Positions 1 to 64,000 of a stretch of 64,000 nt of DNA are shown here, in pieces (positions within the stretch are counted from its first letter, which is position 1; each line of letters opens with the position of its first letter). Source of the DNA: Streptomyces megasporus (GTDB lineage Bacteria > Actinomycetota > Actinomycetes > Streptomycetales > Streptomycetaceae); NCBI RefSeq assembly GCF_000718985.1, contig NZ_JODL01000022.1, positions 17,990 to 81,989 of the forward strand, read 5' to 3'. The translations under genes were made by a program, and so were the position numbers. A model generated the notes under the pieces. The model had not been told where the DNA came from, made no database searches, and saw nothing but the letters and a program-made list of their open reading frames with translations.

Positions 1-128
1 GGCGGACCTCCTCGTCCGGGGAGGCCGGTGGTCGGGCGGCGCGGGGCGCGTCCTGACCTCCGGACCTCCCCCGGACCTCCGTGGCCGCCGGGACCGCGAC
101 CGCCGGGACGGGGGGCGCGGCGCGTCGG

Positions 129-3100
129 TCAGCCGGACACCGTGGCGCTCCCGGCCCGGGACTCCCGCGGCCGTTCGGCGTGCTCGGGGCGGCGGAACAT
201 CCGGGTGGCCGTGACCTCGCCGTGCACCGGCTCGGCGTCCGGATCCCGCTTGGGCAGTCCGGGCCGCAGGTGCTCCTCGACGCTGATGTACTTCAGCCCC
301 GCCCGCAGGTCGGCGTCGTTGCGCAGCCGGATCACCAGCGGGAACTCCGCGAGTGCCGTGGTGTCGAAGAGGCCGGTGGTGTAGATGAGCTGGACGCCGA
401 GCGCGTCGGCGACCGCCCGCTGGAGCTCCAGCAGGTAGGTGGCGTTGGCCCGGCCGATGGGGTTGTCGAGGAAGAGCGTGCCCGCGTGCCGGTGCTTGTC
501 GCGACCCCGGTCGTTGCTCCGCAGGGCGGCCATCGTGCAGTACAGCGCGATGGCGGCGGTCAGCAACTGGCCGCCGGAGAAGACGTCGCCCATCTGCCCG
601 ACCGGCACCCGCTCGGCGCGCAGCACGGCGTCGGGCTTGAGGATCTCCACCGCCACCCCGCGTGGCTGGAGGGCGGCGTGGACACCGCGCAGCAGCAGCG
701 TCATGCCGTCCCGACGCAGGTCGGAGTTCCGGCGGACGGCCGAGCGGGTGGCCTCGTCGATCACCTCGCCCAGCCGCTCGGTGAGGGCGGCCTGGTCCGG
801 GTCCTCGAAGCGGATGCGCAGGAACTCCTGCCCGGACCACTCCCCCAGGCCCTCCGGGAGGCGGGAGAGCCGCTGCGCGGAGCGGAGGGTGGCCAACGAG
901 GACTCCACCAGGCCGCGCAGCCGGTCGACGATGCTGTCGCGGTTGCGCTCCAACTGCTCCAGTTCGTCGGTCAGGACGCGCAGCCGGGGTTCGAAGGCCG
1001 CGGCCCAGGAGGCGGAGTGGTCGGGCAGGGCCGCGGAGGGCAGTTCGCGGATCTGCTGACGGGCCGGAGTGCGCACCTGCTCGTAGCGGGTGGCGTTGGC
1101 GTGCCGCACCAGCACGTCGCACGCCTCGCGGACCGCCGCCTCGGCGGCGGTGAGGTCGGCGGCGCAGCCGCGCAGGGAGCGGCGGGCCTCGGCGGCGGCG
1201 CGGCGGGCCGCGTCCAGGGTGTCGGCGTACGGTTCGGGGTTCGCCGCCCCGTTCCCCTGGCCCGCCTGCCCCGATCCGTTCGTGCCGTGGGGGTCGCGCA
1301 GCAGGTCGCGGAGCATCGCGGCCAGTTCGTCGAACGCGCCGGCCGCGTCCTCGGCGGTGCGGTGGGCCCGTACCAGTTCGGCGTGGGTGTCGCGCGCCGC
1401 CTCCAGGGCGTCGGCGCGGGCGGCCAGTTCGGCGTTGGCCTCCCGCAGCAGTGCCTGGGCCTGTTCGGCGTCGGCGGGCACCAGCTCCTCGGGCAGCTCG
1501 GTGTGGGCCTCGCCGTTCCCGGGCGCCAGACGTTCGGCCTCGCCGCGCAGCCGGCCGAGCTGTTCGCTGGCGGCCGAGGCACGGGACTCCAACATGTGAA
1601 CCAGGGCCTCGGCGCGGGCGGCGGCGGCCTGCCGGGAGGGCCCGTCGGCGCCGTCGGGCCCCTCCAGAAGCTGGGCGGCACGGGTGCGGACCTTGTTGGT
1701 GAGCCGGTCCAGGGCGGCGCGCGCGGCGCTCTCGTCGCCCTCGGCGCGGGCCTGTTCGGCGCGCAGGTCGGCGCCGACACCGACCTTCTCGTAGAGCTGG
1801 GAGGCCGCGCGGTAGGCCTCGCGCAGGGCGGGCAGGGAGGCCCGCGGCTCGGTGGAGGGTTCGGCGTCGGCCCCGTCCGCCGCCTCGCCGAGCCCCTCGG
1901 GGGCGTCGGGCGCCCCCGCGATCTCGGCGCGTTCGCCGCGCAGCGCGCGGGCGGTGCGGCGGGCGTCGTCGGCGGCCCGCTGGGCGGCGCGGCGGTCCTC
2001 GTCGGCGGCGCGGGCCCGCTCCAGACAGGCGGCGGCGCGGGCCTCGGCCTCGGCGACCTCCGCGGCCAGCTCCCGCAGCCGCGCCTGCCACGTGGCGCGC
2101 TCCCGCAGCCGGAAGGCGAGCCCGGTCAGGGCGTCGGCGGAACGGCGGGCCCGCTGGGCGCGCTCCTGCCGTTCGTCGCGTACGCGGGCGGCCTCGGCCG
2201 CCGTCTCCTCGGCCTCGGCGGCGGCCGTACGGGCCTCTTCCAACTGTCGCCGGGCCGTCTCGGCGACCTCCGCGGCGGCGTGGGCGCCGGCGGCCAGCTC
2301 GGCCAGGCGGCCGGGCGGGCAGCCGGTGCGCCAGGAGGCGAGTCGGGCGGCCAGGGACCGGTCGGCGGAGAGCCGTGCCGCCAGGGCGCGGATCTCCTCG
2401 TCGCGGGCGCCGGCGCGCTCGCGCAGTTGGCGGCGCTCGGTGTCGGCGGCGCGCTCGTCGTGCATGGCCGGGTTGGGCGGCACGAGGAAGACGCCGTCGT
2501 CCTCCCCTCCGTCGGGCGGGGGGACGGGGGCCAGCAGCGCGGCGGCGGTGCCGACGGCGACGGCGGAGCGGGGCAGCAGGGCGGCGCTTCCCAGGACCTC
2601 GCGGGCCCGGGCGTGGCTGTCCGGGTCGGTGATGACGACGCCGTCGACCAGTTCGGGGCGGGCGGCGAGGACGGCGGCGTGGTCCGCCGGGTCCACGGCC
2701 TGGGCGAGGTAGCGCCAGCCGGGGAGGGCGGGGATGCCGTGCTCGCCCAGGTACTCGACGGTGGCCAGGACGTCGGGGCCGGGGGGCAGCAGCCCGCCGT
2801 CGCCGAGGGCGCCGAGGATGCGGGCGTCGTCGGCGGCGGCGGTGCGCAGGTCGAACAGTCGGCGTTCGGCCGCGGCGATGGTCTCGTCCAGCAGGTCGCG
2901 CAAGGTCTCGGCGTTGCGGTCCAGTTCCCCGGCGTCGAGCGCGGCCGATCGGCCGGCCCGGTCGGCGGGCTCCTGGGTGCGTTGGCCGGGCACCGGGGAG
3001 CCGTCCGTGTCGGAACCGGGCAGGCCCAGCAGCTCGACCAGGCGCTCCTCCGCGCCCAGGGCCTCGGCGGCACGGCGTTCGGCGGCGTACACGGCGTCGG

Positions 3101-4859
3101 CCGCCTCGGCGGCGTCGGCGGCGCGGGCTGCGGCGAGTTCGGCGCGGGTCAGGGCGGCGGCGGTCTCCCGGGCGCGCTCGGCGGTGCGGCGCGCGGTCTC
3201 CCTCGCGGTCTCCCAGGCGGCGACGGCGGCCTTCTCGGCGTCGCCGGCGGCCAGCGCGGCGCGGGCCGGATCGACGTCGGACGAGGAGCCGTCCAGCCAG
3301 CCGGCCCGTACCGCCTCGGCCGTCTCCTGCTCGACCTCGGCCAGGCGTTGGCGCAGGTGGTCGCTCTCGCTGCGGGCGCGCTGGGCCTCGGTGGCGGCGG
3401 TGGTGGCGTCGCGGTGGGCGGCCTCGCCCGTGGCCTGGAGGGCGGCGGAGCGCTCCTCCTCCTCGGCGGCGAGGTGTTCGGCCTTCTCCGCCGCGGCCTG
3501 CAGGGCCCGCACCAACTCCCCGGCGGCGCGGGCCCGGGCGGCCAGGGCGGGGGCGGCGTCGCGTTCGGCCTCGCGGATGGCCGCGGCCACCCGGGCGGCC
3601 CGGTCGGCGGCGGCGCGGTGGGCCAGCACCGTCTCGGTGGCCTGCCAGGCGGCGTGGAGGGTGCGGGCGTCGCTCAGTTCGCGGCGCTGGGCGGCGGCGC
3701 CCTTCTCGGCGGCGGCCAGGGCCAGGGAGGCGTGACGGTAGGCGAGTTCGGCGGCGATGAGCGCGGCGCGCTCGCGGCCTCGTTCGGCGGCGGTGACGGC
3801 GTGGGCCGCCTGGTCGGCCCGCTCGGCGAGTTCGGCGGCCCGGCCGCGCTCCTCGATGCCTCGGGCGGCCAGCCGCCGGGCGAGGGTGCGGGTGCGCTGC
3901 TCGGCCCCGGCGTGGACGGCGCGGGCCGTCTCGCGGCGGTGCGCGGCCTCGGTGATGCGCCGCAGCAGGTCCAGGGAGCCGGCGGTGAAGTCGCGCTCGG
4001 CGGTGAGTTCGGCGCGGCGGCCGAGCTTGTGGGCGAAGCCGTGCACCAGGTCGGCCAGGCCGTCGGTGTCGCGGGTGTCGGTGACGGCGCGCAGCAGCAG
4101 GTCGGTGAAGTCGGAGTCGTTCTTGACGGCGAAGAGTCCGGCGGCCTCGCCCTCGTCGGCGTTCATCTCCCGCTGGTAGCGGAAGAGCTCCGGGTCCAGG
4201 CCGAGGTTGCCCAGGTGCTCGTTCCAGCGCTCGTGGACCTCTTCCCAGACCACGTCGAGGTTGGGGTAGGCCTTGCCCGTCTCGACCAGGACGTCGCGGA
4301 AGCCCTTCATGGTGCGGCGCCGGCCGCGGGCGGCGGAGGTGCCCTCGGGGACGGGCCCGACCGCGGTGGACTCGGCGACCGGCAGGGAGTCCAGGCTCAG
4401 ACCGGGGCCGGGCCGGAAGCTGTACCACGCCTCGGCGAACTTCCGCGGGTCGTTGGAGACCTGCCGGCCACGCCACTCGCTGACCTTGCCGACGACGACG
4501 GTCTCGCCGGTGACGGTGTGCTGCCACTCCAGGGCGACGTGTCCGCAGTCCTCGGCCAGCAGGAACTTGCGGAGCACGCCGGAGCTGGCGCCGCCGAGGG
4601 TGTTGCGGTGGCCGGGCAGCATCACCGAGAAGATCAGCTTGAGCAGGACGGACTTGCCGCCGCCGTTCTCCAGGAAGAGGACGCCCGCGGGCGCGGGGCG
4701 GCGCGGAGGCCCGACCGGCTCCTCCTCGAAGAAGTCGCCCTGGGCGGGGGCGGGGCTGGGCACCGGATCGCCGACCCCGCGCAGGTCCAGCACGGTGTCG
4801 GCGTAGCGCGCACCGGCGGGCCCGATGGAGTAGAGGCGGATCCGGGACAGCTCGTACAT
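129..4859 (-). CDS. Giant coiled-coil SMC/MukB-like ATPase (MksB/JetC-like)
   Basis: A 1576-residue protein with the architecture of an SMC-type or MukB-type ATPase. A Walker A motif (LENGGGKS, about residues 63-70) follows a short N-terminal beta region. About 1100 residues rich in Ala, Glu and Arg come next, the composition of a long antiparallel coiled coil. The C-terminal head has an ABC signature FSGGQ near residue 1427 and a Walker B-like LFLDN near 1462. The length is near MukB and longer than most Wadjet JetC proteins. It is the last gene of a tight three-gene minus-strand operon, 28 bp after its partner. Role in DNA loop extrusion, chromosome organisation or plasmid exclusion is inferred from architecture and gene order. 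The ATG start is preceded by a GAGAG-type site. Downstream only 128 bp remain before the window edge, so a further operon gene could lie outside. Confidence 0.85.
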   Translation of the reverse strand: MYELSRIRLYSIGPAGARYADTVLDLRGVGDPVPSPAPAQGDFFEEEPVGPPRRPAPAGVLFLENGGGKSVLLKLIFSVMLPGHRNTLGGASSGVLRKFLLAEDCGHVALEWQHTVTGETVVVGKVSEWRGRQVSNDPRKFAEAWYSFRPGPGLSLDSLPVAESTAVGPVPEGTSAARGRRRTMKGFRDVLVETGKAYPNLDVVWEEVHERWNEHLGNLGLDPELFRYQREMNADEGEAAGLFAVKNDSDFTDLLLRAVTDTRDTDGLADLVHGFAHKLGRRAELTAERDFTAGSLDLLRRITEAAHRRETARAVHAGAEQRTRTLARRLAARGIEERGRAAELAERADQAAHAVTAAERGRERAALIAAELAYRHASLALAAAEKGAAAQRRELSDARTLHAAWQATETVLAHRAAADRAARVAAAIREAERDAAPALAARARAAGELVRALQAAAEKAEHLAAEEEERSAALQATGEAAHRDATTAATEAQRARSESDHLRQRLAEVEQETAEAVRAGWLDGSSSDVDPARAALAAGDAEKAAVAAWETARETARRTAERARETAAALTRAELAAARAADAAEAADAVYAAERRAAEALGAEERLVELLGLPGSDTDGSPVPGQRTQEPADRAGRSAALDAGELDRNAETLRDLLDETIAAAERRLFDLRTAAADDARILGALGDGGLLPPGPDVLATVEYLGEHGIPALPGWRYLAQAVDPADHAAVLAARPELVDGVVITDPDSHARAREVLGSAALLPRSAVAVGTAAALLAPVPPPDGGEDDGVFLVPPNPAMHDERAADTERRQLRERAGARDEEIRALAARLSADRSLAARLASWRTGCPPGRLAELAAGAHAAAEVAETARRQLEEARTAAAEAEETAAEAARVRDERQERAQRARRSADALTGLAFRLRERATWQARLRELAAEVAEAEARAAACLERARAADEDRRAAQRAADDARRTARALRGERAEIAGAPDAPEGLGEAADGADAEPSTEPRASLPALREAYRAASQLYEKVGVGADLRAEQARAEGDESAARAALDRLTNKVRTRAAQLLEGPDGADGPSRQAAAARAEALVHMLESRASAASEQLGRLRGEAERLAPGNGEAHTELPEELVPADAEQAQALLREANAELAARADALEAARDTHAELVRAHRTAEDAAGAFDELAAMLRDLLRDPHGTNGSGQAGQGNGAANPEPYADTLDAARRAAAEARRSLRGCAADLTAAEAAVREACDVLVRHANATRYEQVRTPARQQIRELPSAALPDHSASWAAAFEPRLRVLTDELEQLERNRDSIVDRLRGLVESSLATLRSAQRLSRLPEGLGEWSGQEFLRIRFEDPDQAALTERLGEVIDEATRSAVRRNSDLRRDGMTLLLRGVHAALQPRGVAVEILKPDAVLRAERVPVGQMGDVFSGGQLLTAAIALYCTMAALRSNDRGRDKHRHAGTLFLDNPIGRANATYLLELQRAVADALGVQLIYTTGLFDTTALAEFPLVIRLRNDADLRAGLKYISVEEHLRPGLPKRDPDAEPVHGEVTATRMFRRPEHAERPRESRAGSATVSG

Positions 4860-4887
4860 GGCGGGACTCTCGTCGCTCGGGGTGGGG

Positions 4888-5892
4888 TCAGCTACGGAAG
4901 GGCAGTCCGGCGTCGACGGCCGTGTCGGGGTCGTCGGCGTCGGAGGGCGGCAGCAGGGTGGCGCTGCCGTCGCTGATCGGGACGATGCCCAGCTCCAGCA
5001 GTTCGGTCATGGCGGCGCTGCCGGCCATGTCGCGCACCTGGAGCTGGTAGCGGGCGGTGGTGCGGTAGGTGCCTCCCGCGTCGTCGCCGGTGCGCTGGAG
5101 GAAGCCGGAGTCGGCGAGGAAGGCGGCGGCCTTGGCGACGATCCCGGTGGTGGAGCCGGCCAGGCGGCGGGCGTCCTTGGTGGCTCCGGTGGAGCTGCGC
5201 CGCGCGTACACCCGCCAGGCGGCCTCCAGACCGGGCGCGTCGCTGACCGGGTCGGTGTTCTCCCCCTCCCGCTCGGCTCGCTCCTCCAGCCGTCGGCAGG
5301 CCTGGCGGACGAAGGCGTCCACGCCGTTGACGGTGATCCGGCCGACGTAGCCGTCGTCGGCCAGGTCCTCGGGGCGGGGGAAGGCCAGGGCGGCGATGGC
5401 CAGGTGGGCCAGGCCGTGGAGGAAACGGTCGACGGAGTCGGCGGCGGCCCGCCGGGCGTAGTCGCCCAGCCGTACGGCGAAGACGGAGTCCTCGGCCGCG
5501 GTGACCACCATCCCGGCGCGGGAGGAGACCTCCAGCACGACCAGCCCGAGGCCGGTGGCGACGGCGTCGGCGAGCCGGGCGAAGGCGGGATCCTCCCGGT
5601 GGCGCCGCAGCAGGTCGGCGTACTCGGCGTCGCGGGCGGGCAGCAGTTTGGGCTGGAGCCCGAAGGAGACCAGCCGGGCGGCGTCCGCGGCGTCCGCGGG
5701 GGTGACGTGGGTCGATGACGGCGCGGGGGACGGCGCGGGGGGCTCGAAGGGCGCCGTCGGGGAACCGGCGGAACCGGCCTCGCCGTGCCCGTCGGAGCGT
5801 CCCTCGAACCGCTCGCCGCTCTCCGGCGTGCCCTCCCCCTGGTGGGGCCCCCGGGGTCCGTACTCGTATCCGTACTCGCCGTACTCGCTCAC
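4888..5892 (-). CDS. MukE/MksE-like partner of the SMC-like ATPase
   Basis: A 334-residue protein with a disordered, Gly/Pro/Tyr-rich first 65 residues and a helical body. The C-terminal half has the look of a winged-helix (KITE-type) subunit, for example the stretch around GFLQRTGDD and the TTARYQLQVRDM segment. Its GTG start overlaps the stop codon of the upstream gene as GTGA, so the two are translationally coupled. It sits between a likely kleisin and the ATPase, the position of MukE/MksE/JetB in known operons. No catalytic motif is visible. The assignment rests on gene order, size and predicted fold rather than a recognised signature, so it is moderate. Confidence 0.75.
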   Translation of the reverse strand: MSEYGEYGYEYGPRGPHQGEGTPESGERFEGRSDGHGEAGSAGSPTAPFEPPAPSPAPSSTHVTPADAADAARLVSFGLQPKLLPARDAEYADLLRRHREDPAFARLADAVATGLGLVVLEVSSRAGMVVTAAEDSVFAVRLGDYARRAAADSVDRFLHGLAHLAIAALAFPRPEDLADDGYVGRITVNGVDAFVRQACRRLEERAEREGENTDPVSDAPGLEAAWRVYARRSSTGATKDARRLAGSTTGIVAKAAAFLADSGFLQRTGDDAGGTYRTTARYQLQVRDMAGSAAMTELLELGIVPISDGSATLLPPSDADDPDTAVDAGLPFRS

Positions 5893-7403
5893 GACGCACC
5901 CTCCGTGCGGTCCGCTGCCATGCCCGCCGCGTCCAGCAGGGCGGTGCCCACGACGAGGTCGGCGCCGCCGAACTCCGGGTCGTCCAGTTCCGTGCCGTCG
6001 TCCACGGCGAACAGCAGCCGCCGCTCGCCCTGCCGGTAGGCGGTGCCGACCGGGGGGCTGGCGGCGTGGACCGCCAGCAGGGCCACCAGGTACGGCAGGT
6101 CCGGGTCGCGGCGCCGGGCCTCGGCCAGCAGGCCCGACAGGCGGCGCGGGGCGTCCGGGGGCAGGTCGAGCAGTTCCCTGGCGGCCTCCAGTTGCTCCTC
6201 GGTGAAGCGGCTGTCGTCGGGGGTGGCGACCAGGTCGGGCTCGGGCATCTCGGCGCCCAGGTGCTCACGGGGGGCGGGCGGGGTGAGGAGCATCTCGGTG
6301 AGGTCCCCCAGGCGGACGGCGGCGGGGGCGCGCAGCCCGGTGCCGCGGGCGAAGAAGGCGTCGGTGACCTTCGTCGCCCGCTCCACGGGCAGCGGCAGCA
6401 CCGGGGCGAGGAGCTGCCCGTACACGTCCAGACCGGCGCGGGCGGCGGGCGGGGCGAACGCCTGGCGGTCCTGCTCGGCGCGGAAGAGCGGGCCGGCCTC
6501 CAGCAGTCGGGACTGGAGCTGGGTGTGGCGCCGGATGCAGTCCTTGACGATGTCGACCAGTTCGGCGGCGCGCAGTTTGTTCTCCGCGCTCTCCGCCTCG
6601 TCGCGCGCCCGACGGATGTTGGTGAGGATGGCGTTCTCGTGCCGGTAGCGGTCGGCCACGTGGTCGAGCGCCTCGGCGATCAGGTCGGGCACGGTGTTGA
6701 GCCAGTCGACCGCGCGGACGTTGCGCCGGGTGGCCTCCAGGGTGCGGCGCAGCGTCTCGGCGTACTGGACGGTGCGGTAGCGGGCCTGCTCGGCGGCGAG
6801 CTGGGCGTCGGCGAGCCGGCCGCGGCTGACCAGCACCTCCAGCTTGACCTCGGCGGCGATCTGCGCGCTGGTGACGTCGGTGTCCAGGGCGCCGACCAGG
6901 ACGTTGACCGCCTCGTCAGTGGTGCGCAGGTAGACGCCCCCGCCCGGACCGGGCACCTCCTCGATCAGCTTGAAGTCGTAGTCGCGCCGCACGTACTCCC
7001 CGTCGGGGCCGAAGGTGCCGTAGACGGCGCGGAAGCCGCGGTCGACGCTGCCGACGTTGATCAGGTTCTCCAGGACCCAGCGGGCGACCCGCTCGTGCTC
7101 GGCGGCGGGCCGGTGCGGGGCCTGGGCGGCGACCCGCGGCAGCAGCCGGGCCACGATCTCCTCGTGGTCGGCGCCGGTGTCGAAGTCCATGTGCAGGGTG
7201 ACCAGGTCGATGGCGGCCAGGGCCACCTCCGCCATCGCGTACGTGCCGTACTCCCCGGCCAGGTTGGCCTTGCGCGCGTCCAGGTCGTGCAGGGGCGCGG
7301 TGCACGCGAGCGCCCTGAGCCGCCGGGCCAGGCCCTCGTCGGCGGCCGGGCCCGGTGCGGGGCGGACGGCACCGGGGGACGAAGCGGATACGACTGTGGT
7401 CAC
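5889..7403 (-). CDS. MukF/MksF-like (kleisin-type) subunit, leaderless GTG start
   Basis: A 504-residue, mostly helical protein. An N-terminal helical domain (about residues 20-230) is followed by a heptad-like central region (about 250-330, around RRARDEAESAENK) and a C-terminal domain near 420-500. This matches the length and layout of MukF/MksF/JetA subunits, which bridge the ATPase heads. The open frame extends far upstream, but the GTG chosen is the sensible start: a -10-like TAATCT lies exactly 7 nt upstream and there is no Shine-Dalgarno, the arrangement of a leaderless actinobacterial transcript. The gene heads the operon, and its TGA stop overlaps the next gene's GTG. Function is inferred from the operon. 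Confidence 0.75.
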   Translation of the reverse strand: MTTVVSASSPGAVRPAPGPAADEGLARRLRALACTAPLHDLDARKANLAGEYGTYAMAEVALAAIDLVTLHMDFDTGADHEEIVARLLPRVAAQAPHRPAAEHERVARWVLENLINVGSVDRGFRAVYGTFGPDGEYVRRDYDFKLIEEVPGPGGGVYLRTTDEAVNVLVGALDTDVTSAQIAAEVKLEVLVSRGRLADAQLAAEQARYRTVQYAETLRRTLEATRRNVRAVDWLNTVPDLIAEALDHVADRYRHENAILTNIRRARDEAESAENKLRAAELVDIVKDCIRRHTQLQSRLLEAGPLFRAEQDRQAFAPPAARAGLDVYGQLLAPVLPLPVERATKVTDAFFARGTGLRAPAAVRLGDLTEMLLTPPAPREHLGAEMPEPDLVATPDDSRFTEEQLEAARELLDLPPDAPRRLSGLLAEARRRDPDLPYLVALLAVHAASPPVGTAYRQGERRLLFAVDDGTELDDPEFGGADLVVGTALLDAAGMAADRTEGAS

Positions 7404-7440
7404 GTGGCACAGATTAGGCGCTGCCACCGACAAGATCGAA
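7404..7440 (-). promoter_or_regulatory. Candidate leaderless promoter of the SMC-like operon
   Basis: Read on the minus strand, TAATCT (7411-7416) lies 7 nt before the GTG. A weak -35-like TTCGAT (7435-7440) lies 18 nt further upstream. No ribosome-binding site is present. This fits a leaderless housekeeping-sigma promoter. Confidence 0.5.
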
Positions 7441-7444
7441 ACGG

Positions 7445-7462
7445 CGAGGGGGAGCCCCCTCG
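7445..7462 (-). terminator. Hairpin after the HEAT-repeat gene
   Basis: A perfect 8-bp inverted repeat (CGAGGGGG / CCCCCTCG) with a 2-nt spacer lies just downstream of the HEAT-repeat gene and upstream of the promoter of the SMC-like operon. It probably separates the two transcription units. There is no U-tract, as is common in Streptomyces. Confidence 0.45.
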
Positions 7463-7492
7463 GGGCGGCGCCCGTCGGGCGGACCGTCCGGG

Positions 7493-8953
7493 TCAGCGGG
7501 CCGCGCCACCGGAGCCGAGCCTGCCGCGGACGGCGCTCTGCACCCCCTCCTCCTCGGCCGGGTCGGTGGCGAGCCGGCGCAGGCGTTCCACGACCCGGAC
7601 GTCGCCGGTGGTGGCGTGGCGGGCGGCGATCTCGCGGGTGGACTCCTCGCAGTCCCACAGGCACTCGATGGCCGGCCCCGCCGGGAAGGACGCGTCGGTG
7701 GCGGCCAGGGCGCGGGCCGTCCGACCGCGCAGTTGGGAGGAGGTGGTCTCGCGGTAGACGTGGCGCAGGAGGGGGACGGCGCACCGCACGGTCAGCCGGC
7801 CGGCGCCGTCGATCAGCGCCCCCAGGACCGGGGAGTCGGCCCCCTCGGCGCGGACGGTGCGCCGCAGGGCGGCCAGGACCGTTCCGGTGTCGTCCCGGCC
7901 GCCGTGGCAGGCGAGCATCACGGCCGCCGCCGTGCCCAGTCCGTCCTCGCGCCGGGCCCATCGGCGGGCCCGGTCCACGGCGGCCGTGCCGCGCATCCGG
8001 GAGAAGGCGGACAGCGCGGACCGCGCCACGGCGCCGGACGGGTCGTCCACGGGGTCGGCCGGCTCGGTCGCGGCCCTCTCGATCAGGTCGAGGACGTCGG
8101 GGTCGCCGCGCTCGGCGAGGTGGCGCAGGGCGACGGCGCGCGCGGCGGCGGGACCGCCGCGGGCGGCGGCGAGCAGTTCGGGGCGGTCCTCCGGCCCGGC
8201 GACCGCGGCCAGACAGCGGGCCGCGGCGGCCTCGCGCCGCTGTGGATCGCCGTCGGGGGTGTCCTGTCGGGCCCATTCGAGCACCTCGCGCACGCTCCAG
8301 CCGGGGCGTGGCCCGGTGGGGCGCAGTTGGCGCCGCCACCGGTCGAAGGAGCCCTGTTCACGGGCGCGCTCGATGCGTCTGGCCTGGGCCGGGCGGGCCG
8401 GGTCCTCGGCCCACAGCCGCCAGGGCCGGGGTTCGTAGGCGTCCCGGACGGCCGCGGCCAGCGCCGCCTCGCCCTCGGGGGTGTGCGGGAAGCGCGCCAG
8501 GACGGCGGGGCCGAGCGAGCGCAGTCCGGCGTCGTCGTCGCGGACGGCCAGCTCGTCCAGGGCCCACTGCCAGTTCGCGCCGTGCGCGGTGTAGCGGCGC
8601 AGCAGCAGCAGCGCGCCGCGGTCGCCGTAGGAGGCCAGGTGACCGAGGACGGAGAGGGCCAGGCCGGTGCGTTCCTCGGCGGTGTCGACGTGGTCGGTGG
8701 GGTGGAAGAGGTGGTCCTCGATCTCGTCGAGGCCGGCGTCGAGGTCGCGGTGGAGACGCGCGTAGTACAGGGAGCGGTGTTCAAGCTGCCAGTCCTGCCG
8801 GGGATCGCGCCGCAGACACCGGCCCAGCGCGGCGAGCGCCTCCGCCCTCGGGGCCGCGAGGGCGTGCAGCGTGCCGTCGCCGCGGCCTCTCTGGAGGAGG
8901 CCCAACAGCGTGCCGCTGGGCGCTATGTCGGAATCGACGGAATCGGCGAACAT
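7493..8953 (-). CDS. HEAT-repeat protein, conserved hypothetical
   Basis: A 486-residue protein made almost entirely of short paired helices rich in Leu, Ala and Arg, typical of HEAT/Armadillo repeats (for example the units around VLGHLASYGDRGALLLL, VALRHLAERGDPDVLDL and CAVPLLRHVYRET). No catalytic motif or signal peptide is visible. HEAT solenoids usually act as protein-binding scaffolds. The ATG at MFADSVDSD was chosen because upstream in-frame sequence is low-complexity. It lies upstream of the SMC-like operon on the same strand, but a hairpin and a separate promoter lie between them, so a shared function is only a possibility. Confidence 0.8.
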   Translation of the reverse strand: MFADSVDSDIAPSGTLLGLLQRGRGDGTLHALAAPRAEALAALGRCLRRDPRQDWQLEHRSLYYARLHRDLDAGLDEIEDHLFHPTDHVDTAEERTGLALSVLGHLASYGDRGALLLLRRYTAHGANWQWALDELAVRDDDAGLRSLGPAVLARFPHTPEGEAALAAAVRDAYEPRPWRLWAEDPARPAQARRIERAREQGSFDRWRRQLRPTGPRPGWSVREVLEWARQDTPDGDPQRREAAAARCLAAVAGPEDRPELLAAARGGPAAARAVALRHLAERGDPDVLDLIERAATEPADPVDDPSGAVARSALSAFSRMRGTAAVDRARRWARREDGLGTAAAVMLACHGGRDDTGTVLAALRRTVRAEGADSPVLGALIDGAGRLTVRCAVPLLRHVYRETTSSQLRGRTARALAATDASFPAGPAIECLWDCEESTREIAARHATTGDVRVVERLRRLATDPAEEEGVQSAVRGRLGSGGAAR

Positions 8954-9241
8954 AGGGTCAGCATCCGGTGTGGGGTGCGGGGCCGGCAACGGGATTTCCG
9001 TCGCGCGCCGTTCTCGCCGGTCAACCGCCGCTTCCCCTCCCGTCTCCCGCGGTTTCCCACGGTTCTCCCACGGCGTCGTCGTGCCCGGCCAAAGCGGGCG
9101 CTCCGGCCGCCGAAGGATACCGGGAGCACGGCCCCACCGCGCCTGCCGGAACGGAAACGGAACCATCGGCTCCGGTCCCGCTCGGGTCCGTGCGGGACGA
9201 CGCCCGACCGGGTGGGGCCCCTCGACGCGGCTCCGGGCCGC

Positions 9242-10756
9242 CTACGCCCGCACGCTCCCGCCCGGCCACCGAGGGGTCGGCACCGAGCCCGTACCCGGCG
9301 TCCTGGGGGCCGTGGGCAGGGCGAGCGCGATCTCCTCGCGCAGGTCCTCGACCCTGGTGTACCCGGCGTACCGCCCGGTGAGCCGGTACATCTCCCGCAG
9401 CCGGTCCCAGGTGCGGTGCGAGGAGGTGTTGCCGATGGTGACCAGGGCCAGCCGCGCGTAGCGGTCCGCCTGCTCCGGGTCGTCGGCGATGAAGCAGGCC
9501 GAGGCGAGCGAGATGTAGTCGAGGATCTTCGACCGCTCGCGGCCGTTCTCCCGTTCCCGGTACCTCAGCGCCTCCTTGGCGTGCTTCTCGGCGGTCTTCG
9601 CCGCCGAGGGCTCGTGCTCGGCGAGGGTGCGGTACGCCAGCGCCTGCATCCCGTGCAGGTCCGCCTCGCGGAAGAGTTGCATCCAACTGGGCGACGGCAC
9701 GTCCCCTCTGTCGGAGACGAACAGCTCCTCGGCCTCGCCGAGCGTGCGGCGCATCGCCTGGCCTTGTCCCATGGACGCCTGGGCCCACGCCTCGATGGTG
9801 TGGAGCATGGCGCGGGTCCGCGGCAGGGTCTCCTCGCCGCAACCGGCCTTGGCCAACTGCATCAGGTCCAGGGCCTCGTCGGGCCGTCCGAGGTGCACCA
9901 TCTGGCGGGCGGCCCGGGAGACGGCCTCGCCGGCGCGCGGCCTGTCGCCGCTCTCGCGGGCCGCGTGGGCGGCGATGACGAAGTACTTCTGGGCGGTGGG
10001 CTCCAGGCCGACGTCGTGCGACATCCAGCCGGCGAGCACCGCCAGGTTGGCCGCCACGGCCCACAGCCGCCGTTGGATGTGCGCGGGGTGGCGGTAGGCG
10101 AGCATCCCGCCCACCTCGTTGAGCTGGCCCACCACGGCCTTGCGCTGGAGGCCGCCGCCGCGTGCCGCGTCCCAGGCCCGGAAGACCTCCACGGAGCGTT
10201 CCAGGGCGTCGACCTCCTCGGACCCGACGGGGGCCGCCTCGTAGCGGTCGGAGGAGACGGGGTCGGCGACGAGGGGGGCGTCGGAGCGGGCGATGCCGTC
10301 GATCGAGGTGGGGTCGGTCCGGATCCAGTCGTACAGGGCGCCGCTGAGCGCCGATCCCGCGGTGAGCGCGGCACCCGCGCCCACCAAGCCGCGTCGGTTG
10401 AGCATGAGGTCCATTCCCGTGAATTCGGTGAGGACCGCGGCGGTCTGTTCGGGGGCCCACGGCAGCCCGTGGACGGACTGCCGCCTCCCTGCCGGCCCGG
10501 ATCTGCCGAACCCGAGGTCCTCTGTGGTCACGACACGGCCGAGTCGCTCGGTGAACAGGGTCGCCAACACCTTGGGCACGGGGTCGCGCGGGGTCTCCCC
10601 CATGTCGATCCACCGCCTCACCCGGGAGGTGTCGGTCGCCAACTGCGGATGGCCCATGGCCGCCGCCTGCCGGTTCACGAGCCGGGCGAGTTCACCCTTG
10701 GACCAGCCGGTGAGGTCGAACAGGTCCGCGAGACGGGTGTTGGGTTCCTTGGTCAC
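9242..10756 (-). CDS. nsdB: NsdB-like TPR regulator
   Basis: A 504-residue protein. The N-terminus (about 1-85) looks like an HTH-type domain (LFDLTGWSKGELARLVNRQ, then VRRWIDMGE). A hydrophobic, Gly/Ala-rich segment follows near residue 120, and the rest is helical tetratricopeptide-like repeats. This matches the Streptomyces NsdA/NsdB family; nsdA and nsdB are negative regulators of differentiation and antibiotic production in S. coelicolor. I recognise the N-terminus as NsdB-type rather than NsdA, but cannot verify this by search. GTG start with a GGGGG stretch upstream. It is transcribed away from the phosphotransferase gene, with three 10-bp direct repeats between them. Confidence 0.8.
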   Translation of the reverse strand: MTKEPNTRLADLFDLTGWSKGELARLVNRQAAAMGHPQLATDTSRVRRWIDMGETPRDPVPKVLATLFTERLGRVVTTEDLGFGRSGPAGRRQSVHGLPWAPEQTAAVLTEFTGMDLMLNRRGLVGAGAALTAGSALSGALYDWIRTDPTSIDGIARSDAPLVADPVSSDRYEAAPVGSEEVDALERSVEVFRAWDAARGGGLQRKAVVGQLNEVGGMLAYRHPAHIQRRLWAVAANLAVLAGWMSHDVGLEPTAQKYFVIAAHAARESGDRPRAGEAVSRAARQMVHLGRPDEALDLMQLAKAGCGEETLPRTRAMLHTIEAWAQASMGQGQAMRRTLGEAEELFVSDRGDVPSPSWMQLFREADLHGMQALAYRTLAEHEPSAAKTAEKHAKEALRYRERENGRERSKILDYISLASACFIADDPEQADRYARLALVTIGNTSSHRTWDRLREMYRLTGRYAGYTRVEDLREEIALALPTAPRTPGTGSVPTPRWPGGSVRA

Positions 10757-10827
10757 GTCAAGCCCCCAGGATCTCGGCTGAGTCGACAGTAGCCGTCACC
10801 GGATGCCGGTTTGAGGGCCCGTGAACA

Positions 10828-10857
10828 TTCGCCAGGGTTCGCCAGGGTTCGCCAGAT
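10828..10857. repeat. Three tandem 10-bp direct repeats upstream of nsdB
   Basis: The unit TTCGCCAGGG occurs three times in a row; the third copy ends AT instead of GG. A 10-bp period equals one helical turn, so identical faces are presented to a protein. The repeats sit in the divergent promoter region about 70 bp upstream of nsdB and 140 bp upstream of the phosphotransferase gene. Confidence 0.6.
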
Positions 10858-10998
10858 GGTGCGCAACCCGTGCGCGGGTGTGCTGTAGAACCGCGCCACC
10901 CCGTTCGGTTCCGGGTCCGGCATTCCCCAGGGTGCCCACGGCACGGTCGGCCGGGTGGCGCGACATCCTGTCGGCACACGAAGGGATCCGGCTCGCCC

Positions 10999-12120
10999 AT
11001 GCATCCAACACCGTCTCCCGTGTCGGCCCCGCCCCGCCCGCGGGCGCGACAGCCGTACGGCGCCGCCCACCCCGAACCGGTGCGCACGTCACCGACGTTC
11101 GGCGTCCCTCGGCCGCGCCGCGCGCACGCACCCGGGGTCCCGCCGACCGGCGCGAGGCTGGACCTGTCCGGCCCGCAGGGGGCGCGGCTGCGCACCGCCA
11201 TCGCCTCGGTACACCGGGTCTGCCCGGAGTTCCGGCCGGCACAGGTGATGCGCCGCGGCGGTCACTCGATGGTGCTGATCGGCACCGTCGGCCGGGGCCC
11301 CGCCCTCGCCAAGTGCCTGCTGGACCACTCCCCCGAGCAGGCCGAGCGGTTCCGTCACGAAATAGCGGTCTACCGCACCTTCGTGCGGCACCGCCCGCCG
11401 GTGCGGGTGCCCCGGCTCATCGCCGCGGACCCGGACGCCTGCGCCCTGGTCGTCGAGCGGACGCCGGGCCGCCCGGTGGCCCTGCAGCGCCACCCTCTGG
11501 AGCCGCCGTCCCACGCGGACCTGCGCGCCGTGCTGGGCGCGGTCCGCCGGGTGAACGCCTGGCAGCCGCCCGCGGGCCGGTTCGAGGCGCAGATCGACTA
11601 CGGCCGGAGGATCACGCACTACCACGAGTCGGGGCTGTTGACGGACCGTGACCTGGGGGACCTGCGGAAACTGTTGCACGGCCTGGCGAGGGGAGGCGGC
11701 CGGGGGCAGTTCTGTCACGGTGACGCCCTGCTCTCCAACGTGTTGCTGTCCCCCAGCGGGGTGGTGCTGGTGGACTGGCGGCACGCGGGCTGGTACCTGC
11801 CCGGCTACGACCTCGCCACCCTGTGGTCGGTGCTCGGGGACAGCCCGATGGCCCGCCATCAGATCAGCCGGCTCGCCCAGGCGGCGGGCCGTGACGCGCG
11901 GGACGCCTTCCTGGTGAACCTGATGCTCGTCCTCACCCGCGAGATCCGCACCTGCGAGACGGCCGTGCAGCGCGCCATGCGGGACCCGGCTCCGGCCGGG
12001 GAGTCGGAGCGGCCCGGTCGGATGAGCTCGGGCGAGGAGCAGCGGCTGCTGCTGCGCCGGCTCCACGACGACTGCGCGATGGCTCGCCGCGCGGTGCGGG
12101 CGGCGGTCGGCACCCGGTGA
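10999..12120 (+). CDS. Aminoglycoside-phosphotransferase-fold protein
   Basis: A 373-residue protein of the APH/choline-kinase fold. The Brenner-like catalytic motif is [13 protein letters not shown] (Asp in HGD, Asn four residues later), followed by the metal-binding Asp in [10 protein letters not shown]. The N-terminal ~65 residues are Pro/Arg-rich and probably disordered. The ATG start has an AAGGGA site about 12 nt upstream. Such proteins phosphorylate small molecules or are orphan kinases; the substrate cannot be told. It stands alone, divergent from nsdB and closed by a strong hairpin. Confidence 0.8.
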
Positions 12121-12199
12121 GGTCCGCCGGGGTCGACGGTCCTCCTCTCGGTGGCCGCGGGGGCGCCACCGGGCCGGCCCTGTGACGCCTCGCGGGCTT

Positions 12200-12235
12200 G
12201 GGGCCCGTACGGGGGGAAACCCTCGTACGGGCCCC
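12200..12235 (+). terminator. Strong hairpin after the phosphotransferase gene
   Basis: A 12-bp perfect inverted repeat (GGGGCCCGTACG / CGTACGGGCCCC) extends inward by about four more pairs, one a G-T wobble, to a GAAA tetraloop. It lies 80 bp after the stop codon. There is no U-tract. Confidence 0.75.
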
Positions 12236-12242
12236 GTGACGT

Positions 12243-12470
12243 GTGCGGGTTCGGTGTCGGGAGGGGCCGTTGACGGGCCGTCCGGCGGCGTCCGCCCACC
12301 CCGAAGGGATTCCGGCGCGGGCGATCTCGCCGCTGCCGTACACGGTGAAGGCGGGCCGGGCGTACGCGCCGGGGCCGAGGACGAAGGGCGAGTACCACCG
12401 GATCCGGCTCGGGCACCGGGCGGCGTTCGTCAGGGCCGCCGACGTCACGGTGCGCCACGCGGGGCGGTGA
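12243..12470 (+). pseudogene. Possible remnant of a larger gene (C-terminal fragment)
   Basis: A 75-codon open stretch follows directly after the hairpin. Its last ~45 residues (around LPYTVKAGRAYAPGP and RIRLGHRAAFVRAADV) have protein-like composition and the rhythm of a small beta-rich C-terminal domain. The first 28 residues look random. There is no ribosome-binding site and no upstream partner in frame. It may be the decayed 3' end of a secreted protein gene. No family could be named. Confidence 0.35.
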
Positions 12471-12515
12471 CGGACGCCTCCCGTCACCGCCCGGGCGTCA
12501 CCGCCGGAACGGCTC

Positions 12516-13013
12516 TCACTGCCGGAACAGCTCCGCGGGCAGCGGCTTCAGGAGCTGGTAGAGGTCCTCGGTGATCGGCCGGTCCCAGGTGGCGATGGTG
12601 ACCAGCACGTTGTCGCTGCGGTCGAACTGGACGCAGGAGATCCTGCTCTCGGAGCAGATGATCCGCCGCACGATGAGCAGGTTGTCGTTGAGCATCACCG
12701 GGCTCTCCTCCGTCCCGGTGACGGTGACCTCCTCGTCGTTCTCCAGCGCCGCCAGCAGTTGCTCCACCTCGAAGGGCACCTGGTCGTCGGCCCGCTCGCG
12801 GGCCGGGGACCCCTCGGGCAGGTTGCCGATGACCATGGCCGGTCCGCGTCCGCCGAACAGGTCGTAGCGCAGGAACACGCCCTGGCAGCTCCCGTCCGGC
12901 GCGGGGAGCAGTCCGGCGCCGAGATTGCCCGGCCAGTCCCCCGGCTCCATGGCCAACACGTCGAAGTCAGGTCCGGCGGGGGTGGGGGCACTGCGGCGGC
13001 GGAGAAACGACAT
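12516..13013 (-). CDS. Conserved hypothetical protein, 165 aa
   Basis: A 165-residue acidic protein starting MSFLRRR. It is compact and soluble, has no signal peptide, and has an alternating beta/alpha composition, ending in a helical PITEDLYQLLKPLPAELF. Two cysteines lie close together near residues 126 and 133. I do not recognise the family. The ATG was chosen because the in-frame sequence upstream is a 12-bp minisatellite. It reads in the same direction as the LAL regulator upstream, but the repeat array separates them. Confidence 0.7.
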   Translation of the reverse strand: MSFLRRRSAPTPAGPDFDVLAMEPGDWPGNLGAGLLPAPDGSCQGVFLRYDLFGGRGPAMVIGNLPEGSPARERADDQVPFEVEQLLAALENDEEVTVTGTEESPVMLNDNLLIVRRIICSESRISCVQFDRSDNVLVTIATWDRPITEDLYQLLKPLPAELFRQ

Positions 13014-13056
13014 GCGGCCATGGTACGGGGCCGCCGGCCGGAAGGAGCGGCTGCCC

Positions 13057-13140
13057 GCTCCCGTTCCGCGACCGGTTCGGCGGTCGGTTCGGCGACCGGT
13101 TCCGCGGTCGATTCCCCGGCCGGCTTCCCGGCCGTCCGGG
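13057..13140. repeat. Degenerate 12-bp tandem repeat array
   Basis: Seven consecutive 12-bp units. The best conserved run CGACCGGTTCGG, CGGTCGGTTCGG, CGACCGGTTCCG, CGGTCGATTCCC. The outer units are more diverged. It lies in the 134-bp gap between the LAL stop codon and the start of the 165-residue gene, so it forms that gene's leader. Confidence 0.7.
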
Positions 13141-13147
13141 AACCGCC

Positions 13148-15988
13148 CTACCGCGGCTCCAGCACCCTGGCGAGCCCGGCCCGGTCGGTGCCGAGTTTGA
13201 GGTAGACGGCGGAGAGCAGCCGGGTCACGGCCTGCTCCTTCACGTCCATCATCCGGGCGACCTCCGGGTCCGTCAGGCCCCGCGCGGCCCACTCGGCGGC
13301 GGCGCGCTCGCGTGCGGTCAGCTCCTCGCTCCGGGCGTACCGCAGTTCCAGGGGGCGCAGCCCGGCGGCGGTCAGCTCCGCGCGGGCGCGTTCCACCAGG
13401 GCCTCGGCGCCGCAGTGCGCGGCCGTCTCCAGTCCCCGGTAGAGCTGGTCGGCCGCCTCCTGCGGCAGGCCGGCCCGGCAGAGCGCGGCGCCGTGGTCGA
13501 CCAGGGCGCGGGCCAGTTCGTACGAGGCCGGGGAGCGTTCCAGGTGTTCGACGGCCTCCCGCAGGATCTCCGCCTGTCGCGGTCCGCCGGTCGCCTCGGC
13601 GGCGACCCGCAGCGCCTGGCCGATCGCGGAGGAGGCGCCGAAGTGGCGGGCGCGTTCGACCGATTCCAGGGCGTGGATCGCCGCGTGTTCGGGGTCGGTG
13701 TCCCGCACGGCGAGCGCGAGGTGCTGCTGCCAGGGGCACCAGGACGGGTTGCGCATGCCGCGCGGGTCCAGACGCCTGCCGGCGGCGGTCAGTTGACGCT
13801 CCGCGTCCCGCGGGAGGCCGAGGGCCAGCAGCAGCTCGCCGTGGACGGCCTGGGCGTCGGGGTAGACGACGGCCCGGGGAACGCGGGCGCCGTAGTCGTA
13901 CCGCCGAGCGATCTCCTCGGCCTCCCCCGGACGTCCGCGGGCGATCAGGGTCTGGATCAGGGTGCCGATCGCGGCGAGTTGCGCGGGGGCGCCGGAGCCC
14001 ACCCGGTCGGCGATCCGGAGCCCCTCGCGCACCAGGCTCTCGGCCTCGCTCAGCCGGCCCCGGCGGTAGCGGATGTAGCCCAGGAGGGTGAAGCCGAACG
14101 CCAGGTGGGAGCCGCGCCAGCCCTTCCGTTCGCACTCGGCGATGCCGTCGGCGAAGAGTTCCTCGGCGCGTCCGGGCTGGTCGCAGTAGAGGTACGTCAG
14201 GCCGGCCATGGCGGGCACCTCGAAGCCCCAGTCCTCGTCCGTCCAGCTCAGGCCGGATCCCAGGGCCTCCTCGGCGAAGCGCAGGGCGTCGCCCGCGGGC
14301 TCTCCGCGCACCACCGCGTCCCAGGCGCGCAGGCCGAGGACGTACCGCTCGGCCATGCCTCGGCCGGTCAGGTGGTCGGCGAGCCGGGCCAGGCGGCGGG
14401 AGCGGGCGGGCGAGTCGGGTTCGTCGGCGCGGAAGGCGTTCCACATGAACTGTTCCGCGCGCATCCGCAGCCGGGTGCGGGCGGTGGTCGCCCGTCGCGC
14501 CTCCTCGGCGACGAGTGCGGCGGCCTCGTCCATCCGGCCGCTGTGCCCGAGCGCCTGGGCCAGACGGCAGGTGACGGCCTCGCGCAGGGCGGGGCCGAGT
14601 CCGGGTTCCTCCAGGGCCGCCCGGAGGTGGTTGACGGTGGTGGCGGGTCGGGTGAGGAGGGCGGAGCGGCCCAGTTCGAACAGGACGGACGCCCTCTCGC
14701 CCGGTCCCGGCGGCTCGCGCAGGGCGCGTTCCAGACAGCGTCGGGCCGCTTCGGGCGCTCCGGCGCGCAGGTACTCGCGGGCGGCCTTGCGCAGGGTGTC
14801 GACGACCTCCGGATCGCCTTCCGGGTGCACCTCCAGCAGGTGGCGCGCGGCGGCCGTGGGGCCGTGGCCCGCGTCGGCGACGGCCGCGGCGGCCTGGCCG
14901 TGGAGGGCGACGCGCAGGGCGGCGGGGATGGCCTGGTAGACGGCGGTGGCGATCAGCGGGTGGAAGAACCGCAGCGGTTCGTCGTCCGCCGTGCCGCCGG
15001 CGAGGATGCGGGCGACGTGCAGCCGGGCGCGTGCCTCGGCGGCCTCCTCGGTCGCCAGTCCGGCGACGTCGGCGGCCAGGGTCGCGGGTATCTCGGTGCC
15101 GAGGACCGCGGTGGCCCAGGCCAGTCGGACGGCGGCGGGTCCCAGCGTCTCCAGGCGTTCGACGAGGCCGCTGCCCCGGAGAGTGCCGGCGAGGTCGCGC
15201 AGTTCGGCCGTGTTCTCCCGTCGCGGCTCGAGGCGGCGGTCGGCGATCTTGGCGGTCAGTTCCACCACTTCGAAGGGGTTGCCGCCGGTGACGGTCCAGC
15301 ACTCGCGGCAGAACGCGTCGTCGGCGGTGGGGCCGAGCGCGTCGCGCACCAGGCGGGTGACCGCCCGCGGGGTCAGGGCCGCCAGGTCGAAGGGGCGTGT
15401 TCCGTGCCGGCCGGCCAGTGAGCCGAACGGGGCCGTGCGGTGGGGGTGGTCGTCGGGGCGGTAGGCGACGACCACCAGCATCGGCAGTTCCGCGACGCGG
15501 GGCGCGAAGGCGGTCAGCCAGGCCAGGGACTCGGCGTCGATCCAGTGGGCGTCGTCGAGGGTCACCACCACGGGGCGGTTCCGCACGACGAAGCGGGTGA
15601 CGACCCAGTCGAGGCCGTCGCGCACGCCCTGGGGATCGGGTGCGCCGCCGCCGTCGGGGGCGACCAGGCCGACGGCGGGCGCCACGATGTCGTACCAGCT
15701 TCCCAGCAGTCGGCGGTGCTCCTCCTCTCCGACGGTGGCGAGGAGCGGTTGGACGAGTTGGCGGACGGTGTGGAAGGGCAGGTCCTGTTCCTGCTCTCCG
15801 CCCCGCGCGGACAGCACGGTGCAGCCGCGTGCGCCCGCGCGCCGGCGTACTTCGGTCAGGAGGGCCGTCTTGCCGAGCCCGGCCGCTCCGGCGAAGGCGA
15901 GCAGGTTTCCCTCGCCCTCGGCCAGCTCGGTCAACGCGCCGTCCAGAGCCCTCAGTTCGGACTCGCGCTCGAACATCGTTCGGTGCAT
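13148..15988 (-). CDS. LuxR-family (LAL) ATPase transcriptional regulator
   Basis: A 946-residue regulator of the large ATP-binding LuxR (LAL) class. A Walker A GAAGLGKT lies near residues 34-41 and a Walker B-like VVVTLDDAHW near 141-149. A long helical TPR-like middle follows, and a C-terminal LuxR helix-turn-helix (LTARERAAAEWAARGL ... VKEQAVTRLLSAVY, last ~60 residues). LAL proteins are often pathway-specific activators. Transcription is divergent from the terpene synthase gene, so it is the obvious candidate regulator. The start at MHRTMFERE puts the ATPase domain at the usual distance from the N-terminus. Confidence 0.88.
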   Translation of the reverse strand: MHRTMFERESELRALDGALTELAEGEGNLLAFAGAAGLGKTALLTEVRRRAGARGCTVLSARGGEQEQDLPFHTVRQLVQPLLATVGEEEHRRLLGSWYDIVAPAVGLVAPDGGGAPDPQGVRDGLDWVVTRFVVRNRPVVVTLDDAHWIDAESLAWLTAFAPRVAELPMLVVVAYRPDDHPHRTAPFGSLAGRHGTRPFDLAALTPRAVTRLVRDALGPTADDAFCRECWTVTGGNPFEVVELTAKIADRRLEPRRENTAELRDLAGTLRGSGLVERLETLGPAAVRLAWATAVLGTEIPATLAADVAGLATEEAAEARARLHVARILAGGTADDEPLRFFHPLIATAVYQAIPAALRVALHGQAAAAVADAGHGPTAAARHLLEVHPEGDPEVVDTLRKAAREYLRAGAPEAARRCLERALREPPGPGERASVLFELGRSALLTRPATTVNHLRAALEEPGLGPALREAVTCRLAQALGHSGRMDEAAALVAEEARRATTARTRLRMRAEQFMWNAFRADEPDSPARSRRLARLADHLTGRGMAERYVLGLRAWDAVVRGEPAGDALRFAEEALGSGLSWTDEDWGFEVPAMAGLTYLYCDQPGRAEELFADGIAECERKGWRGSHLAFGFTLLGYIRYRRGRLSEAESLVREGLRIADRVGSGAPAQLAAIGTLIQTLIARGRPGEAEEIARRYDYGARVPRAVVYPDAQAVHGELLLALGLPRDAERQLTAAGRRLDPRGMRNPSWCPWQQHLALAVRDTDPEHAAIHALESVERARHFGASSAIGQALRVAAEATGGPRQAEILREAVEHLERSPASYELARALVDHGAALCRAGLPQEAADQLYRGLETAAHCGAEALVERARAELTAAGLRPLELRYARSEELTARERAAAEWAARGLTDPEVARMMDVKEQAVTRLLSAVYLKLGTDRAGLARVLEPR

Positions 15989-16131
15989 CGTCCCTGCTCT
16001 TCGTCCGCGACCATGCCTCACCGCTCCGGCCTTTCCCGGCAGGCGGTGCAGAGCGTACGCCGGCGCGAACACCGTGTGACGCTCTTGGGTCATTTCCCCG
16101 CCGCCTTCCGCCGTCGGTCCGCCGCTCCGGT

Positions 16132-16145
16132 GGGGAGCGCTCCCA
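16132..16145. promoter_or_regulatory. CebR-like operator (13/14 match)
   Basis: GGGGAGCGCTCCCA differs at one position from TGGGAGCGCTCCCA, the established CebR box of Streptomyces. The inner 12 bp (16133-16144) are a perfect palindrome. A second half-site-like AGCGCTCCT follows at 16148. The site lies midway between the divergent LAL regulator and terpene synthase genes, about 140 bp from either start. Confidence 0.6.
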
Positions 16146-16284
16146 AAAGCGCTCCTCCGGGCCACCGGGCGCGGGGGGCGCTCGGGCCCCCTTGACCGTC
16201 AAGTGCCCTTCCCCACATGTTGGTTGCATATGCGCCAGCCATGTTCGCCACCGTGTTCCACACCGCCCGAGGAGGCGTCGGCCC

Positions 16285-17388
16285 ATGCCGAACACCACGG
16301 CCCCGAGCACCACGGCCCCGAACACCACGACCGGAGAACCCGTCGGGCAGGACGGACTCGCACGGCGGGTGGCCCTGCTGGAGATCCCCTTTCCCGGCGC
16401 CGTCAATCCCGATGTCGAACGCGCTCGGGCGCACACCCTCCGCTGGCTCCGCGATGTCGCGTTACTCCGGGGTGAGTCGGCGTTCGAGGAGTACGACGCG
16501 CTGCGGCTGGAGCGGGCGATGGCCCGTTTCTACCCCCGGGCCACGGGCGAGGATCTGATGCTGGCCACCGACGTCAACGGCTGGTTCTTCGTCTTCGACG
16601 ACCAGTTCGACGGCCTGCTGGGCCGGCGCCCGGACGACGTCGCCCGCCTCCTGGACTCCCTGACGGCCGTCATGGACGAGGTCCGGCCCCCGGCGGGAGC
16701 GTCCTCCAACCCGCTGGTGGAGAGCTTCCGCGACCTGTGGAGCCGCGTCAACGACGGGATGCCACCGGTATGGCGTGAGCGCTTCAAACGGCACTGGCGC
16801 GGCTACCTGCTCGCCCACCACCAGGAGGCGCTGAACCGTTCCGGGAGCGCCCTGCCCACCCTGGCGGAGTTCCTGGCCGCGCGGCGCCACTCGATCGGCA
16901 TCCAACCCTGTCTGGATCTGGCCGAGCGCTGCGGCCGGTACACCCTGCCGCCACAACTGCACGGCGGCTCCCCGCTGAAGGAGATGCGTCGGATCACCGA
17001 CGACGTGGCGATCTTCGTCAACGACATCGTCTCGCTGGACAAGGAACTGGCCGTCGGCGACGTCAACAACACCGTCATCCTCCTGCACCGGACCACGGGG
17101 CGCACGCTGGAGGAGTGTGTGCGGGAGATCTGCGCCGCCGCCAACGAGCGCGTCGTCCGCTTCCGGGAACACGCCGCGAGCCTGCCCGGCCTGCTGGCCG
17201 CGTCCGGCGTCCCCGAGGAACTGCGGGCCTGTGTGGAGGACTACGTCGACGGCATGCGCAACGTCATGCGGGGCAACCTCGACTGGTCCCTGGAGAGCCG
17301 GCGCTACGACGCCACCGGGGTCGCCGCCGTCAGCGACGGACGACGACGGCCGTGGGCCGGGCTGCTGTCCGCCCCGGAGGACGGCTGA
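16285..17388 (+). CDS. Class I terpene synthase (sesquiterpene-type cyclase)
   Basis: A 367-residue bacterial terpene cyclase. It has the Mg-binding aspartate motif DDQFD (residues 105-109), the NSE triad NDIVSLDKE (246-254) and a C-terminal RY pair. The length and motifs fit the pentalenene/epi-cubenol synthase type that cyclises farnesyl diphosphate; the product cannot be predicted. The first 25 residues are Thr/Pro-rich. ATG follows a GAGGAGG site. Codon 60 is TTA (16462-16464), the codon read by the bldA tRNA in Streptomyces, so translation may be tied to development. No P450 or tailoring gene is adjacent. Confidence 0.93.
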   Translation: MPNTTAPSTTAPNTTTGEPVGQDGLARRVALLEIPFPGAVNPDVERARAHTLRWLRDVALLRGESAFEEYDALRLERAMARFYPRATGEDLMLATDVNGWFFVFDDQFDGLLGRRPDDVARLLDSLTAVMDEVRPPAGASSNPLVESFRDLWSRVNDGMPPVWRERFKRHWRGYLLAHHQEALNRSGSALPTLAEFLAARRHSIGIQPCLDLAERCGRYTLPPQLHGGSPLKEMRRITDDVAIFVNDIVSLDKELAVGDVNNTVILLHRTTGRTLEECVREICAAANERVVRFREHAASLPGLLAASGVPEELRACVEDYVDGMRNVMRGNLDWSLESRRYDATGVAAVSDGRRRPWAGLLSAPEDG

Positions 17389-17412
17389 CGGCACCCGGTA
17401 CCGTACGCCGTC

Positions 17413-18138
17413 GTGACGGCGGAACCGGTGGTGGACCTGTGGCGGGCCGGACTCGACCGCGTGCCCGAGGAGGTGTGGGAGCACCGGGAGGCGCGCACGC
17501 TGATCCTCGCGGACAACGCCCTGACCTCGCTCCCCGCGGACATCGGCCGACTGCGGCGCCTGCGCACCCTGGACCTCGGCCACAACGCCCTCGTCTCGCT
17601 CCCGGAGGAGATCGGGGAGCTGACGGGTCTGGACCGCTGCCTGTACCTGCACGACAACCGGCTCGCGAGGCTGCCGCGCTCGCTGGGGCGGCTGGGCGAA
17701 CTGGCGTACCTGAACGTCGGGGACAACCCGCTCGTCTCACTCCCGGAGGAGATCGGCGGCATGGTCGGGCTGGTCGAGCTGCGGGCGCAGCGCTGCGGGC
17801 TGCGGGAGCTGCCCGGGTCGCTCGGACGGCTCACCGCGCTGCGGGAGCTGTGGCTGCGCGGCAACACGCTGACCGCCCTGCCCGGCGGCGTCGCCGGGCT
17901 GCGGGACCTGCGGGAGGTGGAACTGCGGGAGAACGCGCTGGAGGAGGTGCCCGAGGCGCTGCGCGGCCTCCCCCTGCTGCGCCGTCTGGACCTGCGCTCC
18001 AACCGGCTGCGGGAGGTCCCCCACTGGCTCGCGGAGCTGCCCGCGCTGGAGAAGCTCGACCTGCGGTGGAACCGCGTCCACCCGGCGCCGCGCCTGTTGG
18101 ACGCACTGGCCCGGCGCGGCTGCGTGGTGCTGTGCTGA
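17413..18138 (+). CDS. Leucine-rich-repeat protein
   Basis: A 241-residue protein made of about nine tandem leucine-rich repeats of ~23 residues with the LxxLxLxxNxLxxLP pattern (for example LRTLDLGHNALVSLPEEIG). It has no signal peptide or other domain, so it should be a cytosolic solenoid for protein binding. It begins with GTG 24 bp after the terpene synthase. A -10-like TACCGT lies 8 nt before the GTG with no ribosome site, so it may also have its own leaderless transcript. The partner is unknown. Confidence 0.85.
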   Translation: MTAEPVVDLWRAGLDRVPEEVWEHREARTLILADNALTSLPADIGRLRRLRTLDLGHNALVSLPEEIGELTGLDRCLYLHDNRLARLPRSLGRLGELAYLNVGDNPLVSLPEEIGGMVGLVELRAQRCGLRELPGSLGRLTALRELWLRGNTLTALPGGVAGLRDLREVELRENALEEVPEALRGLPLLRRLDLRSNRLREVPHWLAELPALEKLDLRWNRVHPAPRLLDALARRGCVVLC

Positions 18139-18217
18139 GAACGGTGAGAGTGGTGCCTGGGTGACACCGATGGTCGCGAGGTGATTACGGGGCGTGCGTT
18201 GCCTTGTGCCGTGAGGG

Positions 18218-18281
18218 TTGACAGCGCGAGCGTCCGGGAAGAGAGTTTCAGCATTTTCCCGCTCCACCGAAAGATACTTTC
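18218..18281 (+). promoter_or_regulatory. Candidate promoter and inverted repeat before the serine hydrolase
   Basis: TTGACA (18218-18223) lies 17 nt before GAGAGT (18241-18246), a fair housekeeping promoter. Downstream GAAAGATACTTTC (18269-18281) is a 5-bp-arm inverted repeat in the leader. Confidence 0.5.
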
Positions 18282-18317
18282 CCACGTCCCGCGTACGTCC
18301 CAAGGGGGTCGCACGGC

Positions 18318-20129
18318 ATGACCGATTCCGCACCCGGCCGGGGCATCGGCCGACGACAGCTCGGACTGAGAGCGCTCGCGCTCGGCGGTGGCCTGGCCCT
18401 GGCCTCGGCCCCCGTCGCGGCGGCCCGCGCCGCGACGGACTCCCGTGCCGGCGCCCCCGGCTCCGTGGGCGGCCCCGCGCCCGTGCTGCGCCGCGGCTCC
18501 GCGCGGCGGGCGGGGCTGCTGGAGGAGCACCTGCGGCGGCTGGTGGAGGACGCCAGGGGCTTCCTCGGCCCCTCCCCCGAACACCCCTGGTACGCGGGCG
18601 CGGTGCTGCTGGCCGGACGCGGCGGCACCGTCGCCCTCCACGAGGCCATCGGCCACGCGGTGCGCTACTCCGCCTACGACGAGACCACCGACACCGGCGT
18701 CGAACTCCCCGCCGACCGGCAGGTCCCGGCGACCCCCGACACGGTCTACGACCTCGCCTCCGTCTCCAAGCTGTTCACCGCGATCCTGGCCGTCCAGCAG
18801 ATCGAGCGCGGGGCACTGGAGTTGGAGGCGACCGTCGCCTCGTACCTGCCGGAGTTCGGCGCGGAGGGCAAGGCCGGCATCACCCTGCTGCACCTGCTCA
18901 CCCACACCTCGGGGCTGGCCGCCTGGATCCCGCTGTACGCCGAACCCACCCACGCCGACCGGCTCCGGCGGCTGTGGCGCGAGAAGCCGTTGGACGCGCC
19001 CGGCACGGTCTACCGCTACTCCGACCTGAACCTCATCGCCCTCCAGTTGGTGCTGGAGAAGGTCACCGGCAGGACGCTGGACACGCTGCTGCGCGAGGAG
19101 ATCACCGAACCGCTGGGCATGCGGTGGACCCGCTACAACCCGCCCGCCTCCTGGAAGCCGCGCATCGCCGCCACCGAGGACGCCCGCCGCCCCTGGTCGG
19201 GCCTGGACCGCGGCATGGTGCACGGCGAGGTCCACGACGAGAACGCCTACTCCTTCGGCGGGGTCGCCGGACACGCCGGGGTCTTCTCCCGCGCCTGGGA
19301 CTTGGCCGTGCTCTGCCGGACCCTGCTCAACGGCGGCGCGTACGGCCGCGTCCGCATCCTGTCCGAGGAGTCGGTGGACCTGCTCTTCCACGACTTCAAC
19401 GCCGACTTCCCCGGCAACGAGCACGGCCTGGGCTTCGAGCTGTACCAGCACTGGTTCATGGGGGCCATGGCCACCCCCGAAACGGCCGGGCACACCGGGT
19501 TCACCGGCACCTGCCTGGTGCTGGACCCCACCACCGACACCTTCCTGGTGCTGCTGGGCAACTCCGTCCATCCGATGCGCTCCTGGCGCTCCGGCAGCGC
19601 CCCGCGCGTGGCGGCGGCCGACCACCTGGCCCGAGCCGTCCCGGTGCGTCCCGCCGACGGGCGCGGCGCCTGGTTCTCCGGGATGGCGAACGCCGCCACG
19701 GCCACCCTCGCCCTGCCCGAGGTGACACCGCGCGGCGAGGACCCCCGCCTGCGCTTCTCCGTGTGGTGGGACACCGAACGCTCCTGGGACGTGCTGCGTC
19801 TGGAGGCGTCCGGCGACGGCGGGAGCACCTGGGAGCCGGTGCCGTTCACCACCTCGCGCCGCGGCGCCGATCCGGTGGAGCGCCCGGAGGGGACGCTGTA
19901 CGGCTACTCCGGGCGCCTGTGGCACCGGGCCACGGCCGACCTGGGCGCCTGGCGCGGCCGGGCGGTGCGGCTGCGCTGGCGGTACACCACCGACACCCGC
20001 TACGTGGGGCGCGGCGCGTACGTCGACGAGATCCGGATCGAGGACGACGGGCGCGTGCTCTTCGACGACTCCCGCCGAAGGGACGCGGACCGCGTCGTCC
20101 CACAGGGCTGGACGGCCTCGGCGGACTGA
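18318..20129 (+). CDS. Secreted serine hydrolase (beta-lactamase/class C fold) with C-terminal beta domain
   Basis: A 603-residue protein with a twin-arginine-like signal (RRQLGLRALALGGGLALA, residues 12-29). A class C beta-lactamase-type hydrolase domain follows, with SVSK at 148-151 (nucleophile Ser and Lys), YSDLN at 234-238 and HTGFTG near 394. About 120 further residues (from about 480) are rich in Trp, Tyr and Arg and look like a jelly-roll domain, reminiscent of immune-inhibitor-A/MAM-type modules. Likely acts outside the cell on an ester, amide or D-amino-acid peptide. ATG follows AAGGGGG. It stands alone and has its own promoter. Confidence 0.85.
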   Translation: MTDSAPGRGIGRRQLGLRALALGGGLALASAPVAAARAATDSRAGAPGSVGGPAPVLRRGSARRAGLLEEHLRRLVEDARGFLGPSPEHPWYAGAVLLAGRGGTVALHEAIGHAVRYSAYDETTDTGVELPADRQVPATPDTVYDLASVSKLFTAILAVQQIERGALELEATVASYLPEFGAEGKAGITLLHLLTHTSGLAAWIPLYAEPTHADRLRRLWREKPLDAPGTVYRYSDLNLIALQLVLEKVTGRTLDTLLREEITEPLGMRWTRYNPPASWKPRIAATEDARRPWSGLDRGMVHGEVHDENAYSFGGVAGHAGVFSRAWDLAVLCRTLLNGGAYGRVRILSEESVDLLFHDFNADFPGNEHGLGFELYQHWFMGAMATPETAGHTGFTGTCLVLDPTTDTFLVLLGNSVHPMRSWRSGSAPRVAAADHLARAVPVRPADGRGAWFSGMANAATATLALPEVTPRGEDPRLRFSVWWDTERSWDVLRLEASGDGGSTWEPVPFTTSRRGADPVERPEGTLYGYSGRLWHRATADLGAWRGRAVRLRWRYTTDTRYVGRGAYVDEIRIEDDGRVLFDDSRRRDADRVVPQGWTASAD

Positions 20130-20190
20130 CCCCGCCCTGCCCCCCACAGTGCCCGCCCCACCATGCCCGCCGGGCCTCGGCCGGTGGTCT

Positions 20191-21621
20191 TCAGGCGCCG
20201 TCCTCCAGGCGGCAGCCCGGCGCCGCCACCCGACGGTACAGCTCGGCGGCCTCGGCGCTGCGACCGAGCCGCTCCAGACAGTGGGCCTCGTCGTTGCGGC
20301 TGGTCAGCGCGTCGGGGTGGTCCGGACCCAGCACACGGGCGCGGTCCCGCGCGACCTGGTGGAAGAGCTCCAGGGCCTCCTCCCAGCGCTCCAACCGGAC
20401 CAGGGCGTGGGCGACCTCGTGGCGGCTGGCGAGGGTGTCGGGATGGTCCGCGCCCAGTACGCGGGCGCGCTCGGCGGCCACCGCGCGGTGCGCCTCCACC
20501 GCCTCGTCCCACCTGCCCAGCCGCCCCAGGCTCAGCCCCGCGCTGTGCCGGTGGGCGAGCACGGCCGGCAGGTCGGCGGGCGGCCCCGACGGGTCCGGCG
20601 TCCGGCCGGGCACCGTCCACGGCCCGCTGAGGGCGCCGGGGTAACCGGGGGAGACGGGACTCGCCGGGCGGCCGGCGACGGCCTTGGCGCCGGTGCTCAT
20701 CCCGTGGGCCCACCGCGGGGTCCGGGGAGGCGGGAGCGGCTGCGCCGCCCACTCCTCGGCCGGGCACGCCGAGCGGCGGGCGACGGCGGTGCGGTGACCG
20801 AGTTCGGCCGCGTCCTCGGGCCGCTCGTCGGGATCCTTGGCGAGCAGGTCGAGGATGATCCGCTCCAGCTCCTCGGGGAGGTCGGGGCGGAGTTCGCGGG
20901 GCGGACGCGGCTCGGTGTCGCTGTGGCCGATGAGGACGCCCCAGGCGTCGTCCAGGTCGAAGGGCGGCGCGCCGGTGGCCGTCTCGTACAGCACGCAGCC
21001 GAGGGAGTACAGGTCGCTGCGGTGGTCGAGCGGGGCTCCGGCGATCTGCTCGGGCGACATGTAGTGCGGAGTGCCCATGGTGACGCCGTCGCCGGTGAGT
21101 TTGGCGGTGAAGCCGATGTCGTGGCCGAGCCGGGCGATGCCGAAGTCGCATATCTTCACCGTGCCGTCGACGGTGCGCATCACGTTGGCGGGCTTGAGGT
21201 CGCGGTGGACGATGCCCCGGTCGTGGGTGTAGGCGAGGGCGGCGGCGACCTGCTCGGCGATGTCGAAGAGGTCGGGGACGGGCAGCGGCCGGTGGTCGTT
21301 CCGCTCCAGGAGCTGGCTGAGGTTGTGCCCGTCGAGCAGTTCCATCACCAGGTGGAGCACGCCGTCGTGCTCGCCGAAGTCGTGGACCACGGTCACCCCG
21401 CGGTGCTGGAGCGAGGCGGCGACCCGGGCCTCGCGGCGGAAACGTTCACGCAGCGCCGTCACGGACCGGGGGTCGGTCTGCCGTCCCAGCGGTTTGAGGC
21501 ACTTGACGGCGACCTCGCGGCCCAGCGACTCGTCCCGCGCCCGCCACACCTGACCCATGCCACCGCGGCCGACCAGGTCGAGCAGCCGGTACCGGCCCTG
21601 GAGCAGGGTGTCCTTCTCCAT
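20191..21621 (-). CDS. Serine/threonine protein kinase with TPR-like C-terminus
   Basis: A 476-residue Hanks-type kinase. It has a Gly loop [10 protein letters not shown] (18-27), catalytic Lys40, HRDLKPANV (139-147), DFG at 159-161 and the APE-equivalent MSPEQ. A Pro-rich linker (about 285-345) joins it to about four tetratricopeptide-like repeats of ~42 residues, each with a recurring ARVLGxDHPDxLxSR motif. There is no transmembrane segment, so it is cytosolic, unlike PknB. The repeats probably recruit substrates. Divergent from the catalase-like gene. Confidence 0.9.
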
Positions 21622-21807
21622 CGCGCGCCACCGCCCCCTCTCACCCGATGCCCCGATGCCGCCCCCGGCCCGCCCAGTATGAGCCCTTTCCCCACGAACC
21701 GTTAAGGCGGTGGGGCCGTGTCGGAATGTGCCGGGGTGCACCGGAGCGCCGTCGGAAGGTGCCGTACGCGGGTTTCGACGCCCACGGAAGCGGCAACAGC
21801 GAGGGGA

Positions 21808-22584
21808 ATGTCGTCTCCTCTGCGCGCACGCGGCACCCGGGCCGGCTTCCGACTGCTCGCCCGGCTGCGCCGGGCCCCGGCCTTCCACCCCCAGGGGCTG
21901 ATCTGCACGGGCGAGGTGGTGGTCCGGGGCGGCGCCGACGCGCCTTGGGGCGTGCCCTGGATGGACGAGCCCGGTCGCCACGCCTGCGCGGTGCGGCTGT
22001 CGCGCGGGGCCGGGCTGCCGACGCGGCTGCCCGACTGGCTGGGACTGGCCGTGCGGGTGGTGGACGCGGGCGGCCCGGGCCGGCATCTGGATCTGCTGCT
22101 GACCTCCGCCTCCCGCCTCCCCGTGCTCCGCCACCTGCCCCTGCCGCGCGGTGACGCGCTGGGCGGTCCGTACTCCGTCCTGCTGCCGTACCGCGTCGGC
22201 GGACGTCGCATGGTGATCGGCGCCTTCCCGCGCCGCCGCCTGCGCCCGGTCCACGGCGCCCCGTCCGCCGTCCGGCGGGCCCTGGAGGAGAAGCCGCTGG
22301 TGTTCGACCTGCGCGCCGCCGCCCCGCTGGGCCGGTGGCGGACCTTCGCCGTGCTCACGGTCGGCTCGCCGCTGCCCGAACCGCCGGAGGCCACCTTGGA
22401 GTACGACGTCTACGGCCACAGCCTTCCGGGGCTGGCCCCGGGACCGGCCCTGGAGACGGTACGGCGCGCGGCGTACAGCGGCTCGCGCCAGGGCCGCCGT
22501 CGAGCGCCGGCCGGACGGGCCGTTTCTCCCTCGGCCTCGGGGGTACTCCGAACCGGCCGGTATTCCACCCGAACGCGGAGATGA
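21808..22584 (+). CDS. Catalase-superfamily-like conserved hypothetical protein
   Basis: A 258-residue Arg-rich protein. The FHPQGLICTGEV opening, then CAVRLSRGAGLPTRLPDWLGLAVRVVD and LDLLLTSAS, resemble the beta-barrel core of catalase-like (SrpA-type) proteins. The proximal haem Tyr motif is not obvious, so catalase activity should not be assumed. Start choice is uncertain: the ATG at 21808 has GAGGGG only 1 nt away, and in-frame GTGs at 21718 and 21742 are alternatives. The last ~30 residues are low-complexity and run into the leader of the next gene. Confidence 0.65.
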   Translation: MSSPLRARGTRAGFRLLARLRRAPAFHPQGLICTGEVVVRGGADAPWGVPWMDEPGRHACAVRLSRGAGLPTRLPDWLGLAVRVVDAGGPGRHLDLLLTSASRLPVLRHLPLPRGDALGGPYSVLLPYRVGGRRMVIGAFPRRRLRPVHGAPSAVRRALEEKPLVFDLRAAAPLGRWRTFAVLTVGSPLPEPPEATLEYDVYGHSLPGLAPGPALETVRRAAYSGSRQGRRRAPAGRAVSPSASGVLRTGRYSTRTRR

Positions 22585-22589
22585 TGACG

Positions 22590-23048
22590 ATGGCCAGGAC
22601 AGGCCCGAGCACCACCGGTACGGCACGCGGATCGGCACTGACCACCGCCGCCAAGATCGTGGCGCTGATCTTCCTGGGTGTGGGAATCCTGGGGTTCATC
22701 CCCGGCATCACCACGAACTTCGGCGACATGACGTTCGCCGGACACCACTCGGACGCCCACCTGCTCGGCATCTTCAAGGTGTCGGTCCTGCACAACCTGG
22801 TCCACCTCGCCTTCGGCATCGCCGGACTGGCACTGGCCCGCAGCATGGCCGGAGCCAAGGCGTTCCTGATCGGCGGTGGTGTGATCTACCTGCTGCTGTG
22901 GCTCTACGGGCTGATCATCGACAAGGACAGCGCCGCGAACTTCGTGCCCCTGAACACGGCCGACGACTGGCTGCACTTCCTGCTGGGGGTGGGCATGATC
23001 GCCCTCGGCACGGTCCTGAGCCGCCGCCCCTCACCCTCGACGGCCTGA
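22590..23048 (+). CDS. DUF4383 four-helix membrane protein
   Basis: A 152-residue integral membrane protein with four hydrophobic segments, a DUF4383-type arrangement (IVALIFLGVGILGFIPGI, then HNLVHLAFGIAGLALA, YLLLWLYGLII and WLHFLLGVGMIALGTVL). The conserved HLxxGIxGL and HxxLGxGM signatures are present. Function is unknown; members are often stress-related. Three in-frame ATGs cluster here; the third was preferred because GGAG lies 9 nt upstream. A strong hairpin closes the unit. Confidence 0.85.
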   Translation: MARTGPSTTGTARGSALTTAAKIVALIFLGVGILGFIPGITTNFGDMTFAGHHSDAHLLGIFKVSVLHNLVHLAFGIAGLALARSMAGAKAFLIGGGVIYLLLWLYGLIIDKDSAANFVPLNTADDWLHFLLGVGMIALGTVLSRRPSPSTA

Positions 23049-23062
23049 CAGGGGCCCGGACA

Positions 23063-23094
23063 CCGGTGGGGCGGCCGTGTGGCCGCCCCACCGG
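23063..23094 (+). terminator. 14-bp perfect stem hairpin terminator
   Basis: CCGGTGGGGCGGCC and its exact reverse complement flank a GTGT loop, 14 bp after the DUF4383 stop codon. Confidence 0.8.
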
Positions 23095-23201
23095 GCGCCG
23101 TCGGGCGTCCGACTCGTCCCCGGAACGCCACATCCACCGGCACATCCACCGCCACACCCGCCGGACCGCCACCGCGCCCGGTGGGAGACGGGAGGTCTCC
23201 C

Positions 23202-24059
23202 ATGACATCCGCACCGCCCGCGGGGACCGCCGAGATCCTCTTCGTCGGCAACGCGACCCTGCTGATCCGCTACGGCGACCTGACGCTGCTGACCGACCCC
23301 AACTTCCTGCACCGGGGTCAGTACGCCTACCTGGGCAAGGGACTGCTGTCGAAGCGGCTGGTCGATCCCGCGCTGTCGATCGACGAGCTGCCGTCCGACC
23401 TGGACGCGGTGATCCTGTCCCACCTGCACGGCGACCACTGGGACCGGGTCGCCCGCCGCCGACTGCCCCGCTCGCTGCCGATCGTCACCACCCCGCACGC
23501 CTCCCGGCGTCTCCAGGGGCTGCACGGATTCAGCCGCGCGACCGGCCTGCCCACCTGGCACGACCACGTCCTGCTCCGCGGGCACAGCCAGGTCCGCGTC
23601 ACCGCCCTGCCCGGCCGGCACGGTCCGGGGCCCGCCCGCTTCCTGCTGCCCCCGGTGATGGGCAGTCTGCTGGAGTTCGGCGATCCGGGCGGGCCCGTGC
23701 GGCTGCGGATGTACATCTCGGGCGACACGCTGATGTTCCCCGGGATCGAGGAGATCGCGCGCCGCTGCCCGGACATCCACCTGGCCGTGGTCCACCTCGG
23801 CGGCACCACTCTCCCCGGCGGGCTGCTGGTGACCATGGACGCGCTCCAGGGCGCGGATCTGGTCTCCACGCTGCGCCCGCGCCGCGTGCTGCCCGTGCAC
23901 TACGACGACTACGGCGTCATGAAGTCCCCCCTGTCGGACTTCCTCCGGGAGGCCGGACGGCCGGGCTTCCCCTCCGGCGTGATCCCCTGCGCCCGCGGCG
24001 AGCGGGTCACCGTCGACGCGAACGGCCTGGTCGAAGCGGTCGGGGCCGGTTCCGTCTGA
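23202..24059 (+). CDS. MBL-fold metallohydrolase (UlaG/YtnP-like)
   Basis: A 285-residue metallo-beta-lactamase-fold protein. The metal-binding signature is SHLHGDHWD (HxHxDH, residues ~70-76). Further likely ligands are the His in RHGPGP, the Asp in ISGDTLMF and the His in LPVHYDDYG. The layout resembles UlaG-like or lactonase-like cytosolic hydrolases acting on phosphodiesters or lactones; the substrate is not predictable. ATG follows a GGGAGG site, downstream of the terminator, so it is its own unit. Confidence 0.88.
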   Translation: MTSAPPAGTAEILFVGNATLLIRYGDLTLLTDPNFLHRGQYAYLGKGLLSKRLVDPALSIDELPSDLDAVILSHLHGDHWDRVARRRLPRSLPIVTTPHASRRLQGLHGFSRATGLPTWHDHVLLRGHSQVRVTALPGRHGPGPARFLLPPVMGSLLEFGDPGGPVRLRMYISGDTLMFPGIEEIARRCPDIHLAVVHLGGTTLPGGLLVTMDALQGADLVSTLRPRRVLPVHYDDYGVMKSPLSDFLREAGRPGFPSGVIPCARGERVTVDANGLVEAVGAGSV

Positions 24060-24189
24060 CGGGCCGCGGGGCGGGCACACGAGTGGACGGACGCGGACGG
24101 GCGTGCGCGGAGGAGAGTCGCGCGCGGTGGCCGAACGCGTCGTCCGAGCGCGTTGTCCGATGCGGAAGACACGGAAGGAAGGCGCACAG

Positions 24190-24447
24190 GTGCCGAGCAC
24201 GATCACAGCCGAGCACGTACGGGAGCTGCTCCGCTCCTCCGACCCCGATCCCCGGCTGGTCCTGCTGGAGGGCCGGGCTCGGGTCGTCCCCGCCGCCGAG
24301 ACGGGCACGGACCGCTGGCGCGGAGCCGTGGAGGTCGTCTCCCGCGACGACCTCGCCGGCCGGCTCGGTCCCGACGAGCCCTCCGAGCGGGACCTGGAGA
24401 CGCTGGCGGCGCGGCTGGAGGCCGTGGTGTCGGAGCTGGGCGCCTGA
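24190..24447 (+). CDS. Small conserved hypothetical protein, 85 aa
   Basis: An 85-residue acidic protein (opening PSTITAEHVRELL) with helical ends and a short beta centre (LVLLEGRARVVPAAE). GTG follows GGAAGGA at good spacing, which decides the start over upstream in-frame codons. No known domain is seen. Similar small proteins are common in Streptomyces. Confidence 0.65.
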   Translation: MPSTITAEHVRELLRSSDPDPRLVLLEGRARVVPAAETGTDRWRGAVEVVSRDDLAGRLGPDEPSERDLETLAARLEAVVSELGA

Positions 24448-24547
24448 CCCGGAGCCGGCCCACCGCCGCCCCGGCCTCGACCCCGGCCCCGGCCCCGGCC
24501 CACCGTCGTCCCGCGCTTCCGGGCGGCTCCCGCTCGGCGGGCGCCGT

Positions 24548-25834
24548 TCAGGGGCGCGGGACTCGTACGGCCAGGGCCAGGGTGTCGTCGGGGTGGAGGA
24601 TGATGGTGTGCATGTCCTCGGCGATCGCGCCGGGAATGTCCGCTATGGGCTTGTCGGCGTGGCGGCGGGCCGCCTCGATCAGCCGCTCCTCGCCCTCTCG
24701 GGGGTCGCGGCGGCTCTCGGTGAGCCCGTCGGTGTAGAGGACGAGCAGGTCCCCCGGCGCCATCGTCGTGTGCAGTAGGCGCTCGCTGCCCGCGAGCGGG
24801 TAGCCGATGCCCCGGCCGCGCGCCTCCAGGTATCTCGGCTCGCCCTCGGCGGGCAGCAGCAGGGCGGGCGGGTGACTGCCGTTGGCCAGGTACAGGTCGC
24901 CGGTTTCGGGGTTGACGCGGGCGAGCAGCACGGTGGACATCAGCTCGCTGTCGAAGGGCATCAGGATCTCGGCGGTCCGGGCGACGATCGACTCCAGCGG
25001 GTGCCCCTCCAGGGCCAGGGTCCGCACCGCGTGGGTGACGTTGAGGGCGCCTCGGGTGCTGGTCACACCGTGGCCGAGGGCGTCGACGACGGTGATGTGG
25101 ACGGTGCCGTCGGGCAGTTGCAGCCAGTCGTAGAGGTCTCCGCCGGTGGGCGCGTCGGTGCCGGCCGGCGCGTAGTGGACGGCCATCTCCAGGCCCTCCA
25201 CCTCGATCGGCGCGGGCCGCAGGGCGTCCTCCAGCTCGCGCAGGGTCTGGCCGTGGGCCTTGCGCAACTGCTCGTCGCGCTCCTCCAGTTGGACGTAGAG
25301 CGCGAGGGTGCCCCGGTTGGTCTCGGCGAGTTCGTGCTTGAGCCTCCGGTGTTCGGCGGTGAGGACGTCGATACGGGCCAGCGCCGCCCTCAACTCCTGC
25401 TCGACGGCCCGCAGTTCGGAGGAGGCGGACTCGTCCGCGGGCCGCGGCACACCTCCGTTGGGAGACGGCCGCGCACCGGCCCCGTCGGACGGTTCGAGGA
25501 GCGGCACGCGCCAGGTGGCCGCACCGTTCTCGGTGAACTCGACGGGCAGGGGCAGGTTCGGGAGTTCACGGTCGGTGTCGGCGGCCCGGAGGGTGTCGAG
25601 CGTGACGGCGAGGTGCCGTGCCATGCCCTCCGGCTCCTGTTCGACGGAGGTCTCCAGCCGTACGGGCCGTCCCGCCGCGAGTTCGGTGCGGGCCAGGTCC
25701 GCCGCGGACAGCACCAGGCGTGCCCTGGTCTCGACCGGCAGCCGGTGAGAGCGGGCGATCCCGCGCACGGCCCGGCGGAGGCTCGGCAGCGTGTGGTGGG
25801 AGGAACGGTGGGGGGTGTGGTTGTCGGTTGTCAT
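24548..25834 (-). CDS. SpoIIE-type PP2C phosphatase with coiled coil (last gene of rsb operon)
   Basis: A 428-residue protein. Residues 1-120 form a helical/HATPase-remnant-like sensor region. A heptad-rich coiled coil follows (about 140-205), then a SpoIIE/PP2C phosphatase domain with metal-binding Asp in GGDLYDW, VVDALGHG, NGSHPPAL, YTDGLTE and the final DDTLALAVRV. Such enzymes dephosphorylate STAS-domain anti-sigma-factor antagonists. It follows 7 bp after the HATPase-phosphatase gene at the end of the rsbR-rsbS-rsbT operon, so it likely resets that switch. Confidence 0.9.
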   Translation of the reverse strand: MTTDNHTPHRSSHHTLPSLRRAVRGIARSHRLPVETRARLVLSAADLARTELAAGRPVRLETSVEQEPEGMARHLAVTLDTLRAADTDRELPNLPLPVEFTENGAATWRVPLLEPSDGAGARPSPNGGVPRPADESASSELRAVEQELRAALARIDVLTAEHRRLKHELAETNRGTLALYVQLEERDEQLRKAHGQTLRELEDALRPAPIEVEGLEMAVHYAPAGTDAPTGGDLYDWLQLPDGTVHITVVDALGHGVTSTRGALNVTHAVRTLALEGHPLESIVARTAEILMPFDSELMSTVLLARVNPETGDLYLANGSHPPALLLPAEGEPRYLEARGRGIGYPLAGSERLLHTTMAPGDLLVLYTDGLTESRRDPREGEERLIEAARRHADKPIADIPGAIAEDMHTIILHPDDTLALAVRVPRP

Positions 25835-25841
25835 GAGACCT

Positions 25842-26855
25842 CTACATCGCCCGGACGGTGAGCACGGTGGCGTCGTCGCGGGTGCGCCGGTGGCCGTGGG
25901 CCAGGGCGGCGGCCAGCAGGGGCGGGGGGAGCCGGAGGAGGAAGGTGGACGGGGAGTGCGACCACCGGGACTCGATGCCGTCGCTGTGGAGGGCGAACGC
26001 CGTGCCCGGTGGCAGGGAGAGGGTGCGGACCCGTGGGGTGGGGATGTTCCAGCCGACGATGCCCGGTTGGCCGGCCAGCCGGTGGAGCACGTCCCCTCCC
26101 GAGAACGCCACGGCGCGGATGTTGCCGACGCCGCAGTACTCGGCGCGGTCGGGACGCAGGCGCAGGACGCCGGCGGCGGCGCCGCGGGTGTGGCGCAGGC
26201 TGCGGTGCAGCGAGGTCAGGATGTCGTCCAGCGGCCGGTCGGGGGCGGTGTGGAAGGAGCGCAGGGCCGACCGGGCCGCCTCGGCGGCCGCGACACCGTG
26301 CCCCAGGCCGTCGACGACCAGCCCGGTGAGCGCGTCGCCGGTCTCGGCCACGGCGCAGGCGTCGCCGCAGTGCCGCTCGCTCTTGGCGGGCAGGCACACC
26401 GAGCCGGTGTCCCACCGTCGGGACGGGGGCTTGCCCGGCGGGGAGAGCCGTGCGCAGACCAGCGTTCCGAAACCGGCCCGGGTGCGGATGGTGAACTCGG
26501 TGGCGATCCGGCGCACCGCGCCGAGACCGGCGCCGAGGGAGCCCGTGGCGGTGGTGTAACCGTCGGCCATGGCACGGTCGAGATCGCCTATGCCGGGACC
26601 GCGGTCCACGGCGACGATCTCCACCCCGGTGCCGAGCCTGAACGGTTGGACGTACACCGTCCCGTCGACGGCGTGCTTGTCCAGATTGCCGGCCAGCTCA
26701 CTGGCGAGGACCGCCGCCTGGTCGGGCATGGAGCCCGGCAGTCCGCACCGCAGCGCGCGGTCACGCGCCGCGGTGGCGGCCAGGTGGATCGCGCTCTCGT
26801 GGTCGATGCGGATCTCGTCGGTCAGGCCCTCGGTGTCGAAGGACGATCGGGTCAC
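25842..26855 (-). CDS. Fused HATPase-SpoIIE phosphatase (RsbX-like)
   Basis: A 337-residue fusion. Residues 1-135 are a GHKL kinase fold like RsbT/RsbW, with an N-box ELAGNLDKHA and the G1 box AVDRGPGIGD, then SLGAGLGAVRR. Residues ~150-337 are a compact SpoIIE phosphatase (CLPAKSERHCGDACAV, VVDGLGHGVAA, HSDGIES and DDATVLTV). It combines opposing kinase and phosphatase modules in one chain and follows rsbT, the position of rsbX in Bacillus. GTG start overlaps the rsbT stop as GTGA. It probably removes phosphate from RsbS/RsbR. Confidence 0.88.
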   Translation of the reverse strand: MTRSSFDTEGLTDEIRIDHESAIHLAATAARDRALRCGLPGSMPDQAAVLASELAGNLDKHAVDGTVYVQPFRLGTGVEIVAVDRGPGIGDLDRAMADGYTTATGSLGAGLGAVRRIATEFTIRTRAGFGTLVCARLSPPGKPPSRRWDTGSVCLPAKSERHCGDACAVAETGDALTGLVVDGLGHGVAAAEAARSALRSFHTAPDRPLDDILTSLHRSLRHTRGAAAGVLRLRPDRAEYCGVGNIRAVAFSGGDVLHRLAGQPGIVGWNIPTPRVRTLSLPPGTAFALHSDGIESRWSHSPSTFLLRLPPPLLAAALAHGHRRTRDDATVLTVRAM

Positions 26856-27334
26856 TGCGTGGTCCAGCGGGTCGCGCGGATCGTGGTGCCCTTCCCCGCC
26901 TCGGTGCGCACCTCGAATTCGTGCATGAGGCGGCGGGCGCCTCCCAGTCCATGGCCCAGGCCGGCGCCGGTGGTGAATCCGTCGGTCAGGGCCACCTCCA
27001 CATCGGGGATGCCCGGCCCGTCGTCGTGGACGATCAACCGGATCCCTCTGCGGCCCGCCTGTCTGGGAAACTCGATGGTCACCGTGCCCCCACCGCCGTG
27101 GATGTAGGCGTTACGCGCCAGTTCGCTGGCGGCGGTGACGACACGAGTCTGGTCCACCAGCCCGAACCCGACCTCGACGGTCGCCGCCCGCACCGCGTGG
27201 CGGACGGTGATGAGGTCCTCGTCGTTGCGGACGGGGTGCGTGACGGGGGTGTCGCCGCCGCGCGGGGCGTCACTCCCGGCGGTCGCGGGAGGAACCGTCG
27301 GCGCCGCGGTCGTCCGTTCACCCGAGAGTTTCAC
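26852..27334 (-). CDS. rsbT: RsbT-like serine/threonine kinase, stressosome
   Basis: A 160-residue GHKL kinase of the RsbT type, with N-box TAASELARNAYIHGGG, G1 box HDDGPGIPDVE and GLGHGLGGARRLMHEFEV. In the stressosome it phosphorylates RsbS and RsbR and is then released to activate a downstream phosphatase. The GTG at 27334 was preferred because AAGGGGGGA lies 6 nt upstream. An ATG 33 bp further upstream has no such site. It overlaps the end of rsbS by 17 bp. The first ~30 residues are a disordered tail. Confidence 0.9.
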   Translation of the reverse strand: MKLSGERTTAAPTVPPATAGSDAPRGGDTPVTHPVRNDEDLITVRHAVRAATVEVGFGLVDQTRVVTAASELARNAYIHGGGGTVTIEFPRQAGRRGIRLIVHDDGPGIPDVEVALTDGFTTGAGLGHGLGGARRLMHEFEVRTEAGKGTTIRATRWTTQ

Positions 27335-27731
27335 GTCGATTCCCCCCTTCCGGGGGCCGGGGAGCATGGCGCCAGCCCAGTGCGACCATTCCCTGCTCCG
27401 CGTTCAACGCGGTCTCCACCCCCGCGAGTTGGAGCCCGAGCTCGGCGAGGGTGATCGCCACGGGGGGCCGCATGCCGGCCACGATCACCCGTGCGCCCAG
27501 CAGCCGTGCCATGGTGCTCAGTTCCGTCAGGGTGCGCGCCACGAACGAGTCGATGATCTCCAACCGGGAGATGTCGATGAGCACCCCCTTGGCCCGCTCG
27601 GCGGCGATGCGCTCGGTCAGCTCCTCCGCGAAGGCGGTCGCCGCCTTGTCGTCGAGCTCGTTGATGAGCCCGGTGACCAGCACGTCACCGAGCCTGATGA
27701 TGGGCACGTCCATGGGCCGGGAGTCGGTCAT
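27318..27731 (-). CDS. rsbS: RsbS-like STAS-domain stressosome protein
   Basis: A 137-residue single STAS-domain protein. The phosphoacceptor Ser is expected at position 62 in LEIIDSFVAR, the position equivalent to Ser59 of Bacillus RsbS. With RsbR it builds the stressosome core that sequesters RsbT. ATG overlaps the rsbR stop codon as ATGA, so stoichiometric expression with RsbR is likely. Confidence 0.92.
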   Translation of the reverse strand: MTDSRPMDVPIIRLGDVLVTGLINELDDKAATAFAEELTERIAAERAKGVLIDISRLEIIDSFVARTLTELSTMARLLGARVIVAGMRPPVAITLAELGLQLAGVETALNAEQGMVALGWRHAPRPPEGGNRRETLG

Positions 27732-28603
27732 CGGTTCGTCGGTGCTCCGGCGGTCGGCGATTCCTGGCCGGTCATCTCGACCGCGGCGGCCAAGGCGTCG
27801 GCGAGGGTGGCGCGGGTGAGGATGGTGGACAGGTCGATGCCCAACTGGGCGATGGTCTGCGCGATGGACGGGCGGACGCCGCTGATGAAGCAGTCCGCGC
27901 CCATCAGCCGGACCGCGTTGACGGTCTGCATCAGGTGCTGGGCGACGGCGGTGTCCACCGTCGGCACCCCGGTGATGTCGATGATCGCCACTCGGGCCTC
28001 GTGGGTCTGGATGGACTGGAGCAGGTTCTCCATCACCACCTGGGTGCGCGCGGTGTCCAGCGTGCCGATCAGCGGCACGGCCAGGATCTGCCTCCACAGG
28101 TGCACCACGGGCGTGGACATCTCCAGCAGTTGGCGGCTCTGCCGCTGGATGATCTCCTCCCGACGCTCGACGTAGGCGCTGAAGGAGAGCGCGGCGGCCT
28201 CGTCCAACAGCCTGTTGATCATCAGCGCTGCGGGGAACATCTCCCGCGGGTCGAGGTTGTCCCGTTGCACGGCCTCCAGCACGGCGTCCTTGAGGGCCAG
28301 GATGGCCAGGGACGTGGCTGTGGGGTTCGCGCCGCTGCGCTCCCTGCGCAAGGAGAGCTCCATCACCGCGTCGCGCAGGTCGTGGTGGGCGTCCACCACG
28401 CTCTCCATGCCGTGCTCGCTGTTGTTCAGCGCTCCGCCGAGCAGGACGATCAGGGAGTCGGCCTCCTCCCGGAGTTCCCCCTCGCCGATGTCGATGGCGG
28501 CCCGCTCCCGCTGCAGCTGGACCCACCGGTCGGCGATCTCGTCGCCGCGTTCCCGCAGCGCCCTGGTCAACCGGTCTCGCACGGCTGCTTCGCTGGCGTT
28601 CAC
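27728..28603 (-). CDS. rsbR: RsbR-like stressosome sensor
   Basis: A 291-residue protein. The helical N-terminal domain (about 1-145) has the size of the non-haem globin-like sensor of RsbR proteins. A short linker helix follows (IIQRQSRQLLEMSTPVVHLW), then a C-terminal STAS domain (about 165-280) with DITGVPTVDT, where threonine phosphoacceptors are expected. GTG follows GAGAGGG at 7 nt spacing. First gene of a five-gene overlapping operon. On the minus strand a GGGTAC at 28697-28702 is a possible stress-sigma -10, but no clear -35 partner is seen. Confidence 0.9.
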   Translation of the reverse strand: MNASEAAVRDRLTRALRERGDEIADRWVQLQRERAAIDIGEGELREEADSLIVLLGGALNNSEHGMESVVDAHHDLRDAVMELSLRRERSGANPTATSLAILALKDAVLEAVQRDNLDPREMFPAALMINRLLDEAAALSFSAYVERREEIIQRQSRQLLEMSTPVVHLWRQILAVPLIGTLDTARTQVVMENLLQSIQTHEARVAIIDITGVPTVDTAVAQHLMQTVNAVRLMGADCFISGVRPSIAQTIAQLGIDLSTILTRATLADALAAAVEMTGQESPTAGAPTNR

Positions 28604-28992
28604 CACAAGCCCTCTCACAGTCGTTCGTCGCCGGCCCACGCCCTTCGCCTCGGCGCCCGGCTGGATGTGCGGGGACGAGGAGCCGGCATCCAACCGGTAC
28701 CCATCGTCCCTTTTGTTGCTGTCCGGCAAATGTTAACAGCGGCCGGACGAGCCGGAGTGTGCCCCAACTCACGGCACGTCAGGCACCGATGACGCTCCCC
28801 GGCTTCCCGAGGCCTTCCCAGAAACCGGCGTCTGATGCGGATTCCGCGACGGTTTCCACGCGGCGACCGTGCCACCTCCCCACACTCTCCCCACCGACCA
28901 TCGCACACGGCCCTCCGCCACGGGCCTCCGGGCGGGGTTCCCCGACGGCCACCGGGTGCGCGTGCCGCGGGGACGAGGCGGGCACGACGCCC
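28604..28992. other. 389-bp intergenic region, rsbR leader and MarR 3' flank
   Basis: Holds the promoter region of the rsb operon (AT-richer stretch at 28711-28740 with TTTTGTTG and GTTAACA) and the downstream flank of the marR-type gene. No gene, hairpin or convincing promoter pair was recognised beyond the possible GGGTAC -10 on the minus strand. Confidence 0.4.
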
Positions 28993-29490
28993 CTACACCG
29001 GTGGTCCGCTCCCGTTCGTCCCCTCCCGACGCCACGGAACCACCCCGTCCACGACGCTCCGGAAACCCTCCAACCCCTCGACGAGCGCTTGGCGGGCGGC
29101 CGGGGACATCGCCGCTATGGCCGCCAGGAGGGCCTTCTCCCGCACCTCGCGCAACTCCCGCAGGTACGTTCTGCCCCGGTCGGTCAACCTCAGCTCCAGC
29201 TCCCGCCGACTCGCCGGGTTGGGCGCGCGCTCCACCAACCCGGCGGCCTGGAGTCGGTCGCACAGGCGGCTGACCGACGACGGGGCCGACCCCAACGCCT
29301 CGCCGAGCGTGCGCAGATTGATGCCCTCGTCGCGATCGAGGACGTACAGCACCCTCAACTGCGAGGCGGAGACGGGCACGGGCGACGCGGCCTCGCGCCC
29401 CCGCTCCCACAACACCTCCAGAAGCTCGGTCACCTCCGACGCCGCGCGCGCCGCGTCGTCGGGGCGACGCGGGGAGGGTTCGGGGTTCAC
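28993..29490 (-). CDS. MarR-family transcriptional regulator
   Basis: A 165-residue winged-helix protein. The MarR core shows as SQLRVLYVLDRDEGINLRTLGEALGS, the recognition helix SVSRLCDRLQAAGLV and the wing NPASRRELELRLTDRG, with dimerisation helices at both ends. GTG at VNPEPSP gives a normal MarR length; an ATG 81 bp upstream is an alternative. It lies between the rsb operon and the MEDS gene, so it might regulate either, but no operator is obvious. Confidence 0.87.
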   Translation of the reverse strand: MNPEPSPRRPDDAARAASEVTELLEVLWERGREAASPVPVSASQLRVLYVLDRDEGINLRTLGEALGSAPSSVSRLCDRLQAAGLVERAPNPASRRELELRLTDRGRTYLRELREVREKALLAAIAAMSPAARQALVEGLEGFRSVVDGVVPWRREGTNGSGPPV

Positions 29491-30228
29491 GCCCCCAACT
29501 GTGGCATTCCGCGTTCGCGTTGTCAGGCCGCGGACCGAACGGTGCACGCTGTCCCTTGTCGGTTTCTCCATATCACGGAAGACGGTCGCGGCACGGTGGA
29601 CGGATTCGGACGGATCCACAGCCGTGGCACACGCCCGCGCGATGCCCCCGCGGACCGCCGGACGCGGTCCGCTCCCCACCGAAGCGGTGCCTCGGGGCAT
29701 CCGCCGCGGGCCTGCCGCCGGCCGATCGCGCGACGACCGTACCCCGGCCCGGGCCCCTCACCTCGCCCGGACCACCCCGACCCGCCCGGTCGCCACGTCG
29801 GGCGACGACATCGACACCGACACCGGACACCCGGATACCGACACCGATGGTGGCCACCGCCGCCCCGCCACCCATCGGCCCCGCCGACACCGCATCCCGA
29901 GTCCGCTGTACTCTTCCCCCTGCGACCGGGCCGCCTCCCCCATCAGGCGCGGAGTACCTCGGCCCCCACATAACCGGAAGGCAGAGAATCGGTGTGCACA
30001 TGCCACACCGGGGCATCAGCACTTCCGGAGCAGAGTCGAGGACCGAGCGGAGGTGTTCACCGTCGTGCCGATGCCGGCGCCGTGCCGGCGCGTCCGGCGC
30101 GCCCGCGCCATCGCCGTGTGCGCCCCGGCGGCAGCCGACCCGCGTCCACCGTCGACCACGACACGCCCGTCCCCACACACGGACGATTCCCTCCCGCACG
30201 TCTTCGCCACTCCAGGGGTGGTCCCTCC
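29491..30228. other. 738-bp intergenic region with short repeats
   Basis: The longest gene-free stretch in the window. At 29806-29846 a cluster of repeated GACACCG/GACATCG units occurs. A bulged inverted repeat CCGATGGTGG / CCACCCATCGG follows around 29844-29879. The 3' part leads to the MEDS gene. Open frames here have non-coding composition. Confidence 0.45.
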
Positions 30229-31218
30229 GTGACCGAAAGCGAATACCCTCACACCGGGCGGGAAGACCCGGAGCCCTTCGTCCACTCCGCACTGTTCTGC
30301 CGAACCCTCGAGGAGTACCTCACGGGCGCGGCCGGTTTCGTCTCCACGGCCCTGCGGGCGGGCGAGCCCGTGCTCGTCGCCGTCCCCGGCCCCCGGCTGC
30401 GGCTGCTGCGCGAGCGCCTGGACTCCGACGCGCTCTCGGCCGACCATCTCACACTCGTGGACATGACCGACTTCGGCCGGAACCCCGGCCGCATCCTGGC
30501 CGGCTTCCGGGACTTCGCCGACCGGCACGCCGACCGTCCGGCCCGCATCGTGGGGGAACCCATCTGGGCGCGACGCTCCCCCGCCGAGATCGTCGAGGCC
30601 ACCCGGCACGAGGCGCTCGTCAACGCCGCCTTCACCGGCCGCGCCGCGACGGTCCTGTGCTTCTACGACGCCTTCGAGCTGCCCCGGTCCGTGTGCGACG
30701 GCGCGCGGCGCACCCATCCGGTCCTGTGGGAGAACGGCGTGGCGGGGACCAGTCCGGACTATGCCGGGCCCGCGGCCGTCAACGCGGACTGCGACGCCCT
30801 GGCCCTCGCTCCCCCGCCCGCGAACGCCCGCACCTTCGCGTTCGCCACCGGTGATCTGGGCGAGGTCCGCCACCACGCGGACACCTGGGCCCTGGAGGCC
30901 GGGCTGGACACCCCGCGCCGGGGCGACTTCGTCCTGGCGGTGGCCGAGGCCGCCGCCAACTCCCTCGCCCACGGCGGTGGACGCGGCACCCTGCGCCTGT
31001 GGGTCGACGGCTCGTCCTGCGTGGCCGAGGTCACCGACCACGGCCGGCTCACCGACCTGCTGGCCGGTCGCCGCCGTCCGACCCTGGACTCCGCCAACGG
31101 CGGACGCGGCCTGTGGATGATGCACCAGCTCTGCGACCTGGTCGAGACCCGCGCCACCCCCACGGGCCTGACCGTACGACTGCACCTGACCCGCCCGGCG
31201 GGCTCCGCCCGCGCCTGA
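30229..31218 (+). CDS. MEDS-domain anti-sigma regulatory protein (HATPase)
   Basis: A 329-residue protein. Residues ~15-185 match the MEDS sensor domain (DcmR-like: VHSALFCRTLEEYLTGAAGF ... RIVGEPIWARRSPAEI ... VLCFYDAFELP). Residues ~205-325 form a GHKL kinase domain (VAEAAANSLAHGGG N-box, DHGRLTD G1-like, GGRGLWMMHQLCD). This pairing is a known partner-switching class in which MEDS senses a small molecule and the kinase acts on a sigma factor or antagonist. GTG follows an AGGGG site. Confidence 0.9.
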   Translation: MTESEYPHTGREDPEPFVHSALFCRTLEEYLTGAAGFVSTALRAGEPVLVAVPGPRLRLLRERLDSDALSADHLTLVDMTDFGRNPGRILAGFRDFADRHADRPARIVGEPIWARRSPAEIVEATRHEALVNAAFTGRAATVLCFYDAFELPRSVCDGARRTHPVLWENGVAGTSPDYAGPAAVNADCDALALAPPPANARTFAFATGDLGEVRHHADTWALEAGLDTPRRGDFVLAVAEAAANSLAHGGGRGTLRLWVDGSSCVAEVTDHGRLTDLLAGRRRPTLDSANGGRGLWMMHQLCDLVETRATPTGLTVRLHLTRPAGSARA

Positions 31219-31285
31219 CCGGACGGGTCCGGCGTGGCCGTCACCGGCCGACCCTCGTCGCCCCTCGTCGATCGAGGTGCGGGGG

Positions 31286-31924
31286 CTATTCGGGCCAAGC
31301 GGAGTTCCTGACGACCTCGACGAAGTCGCCGCGGACGAATCCGGGCACGTAGTGCGCGAGCACGTCGGCCTTGACGTTGCCGAACGTCGTCTCGGGGCGG
31401 TCCTTGACGCCCTCGGTGAACGCGGCCAGGATCCGGTTCTTGAAGTCCGGGCGGGGGTGGGCCTCCAGCACGGCCGCGCGCTGCTCGTCGGAGACCGCGT
31501 CGTAGCCGATGCCCAGGACGTCCAGTTCCACTCCCCGGGTGACCAGGGCGATCTCGGGGGCCATGTGCAGCGGGATCTCCGGCGTGGTGTGCAGGGCGAT
31601 CGCCGCCCAGACCCGGTCGGCCTCCTCGCCGGTGATGCCGTGGGCGTGCAGGAACCGCCGCGCCTCGTCGGCACCGTCGATCTCGAAACGCTGGTCGGTG
31701 CGGCGGAACCGCTCGGTCAGCCCCAGGTCGTGGAACATCGCTCCGACGTACAGCAACTCCGGATCGAACCGAAGTCCCTGTTCACGCCCGCGCAGCGATC
31801 CCCAGAGGAACACGCGCCGGGAGTGGTCGAACAACAGCGGCGAGGCCGCCTCACGGACCAGTTCGGTCGCCTCCCGCGCCAGGGCGCTGTCCGGGATCCG
31901 CACGCCCGCGATCGACTCGCTCAT
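31286..31924 (-). CDS. HD-domain hydrolase, cyanamide hydratase-like
   Basis: A 212-residue HD-superfamily protein. The metal site is made of HSRRVFLWG (first His), MFHDLGL (the HD pair) and later His/Asp (AIALHTTPEI, AHPRPDFKNR). The HSxRVFxWG and FHDLGLTxRF pattern resembles cyanamide hydratase/DDI2-type enzymes rather than GTP-cleaving HD proteins. ATG with GGAGAGA upstream. Divergent from a GlxA-type regulator, which probably controls it. Confidence 0.85.
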   Translation of the reverse strand: MSESIAGVRIPDSALAREATELVREAASPLLFDHSRRVFLWGSLRGREQGLRFDPELLYVGAMFHDLGLTERFRRTDQRFEIDGADEARRFLHAHGITGEEADRVWAAIALHTTPEIPLHMAPEIALVTRGVELDVLGIGYDAVSDEQRAAVLEAHPRPDFKNRILAAFTEGVKDRPETTFGNVKADVLAHYVPGFVRGDFVEVVRNSAWPE

Positions 31925-31936
31925 GCTCTCTCTCCA

Positions 31937-31981
31937 CTTCCTGGTCTTCCGGGCCTTCCAGGCCTTCCGGGTTTTCCGGGT
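31937..31981. repeat. Five 9-bp tandem repeats in the HD-gene leader
   Basis: Units CTTCCTGGT, CTTCCGGGC, CTTCCAGGC, CTTCCGGGT, TTTCCGGGT lie end to end, starting 12 bp upstream of the HD-gene start codon and within the divergent promoter region. Confidence 0.7.
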
Positions 31982-32064
31982 CTCGACCTGTCCGAACCTC
32001 CAGGGTCGCCGAGCACGTACCATGGCGCCATGTCCTTCCTGACAGAGAAACCACAGATTCGGAC

Positions 32065-33051
32065 ATGACGCATCGCGTGGGCTTCGTGGTGTTCGACGGT
32101 GTGACCCTGCTGGACGTCAGCGGCCCCGCGGAGGTCCTGCACCATGCGAGCCGGCTCGGCCACCCCTACGACCTGGTCCTGATCTCCGCACGCGGCGGGG
32201 AGGTCAGGACCTCGACCGGGATGCCGCTGAGCGGCACCGTGACGGCGGCCGAAGCCGGCCGGCTCGACACGGTGCTCGTGGCCGGAGGCGACCGCCTGAC
32301 CGAGCGACCGATGGACGCGGAGCTGCCGGCGACGGTCCGCACCGTGGTCACACGGGCGACGCGGGTCGCCTCGGTGTGCACCGGCGCTTTCGTCCTGGCC
32401 GAACTCGGCCTGCTCGACGGGCGCCGGGCGACCACTCACTGGCGGCACGCCGACGCGCTCGCCCGCCGCCACCCCCGGGTGCGCGTCGAACCGGACGCCA
32501 TCCACGTCCGGGACGGGCGGTTCGTCACCTCCGCGGGCATAAGCGCCGGCATCGACCTGGCCCTGGCCCTCGTCGAGGACGACCACGGAGCCGACGCGGC
32601 CCGCCGCATCGCACGCGAACTGGTCGTCTTCCTACGACGTCCGGGCGGACAGTCGCAGTTCACCACGGCCACCACCCCGCCCGCGCACAACGACCTGTTG
32701 CGCACCCTGATCGATTCCGTGCTGGCCGACCCGGCCGCCGATCACGGTCTGCCGTCCATGGCCCGCGCCGCGGCCGTCAGCCCCCGACACCTGACCCGGT
32801 TGTTCCACGCCGAGCTGGGCACCACCCCCGCCCGCTGGGTCGAGCGGGTCCGTCTCGACCACGCCCAACGGCTCCTCCTCGACGGGCACAGCGTCACCTC
32901 GGCGGCGCGGCACAGTGGGTTCGGCAGCGACGAGACCCTCCGCCGCGCCTTCGTCCGCCACCTCGGCGTCACCCCCACCGCCTACCGTCAACGCTTCGCC
33001 ACCACCGGCACGGTCCGGGCCTCCAGCGCCGCCGACCGCGCCGAGGCGTGA
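32065..33051 (+). CDS. GlxA-family AraC-type regulator (DJ-1/PfpI + HTH)
   Basis: A 328-residue regulator. Residues 1-185 are a DJ-1/PfpI class I glutamine-amidotransferase-like domain with the nucleophile-elbow Cys105 in VASVCTGAFVLA. Residues ~225-320 carry the AraC double helix-turn-helix (MARAAAVSPRHLTRLFHAEL and SVTSAARHSGFGSDETLRRAF). ATG start, 140 bp from the divergent HD hydrolase gene. It likely senses a small ligand and acts on that shared promoter. Confidence 0.92.
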   Translation: MTHRVGFVVFDGVTLLDVSGPAEVLHHASRLGHPYDLVLISARGGEVRTSTGMPLSGTVTAAEAGRLDTVLVAGGDRLTERPMDAELPATVRTVVTRATRVASVCTGAFVLAELGLLDGRRATTHWRHADALARRHPRVRVEPDAIHVRDGRFVTSAGISAGIDLALALVEDDHGADAARRIARELVVFLRRPGGQSQFTTATTPPAHNDLLRTLIDSVLADPAADHGLPSMARAAAVSPRHLTRLFHAELGTTPARWVERVRLDHAQRLLLDGHSVTSAARHSGFGSDETLRRAFVRHLGVTPTAYRQRFATTGTVRASSAADRAEA

Positions 33052-33075
33052 CCGCACGCCCCGGCGCGCCGAGCG

Positions 33076-33963
33076 TCAGCGACGCGCCTTCGGGGCCCGG
33101 ACCACCGCCACGGGGCAGGGCGCGTGGTGGAGGACGGCCTGACTGACCGACCCCAGCAGCAGCCCGGCGAACCCTCCGCGGCCCCGCGCCCCGACCACCA
33201 GCAACTGCGCTTCCTCGGCGGCCTCGATCAGCGCGGGACGGGTGTAGGCCTGCACCAGACGGCGGTGCACGGTGACGTCGGGGTACTTCGCCTGCCAGCC
33301 GGACAGCGCCTCGGCCATCGTCCGCTCCTCCTCGTCCCGGAGCATCTCGACGTCGTAGACGAGGGGCAGCGGCTCGGCGGGGCTGCCGATCGGGCCGGTC
33401 CAGTTGTTCCAGGCGCGCAGGGCCACCAGGTCGACGCCTCGCAGCGACGCCTCGACGAACGCGAACTCCACCGCGGCCTCGCCCTCCGGGGAGCCGTCCA
33501 CTCCGAGCAGGACGTGCCCCTGGGGGTCGGGCCTGCCGCGCACCACCAGGACCGGGCAGCGGGCGTGCGCCGACAGGTGGACGGCGGTCGAGCCCAGCAG
33601 CAGACCGGTGAACCCGCCCAGCCCTCGGCTGCCGACCACGACCAGCGCGGCGTCGCGTGACTGCTTCTCCAGCACCGTCAGCGGCTCGCCGGTGACGAGG
33701 TCGCCGGCGACCTCGACCCCCGGTTCGGCGGTGCGCGCGTGCTCCACCGCCTCGGCCACCAGGCGTTCGGCCATGTTGCGCAGTCCGCCCTCGGGCGGGC
33801 CCGCCGGCGACGGCCCCAGCGGCACGTTCGCGACCGGCCACAGGAAGGCGTGCACCACCCGCAGCCCCACCCCGCGCAGCCGTGCCTCGCGGGCCGCGAC
33901 GGCCACCGCGTCCAGGCTCGATCGGGAGCCGTCCACTCCCACCACGACCGGTCCGTTCGCCAT
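33076..33963 (-). CDS. Universal stress protein, tandem UspA domains
   Basis: A 295-residue protein with two UspA domains. Each begins VVVGVDGS or VLLGVDGS and ends in the ATP-binding G-2x-G-9x-G(S/T) loop (GSRGLGGFTGLLLGST; GARGRGGFAGLLLGSV). So it is an ATP-binding Usp. A motif shared with another minus-strand promoter in this window lies ~146 bp upstream. Convergent with the GlxA-type gene. Confidence 0.92.
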   Translation of the reverse strand: MANGPVVVGVDGSRSSLDAVAVAAREARLRGVGLRVVHAFLWPVANVPLGPSPAGPPEGGLRNMAERLVAEAVEHARTAEPGVEVAGDLVTGEPLTVLEKQSRDAALVVVGSRGLGGFTGLLLGSTAVHLSAHARCPVLVVRGRPDPQGHVLLGVDGSPEGEAAVEFAFVEASLRGVDLVALRAWNNWTGPIGSPAEPLPLVYDVEMLRDEEERTMAEALSGWQAKYPDVTVHRRLVQAYTRPALIEAAEEAQLLVVGARGRGGFAGLLLGSVSQAVLHHAPCPVAVVRAPKARR

Positions 33964-34332
33964 GGTTCTCCTCTTTCCCGTCCTCGCCGCGCACGCCGCG
34001 CGCCATCCGCGTCTTCTCGTTCTTCCTCACCTTCCCGCCGTTCGCCTCCGCAGGCACAGGGCCGTTCGGCCCTGTTTCCGGCCTCGATCGCGTGAACCGC
34101 CGTATGAACCGCTTGGCACACTTTTCTTTGGTCCGGCGTCCACCTGCCGCGTTTCCGTCGCACGTCCGCGCGGTGTGGGGGTGGCCCGGGGCGCGCTCGC
34201 CGCGATACTGGGTTCCTCCCGACAGCGCGACAACTCCCGGGGACGGAATCACCCGTTCCCTGATGCCCGGTCAGTAGAGTCGGCGGCGGACCACCGGAGC
34301 CGCCGGAGCCGCCGATCCTCCCGGAGGTAGTC
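33964..34332. other. 369-bp divergent region between usp and dhaK
   Basis: Contains the shared 19-nt motif for the usp side, an imperfect inverted repeat around 34239-34260 (GGGGACGG / CCGTTCCC) and a TAGAGT (34275-34280) that could be a dhaK -10. No gene is seen. Confidence 0.4.
34109..34128 (-). promoter_or_regulatory. Motif shared with 42025-42044 (usp side)
   Basis: Plus-strand CCGCTTGGCACACTTTTCT recurs almost exactly at 42025, again upstream of a minus-strand gene. Distance to the usp start is ~146 bp. Regulator unknown. Confidence 0.5.
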
Positions 34333-35325
34333 ATGAAGATGCTGATCAACGTGCCGGAGACAGTGGTGGCGGACGCCCTGCGCGGCATGGCCGCCACCCA
34401 TCCGGATCTGACGGTCGACGTCGAGCGTCGGATCGTGTTGCGCCGGGACGCGCCGGTGGCGGACAAGGTGGGCCTGGTCTCCGGGGGCGGGTCGGGGCAC
34501 GAGCCGCTGCACGGCGGGTTCGTCGGTCCGGGGATGTTGGACGCCGCCTGTCCGGGCGAGGTGTTCACCTCTCCCGTTCCGGATCAGATGGCGCGGGCGG
34601 CGGCGGCCGTGGACAGCGGTCGGGGTGTGCTGTTCATCGTCAAGAACTACACGGGTGACGTGCTCAACTTCGACATGGCCGCCGAGTTGGCCGAGGACGA
34701 GGGCGTGCAGGTCGCCAAGGTGCTGGTCGACGACGACGTGGCGGTGAGCGGCAGTACCTACACCACGGGGCGGCGCGGCACGGGCGCCACGCTGTTCGTG
34801 GAGAAGCTGGCGGGCGCGGCGGCCGAGGAGGGCGCTCCGTTGGAGCGGGTGGAGGCGATCGCCCGGCGGGTCAACGAGTCCTCCCGCAGTTTCGGCGTCG
34901 CGCTGGGCGCCCCCACGACCCCGGCCAAGGGCGGTCCCACCTTCGATCTGCCGGCCGGGGAGTTGGAGCTGGGCATCGGCATCCACGGCGAGCCGGGGCG
35001 CGAGCGGCGCGGCATGATGACCTCCGGGGAGATCGCCGATTTCGCGGTGGACGCGGTGTTGGAGGATCTGCGTCCGGAGGGGCCGGTGCTGGCGTTGATC
35101 AACGGCATGGGCGCCACCCCGTTGTTGGAGCTGTACGGGTTCGCCGCCGAGGTGCACCGTGTGCTGGCCGAGCGTGGTGTGCCCGTGGCCCGTGCGCTCG
35201 TCGGCAACTACGTCACCTCGCTCGACATGGCCGGCTGTTCGGTGACGTTGTGCCGGGCCGACGAGGAGCTGCTGCGGCTGTGGGACGCGCCGGTGCGCAC
35301 CCCCGGGTTGCGCTGGGGCATGTGA
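34333..35325 (+). CDS. dhaK: Dihydroxyacetone kinase subunit DhaK
   Basis: A 330-residue substrate-binding subunit of the PTS-dependent dihydroxyacetone kinase. His218 in IGIHGEPG is the residue that binds dihydroxyacetone covalently in E. coli DhaK and lies at the same number. The SGGGSGHEP loop (50-58) is also conserved. With DhaL it converts dihydroxyacetone to dihydroxyacetone phosphate. ATG after CCGGAGG. First of three genes. Confidence 0.95.
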   Translation: MKMLINVPETVVADALRGMAATHPDLTVDVERRIVLRRDAPVADKVGLVSGGGSGHEPLHGGFVGPGMLDAACPGEVFTSPVPDQMARAAAAVDSGRGVLFIVKNYTGDVLNFDMAAELAEDEGVQVAKVLVDDDVAVSGSTYTTGRRGTGATLFVEKLAGAAAEEGAPLERVEAIARRVNESSRSFGVALGAPTTPAKGGPTFDLPAGELELGIGIHGEPGRERRGMMTSGEIADFAVDAVLEDLRPEGPVLALINGMGATPLLELYGFAAEVHRVLAERGVPVARALVGNYVTSLDMAGCSVTLCRADEELLRLWDAPVRTPGLRWGM

Positions 35326-35381
35326 GGCGGGCGCCCGGGCAGGAGCACCGGAGTCCGAGGACACCGACAGAGGGGACCGTG

Positions 35382-36029
35382 GTGACCGTCGCACTGGACG
35401 CCGATTTCTTCCACCGCTGGATGTCCGCGGTCTCGGCCGCCGTGGACCGGGAGGCCCAGCGGTTGACCGAGCTGGACTCCGCCATCGGCGACGCCGATCA
35501 CGGTTCCAATCTGCGGCGTGGTTTCGCCGCCGCCGTCGCCTCCCTGGACGAGGAGAGGCCCGACACGCCCGGGGCGGTGCTCGCCCTTGCCGGCCGCCGG
35601 TTGATCTCCACTGTCGGCGGCGCCTCGGGCCCGCTGTACGGGACGCTGCTGCGGCGCGCGGGCAAGGCCCTGGGCGACGCCGGGACGGTGGACGCCGCGC
35701 GGCTGAGGGAGGCCCTGCGGACGGGGGTGGACGCGGTGGCGCAGTTGGGTTCGGCGGCGCCGGGCGACAAGACGATGTTGGACGCGCTGTATCCGGCGGT
35801 CGAGGCGTTGGGCGAGTCGGGCGAGGACTTCGAGGCGGCGCGCGGGGCCGCCGAGGAGGGCGCGTCCGCCACCGTGCCGATGCTCGCCCGCCGGGGGCGG
35901 GCGAGTTATCTGGGTGAGCGCAGCATCGGGCATCAGGACCCCGGCGCCACCTCGTCCGCGCTGCTCTTCGCCGCGCTCGCCGACACCGCCGGGGCCGTGG
36001 CGTCCGGTGACGACGGGGAGGCGGCGTGA
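35382..36029 (+). CDS. dhaL: Dihydroxyacetone kinase subunit DhaL
   Basis: A 215-residue ADP-binding subunit. The metal-chelating Asp cluster is IGDADHGSNL (residues 35-44), and the nucleotide loop GGASGPLYG and PGDKTMLDAL follow. Bound ADP is rephosphorylated by DhaM. Two GTG codons are adjacent; the second has AGAGGGG 6 nt upstream and was chosen. Confidence 0.94.
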   Translation: MTVALDADFFHRWMSAVSAAVDREAQRLTELDSAIGDADHGSNLRRGFAAAVASLDEERPDTPGAVLALAGRRLISTVGGASGPLYGTLLRRAGKALGDAGTVDAARLREALRTGVDAVAQLGSAAPGDKTMLDALYPAVEALGESGEDFEAARGAAEEGASATVPMLARRGRASYLGERSIGHQDPGATSSALLFAALADTAGAVASGDDGEAA

Positions 36030-36445
36030 GCGCGGATCGGGAGGAGAGGCCGCTGGTCGGTGTCGTGCTGGTCTCGCACAGCAGGCAGGTGGCCGAGGCG
36101 GTGGCCCACATGGCTCACGGTCTCGCCTCCGGTGGCCCTTCGGTCCCGGTGGCGCCGGCCGGGGGCACCGGGGAGGGCGGGCTGGGCACCAGTTCGGAGC
36201 TGATCATCGAGGCGGCGCGCCGGGTGGATCGGGGTGCGGGCGTCGCGGTGCTGGCGGATCTGGGCAGCGCGGTGTTGACCGTGCGGACGCTGCTCGTCGA
36301 GGGCGATCTTCCCGAGGGCGCCCGGCTGGTGGACGCCCCGTTCGTGGAGGGCGCGGTAGCGGCGGTGGTCACCGCCTCGACCGGGGCGGATCTGGAGGCG
36401 GTGGCGGCTGCCGCGACGGAGGCGTACGAGTACCGCAAGGCGTGA
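36026..36445 (+). CDS. dhaM: PTS EIIA component DhaM
   Basis: A 139-residue EIIA(mannose)-fold protein. The phosphorylated His is His18 in VLVSHSRQVAEA. Only the EIIA domain is present, as in the short DhaM form, so it must receive phosphate from general EI/HPr. GTG overlaps the dhaL stop as GTGA. Confidence 0.93.
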   Translation: MSADREERPLVGVVLVSHSRQVAEAVAHMAHGLASGGPSVPVAPAGGTGEGGLGTSSELIIEAARRVDRGAGVAVLADLGSAVLTVRTLLVEGDLPEGARLVDAPFVEGAVAAVVTASTGADLEAVAAAATEAYEYRKA

Positions 36446-36507
36446 GCGGGCCGCGTCCCGCGTGCCCCCGGCGGGCGGGCGGACACCGGGTGCCGGATAA
36501 TGCCGGC

Positions 36508-36966
36508 ATGCGGATCTCGGCGAGAGCGGACTATGCGGTGCGGGCCCTGCTGGAGTTGGCGGCGGCCGGCGACGAGGGTCCGATCAAGGCCGAGTCGATC
36601 GCCACGGCGCAGGGCATCCCGCACAAGTTCCTGGAGGGCATCCTGACCGATCTGCGCCGGGGCAGGCTCGTGGTCAGTCGGCGCGGCGGCAGCGGTGGTT
36701 ACCGGTTGGCCGCGTCCGCGGACACCATCACCATCGCCGACGTGATCCGTGTGGTGGACGGCCCGCTGGTCTCGGTGCGGGGCGCGCGTCCGCCGGAGTT
36801 GTCCTACACCGGTCCCGCACAGGCTCTGTTGCCGCTGTGGATCGCGCTGCGCGCCAACGTCCGCAAGATCCTGGACGAGGTGACGCTGGCCGACGTGGCC
36901 ACGAACCGGCTGCCCTCCCTGGTGCACACCCTGGCCGAGGACCCCGAGGCCTGGACGAATCCGTGA
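36508..36966 (+). CDS. Rrf2-family transcriptional regulator, cysteine-free
   Basis: A 152-residue winged-helix protein starting MRISARADYAVRALLEL, the signature of the Rrf2 family. It has no cysteine at all, so it cannot bind an Fe-S cluster like IscR or NsrR and is more like CymR-type members. The ATG lacks a ribosome site, and GATAAT lies 6 nt upstream, suggesting a leaderless transcript. A nested operator just downstream, before the TauE gene, is the likely target. Confidence 0.9.
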   Translation: MRISARADYAVRALLELAAAGDEGPIKAESIATAQGIPHKFLEGILTDLRRGRLVVSRRGGSGGYRLAASADTITIADVIRVVDGPLVSVRGARPPELSYTGPAQALLPLWIALRANVRKILDEVTLADVATNRLPSLVHTLAEDPEAWTNP

Positions 36967-37107
36967 CTTCCGTTCCCTGAGGGGCGTTTCGCCCCTTTCC
37001 GGCCCTCCCTCTCCTCTTCCGGCCTCCCCCTCCTCCCTCCCTTCTCCTCTCACGCCGCCGTCCACAGTGCGGACTCGGCTTGACCCGGTGCGCGAGGTGC
37101 CGCGACA

Positions 37108-37145
37108 TTCTTCCCTACATAATCGGTAGGAAAACTAGGGAAGAA
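37108..37145. promoter_or_regulatory. Nested inverted-repeat operator before the TauE/SafE gene
   Basis: Outer arms TTCTTCCCTA (37108-37117) and TAGGGAAGAA (37136-37145) are perfect complements. Inside them CCTAC (37114-37118) pairs with GTAGG (37126-37130). A -10-like CATAAT (37118-37123) sits within, so binding would block transcription. The cysteine-free Rrf2 regulator encoded next door is the likely ligand. Confidence 0.7.
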
Positions 37146-37159
37146 GAGGTGGGCCCGGC

Positions 37160-38146
37160 ATGCGGACACTGATCGTGCTGGCGTTGGCGGGCCTGGGGGC
37201 CCAACTGGTCGACGGCAGCCTGGGAATGGCCTATGGGGTGACCTCCACCACCCTGCTGCTGGCCGTGGGCACCAATCCCGCCGCCGCCTCGGCCACGGTG
37301 CACCTGGCGGAGATCGGCACCACCCTGGCCTCCGGCGCGGCCCACTGGCGGTTCGGCAACGTCGACTGGGGCGTCGTGCTGAGGATCGGCATACCCGGCG
37401 CCGTCGGCGCCTTCGCCGGCGCCACCTTCCTGTCGAAGCTGTCCACCGAGGCGGCCGAGCCCGTGATGTCCCTGATCCTGCTCGCCCTGGGGCTGTACGT
37501 CCTGCTGCGGTTCACTCTCGTCGGGCTCCCCACCGACCGTCTGGGCAAGCCGCTGCGCAAGCGGTTCCTCTCCCCGCTGGGTCTGGTGGCCGGTTTCGTG
37601 GACGCCACCGGCGGAGGCGGCTGGGGCCCGGTGAGCACCCCCGCGCTCCTGGCCGGCGGCCGACTGGAGCCCCGCAAGGTGATCGGCTCCATCGACACCA
37701 GCGAGTTCCTGGTGGCCGTCGCCGCGAGCCTGGGCTTCCTGACCGGTCTCGGCTCCGCGGGCGTCAACGCCTCCTGGGCCGTCGCCCTGCTCGTGGGCGG
37801 TCTGATCGCCGCGCCGATCGCCGCGTGGCTGGTCCGTCACGTTCCCCCGCGCGTCCTGGGCTCCGCGGTGGGCGGTCTGATCGTCGTCACCAACACGCGC
37901 ACCCTGCTCGACAGCGACTGGATCGGCGCCGGGGACGCCGTGCGGTACCCGATCCACGCCGTCCTGTACGTGGCGTGGGCCGCCGCCCTCGCCCACTCGA
38001 TCCGCGAACACCGCCGTGTCCCCGCGGCCGAGCCCGTCCACGCGGACCCGGCCGAAGCCCCCGCCCGGCAGGGCGGGCGGGAGGAGAGCGGCGCGCACCG
38101 CCGCCCCCCCCTCCCACGGTCTCCGCACGTCCCACCGTCCACGTGA
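37160..38146 (+). CDS. TauE/SafE-family sulfite/anion exporter
   Basis: A 328-residue membrane protein with about eight hydrophobic helices and the TauE/SafE hallmarks: GLGAQLVDGSLGMAYGVTS at the N-terminus and the mid-protein repeat GLVAGFVDATGGGGWGPVSTP. The last ~45 residues are a hydrophilic Pro/Arg tail. The family exports sulfite, sulfoacetate or related anions. With an Rrf2 regulator and an overlapping operator upstream, a sulfur-responsive role is likely, but the substrate is not proven. Confidence 0.9.
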   Translation: MRTLIVLALAGLGAQLVDGSLGMAYGVTSTTLLLAVGTNPAAASATVHLAEIGTTLASGAAHWRFGNVDWGVVLRIGIPGAVGAFAGATFLSKLSTEAAEPVMSLILLALGLYVLLRFTLVGLPTDRLGKPLRKRFLSPLGLVAGFVDATGGGGWGPVSTPALLAGGRLEPRKVIGSIDTSEFLVAVAASLGFLTGLGSAGVNASWAVALLVGGLIAAPIAAWLVRHVPPRVLGSAVGGLIVVTNTRTLLDSDWIGAGDAVRYPIHAVLYVAWAAALAHSIREHRRVPAAEPVHADPAEAPARQGGREESGAHRRPPLPRSPHVPPST

Positions 38147-38159
38147 AGGAGCGATCACG

Positions 38160-38648
38160 GTGAACCACACCATCACCGCCCCCGCCGACACGAGCGCCCT
38201 CGCCGGCCGGCCCCCTTCTTCCGAACGACTGGTCACCTACGTGGTGCTCGCCCCCGAGACCGCCCGCGTGTCCGACCTGTTCGCCCCGGACCTCACCGTC
38301 CGGCGCGTGGAGGGGCCGGGGACGAAGGCGCCGAAGCGACCGGAGCCGCCGACCGATCCGGCGTCGGGGCTCCACGTCGACCCCGACCGGTACACGGCCT
38401 CGATCGACGGGCGACCACTGGAGCTGACCTACCTGGAGTTCGGACTGCTGGCCCACCTCACGGCCCACCCGCACCGGGTCCACACCCGCGCCCACCTGAT
38501 GGAGGTCGTCTGGGGCTACGACCACGTGGTCGACAGCCGCACCATCGACGTCCACGTCGCCAGGCTCCGCCGCAAGCTCGGCCCCGTCCACCGGAGCGGC
38601 ATCGCCACCGTGCGGCGCGTCGGCTACAAGTACGTGCCCGTCACCTGA
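38160..38648 (+). CDS. Orphan OmpR-type winged-helix protein without receiver
   Basis: A 162-residue protein. The C-terminal ~100 residues are a Trans_reg_C winged helix of the OmpR/PhoB class (LELTYLEFGLLAHLTAHPHRVHTR, LMEVVWGYDHVVDSRTIDVHVARLRRKLG, VRRVGYKYVPV). The usual receiver domain is missing, replaced by a ~60-residue disordered region. GTG with GAAGGAG upstream. It starts 13 bp after the TauE gene, so is co-transcribed. Its 3' end overlaps the convergent gene by 25 bp. Confidence 0.87.
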   Translation: MNHTITAPADTSALAGRPPSSERLVTYVVLAPETARVSDLFAPDLTVRRVEGPGTKAPKRPEPPTDPASGLHVDPDRYTASIDGRPLELTYLEFGLLAHLTAHPHRVHTRAHLMEVVWGYDHVVDSRTIDVHVARLRRKLGPVHRSGIATVRRVGYKYVPVT

Positions 38649-39148
38649 GGGGGACGGCCGGCTCGATGCCCGGGCGCGTCGAACGCTCCCACCGGGTCGG
38701 TGCTCCAGTCCGGACGGACGCCCAGGGCGTTGCACACCACGATGTAGAGCATGACGGGGTGGGTGTAGGGCACGTCGTCCTCGGGCCAGTGGGTCAGACA
38801 CGGCCCGGCGCCCGGGGCGCCGACGGGGACGAGGGCGTCCGTCGCGTAGTGGGCCGGTTCGGGCCAGACGAGGCCGGCGTCGGCCTGGGCGGGCACGATC
38901 CACCACCACCGCTCGGCGTCGGCGAACACGCACCCCGTCCGGGGCAGCCCGCGTCCGACGCGCGGCCCGAGGCCGGCGTCCACGCCGACGGCGTCGTAGC
39001 CGAGGGGCGCGCGCAGGGCGGCGGGCAGCCGCAGGCGTTCGCGGAGGTGTTCCGTCCGCCCTTGCCCGCGCGGGCCGCCCCGCAGGTCGCGCAAGCCGCG
39101 CAGGCCGCGCGCGAAGGCCGCCGGCAGGGCGGCGCCGAGCGCGGACAT
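38624..39148 (-). CDS. Conserved hypothetical protein beside XRE/DUF397 locus
   Basis: A 174-residue soluble protein with an Arg/Leu-rich N-terminus and a Trp-rich second half (WWWIVPAQADAGLVWPEP, then HWPEDDVPYTHPVMLYI). I do not recognise a family. Proteins like this are often found divergent from XRE/DUF397 genes in Streptomyces. Start is uncertain: ATG at 39148 lacks a ribosome site and an in-frame ATG at 39280 is an alternative. Confidence 0.6.
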   Translation of the reverse strand: MSALGAALPAAFARGLRGLRDLRGGPRGQGRTEHLRERLRLPAALRAPLGYDAVGVDAGLGPRVGRGLPRTGCVFADAERWWWIVPAQADAGLVWPEPAHYATDALVPVGAPGAGPCLTHWPEDDVPYTHPVMLYIVVCNALGVRPDWSTDPVGAFDAPGHRAGRPPQVTGTYL

Positions 39149-39353
39149 CAGCGCGCCACACCGGTCGAGGGCAGCCCGGCTCGCGCCGTCCGCCCGTGGC
39201 GGCGCGCGAGCGGCGCGGACTCGGCCCGCGCGGCCGGTTCCGTCCCGTGGGGGAGGCGGAGGTCGTGGAGTGTGCGGCATGCCCGCGACCGCACCGTGGT
39301 GAACCGTGTCACACCGCCAACTATGCTTCCGTGCCGGACAGTTGGCAAGGGTC

Positions 39354-39372
39354 ACTCTGCACAGTGCAGAGT
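39354..39372. promoter_or_regulatory. 19-bp palindromic operator of the XRE locus
   Basis: ACTCTGCACAGTGCAGAGT is a perfect palindrome around a central A. It lies 80 bp upstream of the XRE gene in the 302-bp divergent region. A partial third half-site TGCAGGG follows. The XRE protein is the likely ligand. Confidence 0.65.
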
Positions 39373-39450
39373 TTTGAGTGCAGGGTGTTCGCCCCGCGAA
39401 CGGCGTGGCACACTGCGGGGCATGGCCAGGAAGACCAGGAGAGGCATCCG

Positions 39451-40311
39451 GTGAGTGAGCCCCGGTCGGCCCCCACCGTGGGCCAGCTCGTGCTGGGAAG
39501 ACGGCTTCAGGACCTGCGCGAGAAGGCCGGCCTGAAGCGCGAGGAGGCCGCGAGGGTCCTCCATGTCACCTCCGCCACGATCCGCAGGATGGAGACGGCC
39601 GAGGTCGCCCTGAAGATCCCGTACGTGCGCCTGCTGCTGGAGGCGTACGGAGTGTCCGGCCCCGACGTCGAGACCTTCGTGGCGCTCGTGGAGGAGGCCA
39701 ACAGGCCCGGTTGGTGGCAGCGGTTCCGCGACGTGCTGCCGGACTGGTTCAGCGTCCACGTCAGCCTGGAGAACTCGGCGAAGGTCATCCGCGCCTACGA
39801 ACCCCAACTCGTGCCCGGCCTCCTCCAGACCGAGGAGTACGCCCGGTGTGTGCTGCGCAGCGGAGCCGTGGGACGGACCTCCCCGAAGGAGGTCGAGCGG
39901 CACGTGGCGCTGCGCATGGAGCGTCAGAGGCTGCTCACCCGCCCCGACCCCCCGCACCTGTGGGTCCTGGTGGACGAGACCGCGCTGCGCCGCCGCGTCG
40001 GCACGCCGGAGGTGATGCGGGAGCAGATCGACCGACTGCTGGAGGAGAGCGAGAGGCCGAACGTCACCCTCCAGATCACCGAGTTCTCCGCCGGGTTCCA
40101 CCCCGGCACCCACGGTCCCTTCGTCCTGTTCCGCTTCGACCTGCCCGAGCTCCCCGACATGGTCTACGTGGAGTACCTGACCGGTGCCGTCTACCTGGAC
40201 GAGCGCACCGAGGTCGCCTCCCATCTCGAACTCCTGGACCGCATGTCGGCCCAGGCGGCAACGGCACGACGCACGAGGGAGATCCTCCGGGATCTCCGCA
40301 AGGAGCTCTGA
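39451..40311 (+). CDS. XRE-family regulator with DUF5753
   Basis: A 286-residue protein. The N-terminal Cro/C1-type helix-turn-helix (GRRLQDLREKAGLKREEAARVLHVTSATIRRMETAE) is followed by a DUF5753 domain (YEPQLVPGLLQTEEYAR ... FSAGFHPGTHGPFVLF). These proteins pair with small DUF397 partners and regulate development or antibiotic production (BldB/AbaA-type loci). GTG after AGGAGAGG. Confidence 0.93.
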   Translation: MSEPRSAPTVGQLVLGRRLQDLREKAGLKREEAARVLHVTSATIRRMETAEVALKIPYVRLLLEAYGVSGPDVETFVALVEEANRPGWWQRFRDVLPDWFSVHVSLENSAKVIRAYEPQLVPGLLQTEEYARCVLRSGAVGRTSPKEVERHVALRMERQRLLTRPDPPHLWVLVDETALRRRVGTPEVMREQIDRLLEESERPNVTLQITEFSAGFHPGTHGPFVLFRFDLPELPDMVYVEYLTGAVYLDERTEVASHLELLDRMSAQAATARRTREILRDLRKEL

Positions 40312-40312
40312 G

Positions 40313-40549
40313 ATGGGCCGCATATACAACGGCATGCCCGCCGGCGACCTCGGCGCCGAGGGCTGGCACAAGCCGTGGAGCGGGGGCAACGGCGGCAACT
40401 GCGTGGAGGCGATGAAGCTCGGCGACGGCCGCGTGGCACTGCGGCAGTCCAACGACCCCGACGGTCCGGCACTGATCTACACCCGCGGGGAGATCAGCGC
40501 GTTCATCCGGGGCGCCAAGGCGGGGAAGGCGGACTTCCTGCTCTCCTGA
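40313..40549 (+). CDS. DUF397-domain protein
   Basis: A 78-residue protein with the DUF397 core (WHKPWSGGNGGNCVEAMKLGDGRVALRQSNDPDGPALIYTRGE). It starts 1 nt after the XRE stop codon and uses an AAGGAG that lies inside that gene's end. It is the usual partner or modulator of the XRE protein. Confidence 0.93.
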   Translation: MGRIYNGMPAGDLGAEGWHKPWSGGNGGNCVEAMKLGDGRVALRQSNDPDGPALIYTRGEISAFIRGAKAGKADFLLS

Positions 40550-40689
40550 CGCCGCACGGCCGGTCGGCCGCGCGCACGGACCGGCGCGAACGCCGGTCAC
40601 CGATGGCCGGTTACCGCCGTACGGCACACCGGCGGCCCGCCTCGGTCCTATTCTGACGGGCAATCAGACCCCTGGAGGAGAACGAGCGC

Positions 40690-41520
40690 ATGGCCGACGA
40701 CATGAGTTGGACCCGGAACGCCCCGGCCGAGGCACCGGTCGGGATCGACACCTCCGTCCCCAGCATCGCGCGGGTCTACGACGCGATCCTGGGCGGCAAG
40801 GACAACTACCCGGTGGACCAGGAGATCGCCGAGCAGGTGGCCAGGGCCTTCCCCGACGGCGGGGAGGGCGCGCGGACCAACCGCAGACTCCTGGTCCGCG
40901 CGGTGCGCCACCTCGCCCGTCAGGGCATCGACCAGTTCCTCGACATCGGCTCCGGCCTGCCGACCGCGCAGAACACCCACCAGGTGGCCCAGGAGATCAA
41001 TCCGAAGGCGAGGGTCGTCTACGTCGACAACGACCCGATCGTCCTCGCCCACGGCCGCGCCCTGTTGGAGGACGACGACCGCACCGTCGTGGTCACCGCC
41101 GACATACGCGAGCCCGACGTCCTGTTGAACCACCCTGACGTGACGCGGATGCTGGACCCGGAACGCCCGGTGGGACTGATTCTCAACGCCGTGGTCCACC
41201 ACCTCCTCGACGAGGAGGACCCGGACGGGCTGGTGGAGACCTACAAGGCGTGGCTGCCGCCGGGCGGTTACCTGCTGTTGACCCACTTCTGCTCCTCCAC
41301 CCCCGAGGCCCGCGGTCTGGAGGCGGTGTTACGCCAGGCCCTGGGACGGGGGCAGTTGCGCAGCATGGCGCGGATCGCCGCCTTCTTCGAGGGGCTGGAG
41401 ATGGTCGAGCCGGGTGTGGTGTACCTGCCGTACTGGCACCCCGACGAGCCGGTGGAGGCACCGCTGGACATCGCCGGCCTGCTGGTCGCCGGCGGTCTGG
41501 GGCGCAAGCCGCAGGCGTAG
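40690..41520 (+). CDS. DUF574-type SAM-dependent methyltransferase
   Basis: A 276-residue protein of the DUF574 (Methyltransf_19) family: SIARVYDAILGGKDNYPVD, ARTNRRLLVRAVRHLA, then SAM-binding FLDIGSGLPTAQNTHQ and VVYVDNDPIVLAHG. Substrates of the family are unknown. Codon 214 is TTA (41329-41331), so translation may depend on bldA. A hairpin follows. A paralogue lies at 47.1 kb. Confidence 0.92.
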   Translation: MADDMSWTRNAPAEAPVGIDTSVPSIARVYDAILGGKDNYPVDQEIAEQVARAFPDGGEGARTNRRLLVRAVRHLARQGIDQFLDIGSGLPTAQNTHQVAQEINPKARVVYVDNDPIVLAHGRALLEDDDRTVVVTADIREPDVLLNHPDVTRMLDPERPVGLILNAVVHHLLDEEDPDGLVETYKAWLPPGGYLLLTHFCSSTPEARGLEAVLRQALGRGQLRSMARIAAFFEGLEMVEPGVVYLPYWHPDEPVEAPLDIAGLLVAGGLGRKPQA

Positions 41521-41589
41521 CCGGACGGAAGCCCCCGGGTCCGCGCGGAGCGCCGAGGCGCACGGACACGGGTCCGCGGGGCCCGTCTT

Positions 41590-41614
41590 CCCCGCCCGCC
41601 CCACACGGGCGGGG
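41590..41614. terminator. Bidirectional hairpin between convergent genes
   Basis: CCCCGCCCG and CGGGCGGGG flank a 7-nt loop between the methyltransferase and the convergent 87-residue gene. Confidence 0.65.
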
Positions 41615-41634
41615 CGGCGGGCCCCGCTCACGAC

Positions 41635-41898
41635 TCACGGCTCGCAGACCTTCCGGATGTACGCCAGGAGCTCGTCGAGCGTGTGGCGCGTGACCCTCAG
41701 CTCCGCCTCGAACTCCTCCAGCGACTCCTCCAGGGCGTGGAGGTGGTGCTCGTCGGGTTCGGGCTTCCCCCGCTCCTCCCCCAGCAGTCGCTCGATGTTC
41801 CCGATCGCCGTCTCCAGGTGTCCGAGGGCCTTCGCCTGGCGGCGGGCCGTCCTCCTCAGAGCCCTGCACATGTCCGCGTGCCTCAGCGTCTCGGCCAT
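41635..41898 (-). CDS. Small helical hypothetical protein, 87 aa
   Basis: An 87-residue, highly charged protein that is nearly all helix (ALGHLETAIGNIERLLGEE and ALEESLEEFEAELRVTRHTL), probably a short coiled coil that dimerises. ATG follows GAGGACGAG. No family recognised. Its leader carries the motif shared with the usp promoter. Confidence 0.7.
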   Translation of the reverse strand: MAETLRHADMCRALRRTARRQAKALGHLETAIGNIERLLGEERGKPEPDEHHLHALEESLEEFEAELRVTRHTLDELLAYIRKVCEP

Positions 41899-42024
41899 CT
41901 CGTCCTCTCCCGCTGCCGGATTCCGGTGACCCCACGCTCTCCACCCTGGGACGCCCGCAGAGAGCGCGCACGTCCCCAAGGGCGCGGCCGGTCCGCCGGC
42001 GGGGTGATCGGGGCCGGCCGGCGT

Positions 42025-42044
42025 CCGCTTGGCACACTTTTTCT
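42025..42044 (-). promoter_or_regulatory. Motif shared with 34109-34128 (small helical gene side)
   Basis: Plus-strand CCGCTTGGCACACTTTTTCT differs from the usp-side copy only by one extra T. It lies ~127 bp upstream of the 87-residue gene start, in the same orientation relative to its gene as the usp copy. Confidence 0.5.
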
Positions 42045-42244
42045 CCCGGGCTCCCGCCGGTTTCCCCCGGTGGTTCCGCTCTCGTCCGTCGAACCGCCCG
42101 TCGAGCCGCCCGTCGAGTGCGGTCGGCACCGTGTACGGCCGCTCAGGGGCGGATGAGTACGGCTACTCAGGCGCCCGTGGACGGTCCGGGCGACGATCGG
42201 ACCATCACACCGCCGGCGTTCGAAGAACGCAGAGGAGACCCGCC

Positions 42245-42937
42245 GTGCTCAGCACCGTCGCCCGTACCGTCGTCCCCGCACTCGGCCGTCTGCGGGTCAC
42301 CCGTGCCCCCGGCGCCGAGCTCGCACCCGGCAGCATCGTCGCCGCCAACCACACCTCGCTCGTCGACCCCGGTGTGGTGCTGGCCGCCCTCGACCGTCTG
42401 GGCACTCGGCCCGTCGTCCTGGCCACCGCCGGACTGTGGCGGGTTCCCGGTCTGCGTCACGCGCTCGTCCGCGAGGGGCATGTCCCGGTGCACCGCGGCA
42501 CCCACCGGGCTGCCGCCTCGCTGGAGGGCGCCGCCGCCGCGCTGGCGGCGGGGCGGATCGTCCTCCTCTACGGCGAGGGCGGTCTGCCGCGCCGCACCGA
42601 CGCGGGCGAGGCGGCGCCCGGCCCGTTCCGCACCGGCCTGGCCCGCCTGGCGCTGGCCACGGGCGCCCCGATCGTCCCGCTCGGGCAGGCGGGATCGCGT
42701 CGGATCAGTTCCGGGTCCGCCGTCAAGCAGGTCGCCGGGTTCGTCACCGCCCCGCTGCGCCGTCCCGACGTCCACGTTCACGTCGGGGCGCCCATCCGGC
42801 TCTCCGGCGACATCGTCACGGCCACCGCGCGGGCCCGCCGGGCGGTCGTCGACGCCTGGCGGATCGCGGCGCACCAGGCCGGACACCTCCCCCACGCGGG
42901 GGGCCTCTCCGGGGCGGACCTCGACGTGACCGCCTGA
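42245..42937 (+). CDS. 1-acyl-glycerol-3-phosphate acyltransferase family (PlsC-like)
   Basis: A 230-residue acyltransferase with motif I NHTSLVD (NHxxxxD) near residue 36, a motif III-like GEGGLPRR and motif IV APIVPLGQAG. It likely acylates a lysophospholipid or similar acceptor at the membrane. It has no clear transmembrane segment beyond short hydrophobic patches. GTG with AGAGGAGA upstream. Monocistronic. Confidence 0.88.
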   Translation: MLSTVARTVVPALGRLRVTRAPGAELAPGSIVAANHTSLVDPGVVLAALDRLGTRPVVLATAGLWRVPGLRHALVREGHVPVHRGTHRAAASLEGAAAALAAGRIVLLYGEGGLPRRTDAGEAAPGPFRTGLARLALATGAPIVPLGQAGSRRISSGSAVKQVAGFVTAPLRRPDVHVHVGAPIRLSGDIVTATARARRAVVDAWRIAAHQAGHLPHAGGLSGADLDVTA

Positions 42938-42949
42938 GCGGGCGGTCCC

Positions 42950-45187
42950 TCAGCCCCCTTCCGCGGTGGGCGTCGCCGACTCCGCCGACTCCAGGGCGCG
43001 GCGGCACGCCCTCAGCAGCGCCTCGTCGGCGGCGACGTCGAAATCGCTGTCGAGGTCGCCGTCGAAGTCGCCGTCAAGAGTGCCGTCGAGGGTGCCGTCG
43101 GCGTCCTGCCGCCGGCCGACGCGACGCACCTCGAGGAGCTCGGCACGCAGCAGGGGCGCCGCGGGCGCGGCGGCGGCGCCCATCTCCGTCAGGCAGTCGG
43201 CGACCGTCCCTCGGAGGCGGGGGTCGCCCTCCCATGCCTCGCACAGGACCGGCAAGACGGTCTCGGCGTCCCCCGCCGTCCGCCAGAGGGCAATCGCCGC
43301 GGCGGCCCGGAACCGCGTCCCCCCGCCGGCCGCCACCGCTTCGCGCAGTCGGGGCGCGACCGACGCGGCGGCGGGGCCCATCCTCCCCAGAGCCGAGGCA
43401 GCCGAACGCCGGCTCCGCGCGTCCCCGGTGTCGAGCGCGGTGCGCAGCGCGGGCAGGACGGCCTCGGCGTCCCCCTCGACCGCCCACAAGGCCCGGGCGG
43501 CGTCCACGGCCACACCGGGCTCGGACAGCAGCGCCCGCAGGTCCGAAACGGCCTCGCGCGCGGCGGGGCCGAGGGACTCGACGGCGCGCAGGGCCGCACG
43601 CAGGATCTCCCGACGCGTCCCGGCGCTCCCCTTCCCCGGTGTCTCGCGCGACGCCCGCAGCACCCGCAGCACCTCCGGGAGGGCGTCGCCGGCGCCGAGC
43701 GCGGTGAGCGCGGTCAACCACGACAACAGGGCCGTCACGGTCGGGGCGTGCGCGTCCTCGCCGAGCGGCGTCCCGGCCAGTCGCCGGCGCAGCAGCGGCA
43801 CCAGCGGGGCGGCGTGGTCGCCGAACTCCCCGATCGCCCCGCCCAGATCCTCGGGGAGCCGGGGGCGTTCCAGGGCGGCGGCCAGGTACGGCACCGCGCG
43901 GGGGTCGCCCAGCCGGGCGAGCGTCGCCAGGGCGCCGGCGAGCCCGACGGCGCCGCTCGGCCGTGTCGTGACGCCGCCTCCCGGTTCCGCCGCCACGGCG
44001 GCGGCCAGGTGGTCGGCGGCGGGGGCCGCCAGGTCGGGGAACTGCCTCAGCACGGCGGCGGCGACTCCTCTCGACGCGGGATCGGCGAGGTCCCGACCGA
44101 CCGCCTCCACCACCTCCTGGTGCGCGCCACGCAGGCCGCGCACCAACCCGGAGGCCGCCCACAGGGCGTCCACGCGCTCGCTCCGGCCGGCGGCGCGGAG
44201 TCGGTGGAGGACCAGTTCGGTGCGTTCGGCCACCCGATCGTCCAGGACGTCGTGCAGAACGCGCAGCAGGGACACCACCTCCCCGGTGACACGTTCGGCG
44301 TGCTCATCGTCCTCCGGCTCCTCCCGCCGGGCGGCGTGCGTGCCGCCGGCGGGCCGTTCGGGGGCGGAGCCGGAGTCGGCGGCGGAATCGGGGTCGGGGT
44401 CGGGGCCTGTGGGAGGGAGCGGTCGCTCGCGCATCCCGTCGAGCAGGTCGACGACGGTGGGCACGACCCCGACGGGCAGCCGCTCGGGGACGTGGGACAG
44501 GAGCCGGGCGAGGGCCGCGAGCCGTTCGACGGGCTCGGTGCCGTCGTGGAACAACTCCTCGAGCAGCGCCAGGGCGTCGTCGGCCGCCTCCGGGTGTCGT
44601 CGGACGACCGCCTCCACCGCGTCCACCAACGCCAGACGTGCCGGGGCGTCCCGCTCCGAGGGCAGCCGCTCCCGGAGCGTCGACACAACGCGCGCCCCGT
44701 CGCCGTGGAACAGGGCCAGCGCGAAGGGCGCCGCCCGGCGCACGCCGGGGTCGGCGTCGTCCACCAGGGAGAGGAGCACATCGGCCCCGGCCCGGACGGC
44801 GTCCCCGGCCTTCCGGCACATGGCCCGCCAGGCGATCGTCGCCTCGTCGTCCTGATCCTCGTCCTCGTCCTCGTCGTACGGGTCCCGGTCCCCGATGTCG
44901 ACGAGGAGGTCGATCAGTTCGCCGCGGTCGCCGACGGCGGGGTCGGCGGCCAGGACGTACAGGAACGGGACGCAGGCGATCGTCGAGTCGTGGACGTCGC
45001 CCTGGTGGCACACGGCTCGGCGCAGCTCCTCCAGGGAGCTCTCGCGCTCCGCCGGATCGTCGGAGGCGAGTGCGCGCAGCAGCGCGAGCACGTCGTCCGT
45101 CAGGCCGCCCGCGTGCTCCGGCGCGTCCCGGTCGATCTCCCGCGGTCTCGCCGACACGGCGTCCCTCCCGGTCCGTTCGTCGCTCAC
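42950..45187 (-). CDS. HEAT-repeat protein with acidic low-complexity tracts
   Basis: A 745-residue helical-repeat protein with many HEAT units (for example RRSAASALGRMGPAAASVAPRLREAV, LRGTVADCLTEMGAAAAPAAPLL). It has an Asp/Glu run near residue 110 (DEDEDEDQDDE) and a C-terminal Asp-Gly repeat (TLDGTLDGDFDGDLD). GTG overlaps the upstream gene's stop as GTGA. It is the third gene of a sigma factor operon. Scaffold role inferred; partner unknown. Confidence 0.82.
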   Translation of the reverse strand: MSDERTGRDAVSARPREIDRDAPEHAGGLTDDVLALLRALASDDPAERESSLEELRRAVCHQGDVHDSTIACVPFLYVLAADPAVGDRGELIDLLVDIGDRDPYDEDEDEDQDDEATIAWRAMCRKAGDAVRAGADVLLSLVDDADPGVRRAAPFALALFHGDGARVVSTLRERLPSERDAPARLALVDAVEAVVRRHPEAADDALALLEELFHDGTEPVERLAALARLLSHVPERLPVGVVPTVVDLLDGMRERPLPPTGPDPDPDSAADSGSAPERPAGGTHAARREEPEDDEHAERVTGEVVSLLRVLHDVLDDRVAERTELVLHRLRAAGRSERVDALWAASGLVRGLRGAHQEVVEAVGRDLADPASRGVAAAVLRQFPDLAAPAADHLAAAVAAEPGGGVTTRPSGAVGLAGALATLARLGDPRAVPYLAAALERPRLPEDLGGAIGEFGDHAAPLVPLLRRRLAGTPLGEDAHAPTVTALLSWLTALTALGAGDALPEVLRVLRASRETPGKGSAGTRREILRAALRAVESLGPAAREAVSDLRALLSEPGVAVDAARALWAVEGDAEAVLPALRTALDTGDARSRRSAASALGRMGPAAASVAPRLREAVAAGGGTRFRAAAAIALWRTAGDAETVLPVLCEAWEGDPRLRGTVADCLTEMGAAAAPAAPLLRAELLEVRRVGRRQDADGTLDGTLDGDFDGDLDSDFDVAADEALLRACRRALESAESATPTAEGG

Positions 45188-46050
45188 CGGGAGTCCGCAC
45201 CACCCCACCGACAGGGGCCGACGCGGTCACCGGCGGCGGAAGCGGTCGCGGTGGCGCCCCGCCCGGCGCCTCCCCCGCCCTGACCGTGCCGGGGCCGCCG
45301 GGCGGCGGCGAGCTCGGCGGGCAGACCGGGGTCGGGCCGGGGGATCTCGCCGAAGTCCTCGTCGTCGCCGGTGACGCGCAGCCGGTTGACGACGGCCTCC
45401 ACCGCGGGCGGCAGCCTCAGATGCCGCCCGCGGTGGCACTGACGGAGCAGGTCCCGGCGGATCGCGCCCGGCAGGAGGAACCCGCTCGGGCCCCGTACGG
45501 CGGCGGTGGGGGTGGCGCGGCGGGCGCTCGCCAACCGGTCCACCTGGTCGCGCCAGTGGTCGGCGTCCCGGAACTCCGCGAGGCGCCGGTGGTGGAGGTA
45601 GAGGCAGAAGGCGGCGGTGCGGCTGCCGCCGCCGGCCGCGAACTGCCACCAGAACTGGGCCGCCTCACGGTGACCGACCAGATGGAGCAGACAGGCGAAG
45701 ACCAGCGCCCCCTCGGGCTCCGCGCGCCGGTGGTCGACCAGCCGCGCGAGGGCGTCCGCCGCGCCGGACGCGCCCACCACCAGGGAGACGGCCAGGTCGA
45801 GGTCGTGAGCGGCCTGTTCGTGGACGGTGCGGTACCGCCCCGTCCCGGCGGGCGCGGCGGGGGACGGGCCCGGCGCGGTCGGCGGTCGGGACGGCGGCGG
45901 GTGCCGTGGGACCGGGGGCCGGGCGTCGACCGTGCCTCGGGCGATGCGTTCGCGGGCGGCGGCGGAGTCGTAGTCGTCGTACGCGTCGCCGAGGACCTCC
46001 GCGTCCTCCAGCAACACGTCGATCGTCCGATGCCCGTCGGTGCCGCGCAC
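45184..46050 (-). CDS. Conserved hypothetical helical protein downstream of sigma factor
   Basis: A 288-residue protein. A Pro-rich segment (about 40-70) precedes a helical region (about 75-185) that resembles TPR-like repeats (ALVFACLLHLVGHREAAQFWWQFAAG). The C-terminal ~40 residues are Gly/Ala-rich. GTG begins directly after the sigma factor stop codon (TAA then GTG). It may modulate the sigma factor, but has no zinc-anti-sigma HxxxCxxC motif. Family not recognised. Confidence 0.78.
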   Translation of the reverse strand: MRGTDGHRTIDVLLEDAEVLGDAYDDYDSAAARERIARGTVDARPPVPRHPPPSRPPTAPGPSPAAPAGTGRYRTVHEQAAHDLDLAVSLVVGASGAADALARLVDHRRAEPEGALVFACLLHLVGHREAAQFWWQFAAGGGSRTAAFCLYLHHRRLAEFRDADHWRDQVDRLASARRATPTAAVRGPSGFLLPGAIRRDLLRQCHRGRHLRLPPAVEAVVNRLRVTGDDEDFGEIPRPDPGLPAELAAARRPRHGQGGGGAGRGATATASAAGDRVGPCRWGGADSR

Positions 46051-46725
46051 TTACCGCTCTCCCGTCCTCTGGTCCCGCCGCAGGTTCAGTCGGGCCGCCA
46101 GTTTCCTCTTGGCGTGCCGTACGTGCGACCGCAGGGCGGCCCGGCCGCACCCCAGGTACTCGGCGACCTCCTCGTCGGTGCAACCCAGGACGTAGCGCAG
46201 GACGATGGCGTCGTGCTGGCGTTCGGGCAGTTCGGCCATGGCCGAGTACAGGCCGATCCCCCTCTCCAGGGCCGCGTACTCGCCGCCGTGTTCGTCGCCG
46301 TGTTCGTCCTCGTGCTCGCCGCCGTGTTCGCCGCCCTCGTCGTGTCCCCGGTACTCGTACCGCAGTTCGGGCAGCAGGCGCGCGGCGCAGGCCGCGTCGA
46401 AGGCGGCCGTCTCCGCCAGGGCCGGTTCCCGGCCGTGCTCGGTCAGCCAGTCCCGTATGTGCTCCTTGAGGACCGCCCAGGCGTACGCGGCGACGGACTC
46501 CTGCTCCAGCACGTGGTTCCAGTCCAGCAGCAGCCTGCGGCAGGCGGCCTCGACGACCGCCTCCGTGGCGGCCCGGTCGCCGACCTGGGTTCGGGTGTAC
46601 CTCAGCCAGAGTCTGTGGTGGTACTCGTGGAAGGCGTCGAAGGTCAGTGTCATCCGCCGGTGGGAGATGGACGGTCCCGGGGGACTGTCGTCCACGTCGA
46701 TGGGGACGTTGTCGGGTGTGTTCAC
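46051..46725 (-). CDS. RNA polymerase sigma factor (ECF/sigma-70-like) with His/Glu-rich insert
   Basis: A 224-residue sigma factor. The C-terminal sigma region 4 is clear (LPERQHDAIVLRYVLGCTDEEVAEYLGCGRAALRSHVRHAKRKL); region 2 is divergent. The linker (residues 127-149) is an unusual run of Gly-Glu-His and Asp-Glu-His units with five histidines spaced 4-6 residues apart, suggestive of metal binding. GTG start with no clear ribosome site. Heads a three-gene operon. No zinc anti-sigma gene is seen. Confidence 0.85.
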   Translation of the reverse strand: MNTPDNVPIDVDDSPPGPSISHRRMTLTFDAFHEYHHRLWLRYTRTQVGDRAATEAVVEAACRRLLLDWNHVLEQESVAAYAWAVLKEHIRDWLTEHGREPALAETAAFDAACAARLLPELRYEYRGHDEGGEHGGEHEDEHGDEHGGEYAALERGIGLYSAMAELPERQHDAIVLRYVLGCTDEEVAEYLGCGRAALRSHVRHAKRKLAARLNLRRDQRTGER

Positions 46726-47108
46726 CTCGGGTTGTTCCCGGCTCCGTGAGTCTGCTGGTCGGGTTCGTCGGTCACGGGTGTCCTGTCTCGCCGGCCCGCG
46801 TGGCGCTCCGTCGCGAGGACGGTCCTCCGCGCGGAGGCTCGGCCTCCGCCCGCCGGCCGGTCGGGTGGTGGGTACGGCCGGGGCGGCTCCCGCGAGGAGG
46901 AGGCCCGAAGTGATGACGCGATGACCCTCACGGCCGGTGGGGGGAGACGGTACAGTACACGGTCGATTCCCAAAGAGCCACGCTTCAAAGGGAGTTGGTG
47001 TCGCTCCGACCGGCCGGACCGATCACGGGACGGCCACGAGGAGCGGGGCGCGACCGGCCCGGCCGGGCCGCGGGACGGTGACGGACCGACACGGAAGGCG
47101 GGATCAGG
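46726..47108. other. 383-bp divergent region between sigma factor and methyltransferase
   Basis: Contains TACAGT (46951-46956), a fair -10 for the methyltransferase direction, with a long leader. No clear -35, operator or gene was found. Confidence 0.4.
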
Positions 47109-47930
47109 GTGTCCGACGCGGCTGCCGACGACGGCGTGATCGACCTGGAGCTGGACCGGGCGCACTCCGCCCGCATGTACGACTACTACCTCGGCGGCCA
47201 CACCAACTTCCCCCCCGACCGCGAAGCCGCGGGGCGGGCCATGGCCGTCTTCCCCTCGATCCTGGTCACCGCCCGCGCCAACCGGCGGTTCATGCACCGC
47301 GCCACCCGCCACCTCGCCCACGGCGGGATGCGCCAGTTCCTCGACGTGGGCACCGGCATCCCCACCTCCCCCAACCTCCACGAGGTGGCCCAGGAGGTGG
47401 CGCCCGAGTCACGGGTGGTCTACGCCGACAACGACCCCATCGTCCTGGCGCACGCCCAGGCCCTGCTGCGCAGCCATCCGGCCGGGCGCACCGCCTACGC
47501 CCACGCCGACGTCACCGCCCCCGCCGCGCTGCTGGACACCCCCGAGGTCCGCGAGACCCTGGACCTGGACCGGCCGGTGGCGCTCAGCCTCAACGCGCTG
47601 CTGCACTTCGTGCCCGGGGAGACCCGCGCGCACGAGATCGTCGAGTTCTTCAAGGAGGCCCTGCCGTCGGGCAGCACCCTGGCCATCAGCCATGTCACGC
47701 CCGACTTCGACCCGGAGGGCATCGCCCGCCTCGTCGAGGCCTACCACGCCGCGGGGACGCCGGGACAGGCCCGCACCCGGGAGGAGTTCGCCCGGTTCTT
47801 CGACGGCTGGGAACTGTTGGAGCCGGGCGTCACCACCTCCCACCGCTGGCGTCCCGATCCCGAGGACGACCTCGGCGACATCACCGACGCCGAGGCGGCC
47901 TGTTACGCCGCGGTCGCCCGCAAACCCTGA
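47109..47930 (+). CDS. DUF574-type SAM-dependent methyltransferase (paralogue)
   Basis: A 273-residue paralogue of the 40.7-kb gene, with SARMYDYYLGGHTNFPPDRE, FLDVGTGIPTSPNLHEVAQEV and VVYADNDPIVLAHAQALL. The second half diverges more, as expected for a different substrate. It has no TTA codon. GTG start; a stable hairpin follows. Confidence 0.92.
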   Translation: MSDAAADDGVIDLELDRAHSARMYDYYLGGHTNFPPDREAAGRAMAVFPSILVTARANRRFMHRATRHLAHGGMRQFLDVGTGIPTSPNLHEVAQEVAPESRVVYADNDPIVLAHAQALLRSHPAGRTAYAHADVTAPAALLDTPEVRETLDLDRPVALSLNALLHFVPGETRAHEIVEFFKEALPSGSTLAISHVTPDFDPEGIARLVEAYHAAGTPGQARTREEFARFFDGWELLEPGVTTSHRWRPDPEDDLGDITDAEAACYAAVARKP

Positions 47931-48040
47931 GAGCCGCGCGGGCGCCGGGCAGGCGCCCCCGGCCGTTCCCCCTCGCCCGTCCCCTCCGCGCGGGAACCGT
48001 CCGGCGGTCGCGCGGCCCGCGGGCCGGCCCGTGCCGTGAG

Positions 48041-48064
48041 GCCGGACGGTGACCTCCGTCCGGC
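48041..48064 (+). terminator. Hairpin after the second methyltransferase
   Basis: GCCGGACGG and CCGTCCGGC flank a 6-nt loop, 110 bp after the stop codon. Confidence 0.65.
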
Positions 48065-48128
48065 TGCGCCCGGCGTTCGTGGGAAGGTGAGCAGCGGAAG
48101 ACGAGTGCGGGGACGAGGAGGTCCGGAA

Positions 48129-49859
48129 GTGATCGCCCAAGGGACCGGCGGAAACGCCGGACAGCGGTCCACCGAGACGGCCGAGAGGTTGCTTCGCGGA
48201 CTGTCGGACCTCCCCGACGCGGGGGCGTACGTGGTGGACGACCAGGGGCGGATCGTCGGGGTGAGCGCCCGGGGCGAGACGCTGCTCGCCCGGCCCGCCC
48301 GGGACCTCGTCGGCCGGGACGCCCACAGCCTGCTGCACCGGGACGACCGCGGGCACACGCTGCCCCGTGCCCGGTGCCTGATGTTGCAGGCCTTCCTCGG
48401 CGGCCGGACGGCACAGGGCGAGGGGGAGTGGTTCGAGCGCGGGGACGGCACCCTGTCGTCGCTGTCCTGGCTGCTCACCCCCTGCCGGCTCGACGAGGAG
48501 ACGACGGGCGCGCTGGTGCTGCTCCACGCGCCCACCTCCTCCGACGCCGTCGGGGCCGAACCCGGCGACCCCGCGGCGCCGCTGTCGGAACTGGACCGTC
48601 TGGCCCTGCTCGCCGAGACGACCACACGGCTCACCTCGACCCTGGACGTCGACGAGGCGCTGCGGCGGTTGGTGCGGCTGGTGGTGCCCCGCCTGGCGGA
48701 CTGGGCGGTGGTGGACCTGATCACCGGGAGGGACGAGGTGTGGCGCACCGCCGTGGTGCACCACGAGAACGGCACCCTGACACACCGGGAGGAGTTGGAG
48801 GGGCCGATGCCGCCGGTGCCGCAGGAGTCCCCGATGCCCCTGTCCCGGGCGCTGCGCGGGGCGGCCTCCGCCCTGGCGGGTCCCGAGGACTACCAGGGCC
48901 CCCCGGACTCGGGCGTCGCGGTCGCGCAGCGCGAGCTGTTCCAGGCCACGGGCATGCACTCCGCGGCCATCGCGCCGATCCGGGGCCTGCGGGATGTGCT
49001 CGGCGCCCTGACCCTGGGCCGTTCCGAGCAGCCCAGGGCATTCACCGCCGCCGAGCTCTCCCTGCTCGACGACATAACCCGCCGGGCCGGACTCGCACTG
49101 GACAACGCGCGCCTGTACCAGCGGCAGCGGCGGATCGCCGAGACCATGCAGCGTCACCTGCTGCCGCAACTGCCCCGCGTGCCGGGGTTGGAGATGACCG
49201 CGCGCTACGTGCCCGCGCCGCACGCCGCCCAGGTCGGCGGCGACTGGTACGACGCCTTCGTCCTCCCCGACGGGGCGACCGCCCTGGTGATCGGGGACGT
49301 GATCGGTCACGACCTCGACGCCGCGGCCGGCATGGCGCAGGTCCGCAACATGCTGCGCGCCTACGCCTGGTCCCAGCAGGAGCCGCCCAGCGTGATCGTC
49401 GAACGGCTCGACCGGGCGGTGGTGCAGATAACCGAGGCGTCGATGGCCACAATGGTCCTCGCCCGGCTGGAGGAGTCCGAGGACGGGCAGTGGCGGTTGT
49501 GCTGGACCAACGCCGGACACCCGCCGCCGCTCGTGGTCGGCCACGACGGGCGGTCCCGTTTCCTGGACGCCGGGCACGGTCTCCTGCTCGGCACGGGCGT
49601 CAGCCCCTCCCGTACCGACGCCTCCACCACGCTTCCGCCGCTGTCCACCGTGGTGTTCTACACCGACGGTCTGGTCGAGTCCCCCGGCCGTTCCATCGAC
49701 GAGGGGCTGGACCGGCTCCGCCGGCACGCCGCCGCGCTGGCCCACCGTCCCCTGGACTCCTTCTGCGAGTTGCTGCTCGACCGCACCCGCCCCGCCGGCA
49801 ACGAGGACGACGTCGCCCTGCTCGCCGTGCGCGTGCCCGGCGAGCCCGGCCGCGGCTGA
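48129..49859 (+). CDS. PAS-GAF-SpoIIE PP2C phosphatase (paralogue 1)
   Basis: A 576-residue protein. A PAS domain lies at about 20-125 (AYVVDDQGRIVGVSARGE), a GAF domain at about 160-320 and a SpoIIE phosphatase at about 335-570 (QVGGDWYDAF, IGDVIGHDLDAAAGMAQVRN, TNAGHPPPLV, YTDGLVE, DDVALLAVRV). It should dephosphorylate a STAS anti-sigma antagonist under control of a sensed ligand or redox state. GTG after GAGGAGG. A same-length paralogue lies at 58.7 kb. Confidence 0.93.
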   Translation: MIAQGTGGNAGQRSTETAERLLRGLSDLPDAGAYVVDDQGRIVGVSARGETLLARPARDLVGRDAHSLLHRDDRGHTLPRARCLMLQAFLGGRTAQGEGEWFERGDGTLSSLSWLLTPCRLDEETTGALVLLHAPTSSDAVGAEPGDPAAPLSELDRLALLAETTTRLTSTLDVDEALRRLVRLVVPRLADWAVVDLITGRDEVWRTAVVHHENGTLTHREELEGPMPPVPQESPMPLSRALRGAASALAGPEDYQGPPDSGVAVAQRELFQATGMHSAAIAPIRGLRDVLGALTLGRSEQPRAFTAAELSLLDDITRRAGLALDNARLYQRQRRIAETMQRHLLPQLPRVPGLEMTARYVPAPHAAQVGGDWYDAFVLPDGATALVIGDVIGHDLDAAAGMAQVRNMLRAYAWSQQEPPSVIVERLDRAVVQITEASMATMVLARLEESEDGQWRLCWTNAGHPPPLVVGHDGRSRFLDAGHGLLLGTGVSPSRTDASTTLPPLSTVVFYTDGLVESPGRSIDEGLDRLRRHAAALAHRPLDSFCELLLDRTRPAGNEDDVALLAVRVPGEPGRG

Positions 49860-49912
49860 GGCGACCGTCCCGGCGGTCACGGCAGTGGTCACAGGTGGCT
49901 ACAGTGGCGGGC

Positions 49913-50845
49913 ATGCCAGACGACACCGAGCGCGCCGGGAGGCGGGAGCCGGTCCCGGACGGGGAGCGGGACGGGGAGGAACGGGCCAGGGTCGCGGCGT
50001 TCCGACGGCGGGTGGGCCTGACGCACCTGATCGACGTCCACACCCACTTCATGCCGCAGCGCCTGCTGGCCAAGGTGTGGGCCTACTTCGACGCGCCCGG
50101 ACCGCTCGTCGGACGCCCCTGGCCGATCGCCTACCGGGCCGACGAGGAGCGCCGGTTGGAGACGCTGCGGGGCTTCGGGGTCCGCGCGTTCACCTCCATG
50201 CTCTACCCCCACAAGCCGGGCATGGCGCGGTGGCTCAACGACTGGGCCGCCGACTTCGCCGCACGGACGCCGGACTGTCTGCACACGGCCACGTTCTTCG
50301 CCGAGCCCAGCGCGTCCGACGACGTGCGGCGCGCGCTGGAGCAGGGCGCGCGGGTGTTCAAGTGCCACATCCAGGTGGGCGGGTTCGACCCCAACGACCC
50401 GACGTTGGAGAAGGCGTGGGGACTGCTGGCCGAGAGCGGGGTCCCGGTGGTGACCCACTGCGGGTCGGGGCCGGTGCCCACCGCCCACACCGGCCCGGAG
50501 CCGATCGCCGCGCTGCTCGCCCGGCATCCCCGGCTGCGGCTGGTCGTCGCGCACCTGGGAACGCCGGAGTACACCGAGTTCCTCGACCTGGCCGAGCGGC
50601 ACGACCGGGTCGCGTTGGACACCACCATGGTGTTCACCCCGTTCACCGAGGCCGTCGCGCCGTTCCCGCGCGGTGAACTCCCCCGCCTCGCCGACCTCGG
50701 GGACCGCGTCCTGCTCGGCACGGACTTCCCCAACATCCCCTACGGCTACGCCGACGCGCTCGAGGCGCTGGAGCGGACCGGGCTGGGCACGGCCTGGCTG
50801 CGCGCGGTCTGCCACGACAACGCGGCCCGGCTGTTCGGCCTGTGA
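49913..50845 (+). CDS. Amidohydrolase 2 (ACMSD-like) family protein, leaderless
   Basis: A 310-residue TIM-barrel metal enzyme. Metal ligands are expected at DVHTHF (HxH), VVTHCGSG and LGTDFPNIP (Asp). The ACMSD/2-pyrone family catalyses decarboxylation or hydrolysis; the substrate is unknown. TACAGT lies 7 nt before the ATG with no ribosome site, a textbook leaderless arrangement. The first 28 residues are charged and disordered. Confidence 0.88.
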   Translation: MPDDTERAGRREPVPDGERDGEERARVAAFRRRVGLTHLIDVHTHFMPQRLLAKVWAYFDAPGPLVGRPWPIAYRADEERRLETLRGFGVRAFTSMLYPHKPGMARWLNDWAADFAARTPDCLHTATFFAEPSASDDVRRALEQGARVFKCHIQVGGFDPNDPTLEKAWGLLAESGVPVVTHCGSGPVPTAHTGPEPIAALLARHPRLRLVVAHLGTPEYTEFLDLAERHDRVALDTTMVFTPFTEAVAPFPRGELPRLADLGDRVLLGTDFPNIPYGYADALEALERTGLGTAWLRAVCHDNAARLFGL

Positions 50846-50900
50846 CGGCTCGGCGGCCCGGCGCGGGGCGCCGAACCCGCCGCTCCGGGAGAATCGAGGG

Positions 50901-51332
50901 ATGACGGACCCTCACACGGACCCTCGTTTGGACATCACGGCCATCGTCGTCGACTGCGTCGATCCCGAGCGGGTGGCCGCGTTCTGGTCCCGGCTGCTGG
51001 GCCGGCCGATCGGGGCGCGGACAGGCCCGTACGTCTGGCTCGCCCGCGGCGACGGTCCGGTGGTGGGCTTCCAGAAGGTCGCCGAGCCCACGGTCGGCAA
51101 GAACCGTGTCCACCTCGACCTCTCCTCACCCGATCCGGTCGCCGAGCAGGCACGGATCGAGGCGTTGGGTGGCCGTCGCCTGGACCGGTACGCCGAAGGG
51201 GGCTTCCTCGTCATGGCCGATCCCGAGGGGAACGAGTTCTGCGTCATCCCCCGAGGTCCGATCGACCTGGACGACGACGGCCGCGCACACTACCTCGACG
51301 GCCGCGACGTCTCCGAATCCGAACCATCCTGA
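50901..51332 (+). CDS. VOC-family (glyoxalase/bleomycin-resistance) protein
   Basis: A 143-residue protein with two beta-alpha-beta-beta-beta repeats (VDCVDPERVAAFWSRLLGRP and HLDLSSPDPVAEQARIEALGG) and the C-terminal DPEGNEFCVIP signature. Glyoxalase-fold enzyme or binding protein. ATG starts 6 nt after GAGAAT, so it may be leaderless; a GAGGG also precedes it. Confidence 0.88.
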   Translation: MTDPHTDPRLDITAIVVDCVDPERVAAFWSRLLGRPIGARTGPYVWLARGDGPVVGFQKVAEPTVGKNRVHLDLSSPDPVAEQARIEALGGRRLDRYAEGGFLVMADPEGNEFCVIPRGPIDLDDDGRAHYLDGRDVSESEPS

Positions 51333-51373
51333 AACCACTCCGAACCGCCCCGAGGCGGGCCGGCGGCGCCGCC

Positions 51374-52015
51374 CTACACCCCGAAGAGCGTCCGGCACGG
51401 TTCCAGCCCCTCGACCTCGACCGGGACCGTGCGGTGCGCCTCCCACGTCTCGCGGTCCGGACGCAGCCGTCGCAGGGTGCGGGCCTCGCCGCCCACCGAC
51501 ACCACGGCCAGGCCGTCCGGCCGGTGGCCGAGCTTCCGCGACACCCCCAGGGAGGCCGGGTTGTCCGTCATCGCGGCGGACGTCACCCAGTGCGCGCCGA
51601 GCCCCTCGAACGCCAGGTGCAGCACCGCGGCCCGCATCTCGGTGCCGATGCCCTGACCCTGGTGGGCCAGGCCCAGCCACGAGCCGGTCTCAGCCTCGCG
51701 GGTCACGGCGAACTCGTCGGCGCTCAGGTCCTGTCGTCCGACGACCTGCCCGCCGTGCAGCACGGCCAGGCTCAACGTCCACGCCCGCGCGTTCCGGTTC
51801 GCGACCGTCCCCAGGACGTGTTGGAACGTCGCCCTTCCCCGTTCCTCGGGGCTCGCGTCGGACCAGGGGACGCTGAACGGCATCCGCGCCTCGTCGTGGA
51901 TCCCGCCCGCGGCGGCCTCGGCCAGTTCGGACAGGAGGTCCAGGTCGGGAAGGCGCAGTTCGAGACGTGGTGTGGTGATTCTCAGGCCGTACAGGGGCCA
52001 GACGGTGGGTTCCAT
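51374..52015 (-). CDS. GNAT-family N-acetyltransferase
   Basis: A 213-residue RimJ/RimL-type acetyltransferase. Entry strand RITTPRLELRLP, the acetyl-CoA loop GLAHQGQGIGTEMRAAVLH and the Asn in TDNPASLGVSRKLG are all present. It probably acetylates a small molecule or N-terminus. ATG at 52015 gives the family length. Confidence 0.88.
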   Translation of the reverse strand: MEPTVWPLYGLRITTPRLELRLPDLDLLSELAEAAAGGIHDEARMPFSVPWSDASPEERGRATFQHVLGTVANRNARAWTLSLAVLHGGQVVGRQDLSADEFAVTREAETGSWLGLAHQGQGIGTEMRAAVLHLAFEGLGAHWVTSAAMTDNPASLGVSRKLGHRPDGLAVVSVGGEARTLRRLRPDRETWEAHRTVPVEVEGLEPCRTLFGV

Positions 52016-52081
52016 GGCGGGAGCCTGCCAAAGGGGCCGGCGGGCGTCGAACGGATTGCGCTGACCACGGCCCACACGGCG

Positions 52082-52798
52082 TCAGCGTTCCGGGCCGCCC
52101 AGGATGCCGCGGTCGTATCCCGCCGCGACGGCTGCCGCGCGGTCGTTGACGCCCAGTTTCGCGTACAGGTGGGTGAGGTGGGTCTTGACCGTCGCCTCGC
52201 TGATGAACAGCAGTCGGGCGATCTCGCGGTTGGGGGTGCCCTTGGCGACGAGGGCGAGGACCTCGCGTTCGCGGGCGCTGAGCGGCGCCCCGGTGCCGCC
52301 GGCGGGTGTGCGGACCCGGGAGACCAGGCGGGAGGCGACGGCCGGGGAGAGGACGGTGCGTCCCTCGGCCGCCGCGCGGACCGCCGTGAACAACTCCTCG
52401 CGCGGGGTGTCCTTGAGGAGGTAGCCGGTGGCGCCCGCCTCGATCGCGGGCAGCGTGTCGGAGTCCGTGTCGTACGTGGTGAGGACGAGGACCTTGCCGC
52501 GGACGCCTCGACGGGCGAGTTCGGCGATGGCCTCCACTCCCCCGCCGCCCGGCATCCGCAGGTCCATCAGGACGACGTCCGGATCGAGTCGGACGGCGAG
52601 GTCCACGGCCTCCACCCCGTCGGACGCCTCGCCGAGCACCTCGAACGCGGGGGACGTCTCGAACATGCCGCGCAGCCCGTCGCGGACGACGGGGTGGTCG
52701 TCGACGACGAGGAGGGTGATCGCCCGTCCGGTCCGCTCGCCTCTCTCGGTCCGCTCGGTTCTCTCGGTTCTCTCGGTTCTCTCGGTTCTCTCAGCCAT
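52082..52798 (-). CDS. NarL/LuxR-family response regulator with ERT-repeat N-terminus
   Basis: A 238-residue response regulator. Receiver from LLVVDDHPVVRDGL with phosphoacceptor Asp in DVVLMDLRMPGG, and C-terminal LuxR helix-turn-helix (LSAREREVLALVAKGTPNREIARLL). The first ~25 residues are an abnormal Glu-Arg-Thr repeat encoded by 9-bp DNA units rich in AGA codons. ATG overlaps the kinase gene by 8 nt. Partner of the histidine kinase. Confidence 0.93.
   Translation of the reverse strand: MAERTERTERTERTERTERGERTGRAITLLVVDDHPVVRDGLRGMFETSPAFEVLGEASDGVEAVDLAVRLDPDVVLMDLRMPGGGGVEAIAELARRGVRGKVLVLTTYDTDSDTLPAIEAGATGYLLKDTPREELFTAVRAAAEGRTVLSPAVASRLVSRVRTPAGGTGAPLSAREREVLALVAKGTPNREIARLLFISEATVKTHLTHLYAKLGVNDRAAAVAAGYDRGILGGPER
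52730..52792. repeat. Seven 9-bp coding repeats at the response-regulator start
   Basis: On the coding strand GAGAGAACC occurs four times exactly, then GAGCGGACC, GAGAGAGGC, GAGCGGACC. It starts at codon 3. Confidence 0.85.
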
Positions 52799-54086
52799 GG
52801 CGCACCAACGGTACGCGGGCCGACACCGCCGTGCCCTGTCCGGGTTCGGACTCGATGTCGACGGTTCCCGCCAGGCGTTCGGCGCGGGCGCGCATGCCGT
52901 CGAGGCCGAAGCCGCCGGAGGCGGTGCGCGGCGGTGGGACGGTCGGGTCGAAGCCGCGGCCGTCGTCGCGCACGTCCAGGGTGACCTCGCCGTCCATGTA
53001 GGAGAGGGTGACGCCGACGCGGCCGGCTCGGGCGTGCCGGGCGGTGTTGCTCAGGGCTTCCTGGGCGATGCGCAGCAAGGTGGCCTCGATCTCGTCGTGC
53101 AGTGTCTCCGCCGTGCCGGTGACGGTGAACTCGGCCCGCAGGCCGGTCCGTTCGCCCCACTCGGAGACGGTCTTCGCCAGGGCCTCGGGCAGCGCGTCGT
53201 GCGCCAGGGCGGCGGGGCCCAGGTTCTGTACGGAGCGGCGGGCCTCGCCGAGGCTCCGGCGGGCCAACTCCTGTGCGCGGTCGAGGTGTGCGCGGGCGGA
53301 CCGCGGGTCCTCGGCGGCGGTGACGGCCTGGAGTTGGGTGATGATCCCGGTCAGGCCCTGCGCGATGGTGTCGTGGATCTCGGCGGCGAGCCGGCGCCGT
53401 TCGTCGTTGATCCCGGCCTCCCGCGCCTGGAGCAGGAGTTGGGCCTGGAGGCCGGCGTTCTCGGCGAGGGCCTGCTCCAGGCGGGCGTTGGCGCGTTCCA
53501 GTTCGGCGATGGTGGCGGCCCTGGCCTCGGCCTCCGCCGCGTCCCTTCCGGCGAGGTGGTCGAAGACCAGGGCGAGCCCGGCGTGGAGCGCGTAGAGCAC
53601 GCCGAAGGCCACCCACTGCGTCACCGATCCCGGTGGGAATCCGCCGGACTGCGAGGCCGCCATCGTCACGGCCGTCGCGAACAGCCCCGGCCGGACCCAC
53701 CGCACGGGCAGCAGTTTCTGCGCGTCGAAGTAGCCGATCACCGCGTAGACCGCGAAGAACGGGTTGAGCCAGGAGAGGACGAACGCCAGCGCGGTCCGCA
53801 CGGTGTAGTAGGCGCGCGCCGCCCGGTCCCGCTCCGGCCGGCCCGGGCGCGTCCGGCTCCACCACAGTTCCAGGGCGAGCGCGCACGCGGTCACCGCCCC
53901 GGCCGCGTACGTTCCGGCGGTCGACATCAACTGGCCCGCGGTGGCCGCGGTCATCACGGTGCCGAGGGCCAACAGGCCGTAGGGGCCCCAGCGGAAGAAC
54001 TTCTCCCACCCTTCGGCGGGGCTCGGGGTCCGGGCCGGGCCAGGGGCCGGGACCGGGGGCTGCTCGGTCGTCATGGTCGACAGCAT
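52791..54086 (-). CDS. NarL-class sensor histidine kinase
   Basis: A 431-residue kinase with about five to six hydrophobic N-terminal helices (about 20-170), a coiled-coil linker (IAELERANARLEQALAE), a HisKA_3 dimerisation box with RRRLAAEIHDTIAQGLTGI (the His), and a GHKL domain (EALSNTARHA N-box, DVRDDGRGFD, GGFGLDGMRARA). Start is uncertain: ATGs at 54128, 54086 and 54074 are possible. It is coupled to the regulator downstream and follows the ABC genes, suggesting the exporter and sensor work together. Confidence 0.9.
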   Translation of the reverse strand: MLSTMTTEQPPVPAPGPARTPSPAEGWEKFFRWGPYGLLALGTVMTAATAGQLMSTAGTYAAGAVTACALALELWWSRTRPGRPERDRAARAYYTVRTALAFVLSWLNPFFAVYAVIGYFDAQKLLPVRWVRPGLFATAVTMAASQSGGFPPGSVTQWVAFGVLYALHAGLALVFDHLAGRDAAEAEARAATIAELERANARLEQALAENAGLQAQLLLQAREAGINDERRRLAAEIHDTIAQGLTGIITQLQAVTAAEDPRSARAHLDRAQELARRSLGEARRSVQNLGPAALAHDALPEALAKTVSEWGERTGLRAEFTVTGTAETLHDEIEATLLRIAQEALSNTARHARAGRVGVTLSYMDGEVTLDVRDDGRGFDPTVPPPRTASGGFGLDGMRARAERLAGTVDIESEPGQGTAVSARVPLVRHG

Positions 54087-54118
54087 GCCGTGTGCCGCTT
54101 CCCCGTTCACTCCCTCGA

Positions 54119-54892
54119 TCACTCCCATCTGAACCAGCGGATCGCGACGCAGGTCAGCAGGAGCGCCCACAGGCCGGTCAGCCCCAGGTGCGTCCAGGCC
54201 GGCCACTCGCCCGCCGCCGCCCGGTCCAGGGCCTGGGAAGCGGCTCCGAAGGGTGACAGTTCGACGATGCGGCGCAGCAGGTCGGGCATGGTCTGCACGG
54301 GGACCCAGACACCGGCGGTGAACATCGCAGGGAAGAAGACGATCGTGCCGATCGTCTGCGCGATCTTCACCGTGCGGGAGAGGGCGGAAACGGTCGCGCC
54401 GAGGGCGAGCCCGGCGAACGCGGTGAGGACCAGCGCGAGCAGGTATCCGAGGGGCTGCTCGGGGAGCGCGACACCGAAGGCGAGCCGGCCGACGGCGAGG
54501 GCGAGCACGACGGAGACCAGGACCGTCGCGCCGTGCAGGGCGAGCTGCGCCGTCAGCAGCGCCCGTGGGCGCACCGGTGTGGTGGACAGCCTGCGCAGGA
54601 TGCCGCGTTCGCGGTAACCGGTGAGGGTGTTCGGCAGGACCTGCACGCCCGCCACGACCGTGGACAGCAGCACGGCGACGGGGACGTACAGGTCGATCAC
54701 CCGCAGACCCCCGAGGTCCTCCGACGGCTCCCGGAAGGGCGGGACCAGGCCGAGCACGGTCAACAGGAGGGACGGGAAGGCGACGATCCAGAAGAGGGCG
54801 GCCGGTTCACGCAGGAAGAGTCTCGCCTCGGTCCTCAGAACGGCGGCGGACGCGCCGGGGGCGGCGGGGGCGGGGGCGGTCGTGTCGGCCAT
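54119..54892 (-). CDS. ABC-2-type transporter permease
   Basis: A 257-residue permease with six hydrophobic helices (for example FWIVAFPSLLLTVLG, VPVAVLLSTVVAGVQVLP, LGYLLALVLTAFAGLALG, TIVFFPAMFTAGVWVP). The pattern matches DrrB-type drug/antibiotic export permeases. Its ATG lies 1 nt after the ATPase stop codon. Confidence 0.9.
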   Translation of the reverse strand: MADTTAPAPAAPGASAAVLRTEARLFLREPAALFWIVAFPSLLLTVLGLVPPFREPSEDLGGLRVIDLYVPVAVLLSTVVAGVQVLPNTLTGYRERGILRRLSTTPVRPRALLTAQLALHGATVLVSVVLALAVGRLAFGVALPEQPLGYLLALVLTAFAGLALGATVSALSRTVKIAQTIGTIVFFPAMFTAGVWVPVQTMPDLLRRIVELSPFGAASQALDRAAAGEWPAWTHLGLTGLWALLLTCVAIRWFRWE

Positions 54893-54893
54893 C

Positions 54894-55832
54894 TCAGGCC
54901 TCCTCCCGGTCGGTGGTCGCGGTGGTGGGTGCGGTGGCGGGTGTGGTGAGGTCGAGGAAGGCGTCGTCCAACGTGGCGTCCGTGACGCGGAGTTGGCCCG
55001 CGGTGACGCGGTGCCGGGCGAGCAGCGACAGCAGGGCGTTGACGGTCTCGTCGCTGCCGCCGAGGTGGACGCGGTCGCCCTTGCGCGTCACGGAGTTCAC
55101 GTCGGGGAGCGCCGCGAGTTCGTGCTCGTCGAGGGGGCGCGAGGGGGTGAAGGAGACGATGGTCGAGGCGGCCGTGCGGCCGATGAGACCGGCCGGGGTG
55201 TCCAGCGCGGCGACGCGGCCCTTGTCGATGACCGCGACCCGATCGCAGAGGCGCTGGGCCTCCTCCATGAAGTGGGTGACGAGCAGGACGGTGACACCGG
55301 AGTCCCGTACGTCCTCGATCAACCGCCAGGTGTCGCGGCGGGCTCGCGGGTCGAGCCCGGTGGTGAGCTCGTCGAGCACGACGACCCGGGGGTCGCCGAC
55401 GAGGGCGAGCGCGATGAACAGGCGCTGCTTCTGGCCACCGCTCAGTTTGGCGAAGCGGGTGTCGAGCCGCTCGACGAGCCCGAGCCGCTCGGCGAGCGGC
55501 CGCCAGTCGGCGGGGCGGGGGTGGAAGGCGCTGTACAGCTCCAGCGCCTCCCGGACGGTGATCTTCGCCTGGAGTTCGCTCTCCTGGAGTTGGGCCCCCA
55601 GGAGCAGGGTGACGCGGTCGTGGTCGGCGACGGGGTCGAGCCCGGCGACCCGGACGGTTCCGGCGTCGGGGCTCCGCAGGCCCTCGACACACTCGACGGT
55701 GGTGGTCTTGCCCGCGCCGTTGGGGCCGAGGATGCCGAAGATCTCGCCCTCCTCGACGGTGAAGGAGACTCCGTCGACGACCGTCCTGCCCCCGTAGGTC
55801 TTGGTCAGGCCGTTCACTTCGATGACTGGCAT
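54894..55832 (-). CDS. ABC transporter ATP-binding protein (DrrA-like)
   Basis: A 312-residue ATPase with Walker A GPNGAGKTTT, Q-loop region GAQLQES, signature LSGGQKQR and Walker B VVVLDELTTGLD. The residue after the catalytic Glu is Leu rather than the usual Pro (DELT, not DEPT). A C-terminal extension of ~90 residues as in DrrA. First gene of an exporter plus two-component operon. Confidence 0.93.
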   Translation of the reverse strand: MPVIEVNGLTKTYGGRTVVDGVSFTVEEGEIFGILGPNGAGKTTTVECVEGLRSPDAGTVRVAGLDPVADHDRVTLLLGAQLQESELQAKITVREALELYSAFHPRPADWRPLAERLGLVERLDTRFAKLSGGQKQRLFIALALVGDPRVVVLDELTTGLDPRARRDTWRLIEDVRDSGVTVLLVTHFMEEAQRLCDRVAVIDKGRVAALDTPAGLIGRTAASTIVSFTPSRPLDEHELAALPDVNSVTRKGDRVHLGGSDETVNALLSLLARHRVTAGQLRVTDATLDDAFLDLTTPATAPTTATTDREEA

Positions 55833-55889
55833 GCGTCGAGGATTCCGGAGGGCGGAGGCGCGGGACATCGGCCATCGCGCTCGAAGACG

Positions 55890-55909
55890 CATCGACCGAT
55901 CGGTCGATG
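55890..55909. promoter_or_regulatory. Perfect 20-bp palindrome in divergent promoter
   Basis: CATCGACCGATCGGTCGATG is its own reverse complement. It lies 58 bp upstream of the ABC ATPase start and ~139 bp upstream of the FAD oxidoreductase. The shape fits a TetR-type operator, but no TetR gene is nearby. Confidence 0.7.
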
Positions 55910-56047
55910 GCGGGGTACGACCGTCCGCCGGCCGCCGACGTCTTGCCCGGTGTCCCGCCCGGTGTCCGATGTGGGGGTTCGCGGCCGGGACCGCCCGGGA
56001 CTACGGTGGGAGGAAGGTATGACCGCTGCCCCGAGGAAGGGGGCGAC

Positions 56048-57454
56048 ATGGCATCCCATACCGCATCCCACACCGCGTCCCACACCGTGGACGACACGGT
56101 CCTCGCCGGTTTCCGCGGCGGTTTGGCGGGCGATGTCATCACGCCCGGCGACCGGGACTACGACGAGGCCCGCACGCTCTTCAACGCGATGATCGACCGG
56201 CGTCCCGCCGTGGTCGCCCGGTGCGAGACGGCGCGGGACGTGGCCGAGGCGATCCGTTTCGGGCGGGAGAACGGCCTGGAGATCGCGGTCCGCGGCGGCG
56301 GGCACGGTGTGGCGGGCATGGCCCTGGTCGACGGCGGTCTCGTCGTGGATCTGCGACGGATGCACGCGGTCACGGTCGATCCCCGGGCCCGGACGGCGCG
56401 GGTGGGCGGCGGCGCGACCATGAGCCGGCTCGACCGGGCGACGGAGCCCTACGGTCTGGCGACGACCGGCGGCCGGGTGTCGACGACCGGGGTCGGCGGG
56501 TTCGTGCTCGGCGGCGGGGCGGGTTGGCTGGATCGCAAGTTCGGCCTGGCGAGCGACAACCTGCTGGAGGTCGAGTTGGTGACCGCGGACGGCGACACCG
56601 TCCGCGCGAGCGAGGACGAGAACCCGGAGCTGTTCTGGGCCCTCCACGGCGGCGGGGGCAACTTCGGCGTGGCCACCTCGTTCACGCTGAGGCTCCACCC
56701 GCTTCCGGTCGTGACCGCGGCCCTGCTGCTGTGGCCGCCCGAGGCGGGCCCCGACGTGGTGCGCGTCTACCGCGACTTCCTGGAGGCCGCCCCGGACGAG
56801 GTCGGCGGCGGGGTGATCCACATGACCGCGCCGCCCGAGGACTTCGTGCCCGGGGACATGGTCGGGAGGCTCGCCTGCGGGGTGCTGATCACCTATGCGG
56901 GAGAGACGCAGGAGATGCGCGACGTGGCCGAGCCCGTGCTCGGTCTGAGCCCCGACGCCGAGATGGCCACCGAGTGCTCCTACGCCGACCTGCAGTGCCT
57001 GTTCGACGACCCGCCCGGCTACCGGAACTACTGGTCCGCGGAGTACCTGGGCTCCTTCCCGGACCCGGCCGTGGACCGCTTCTGCGCCCGCGCCGCCGAC
57101 CTGATCGTGCCCTCGCCGTCCCAGCACGTGCTGTTCCCCCAGGGCGGCGCGGTGGCTCGGGGGCCGGCGCACTACCCGATCCCGTGGCGCCGGGCGCCGT
57201 GGGTGGTCCACCCCTTCGGGCTGTGGGAGGACCCGGCCGACGACGAGCGCGGCAGGCGGTGGGTGCGCGACGCCCGCGCCGACGTCGAGCCGTGGTCCAT
57301 CGGCGCCGTCTACCTCAACTTCATCGGCCGCGAGGGCGAGGACCGCCTCGTCGCCGGCTTCGGCCCCGACAACCACCGGCGGCTGGCGGAGGTGAAGGCC
57401 CGGTACGACCCCGAGAACGTCTTCCACTTCAACCACAACATCGAGCCGGCGTGA
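56048..57454 (+). CDS. BBE-family FAD-linked oxidoreductase
   Basis: A 468-residue oxidoreductase of the berberine-bridge/6-hydroxynicotine-oxidase type. The FAD-linking His86 lies in VRGGGHGVAG. The usual second flavin-linking Cys region reads VSTTGVGGFVLGGGAGWL without Cys, so attachment is likely monocovalent. BBE tail NYWSAEYL and DPENVFHFNHNI. N-terminus is an ASHT repeat. ATG with GAAGG upstream. Such enzymes oxidise alcohols or tailoring substrates. Confidence 0.92.
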   Translation: MASHTASHTASHTVDDTVLAGFRGGLAGDVITPGDRDYDEARTLFNAMIDRRPAVVARCETARDVAEAIRFGRENGLEIAVRGGGHGVAGMALVDGGLVVDLRRMHAVTVDPRARTARVGGGATMSRLDRATEPYGLATTGGRVSTTGVGGFVLGGGAGWLDRKFGLASDNLLEVELVTADGDTVRASEDENPELFWALHGGGGNFGVATSFTLRLHPLPVVTAALLLWPPEAGPDVVRVYRDFLEAAPDEVGGGVIHMTAPPEDFVPGDMVGRLACGVLITYAGETQEMRDVAEPVLGLSPDAEMATECSYADLQCLFDDPPGYRNYWSAEYLGSFPDPAVDRFCARAADLIVPSPSQHVLFPQGGAVARGPAHYPIPWRRAPWVVHPFGLWEDPADDERGRRWVRDARADVEPWSIGAVYLNFIGREGEDRLVAGFGPDNHRRLAEVKARYDPENVFHFNHNIEPA

Positions 57455-57578
57455 CGGCGGGACCGGCACCGGGAGCACGCCCCCTCGGCCCGGTCGAAAA
57501 GGAGTGGACAGGTCACGTGCCAAGGGGCTGACATGGGGGAGCCCGCTTCGGGCACCCACCCGACGGAGGAGCCTCCCC

Positions 57579-58484
57579 ATGCCCGACGCGCGGATGCACG
57601 CCGACGAGATCGAGATCGACGCCCCGCTCGTCCGCCGCTTGATCGCCACGCAGTTCCCCCGGTGGGCCGAGCTGCCCGTCGCCGAGGTCCGCTCCGCCGG
57701 CACCGACAACGCGATGTACCGCTTGGGGGACGACCTGGCCGTGCGCCTGCCGCGGCAGCCCGGCGCGGCCCACCAAGTGGAGAAGGAGCAGCGATGGCTG
57801 CCCCGGCTGGCCCCGCTGCTGCCGCTCGACGTGCCGGTGCCGCTGGGCAGGGGCGTCCCCGGTGAGGGATATCCCCTGCCCTGGTCGGTGTTCCGCTGGC
57901 TGGAGGGCGAGAACGTCTTCGACGAACCCCTCGCCGATCCACGCCACGCGGCCGTGGAGCTGGGGCGCTTCGTCACCGCCCTGCGGAGGGCCGACGCCGA
58001 CGGCGCTCCGCCGTCCTTCCGGGGCGGGCCGTTGAGCTCGCGTGACGGCGATGTCCGTGCCGCGCTCGGCGAGTTGGCGGCGGACGGCACGGTGGACACG
58101 GAGGCCGCGGCCGAGGCGTGGGAGGCGGCTCTGCGGCTGCCGCGGTGGGAGGGACCGCCCGTGTGGGTCCACGGTGACCTGCTTCCGGGGAACCTGCTGG
58201 CCCGGCGGGGCCGGCTGAGCGCCGTCATCGACTTCGGGGGGACGGGGATCGGCGATCCCGCGTGCGACACGATGCCCGCCTGGACGCTGTTGACCGCCGA
58301 GACCCGGAAGGTGTTCCGCGAGGCGGCCGACGTCGACGACGCGACCTGGGGGCGAGGGCGGGGTTGGGCGCTGTGCTTCGGTCTCGTGGCCCTGCCCTAC
58401 TACCGCGTCACCCATCCCGCGCTCGCCGCCGTCGCCCGGCGGGCGATCGAGGAGGTCCTCGCCGACCACCGGGGCGCCGCCTGA
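57579..58484 (+). CDS. Aminoglycoside phosphotransferase-family protein
   Basis: A 301-residue kinase-fold protein with AVRLPRQPGA near the N-lobe, the catalytic VHGDLLPGNLL (HGDxxxxN) and metal-binding AVIDFGGTGIGDPACD. This is the Streptomyces phosphotransferase type of unknown substrate; true aminoglycoside resistance should not be assumed. ATG follows GGAGGAG. Confidence 0.88.
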   Translation: MPDARMHADEIEIDAPLVRRLIATQFPRWAELPVAEVRSAGTDNAMYRLGDDLAVRLPRQPGAAHQVEKEQRWLPRLAPLLPLDVPVPLGRGVPGEGYPLPWSVFRWLEGENVFDEPLADPRHAAVELGRFVTALRRADADGAPPSFRGGPLSSRDGDVRAALGELAADGTVDTEAAAEAWEAALRLPRWEGPPVWVHGDLLPGNLLARRGRLSAVIDFGGTGIGDPACDTMPAWTLLTAETRKVFREAADVDDATWGRGRGWALCFGLVALPYYRVTHPALAAVARRAIEEVLADHRGAA

Positions 58485-58586
58485 CGCCGACCGCTCCCCC
58501 CGACCGCCCCGCCGCGCCCCATCCGGCGCGGCCACGGGGATCGCCGCCTCGGACCTGCCGCCTCGGATCAGATGAAAGTTACCTTT

Positions 58587-58613
58587 GAGAGGAATGCCCG
58601 CATTACCCCTCTC
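58587..58613. promoter_or_regulatory. Nested inverted repeat upstream of PP2C paralogue 2
   Basis: GAGAGG (58587-58592) and CCTCTC (58608-58613) flank the inner repeat AATGC-CC-GCATT. It lies 46 bp before the start codon, overlapping the probable promoter. Confidence 0.55.
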
Positions 58614-58659
58614 GGTTGATAGCTTTCTGCACATCCGCAGAGCGCGAGGAGGTCTCGGC

Positions 58660-60390
58660 ATGACCGCGGAGAGCGGCAGCGGCCCCCGCCGGGGACCGGA
58701 GGACGCGGGAACGAGCCCCGGGGTGGGGGAGGTACTGGAGGCCGTCGACGCCGGGGCCTTCCTGGTGGACGTCCACGGTCGGATCGTCGCGGTCAGCTCG
58801 CGGGCCGAGGAGCTGCTCGTCCGACGCGCGGAGGACATGCTGGGCCGGGACGCCCACGATCTGCTGCACCGGCGGGAGGGCGGGATGACCGTGCAGCGTT
58901 CGGAGTGCCGGCTGGCACAGGCCCTCATGCGCGGCCGGACCGACCAGGGCGAACAGGAGTGGCTCGCCCGTGGGGACCGGACGCTGCTGCCGGTCTCCTG
59001 GTTGCTCACCCCGTACCGGATCGGCGGGCACGCCGCCGGAGCACTGCTGCTCTTCCACGAGTTCCGCGTCCCGGAGGACGAGGAGAGCGAGGAGCGGCGG
59101 TCCACGGGCCTCCTGGGCCTCGTCGAGCGGCTGGCCCTGCTCGCCGAGGCCACCACCACGCTCTCCACCACCCTGGAGGTGGAGACGATGCTGGACCGGT
59201 TGGCGTCCCTGACCGTGCCCCGACTGGCGGACTGGATGGTGGTGGACCTGCTCACCGAGACGGGCGAGCTGCGGCGCAGGAGGGTGTCCCACCGCGAGGG
59301 GGAGGAGTACACGCGCCGGGAGGACCTGGAGGGGCCGATGCCGGCGGTGCCCGAGAACTCTCCCATGCCGCTGACGCGCGTGCTGCGCGGCGCGCCCTCG
59401 ACACTGATGGGGCCCGAGGACTACGCGGAGGCCGATTCGGGCGTCGCCGCCGTCCAGCGCGAGCTGTTCCGGGCGACGGGCATCCGCTCCGCGGCCGTCG
59501 TCCCTCTCAGGGCCCCACGGGGGGTGCTGGGCGCTCTCACCCTGGGCCGCGGCGGTCACCGGCAGCCCTTCGTCGTCTCCGAACTCGCGCTGGTCGACGA
59601 CATCGCCCGCCGGGCGTCCCTCGCCATGGAGAACGCCCAGTTGTTCGAACGTCAGCGGGCGGTGGCCGAGACGATGCAGCGCCACCTGCTGCCCCAGTTG
59701 CCCGTGATCCGGGGATTGGAGCTGGCCGTGCGCTACCTGCCCGCCCCGCACGCCTCGCAGGTCGGCGGCGACTGGTACGACGTCTTCCGGTTGTCCGACG
59801 GGACGATCGCCCTGGCGGTCGGTGACGTGGTCGGCCACGATCTCGACGCCGCGGCCGGCATGGCGCAGGTCCGCAACATGCTCCGCGCGTTCGCCTGGGA
59901 CCATCGGCAGCCGCCCAGCGCCGTCGTCAGCCGGCTCGACCAGGCGCTGGTCCCCCTCAGCGACGCGCCGATGGCCACCATGCTGTTCGCCCATCTCGAA
60001 AGAGTCGGGGAGCCGGCGGGCGGGACGTGGCGGGTGCGCGGCACCAACGCCGGTCACCTGCCGCCGCTCCTGGTCGGCCGGGACGGGCGGACCCGCTACG
60101 TCGACGAGGGGCACGGTCTCCTGCTCGGCACCGGCGTGGGGGCGGTCCGCACCGACGTCGTCGTGCCGCTGCCGCCGTTGACCACCATGGTGCTCTACAC
60201 CGACGGATTGGTGGAGGAGCGGAGGCGTTCGCTGGACGAGGGGTTGGCCAAGCTCCGCCGGCATGCCGCCGCGCTCGCCACCCGCCCCCTCGACGTCTTC
60301 TGCGACCTGCTCCTGGAGCGCGTCCGGCCGGCGGACAACGACGACGACATCGCCCTGCTCGCCGTGCGGGTGCCCGCCCGCGGCGGCTGA
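58660..60390 (+). CDS. PAS-GAF-SpoIIE PP2C phosphatase (paralogue 2)
   Basis: A 576-residue protein, exactly as long as the 48.1-kb paralogue and the same in architecture. PAS (AFLVDVHGRIVAVSSRAEELL), GAF with VAAVQRELFRATGIRSAAVVPL, and SpoIIE (QVGGDWYDVF, VGDVVGHDLDAAAGMAQ, TNAGHLPPLL, YTDGLVEE, DDIALLAVRV). It differs mainly in the PAS-GAF linker. ATG with GAGGAGG. Likely a differently tuned sensor of the same switch. Confidence 0.93.
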   Translation: MTAESGSGPRRGPEDAGTSPGVGEVLEAVDAGAFLVDVHGRIVAVSSRAEELLVRRAEDMLGRDAHDLLHRREGGMTVQRSECRLAQALMRGRTDQGEQEWLARGDRTLLPVSWLLTPYRIGGHAAGALLLFHEFRVPEDEESEERRSTGLLGLVERLALLAEATTTLSTTLEVETMLDRLASLTVPRLADWMVVDLLTETGELRRRRVSHREGEEYTRREDLEGPMPAVPENSPMPLTRVLRGAPSTLMGPEDYAEADSGVAAVQRELFRATGIRSAAVVPLRAPRGVLGALTLGRGGHRQPFVVSELALVDDIARRASLAMENAQLFERQRAVAETMQRHLLPQLPVIRGLELAVRYLPAPHASQVGGDWYDVFRLSDGTIALAVGDVVGHDLDAAAGMAQVRNMLRAFAWDHRQPPSAVVSRLDQALVPLSDAPMATMLFAHLERVGEPAGGTWRVRGTNAGHLPPLLVGRDGRTRYVDEGHGLLLGTGVGAVRTDVVVPLPPLTTMVLYTDGLVEERRRSLDEGLAKLRRHAAALATRPLDVFCDLLLERVRPADNDDDIALLAVRVPARGG

Positions 60391-60436
60391 CCCGGCTCCG
60401 TCCTCCGAGCGTGGCGCCCGAGTGCGGCGGCGCTCC

Positions 60437-61189
60437 TCATCCCGGCCGCGGGCCGGAGCCGGCCGGCGAATCCCGTCGGGGCTCGGTCGTGAGCGCGGAC
60501 GGATCGTCCAGGACGGACGGGAGCCGGGACAGCGCCGTCAGGAAGGGCCCGGTCCAGGCCGCTCGGCGGGCGCGGACGGCGCCGTCCTCCGGGTCCGAAG
60601 CGCACAGCATGACCGCCGTCATCCCGCAGGCGGCGGCACCCCGGAGTTCGTCGCCGCTCCCGTCGCCGACGTACAGGCACCGATCGGGGCGGACGCCGAG
60701 CCGGCGGGCCGCCGTGGCGAAGAGCTCGGGATCGGGTTTGCGCCGTCCCTCCAGGCAGGACAGCACGGCGGCGTCCACGCGGGACGCCACCGGCAGCGAG
60801 GACCAGCTCTCCGCCAACTCCACGGTGCAGTCGCTGAGCACGCCCACCCGCAGGCCGCGGTCCCGTACGCCGTCCAGCGTCGCGAGGGCGTCCTCGCGCG
60901 GGACGAACAGCTCCCGCTGGGCGGCGCGCCTGGCCTCGCACGCGGCGGTCAACGCGGCCTCGTCCGGCTCGGCTCCGCAGCGGCGTGCCAGCGTCCGCAG
61001 GGTCCGTCGCAGGTCGCCCAGGGCTCCGACGGCCCGTTCGGGGAAGGAGTCGTCGAGCGCCGCCCGCCATGCGCGGGGCGGTATCCCGAGCGGCGCCGCG
61101 CTGCGGGCGGCGTGCTCGTCCCACACCTCGGGGGGCGTTCTCGGGGTCAGCGTTCCGAAGAAGTCGAAGATCACGGCGGCGAAGGACAT
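60437..61189 (-). CDS. HAD-superfamily hydrolase
   Basis: A 250-residue haloacid-dehalogenase-fold hydrolase. Motif I is FDFFGTLT: the nucleophile Asp9 is present but the usual second Asp (general acid) is Phe, as in REG-2/dehalogenase-like members. Motif II GVLSDCT, Lys in RKPDPELF and motif IV YVGDGSGDE follow. So phosphatase activity is less certain than for DxD members. Confidence 0.88.
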   Translation of the reverse strand: MSFAAVIFDFFGTLTPRTPPEVWDEHAARSAAPLGIPPRAWRAALDDSFPERAVGALGDLRRTLRTLARRCGAEPDEAALTAACEARRAAQRELFVPREDALATLDGVRDRGLRVGVLSDCTVELAESWSSLPVASRVDAAVLSCLEGRRKPDPELFATAARRLGVRPDRCLYVGDGSGDELRGAAACGMTAVMLCASDPEDGAVRARRAAWTGPFLTALSRLPSVLDDPSALTTEPRRDSPAGSGPRPG

Positions 61190-61299
61190 GCCGACCGCTT
61201 ACCCGGACGAGACCCGACCACCCGGCCGGCACACGCGGGGCCGAGCCGGCCGCCGGGGCTCGCCGGCCGGCCTCCGGTACCCCGTTCGATCGGCCCTGT

Positions 61300-61518
61300 T
61301 CAGCCGGAGTGATCCAAGGGGTGCGCTCCCGGATTGATGATCTCGTCCAGCGCCTCGCGGACCGCCGCGAAGGCGACACGGTTGATGCCCGCCGTCGTCG
61401 CCTCGGTGCCGCTGCCCGTCTCGGCCCGCTCGCCGAATTCGGCCTCCCGCTCCGCGGCCCGGTCACGCGCGACCCGGATACGGCGGAGGAGTTCGTCTGC
61501 GTCCACGACATCAGTCAT
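61300..61518 (-). CDS. Small hypothetical protein, 72 aa
   Basis: A 72-residue helical protein with a charged coil (ELLRRIRVARDRAAEREAEFGER). ATG start. In-frame sequence upstream is non-coding. Function unknown. Divergent from cbiZ. Confidence 0.55.
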   Translation of the reverse strand: MTDVVDADELLRRIRVARDRAAEREAEFGERAETGSGTEATTAGINRVAFAAVREALDEIINPGAHPLDHSG

Positions 61519-61785
61519 GGACGGAACATACCCGCGCACACTGCGCGGCAGCCGTACTCCGCGTGTTCGGTGCGCGTTCGGTCGCCCGAGCCCGGGTGGT
61601 CGTCGACGGAGTCCGGGGGGCGGTTCGCGGCGCCGATCCCCGTCGCACGGTGTCACCTCCCTCGGCGCGCGCCTGGCGCCCCGTCGGCGCCGTTCCGCGC
61701 GGTGTTCCCGTCCACCGGGCTCGGGGCCGTCCCCTCCAAGGCACCGGCCGCGTCCGGTCGTCGGGCGGCCGGTTAGGGTGCGGCA

Positions 61786-62478
61786 ATGCCCGTCACCGTC
61801 TCCGACCTGTCCGCCTTGGGGGAGCTTCCGCTGCTCCACCGCGCCGAACCCGACGGCACCGGCACCTGGCCCATGCTGCTGTGGGTTCCGGGCGGGGGCC
61901 GGCGCATGATCTCCAGCGCGCTGCTGGGCGGCGGCGTCGGAGAGCGCCGGTGGGTCCTCAACGCACAGGTGCCGCCCGGCTACCGACGGTTGGACCCCGC
62001 GGCGCACCTGTCCCGACTGGCGGCGGACGCCGGGATGTCGGGACCGGGCGTGGGGTTGATGACGGCCGCGTCCGTCGGCGACCGCTGTTGGGCCGCGGAC
62101 GAGGGGGTGGAGGCCCTGGTGACCGCCGGGATCGGGGTGCGCGGTTGGGCGGCCGATCCGACGCCCGGCCGCCCCGGTCCGGCCCCCGCGGGGACGATCA
62201 ACATCGTGGTGTCCGTGCCGGTTCCGCTCTCCGACGCGGCGCTGGTCAACGCCGTCGCCACCGCGACCGAGGCCAAGGTGCAGGCTCTGCGGGACGCCGG
62301 CGTGGACGCCTCCGGCACCCCGACCGACGCCGTGTGCGTCGCCGCCCCACGACCGGAGGAGGGCCGGGCGGCGGAGCCGTTCGCCGGTCCCCGCTCGACG
62401 TGGGGCGCCCGGATCGCCCGCGCGGTGCACCGGAGCACCCGCCGGGCGTGCGAGCGCGCGGTCCGCCACGCGGACTGA
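61786..62478 (+). CDS. cbiZ: Adenosylcobinamide amidohydrolase CbiZ
   Basis: A 230-residue CbiZ-family protein: RRWVLNAQVPPGYRRLDPAAHLS, GPGVGLMTAASV, EGVEALVTAGIG, GTINIVVSVPVPLSD and the EAKVQALRDAG helix. CbiZ cleaves the aminopropanol arm of adenosylcobinamide or pseudocobalamin to give adenosylcobyric acid for salvage. TAGGGT lies 6 nt before the ATG, so the message may be leaderless. No other cobalamin gene or B12 riboswitch is near. Confidence 0.85.
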   Translation: MPVTVSDLSALGELPLLHRAEPDGTGTWPMLLWVPGGGRRMISSALLGGGVGERRWVLNAQVPPGYRRLDPAAHLSRLAADAGMSGPGVGLMTAASVGDRCWAADEGVEALVTAGIGVRGWAADPTPGRPGPAPAGTINIVVSVPVPLSDAALVNAVATATEAKVQALRDAGVDASGTPTDAVCVAAPRPEEGRAAEPFAGPRSTWGARIARAVHRSTRRACERAVRHAD

Positions 62479-62599
62479 GGGGCGCCTGAAGCCGCCGCCC
62501 CTCCCCCACGCACCCCACGCGGAACGGCGGAACAGGGGAGCCTCGGCACCCCGAGTATCGGGGATCACACCGAAATCGGACGGTGCGGCCGGAATGTCC

Positions 62600-62797
62600 C
62601 GGAAGGGATGGTGGTTGTACCCACCGTGGATGTCGGTGGTGGGACAGTGTCCCCGGGCCTCACCCATTGCCTGCGAGGACGATCGTTCGGCTGAAGCCTC
62701 GCAGAGCCACTCGCCGCGTAGGCGACCGCCATCACCGGCATCCACACCCCACAGACGGCGCCGGCCAGGCCTCCCCCCGACCTGGTCGGCGCCTTTT
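62600..62797 (+). ncRNA. Candidate structured RNA ending in an intrinsic terminator
   Basis: A closing helix of 17 consecutive pairs joins 62626-62642 (GTGGATGTCGGTGGTGG) to 62729-62745 (CCATCACCGGCATCCAC), with only two G-U pairs. It encloses a branched loop with an 8-bp hairpin CTGCGAGG/CCTCGCAG (62671-62678/62697-62704), a TCGCC/GGCGA hairpin (62711-62715/62721-62725) and a short GAC/GTC hairpin. Upstream, GGTGG/CCACC (62610-62614/62621-62625) can form, and CCACCG (62621-62626) can instead pair CGGTGG (62634-62639), competing with the closing helix. A terminator with TTTT follows. No match to riboswitch or RNA families I know. The 5' end is uncertain. Confidence 0.5.
62757..62797 (+). terminator. 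Intrinsic terminator with U-tract
   Basis: A 13-bp stem (GGCGCCGGCCAGG / CCTGGTCGGCGCC, one G-U pair) with an 11-nt loop is followed at once by TTTT. True U-tracts are scarce in this genome, so this supports plus-strand termination here. Confidence 0.8.
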
Positions 62798-62957
62798 CAT
62801 GCCCGCTTCCCCGTGCCCGGCGCGTCCGGCGCGCGCGACGGCGAACGCGGCACCCCTCGGCGCGGCGCCCCCGGCACCACACTCTCGATTCCGCTCGGGC
62901 GAACTCGACGCGGAGGCTCATACCCCCGCCCCGTATCCACGGATCGTCGGTCACTGC

Positions 62958-62987
62958 TTGCCAAAGATACGGGGAGGGGGTATACAT
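62958..62987 (+). promoter_or_regulatory. Promoter of the copper genes
   Basis: TTGCCA (62958-62963), 17-18 nt spacer, TATACAT (62981-62987). The spacer holds ATAC-GGGGAGGGG-GTAT, a possible second CsoR half-operator. Confidence 0.65.
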
Positions 62988-62999
62988 GAGCGCGTCAAC

Positions 63000-63020
63000 G
63001 GATACCCCCACTGGGTATCC
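63000..63020. promoter_or_regulatory. CsoR-like operator
   Basis: GGATACCC and its exact complement GGGTATCC flank CCACT. The TACCC-n-GGGTA shape fits copper-sensing CsoR operators. It lies 26 bp before the CopZ-like start codon, just downstream of the promoter. Confidence 0.6.
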
Positions 63021-63046
63021 ATGAGTCCGCCTCTTTCGGAGAAGTC

Positions 63047-63364
63047 ATGAGCTCGGAACCCCTGCCCCTGGAAACCTCGTCCTGCTGCTCTTCCGACGGC
63101 GGCTGCCGCTCGTCCGACACCTCGCGGGCCACGGCCGAGCCGGGCACCGGTCGCACCACGGTCTACGCGGTCACCGGCATGAGCTGCGGTCACTGCGCCG
63201 CCACGATCACCGAGGCCGTGGGCGGACTCGACGGTGTCCTGTCCGTCGAGGTGGACGTCGCCGCCGGCCGGGTCACCGTCACCACCGACGGCGCACCCGA
63301 CGACGCCGCGCTGGCCAAGGCGGTCGACGAGGCGGGCTACGAGCTCACCGGCCGAGCCGCCTGA
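63047..63364 (+). CDS. CopZ-like copper chaperone with Cys-rich N-terminus
   Basis: A 105-residue protein. The C-terminal ~68 residues are a heavy-metal-associated domain with the metal motif MSCGHC (Cys47, Cys50). The N-terminal extension has a Cys-Cys pair at 13-14 and a Cys at 20, possibly a second metal site. It should bind Cu(I) and hand it to the ATPase. ATG after GGAGAAG. Downstream of the CsoR-like operator. Confidence 0.9.
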   Translation: MSSEPLPLETSSCCSSDGGCRSSDTSRATAEPGTGRTTVYAVTGMSCGHCAATITEAVGGLDGVLSVEVDVAAGRVTVTTDGAPDDAALAKAVDEAGYELTGRAA

Positions 63365-63394
63365 CCCTCCCTCCGCTTTCCTCCCTCCCCGGTA

Positions 63395-63420
63395 CCGGGC
63401 CCGCACACCGGCGGGCCCGG
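63395..63420 (+). terminator. Hairpin between chaperone and ATPase genes
   Basis: CCGGGCCCGC / GCGGGCCCGG with a 6-nt loop, no U-tract. Probably reduces readthrough so the chaperone is made in excess. Confidence 0.6.
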
Positions 63421-63461
63421 CCCCTTCCCCCTCCCCTCGCCCCTTCCATCGAGGAGCAGCG

Positions 63462-64000
63462 ATGACCACCCACGTCGACGAAAGCGTCGAGGTCGAACTC
63501 GCCATCGGCGGCATGACCTGCGCCTCGTGCGCCGCCCGCGTCGAGAAGAAGCTCAACCGGATGGACGGCGTGACCGCCACCGTCAACTACGCCACGGAGA
63601 AGGCCCGCGTCACCCACCACCCGGACATCGGCGTGGAGGACCTGATCGCCACCGTCGAGGCGACCGGCTACACCGCCACCCCGCCCGCCCCCGAACCCAC
63701 CGGTACCACCACCGACACCGGCGGGGGGACGGCGGGGACGGACGGCGACGACGAACTCCGACCGCTGCGGCAGCGGCTGGTCACCGCGGTGGCGCTGGCC
63801 GTGCCCGTGATCGCGATGGCCATGGTCCCGGCCTGGCAGTTCACCTACTGGCAGTGGCTGTCCCTGACGCTGGCCGCCCCGGTCGTCACCTACGCCGCCT
63901 GGCCCTTCCACAAGGCGGCCCTCACCAACCTCCGGCACGGCTCCGCCACCATGGACACCCTGGTCTCGCTGGGGACGCTCGCCGCCTTCGGCTGGTCGCT
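63462..64000 (+). CDS. copA: Copper-translocating P-type ATPase CopA (5' part only)
   Basis: The first 179 codons are in the window; the gene runs off the right edge. It has an N-terminal metal-binding domain with GMTCASC (Cys20, Cys23), a Gly/Thr linker (about 77-92) and the start of the membrane domain (VALAVPVIAMAMVPAW, WQWLSLTLAAPVVTYAAWP, MDTLVSLGTLAAFGWS). This is the P1B-type Cu exporter pattern. ATG after GAGGAGC. The catalytic DKTGT and CPC motifs lie outside. Confidence 0.92.
   Translation, partial: MTTHVDESVEVELAIGGMTCASCAARVEKKLNRMDGVTATVNYATEKARVTHHPDIGVEDLIATVEATGYTATPPAPEPTGTTTDTGGGTAGTDGDDELRPLRQRLVTAVALAVPVIAMAMVPAWQFTYWQWLSLTLAAPVVTYAAWPFHKAALTNLRHGSATMDTLVSLGTLAAFGWS

Follow-up and report, generated by a model that had tools for sequence, protein, structure and literature searches.

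SigR and SigH are central regulators of thiol stress in antibiotic producers and in mycobacteria. Other ECF sigma factors have similar promoter boxes, and in Escherichia coli the small RNAs RybB and MicA are made under stress in dependence on the ECF factor sigma-E. The 6S and Ms1 RNAs are recognized by a long bulged hairpin that resembles an open promoter. In passages of PMC3489674 the Streptomyces coelicolor SigR consensus is given as GGGAAT[G/C]-16-[C/G]GTTG, with Mycobacterium tuberculosis SigH quoted too, and this spacing is the same as that of GGAAY and GTT separated by 18 nucleotides; sigma-E promoters have been modelled with spacers of 16-17 bp, counted from other box limits (a passage of PMC6767563). 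The part of PMC5472188 that deals with the SigR regulon names proteases, chaperones, transcription and translation, and the word sRNA occurs 0 times in that paper. Likewise, among titles, abstract starts and passages of the open-licence PMC literature, no small-RNA arm of the SigR/SigH regulon was found. From S. coelicolor, a passage of PMC11077062 describes scr0792, located in the gap between SCO0791 and SCO0792, as an RNA polymerase-bound small RNA of about 85 nt.

Here we analysed an intergenic element in a 64,000-nt stretch of Streptomyces megasporus DNA (the window), and find that it is real and larger than previously described, representing a new RNA family and not a copper switch. The element lies on the plus strand between the CbiZ gene (PF01955), which ends at 62478, and an HMA-domain gene starting at 63047, where a sequence-only reading had placed it; a further ORF with an N-terminal HMA domain, the copA of that reading, starts at 63462. 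The 17-bp helix, the branched interior with two good hairpins and the 13-bp terminator with a U-tract that had been claimed were all recovered. The helix P1 is formed by 62626-62642 and 62729-62745, which pair across 86 nt and enclose P3 and P4. Its 5′ arm is followed by a joining segment (J1/3, 62643-62668) that contains GUCCCCGGGCCUCA and is largely invariant across genera in the alignments, by the P3 hairpin (62669-62707), with a conserved internal loop and an apical GAUCGUUCGGCUGAAG, and by the P4 hairpin (62711-62725; UCGCC-GCGUA-GGCGA), whose loop is of the GNRA type (GAGA, GUGA or GCGA) in many relatives. The intrinsic terminator (62757-62797) has arms at 62757-62769 and 62781-62793 forming 13 pairs, one of them G-U, around an 11-nt loop, with TTTT at 62794-62797; a strict terminator scan with a loop range of 3-8 nt listed no site. 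The folding energy of 62600-62797 was -104.2 kcal/mol, compared with -82.95 (sd 4.79) for shuffled sequences (z = -4.44; 0 of 200 as good), and the segment 62623-62750 by itself gave a z of -3.47. Because the structure is in addition conserved with compensatory changes in relatives, it lies far beyond chance, in agreement with the earlier statement that such a helix was unlikely to arise randomly.

A partial key reduced 206 nhmmer matches (many of them one place found twice) to 135, of which 126 were parsed and 117 represented distinct cores. Alignment A1 held 42 of 44 listed copies (L038 and L068 were left out as aberrant or truncated) and alignment A3 held 65 of 66 (L040 was left out). Most loci came from the top of the score range, which biases the sample towards close relatives, and copies related to one another do not count as independent. 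In the 65-copy alignment, the pairs of the proposed structure are formed in 94.9% of cells, and changes on both sides were observed in 20 of the 32 pairs. Doubly changed cells numbered 221, compared with 65.0 (sd 5.8) in shuffles (0 of 500 reached the observed value), and sliding the partners by 1-3 columns gave 38-50% pairing with 24-43 doubly changed cells; these covariation figures are not probabilities, because the structure was drawn on one of the aligned sequences and the related copies are not independent. Two-sided changes were found at 13 of 14 P1 pairs and, with pairing kept, at 6 of 10 pairs in the lower P3 stem; P4 is nearly invariant, so that the covariation evidence bears on P1 and P3.

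Pairing of the P1 arms at 11 or 12 of 12 positions was seen in 95 of the 117 copies, a level reached by 286 of 1742 combinations with arms swapped between copies and by 11 of 585 with one arm shuffled. Duplex energy with a cut-off at -12 kcal/mol failed to separate native from swapped arms (117 of 117 and 2274 of 2317 duplexes passed; means -29.7 and -21.4), and for this reason the pair counts were used. Minimum free energy folds of single relatives sometimes depart from the consensus (L008, L130), which counts against the small-RNA explanation given below. Taken together, the family has a conserved fold with compensatory changes beyond those of the controls.

Additional pairings were rejected. 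A local GGGAC/GUCCC hairpin within J1/3 is present in Streptomyces copies and absent from other genera, so it was not accepted as a general P2, and a long-range pairing of GCCUC with the GAGGC of P4 is lost in copies that have GCCCC, GUCCC or GCCGC. A coding region was also rejected, given the compensatory changes in the family and the variable apical length of P3, and Streptomyces copies carry a TGA in the frame that looks open elsewhere. Long variable apical hairpins on P3 were seen in many copies of one family (f19).

Searches against Rfam 15 gave no match at gathering score for the window, and in 13 related loci none except tRNAs elsewhere in two of them. The best sub-threshold match, ftsZ-DE (RF02985; 18.7 bits, gathering 72.2), falls at 62737-62796, where it covers the terminator together with some of the P1 3′ arm and leaves the core untouched, while msiK (RF01747; 15.6 bits, gathering 33) lies outside the element and touches the putative copper operator region. 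Core sequence words of the RNA were found in no open-licence PMC paper, and the Streptomyces and actinomycete motifs shown in passages of PMC11109978 and PMC2864571 differ from the family by their description. The proposal of a new structured RNA, possibly a small RNA, is thus upheld by the missing Rfam match, the covariation of P1 and P3 and the multicopy family, and the element belongs to a large RNA family with no entry in Rfam 15.

When 60 relatives and the strain's own genome were searched at the DNA level, 40 of the 61 genomes had matches, and the own genome proved to contain another copy (G000:C25:3180-3395, 83%). A covariance model (R1) built from 42 copies matched 121 of 199 sampled Streptomyces genomes and 94 of 394 sampled genomes of the class (41 of 137 genera). 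At phylum level, 11 of 396 sampled genomes gave a match: ten belong to the class and one, weak (27 bits), lies outside it. Stricter filters were applied whenever more than 40 genomes were searched, and these may miss weak copies. Named holders are Streptomyces (with a plasmid copy in S. tendae 139 at NZ_CP043960.1:132026-132115), [Kitasatospora] papulosa, Nonomuraea gerenzanensis, Micromonospora acroterricola and metagenome-assembled genomes of Pseudonocardiales. A pattern search run with one letter too many yielded 15 loci, six of which are family members (L142, L143, L145, L151, L152, L154). A suspected second window copy at 25081-25234 was rejected, being absent from the R1 matches; other matches in the window reached at most 15.9 bits.

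Upstream of P1 the window contains a putative SigR/SigH-type promoter, GGAAT-N18-GTT, at 62591-62616 on the plus strand (-35 at 62591-62595, -10 at 62614-62616). Its occurrence here would mean nothing by itself, because GGAAY-N18-GTT is found at two sites in the window against a chance mean of 0.82. Across the family the motif precedes 93 of the 117 distinct copies, that of the window included, compared with 0.12 for composition-shuffled upstream regions, and other spacers (14-17 and 19-23) precede 0 or 1 copies. Moreover, the motif keeps a nearly fixed place before P1: in 59 of the 93, the end of GTT lies 29 nt ahead of GUCCCC. Boxes and spacing are shared with the SigR (Streptomyces) and SigH (mycobacteria, corynebacteria) regulons; the difference from those regulons as described is that the product here is an RNA. 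A G precedes GGAAY in 52 of the 93, and the two copies of the own genome have C (the window copy) or T at this position and therefore fall outside the stricter GGGAAY pattern. Judged by boxes and spacing, the window copy thus carries a candidate SigR/SigH promoter in which the leading G of GGGAAT is absent. Counted against the assignment are this absence, the similar boxes of other ECF sigma factors and the 24 copies in which the exact motif is missing, 22 of them from outside Streptomyces; several of these have, by eye, a housekeeping-type, TAGnnT-like -10 instead.

The position of the promoter bears on the competing upstream pairing (GGTGG/CCACC, about 62610-62625) that had been described as part of the RNA. 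This pairing exists as DNA, but it overlaps the promoter -10 and is probably untranscribed; with the promoter at 62591-62616, transcription would start at the foot of P1 and the pairing would be promoter DNA. At the other end, terminator-like sequence, defined as a stem of 7 or more pairs and 3 or more T among the following 8 nt, comes after 69 of the 117 copies, compared with 62 of 585 shuffles. A hairpin considered without the T-run does not tell copies from shuffles (115 of 117 copies, 500 of 585 shuffles).

These features make it probable, in our judgement, that the element is a small RNA gene of its own, controlled by a SigR-type ECF sigma factor, and that its product acts in trans; recognition by SigR itself, expression and action in trans are what we infer here. 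Under thiol-oxidative stress, a SigR/SigH-type sigma factor would start transcription at about 62623-62625, and the transcript, predicted at about 172-175 nt (62623-62797, plus strand; start from the promoter, end from the terminator), would end at its own terminator at 62797. The RNA would fold into a closed multi-branch structure with P1 around the conserved single-stranded C/G-rich segment, P3 and P4, and would serve in trans as an RNA branch of the stress regulon, contacting mRNAs or a protein through the invariant unpaired GUCCCCGGGCCUCA and the loops of P3 and P4. Such a transcript would resemble RybB and MicA as a short trans-acting RNA with a stress ECF promoter and its own terminator, whereas the closed multi-branch fold distinguishes it from them. 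We know of no sequence or structural relation between the family RNA and RybB or MicA, and of no Hfq partner in actinomycetes. With one covariance model, one conserved promoter and many natural copies, some on plasmids, the family offers an immediate probe.

The sequence-only reading had also suggested a switch ending transcription before the copper locus, which found no support. When CbiZ, the HMA gene and the CopA start were sought in 197 other copy-bearing sequences (83 of them at least 8 kb, the rest shorter), only L001 and L088 contained them, and both represent the window's own place. In these sequences no other copy lies next to cbiZ or copA, an outcome named beforehand as refuting; it refutes the cis reading and not the RNA itself. 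In addition, 31 of 82 loci have the following gene on the opposite strand (genes called with a GC3 rule), and most copies have their own promoter. Many Streptomyces copies occupy a common chromosomal site between PHP- or HAD-type and dehydrogenase-like genes (the latter by eye), a site different from that of the window copy.

Directly before the HMA gene are inverted repeats, ATACCCCCGCCCCGTATCC / GATACGGGGAGGGGGTATAC and GGATACCCCCACTGGGTATCC, at 62920-62986 and 63000-63020, and the weak msiK match falls on them. These repeats look like operators of the kind bound by CsoR-like copper repressors, and the copper genes are therefore probably under their own control. A copper-linked leader was rejected on the basis of the repeats at about 62920-62986 and because none of the other copies examined adjoins copper genes or cbiZ.

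A more general cis-acting function was considered, with the core as aptamer and, as expression platform, either the terminator or, for Nonomuraea-type genomes, a HAD gene's ribosome-binding region. Like transcription-terminating riboswitches, the RNA has an aptamer-like core with invariant unpaired nucleotides and an intrinsic terminator after P1, and in 51 of the 82 loci the gene that follows shares its strand. In the Nonomuraea-type family f3, the RNA stands before the same HAD-hydrolase gene in 9 of 9 loci examined, five of which have no visible terminator and a start codon about 90 nt after P4; in these f3 loci the RNA may have become a leader. In four of the nine, by eye, RNA and gene are separated by a strong hairpin. 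Four loci have a DUF6417 gene downstream on the strand of the RNA, and it is clear in only these 4 of 164 sequences. Unlike known transcription-terminating riboswitches, the family has no constant downstream gene, most copies have their own promoter, and genes on either strand follow the terminator; with the exception of f3, neither a constant 5′ UTR place nor functionally related genes were found, and upstream as well as downstream genes vary across the family. Tandem copies in L113 and L128 have promoter-like sequence before each RNA, with a spacer of 19 in one of the four. We therefore regard a riboswitch or attenuator as unlikely for the family, and the RNA as independent of its neighbours, consistent with the free-standing small RNA proposed above.

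Several loci show arrangements worth recording. In L043, L044, L055, L030 and L041 (Nonomuraea-type), the RNA without visible terminator is followed by short inverted repeats around AGGAG that precede the GTG start of the HAD gene, where translational control is possible. The small DUF6417 gene (PF19981) after the RNA is found at L157:5199-5402, L160:5207-5410, L162:5199-5405 and L032:4614-4823, in plasmid or chromosomal loci, and the RNA and this gene may be a unit; a weak fifth match is present in L143 (E 0.013). Tandem duplicates of the RNA gene lie at L113:4874-5275, L128:4497-4895 and L112:4468-5776.

The copy number and replicon distribution raise the question whether the RNA belongs to a mobile or repetitive element at the ends of linear replicons, with an RNA-like fold that would serve the element and not the host. 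Up to seven copies were found per genome (G020, G869), the RNA is present in only part of the genus (the 121 of 199 genomes above), and copies occur at 53 places on 43 plasmid-collection records, one of which is an 11.85 Mb Nonomuraea replicon. Nevertheless, conservation spans promoter to terminator while the flanks are unrelated. No constant transposase or integrase neighbour was found: among 17 plasmid regions taken from the 43 records with flanks of 2.5-5 kb, 14 were annotated, and of these three contained an IS transposase and one further region a group II intron maturase. There was no match in 50,697 phage records, nor in viral contigs searched with one exact pattern. A constant association with mobility or phage genes was thus absent from the plasmid, phage and viral searches, and we regard a mobile element as very improbable. 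Equal-scoring copies were noted near both contig ends in two genomes (G887:C1:149061 and 8383411; G851:C1:100952 and 10165577), which would fit a position of the RNA within terminal inverted repeats.

Finally, the RNA could bind RNA polymerase in the manner of 6S, Ms1 or scr0792 and so adjust transcription under stress. Like the family, these are structured small RNAs; scr0792 and Ms1 (scr3559) come from Streptomyces, and scr0792, in the passages of PMC11077062 that describe it as RNA polymerase-bound, is short and intergenic. Several single-contig Streptomyces copies lie about 0.55-1.5 Mb from a contig end (G948, G813, G882, G916), and we estimate from its SCO number that scr0792 would be at a comparable distance, but other single-contig copies are far from the ends (G007, G868). 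Furthermore, the family RNA is multicopy and measures about 120 nt without and 172 nt with its terminator, compared with about 85 nt for scr0792, the window and 13 related loci gave no Rfam family-model match, and the fold has no 6S-like long bulged hairpin. The RNA scr0792 might belong to the family. A polymerase-binding RNA as the explanation of the family appears improbable.

With respect to partners of the proposed trans-acting RNA, exact matches to complements of the invariant segment, among those shown, were the RNA loci themselves, and one-mismatch matches were scattered with no evident recurring target; a protein partner is therefore as likely as an mRNA. We hold as evenly balanced the broader proposal that these structured small RNAs, frequently present in several copies and found across the class as well as on linear plasmids of Streptomyces, form the non-coding arm of the actinomycete SigR/SigH thiol-oxidative response, and that their invariant unpaired core contacts one conserved cellular partner, be it a protein (RNA polymerase, for example) or mRNAs of one ribosome-binding-site class.

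The stricter pattern GGGAAY-N18-GTTG occurs at 37 sites in the strain's own genome, compared with 0 for the reversed pattern, and these sites constitute a ready-made candidate SigR regulon. By a simple rule, 24 of the 30 sites fetched have a candidate ORF within about 250 nt, and eight of ten scanned ORFs gave NCBIfam matches. FtsH, HtpX, IspH and HflX scored above the curated cut-offs, and two more names, Clp ATPase and principal-type sigma factor, come from matches below most specific cut-offs; ORFs of these kinds correspond to the regulon classes in the passages of PMC5472188 cited above. One of the sites precedes a second HMA-domain ORF that, by eye, is copper-chaperone-like (L281).
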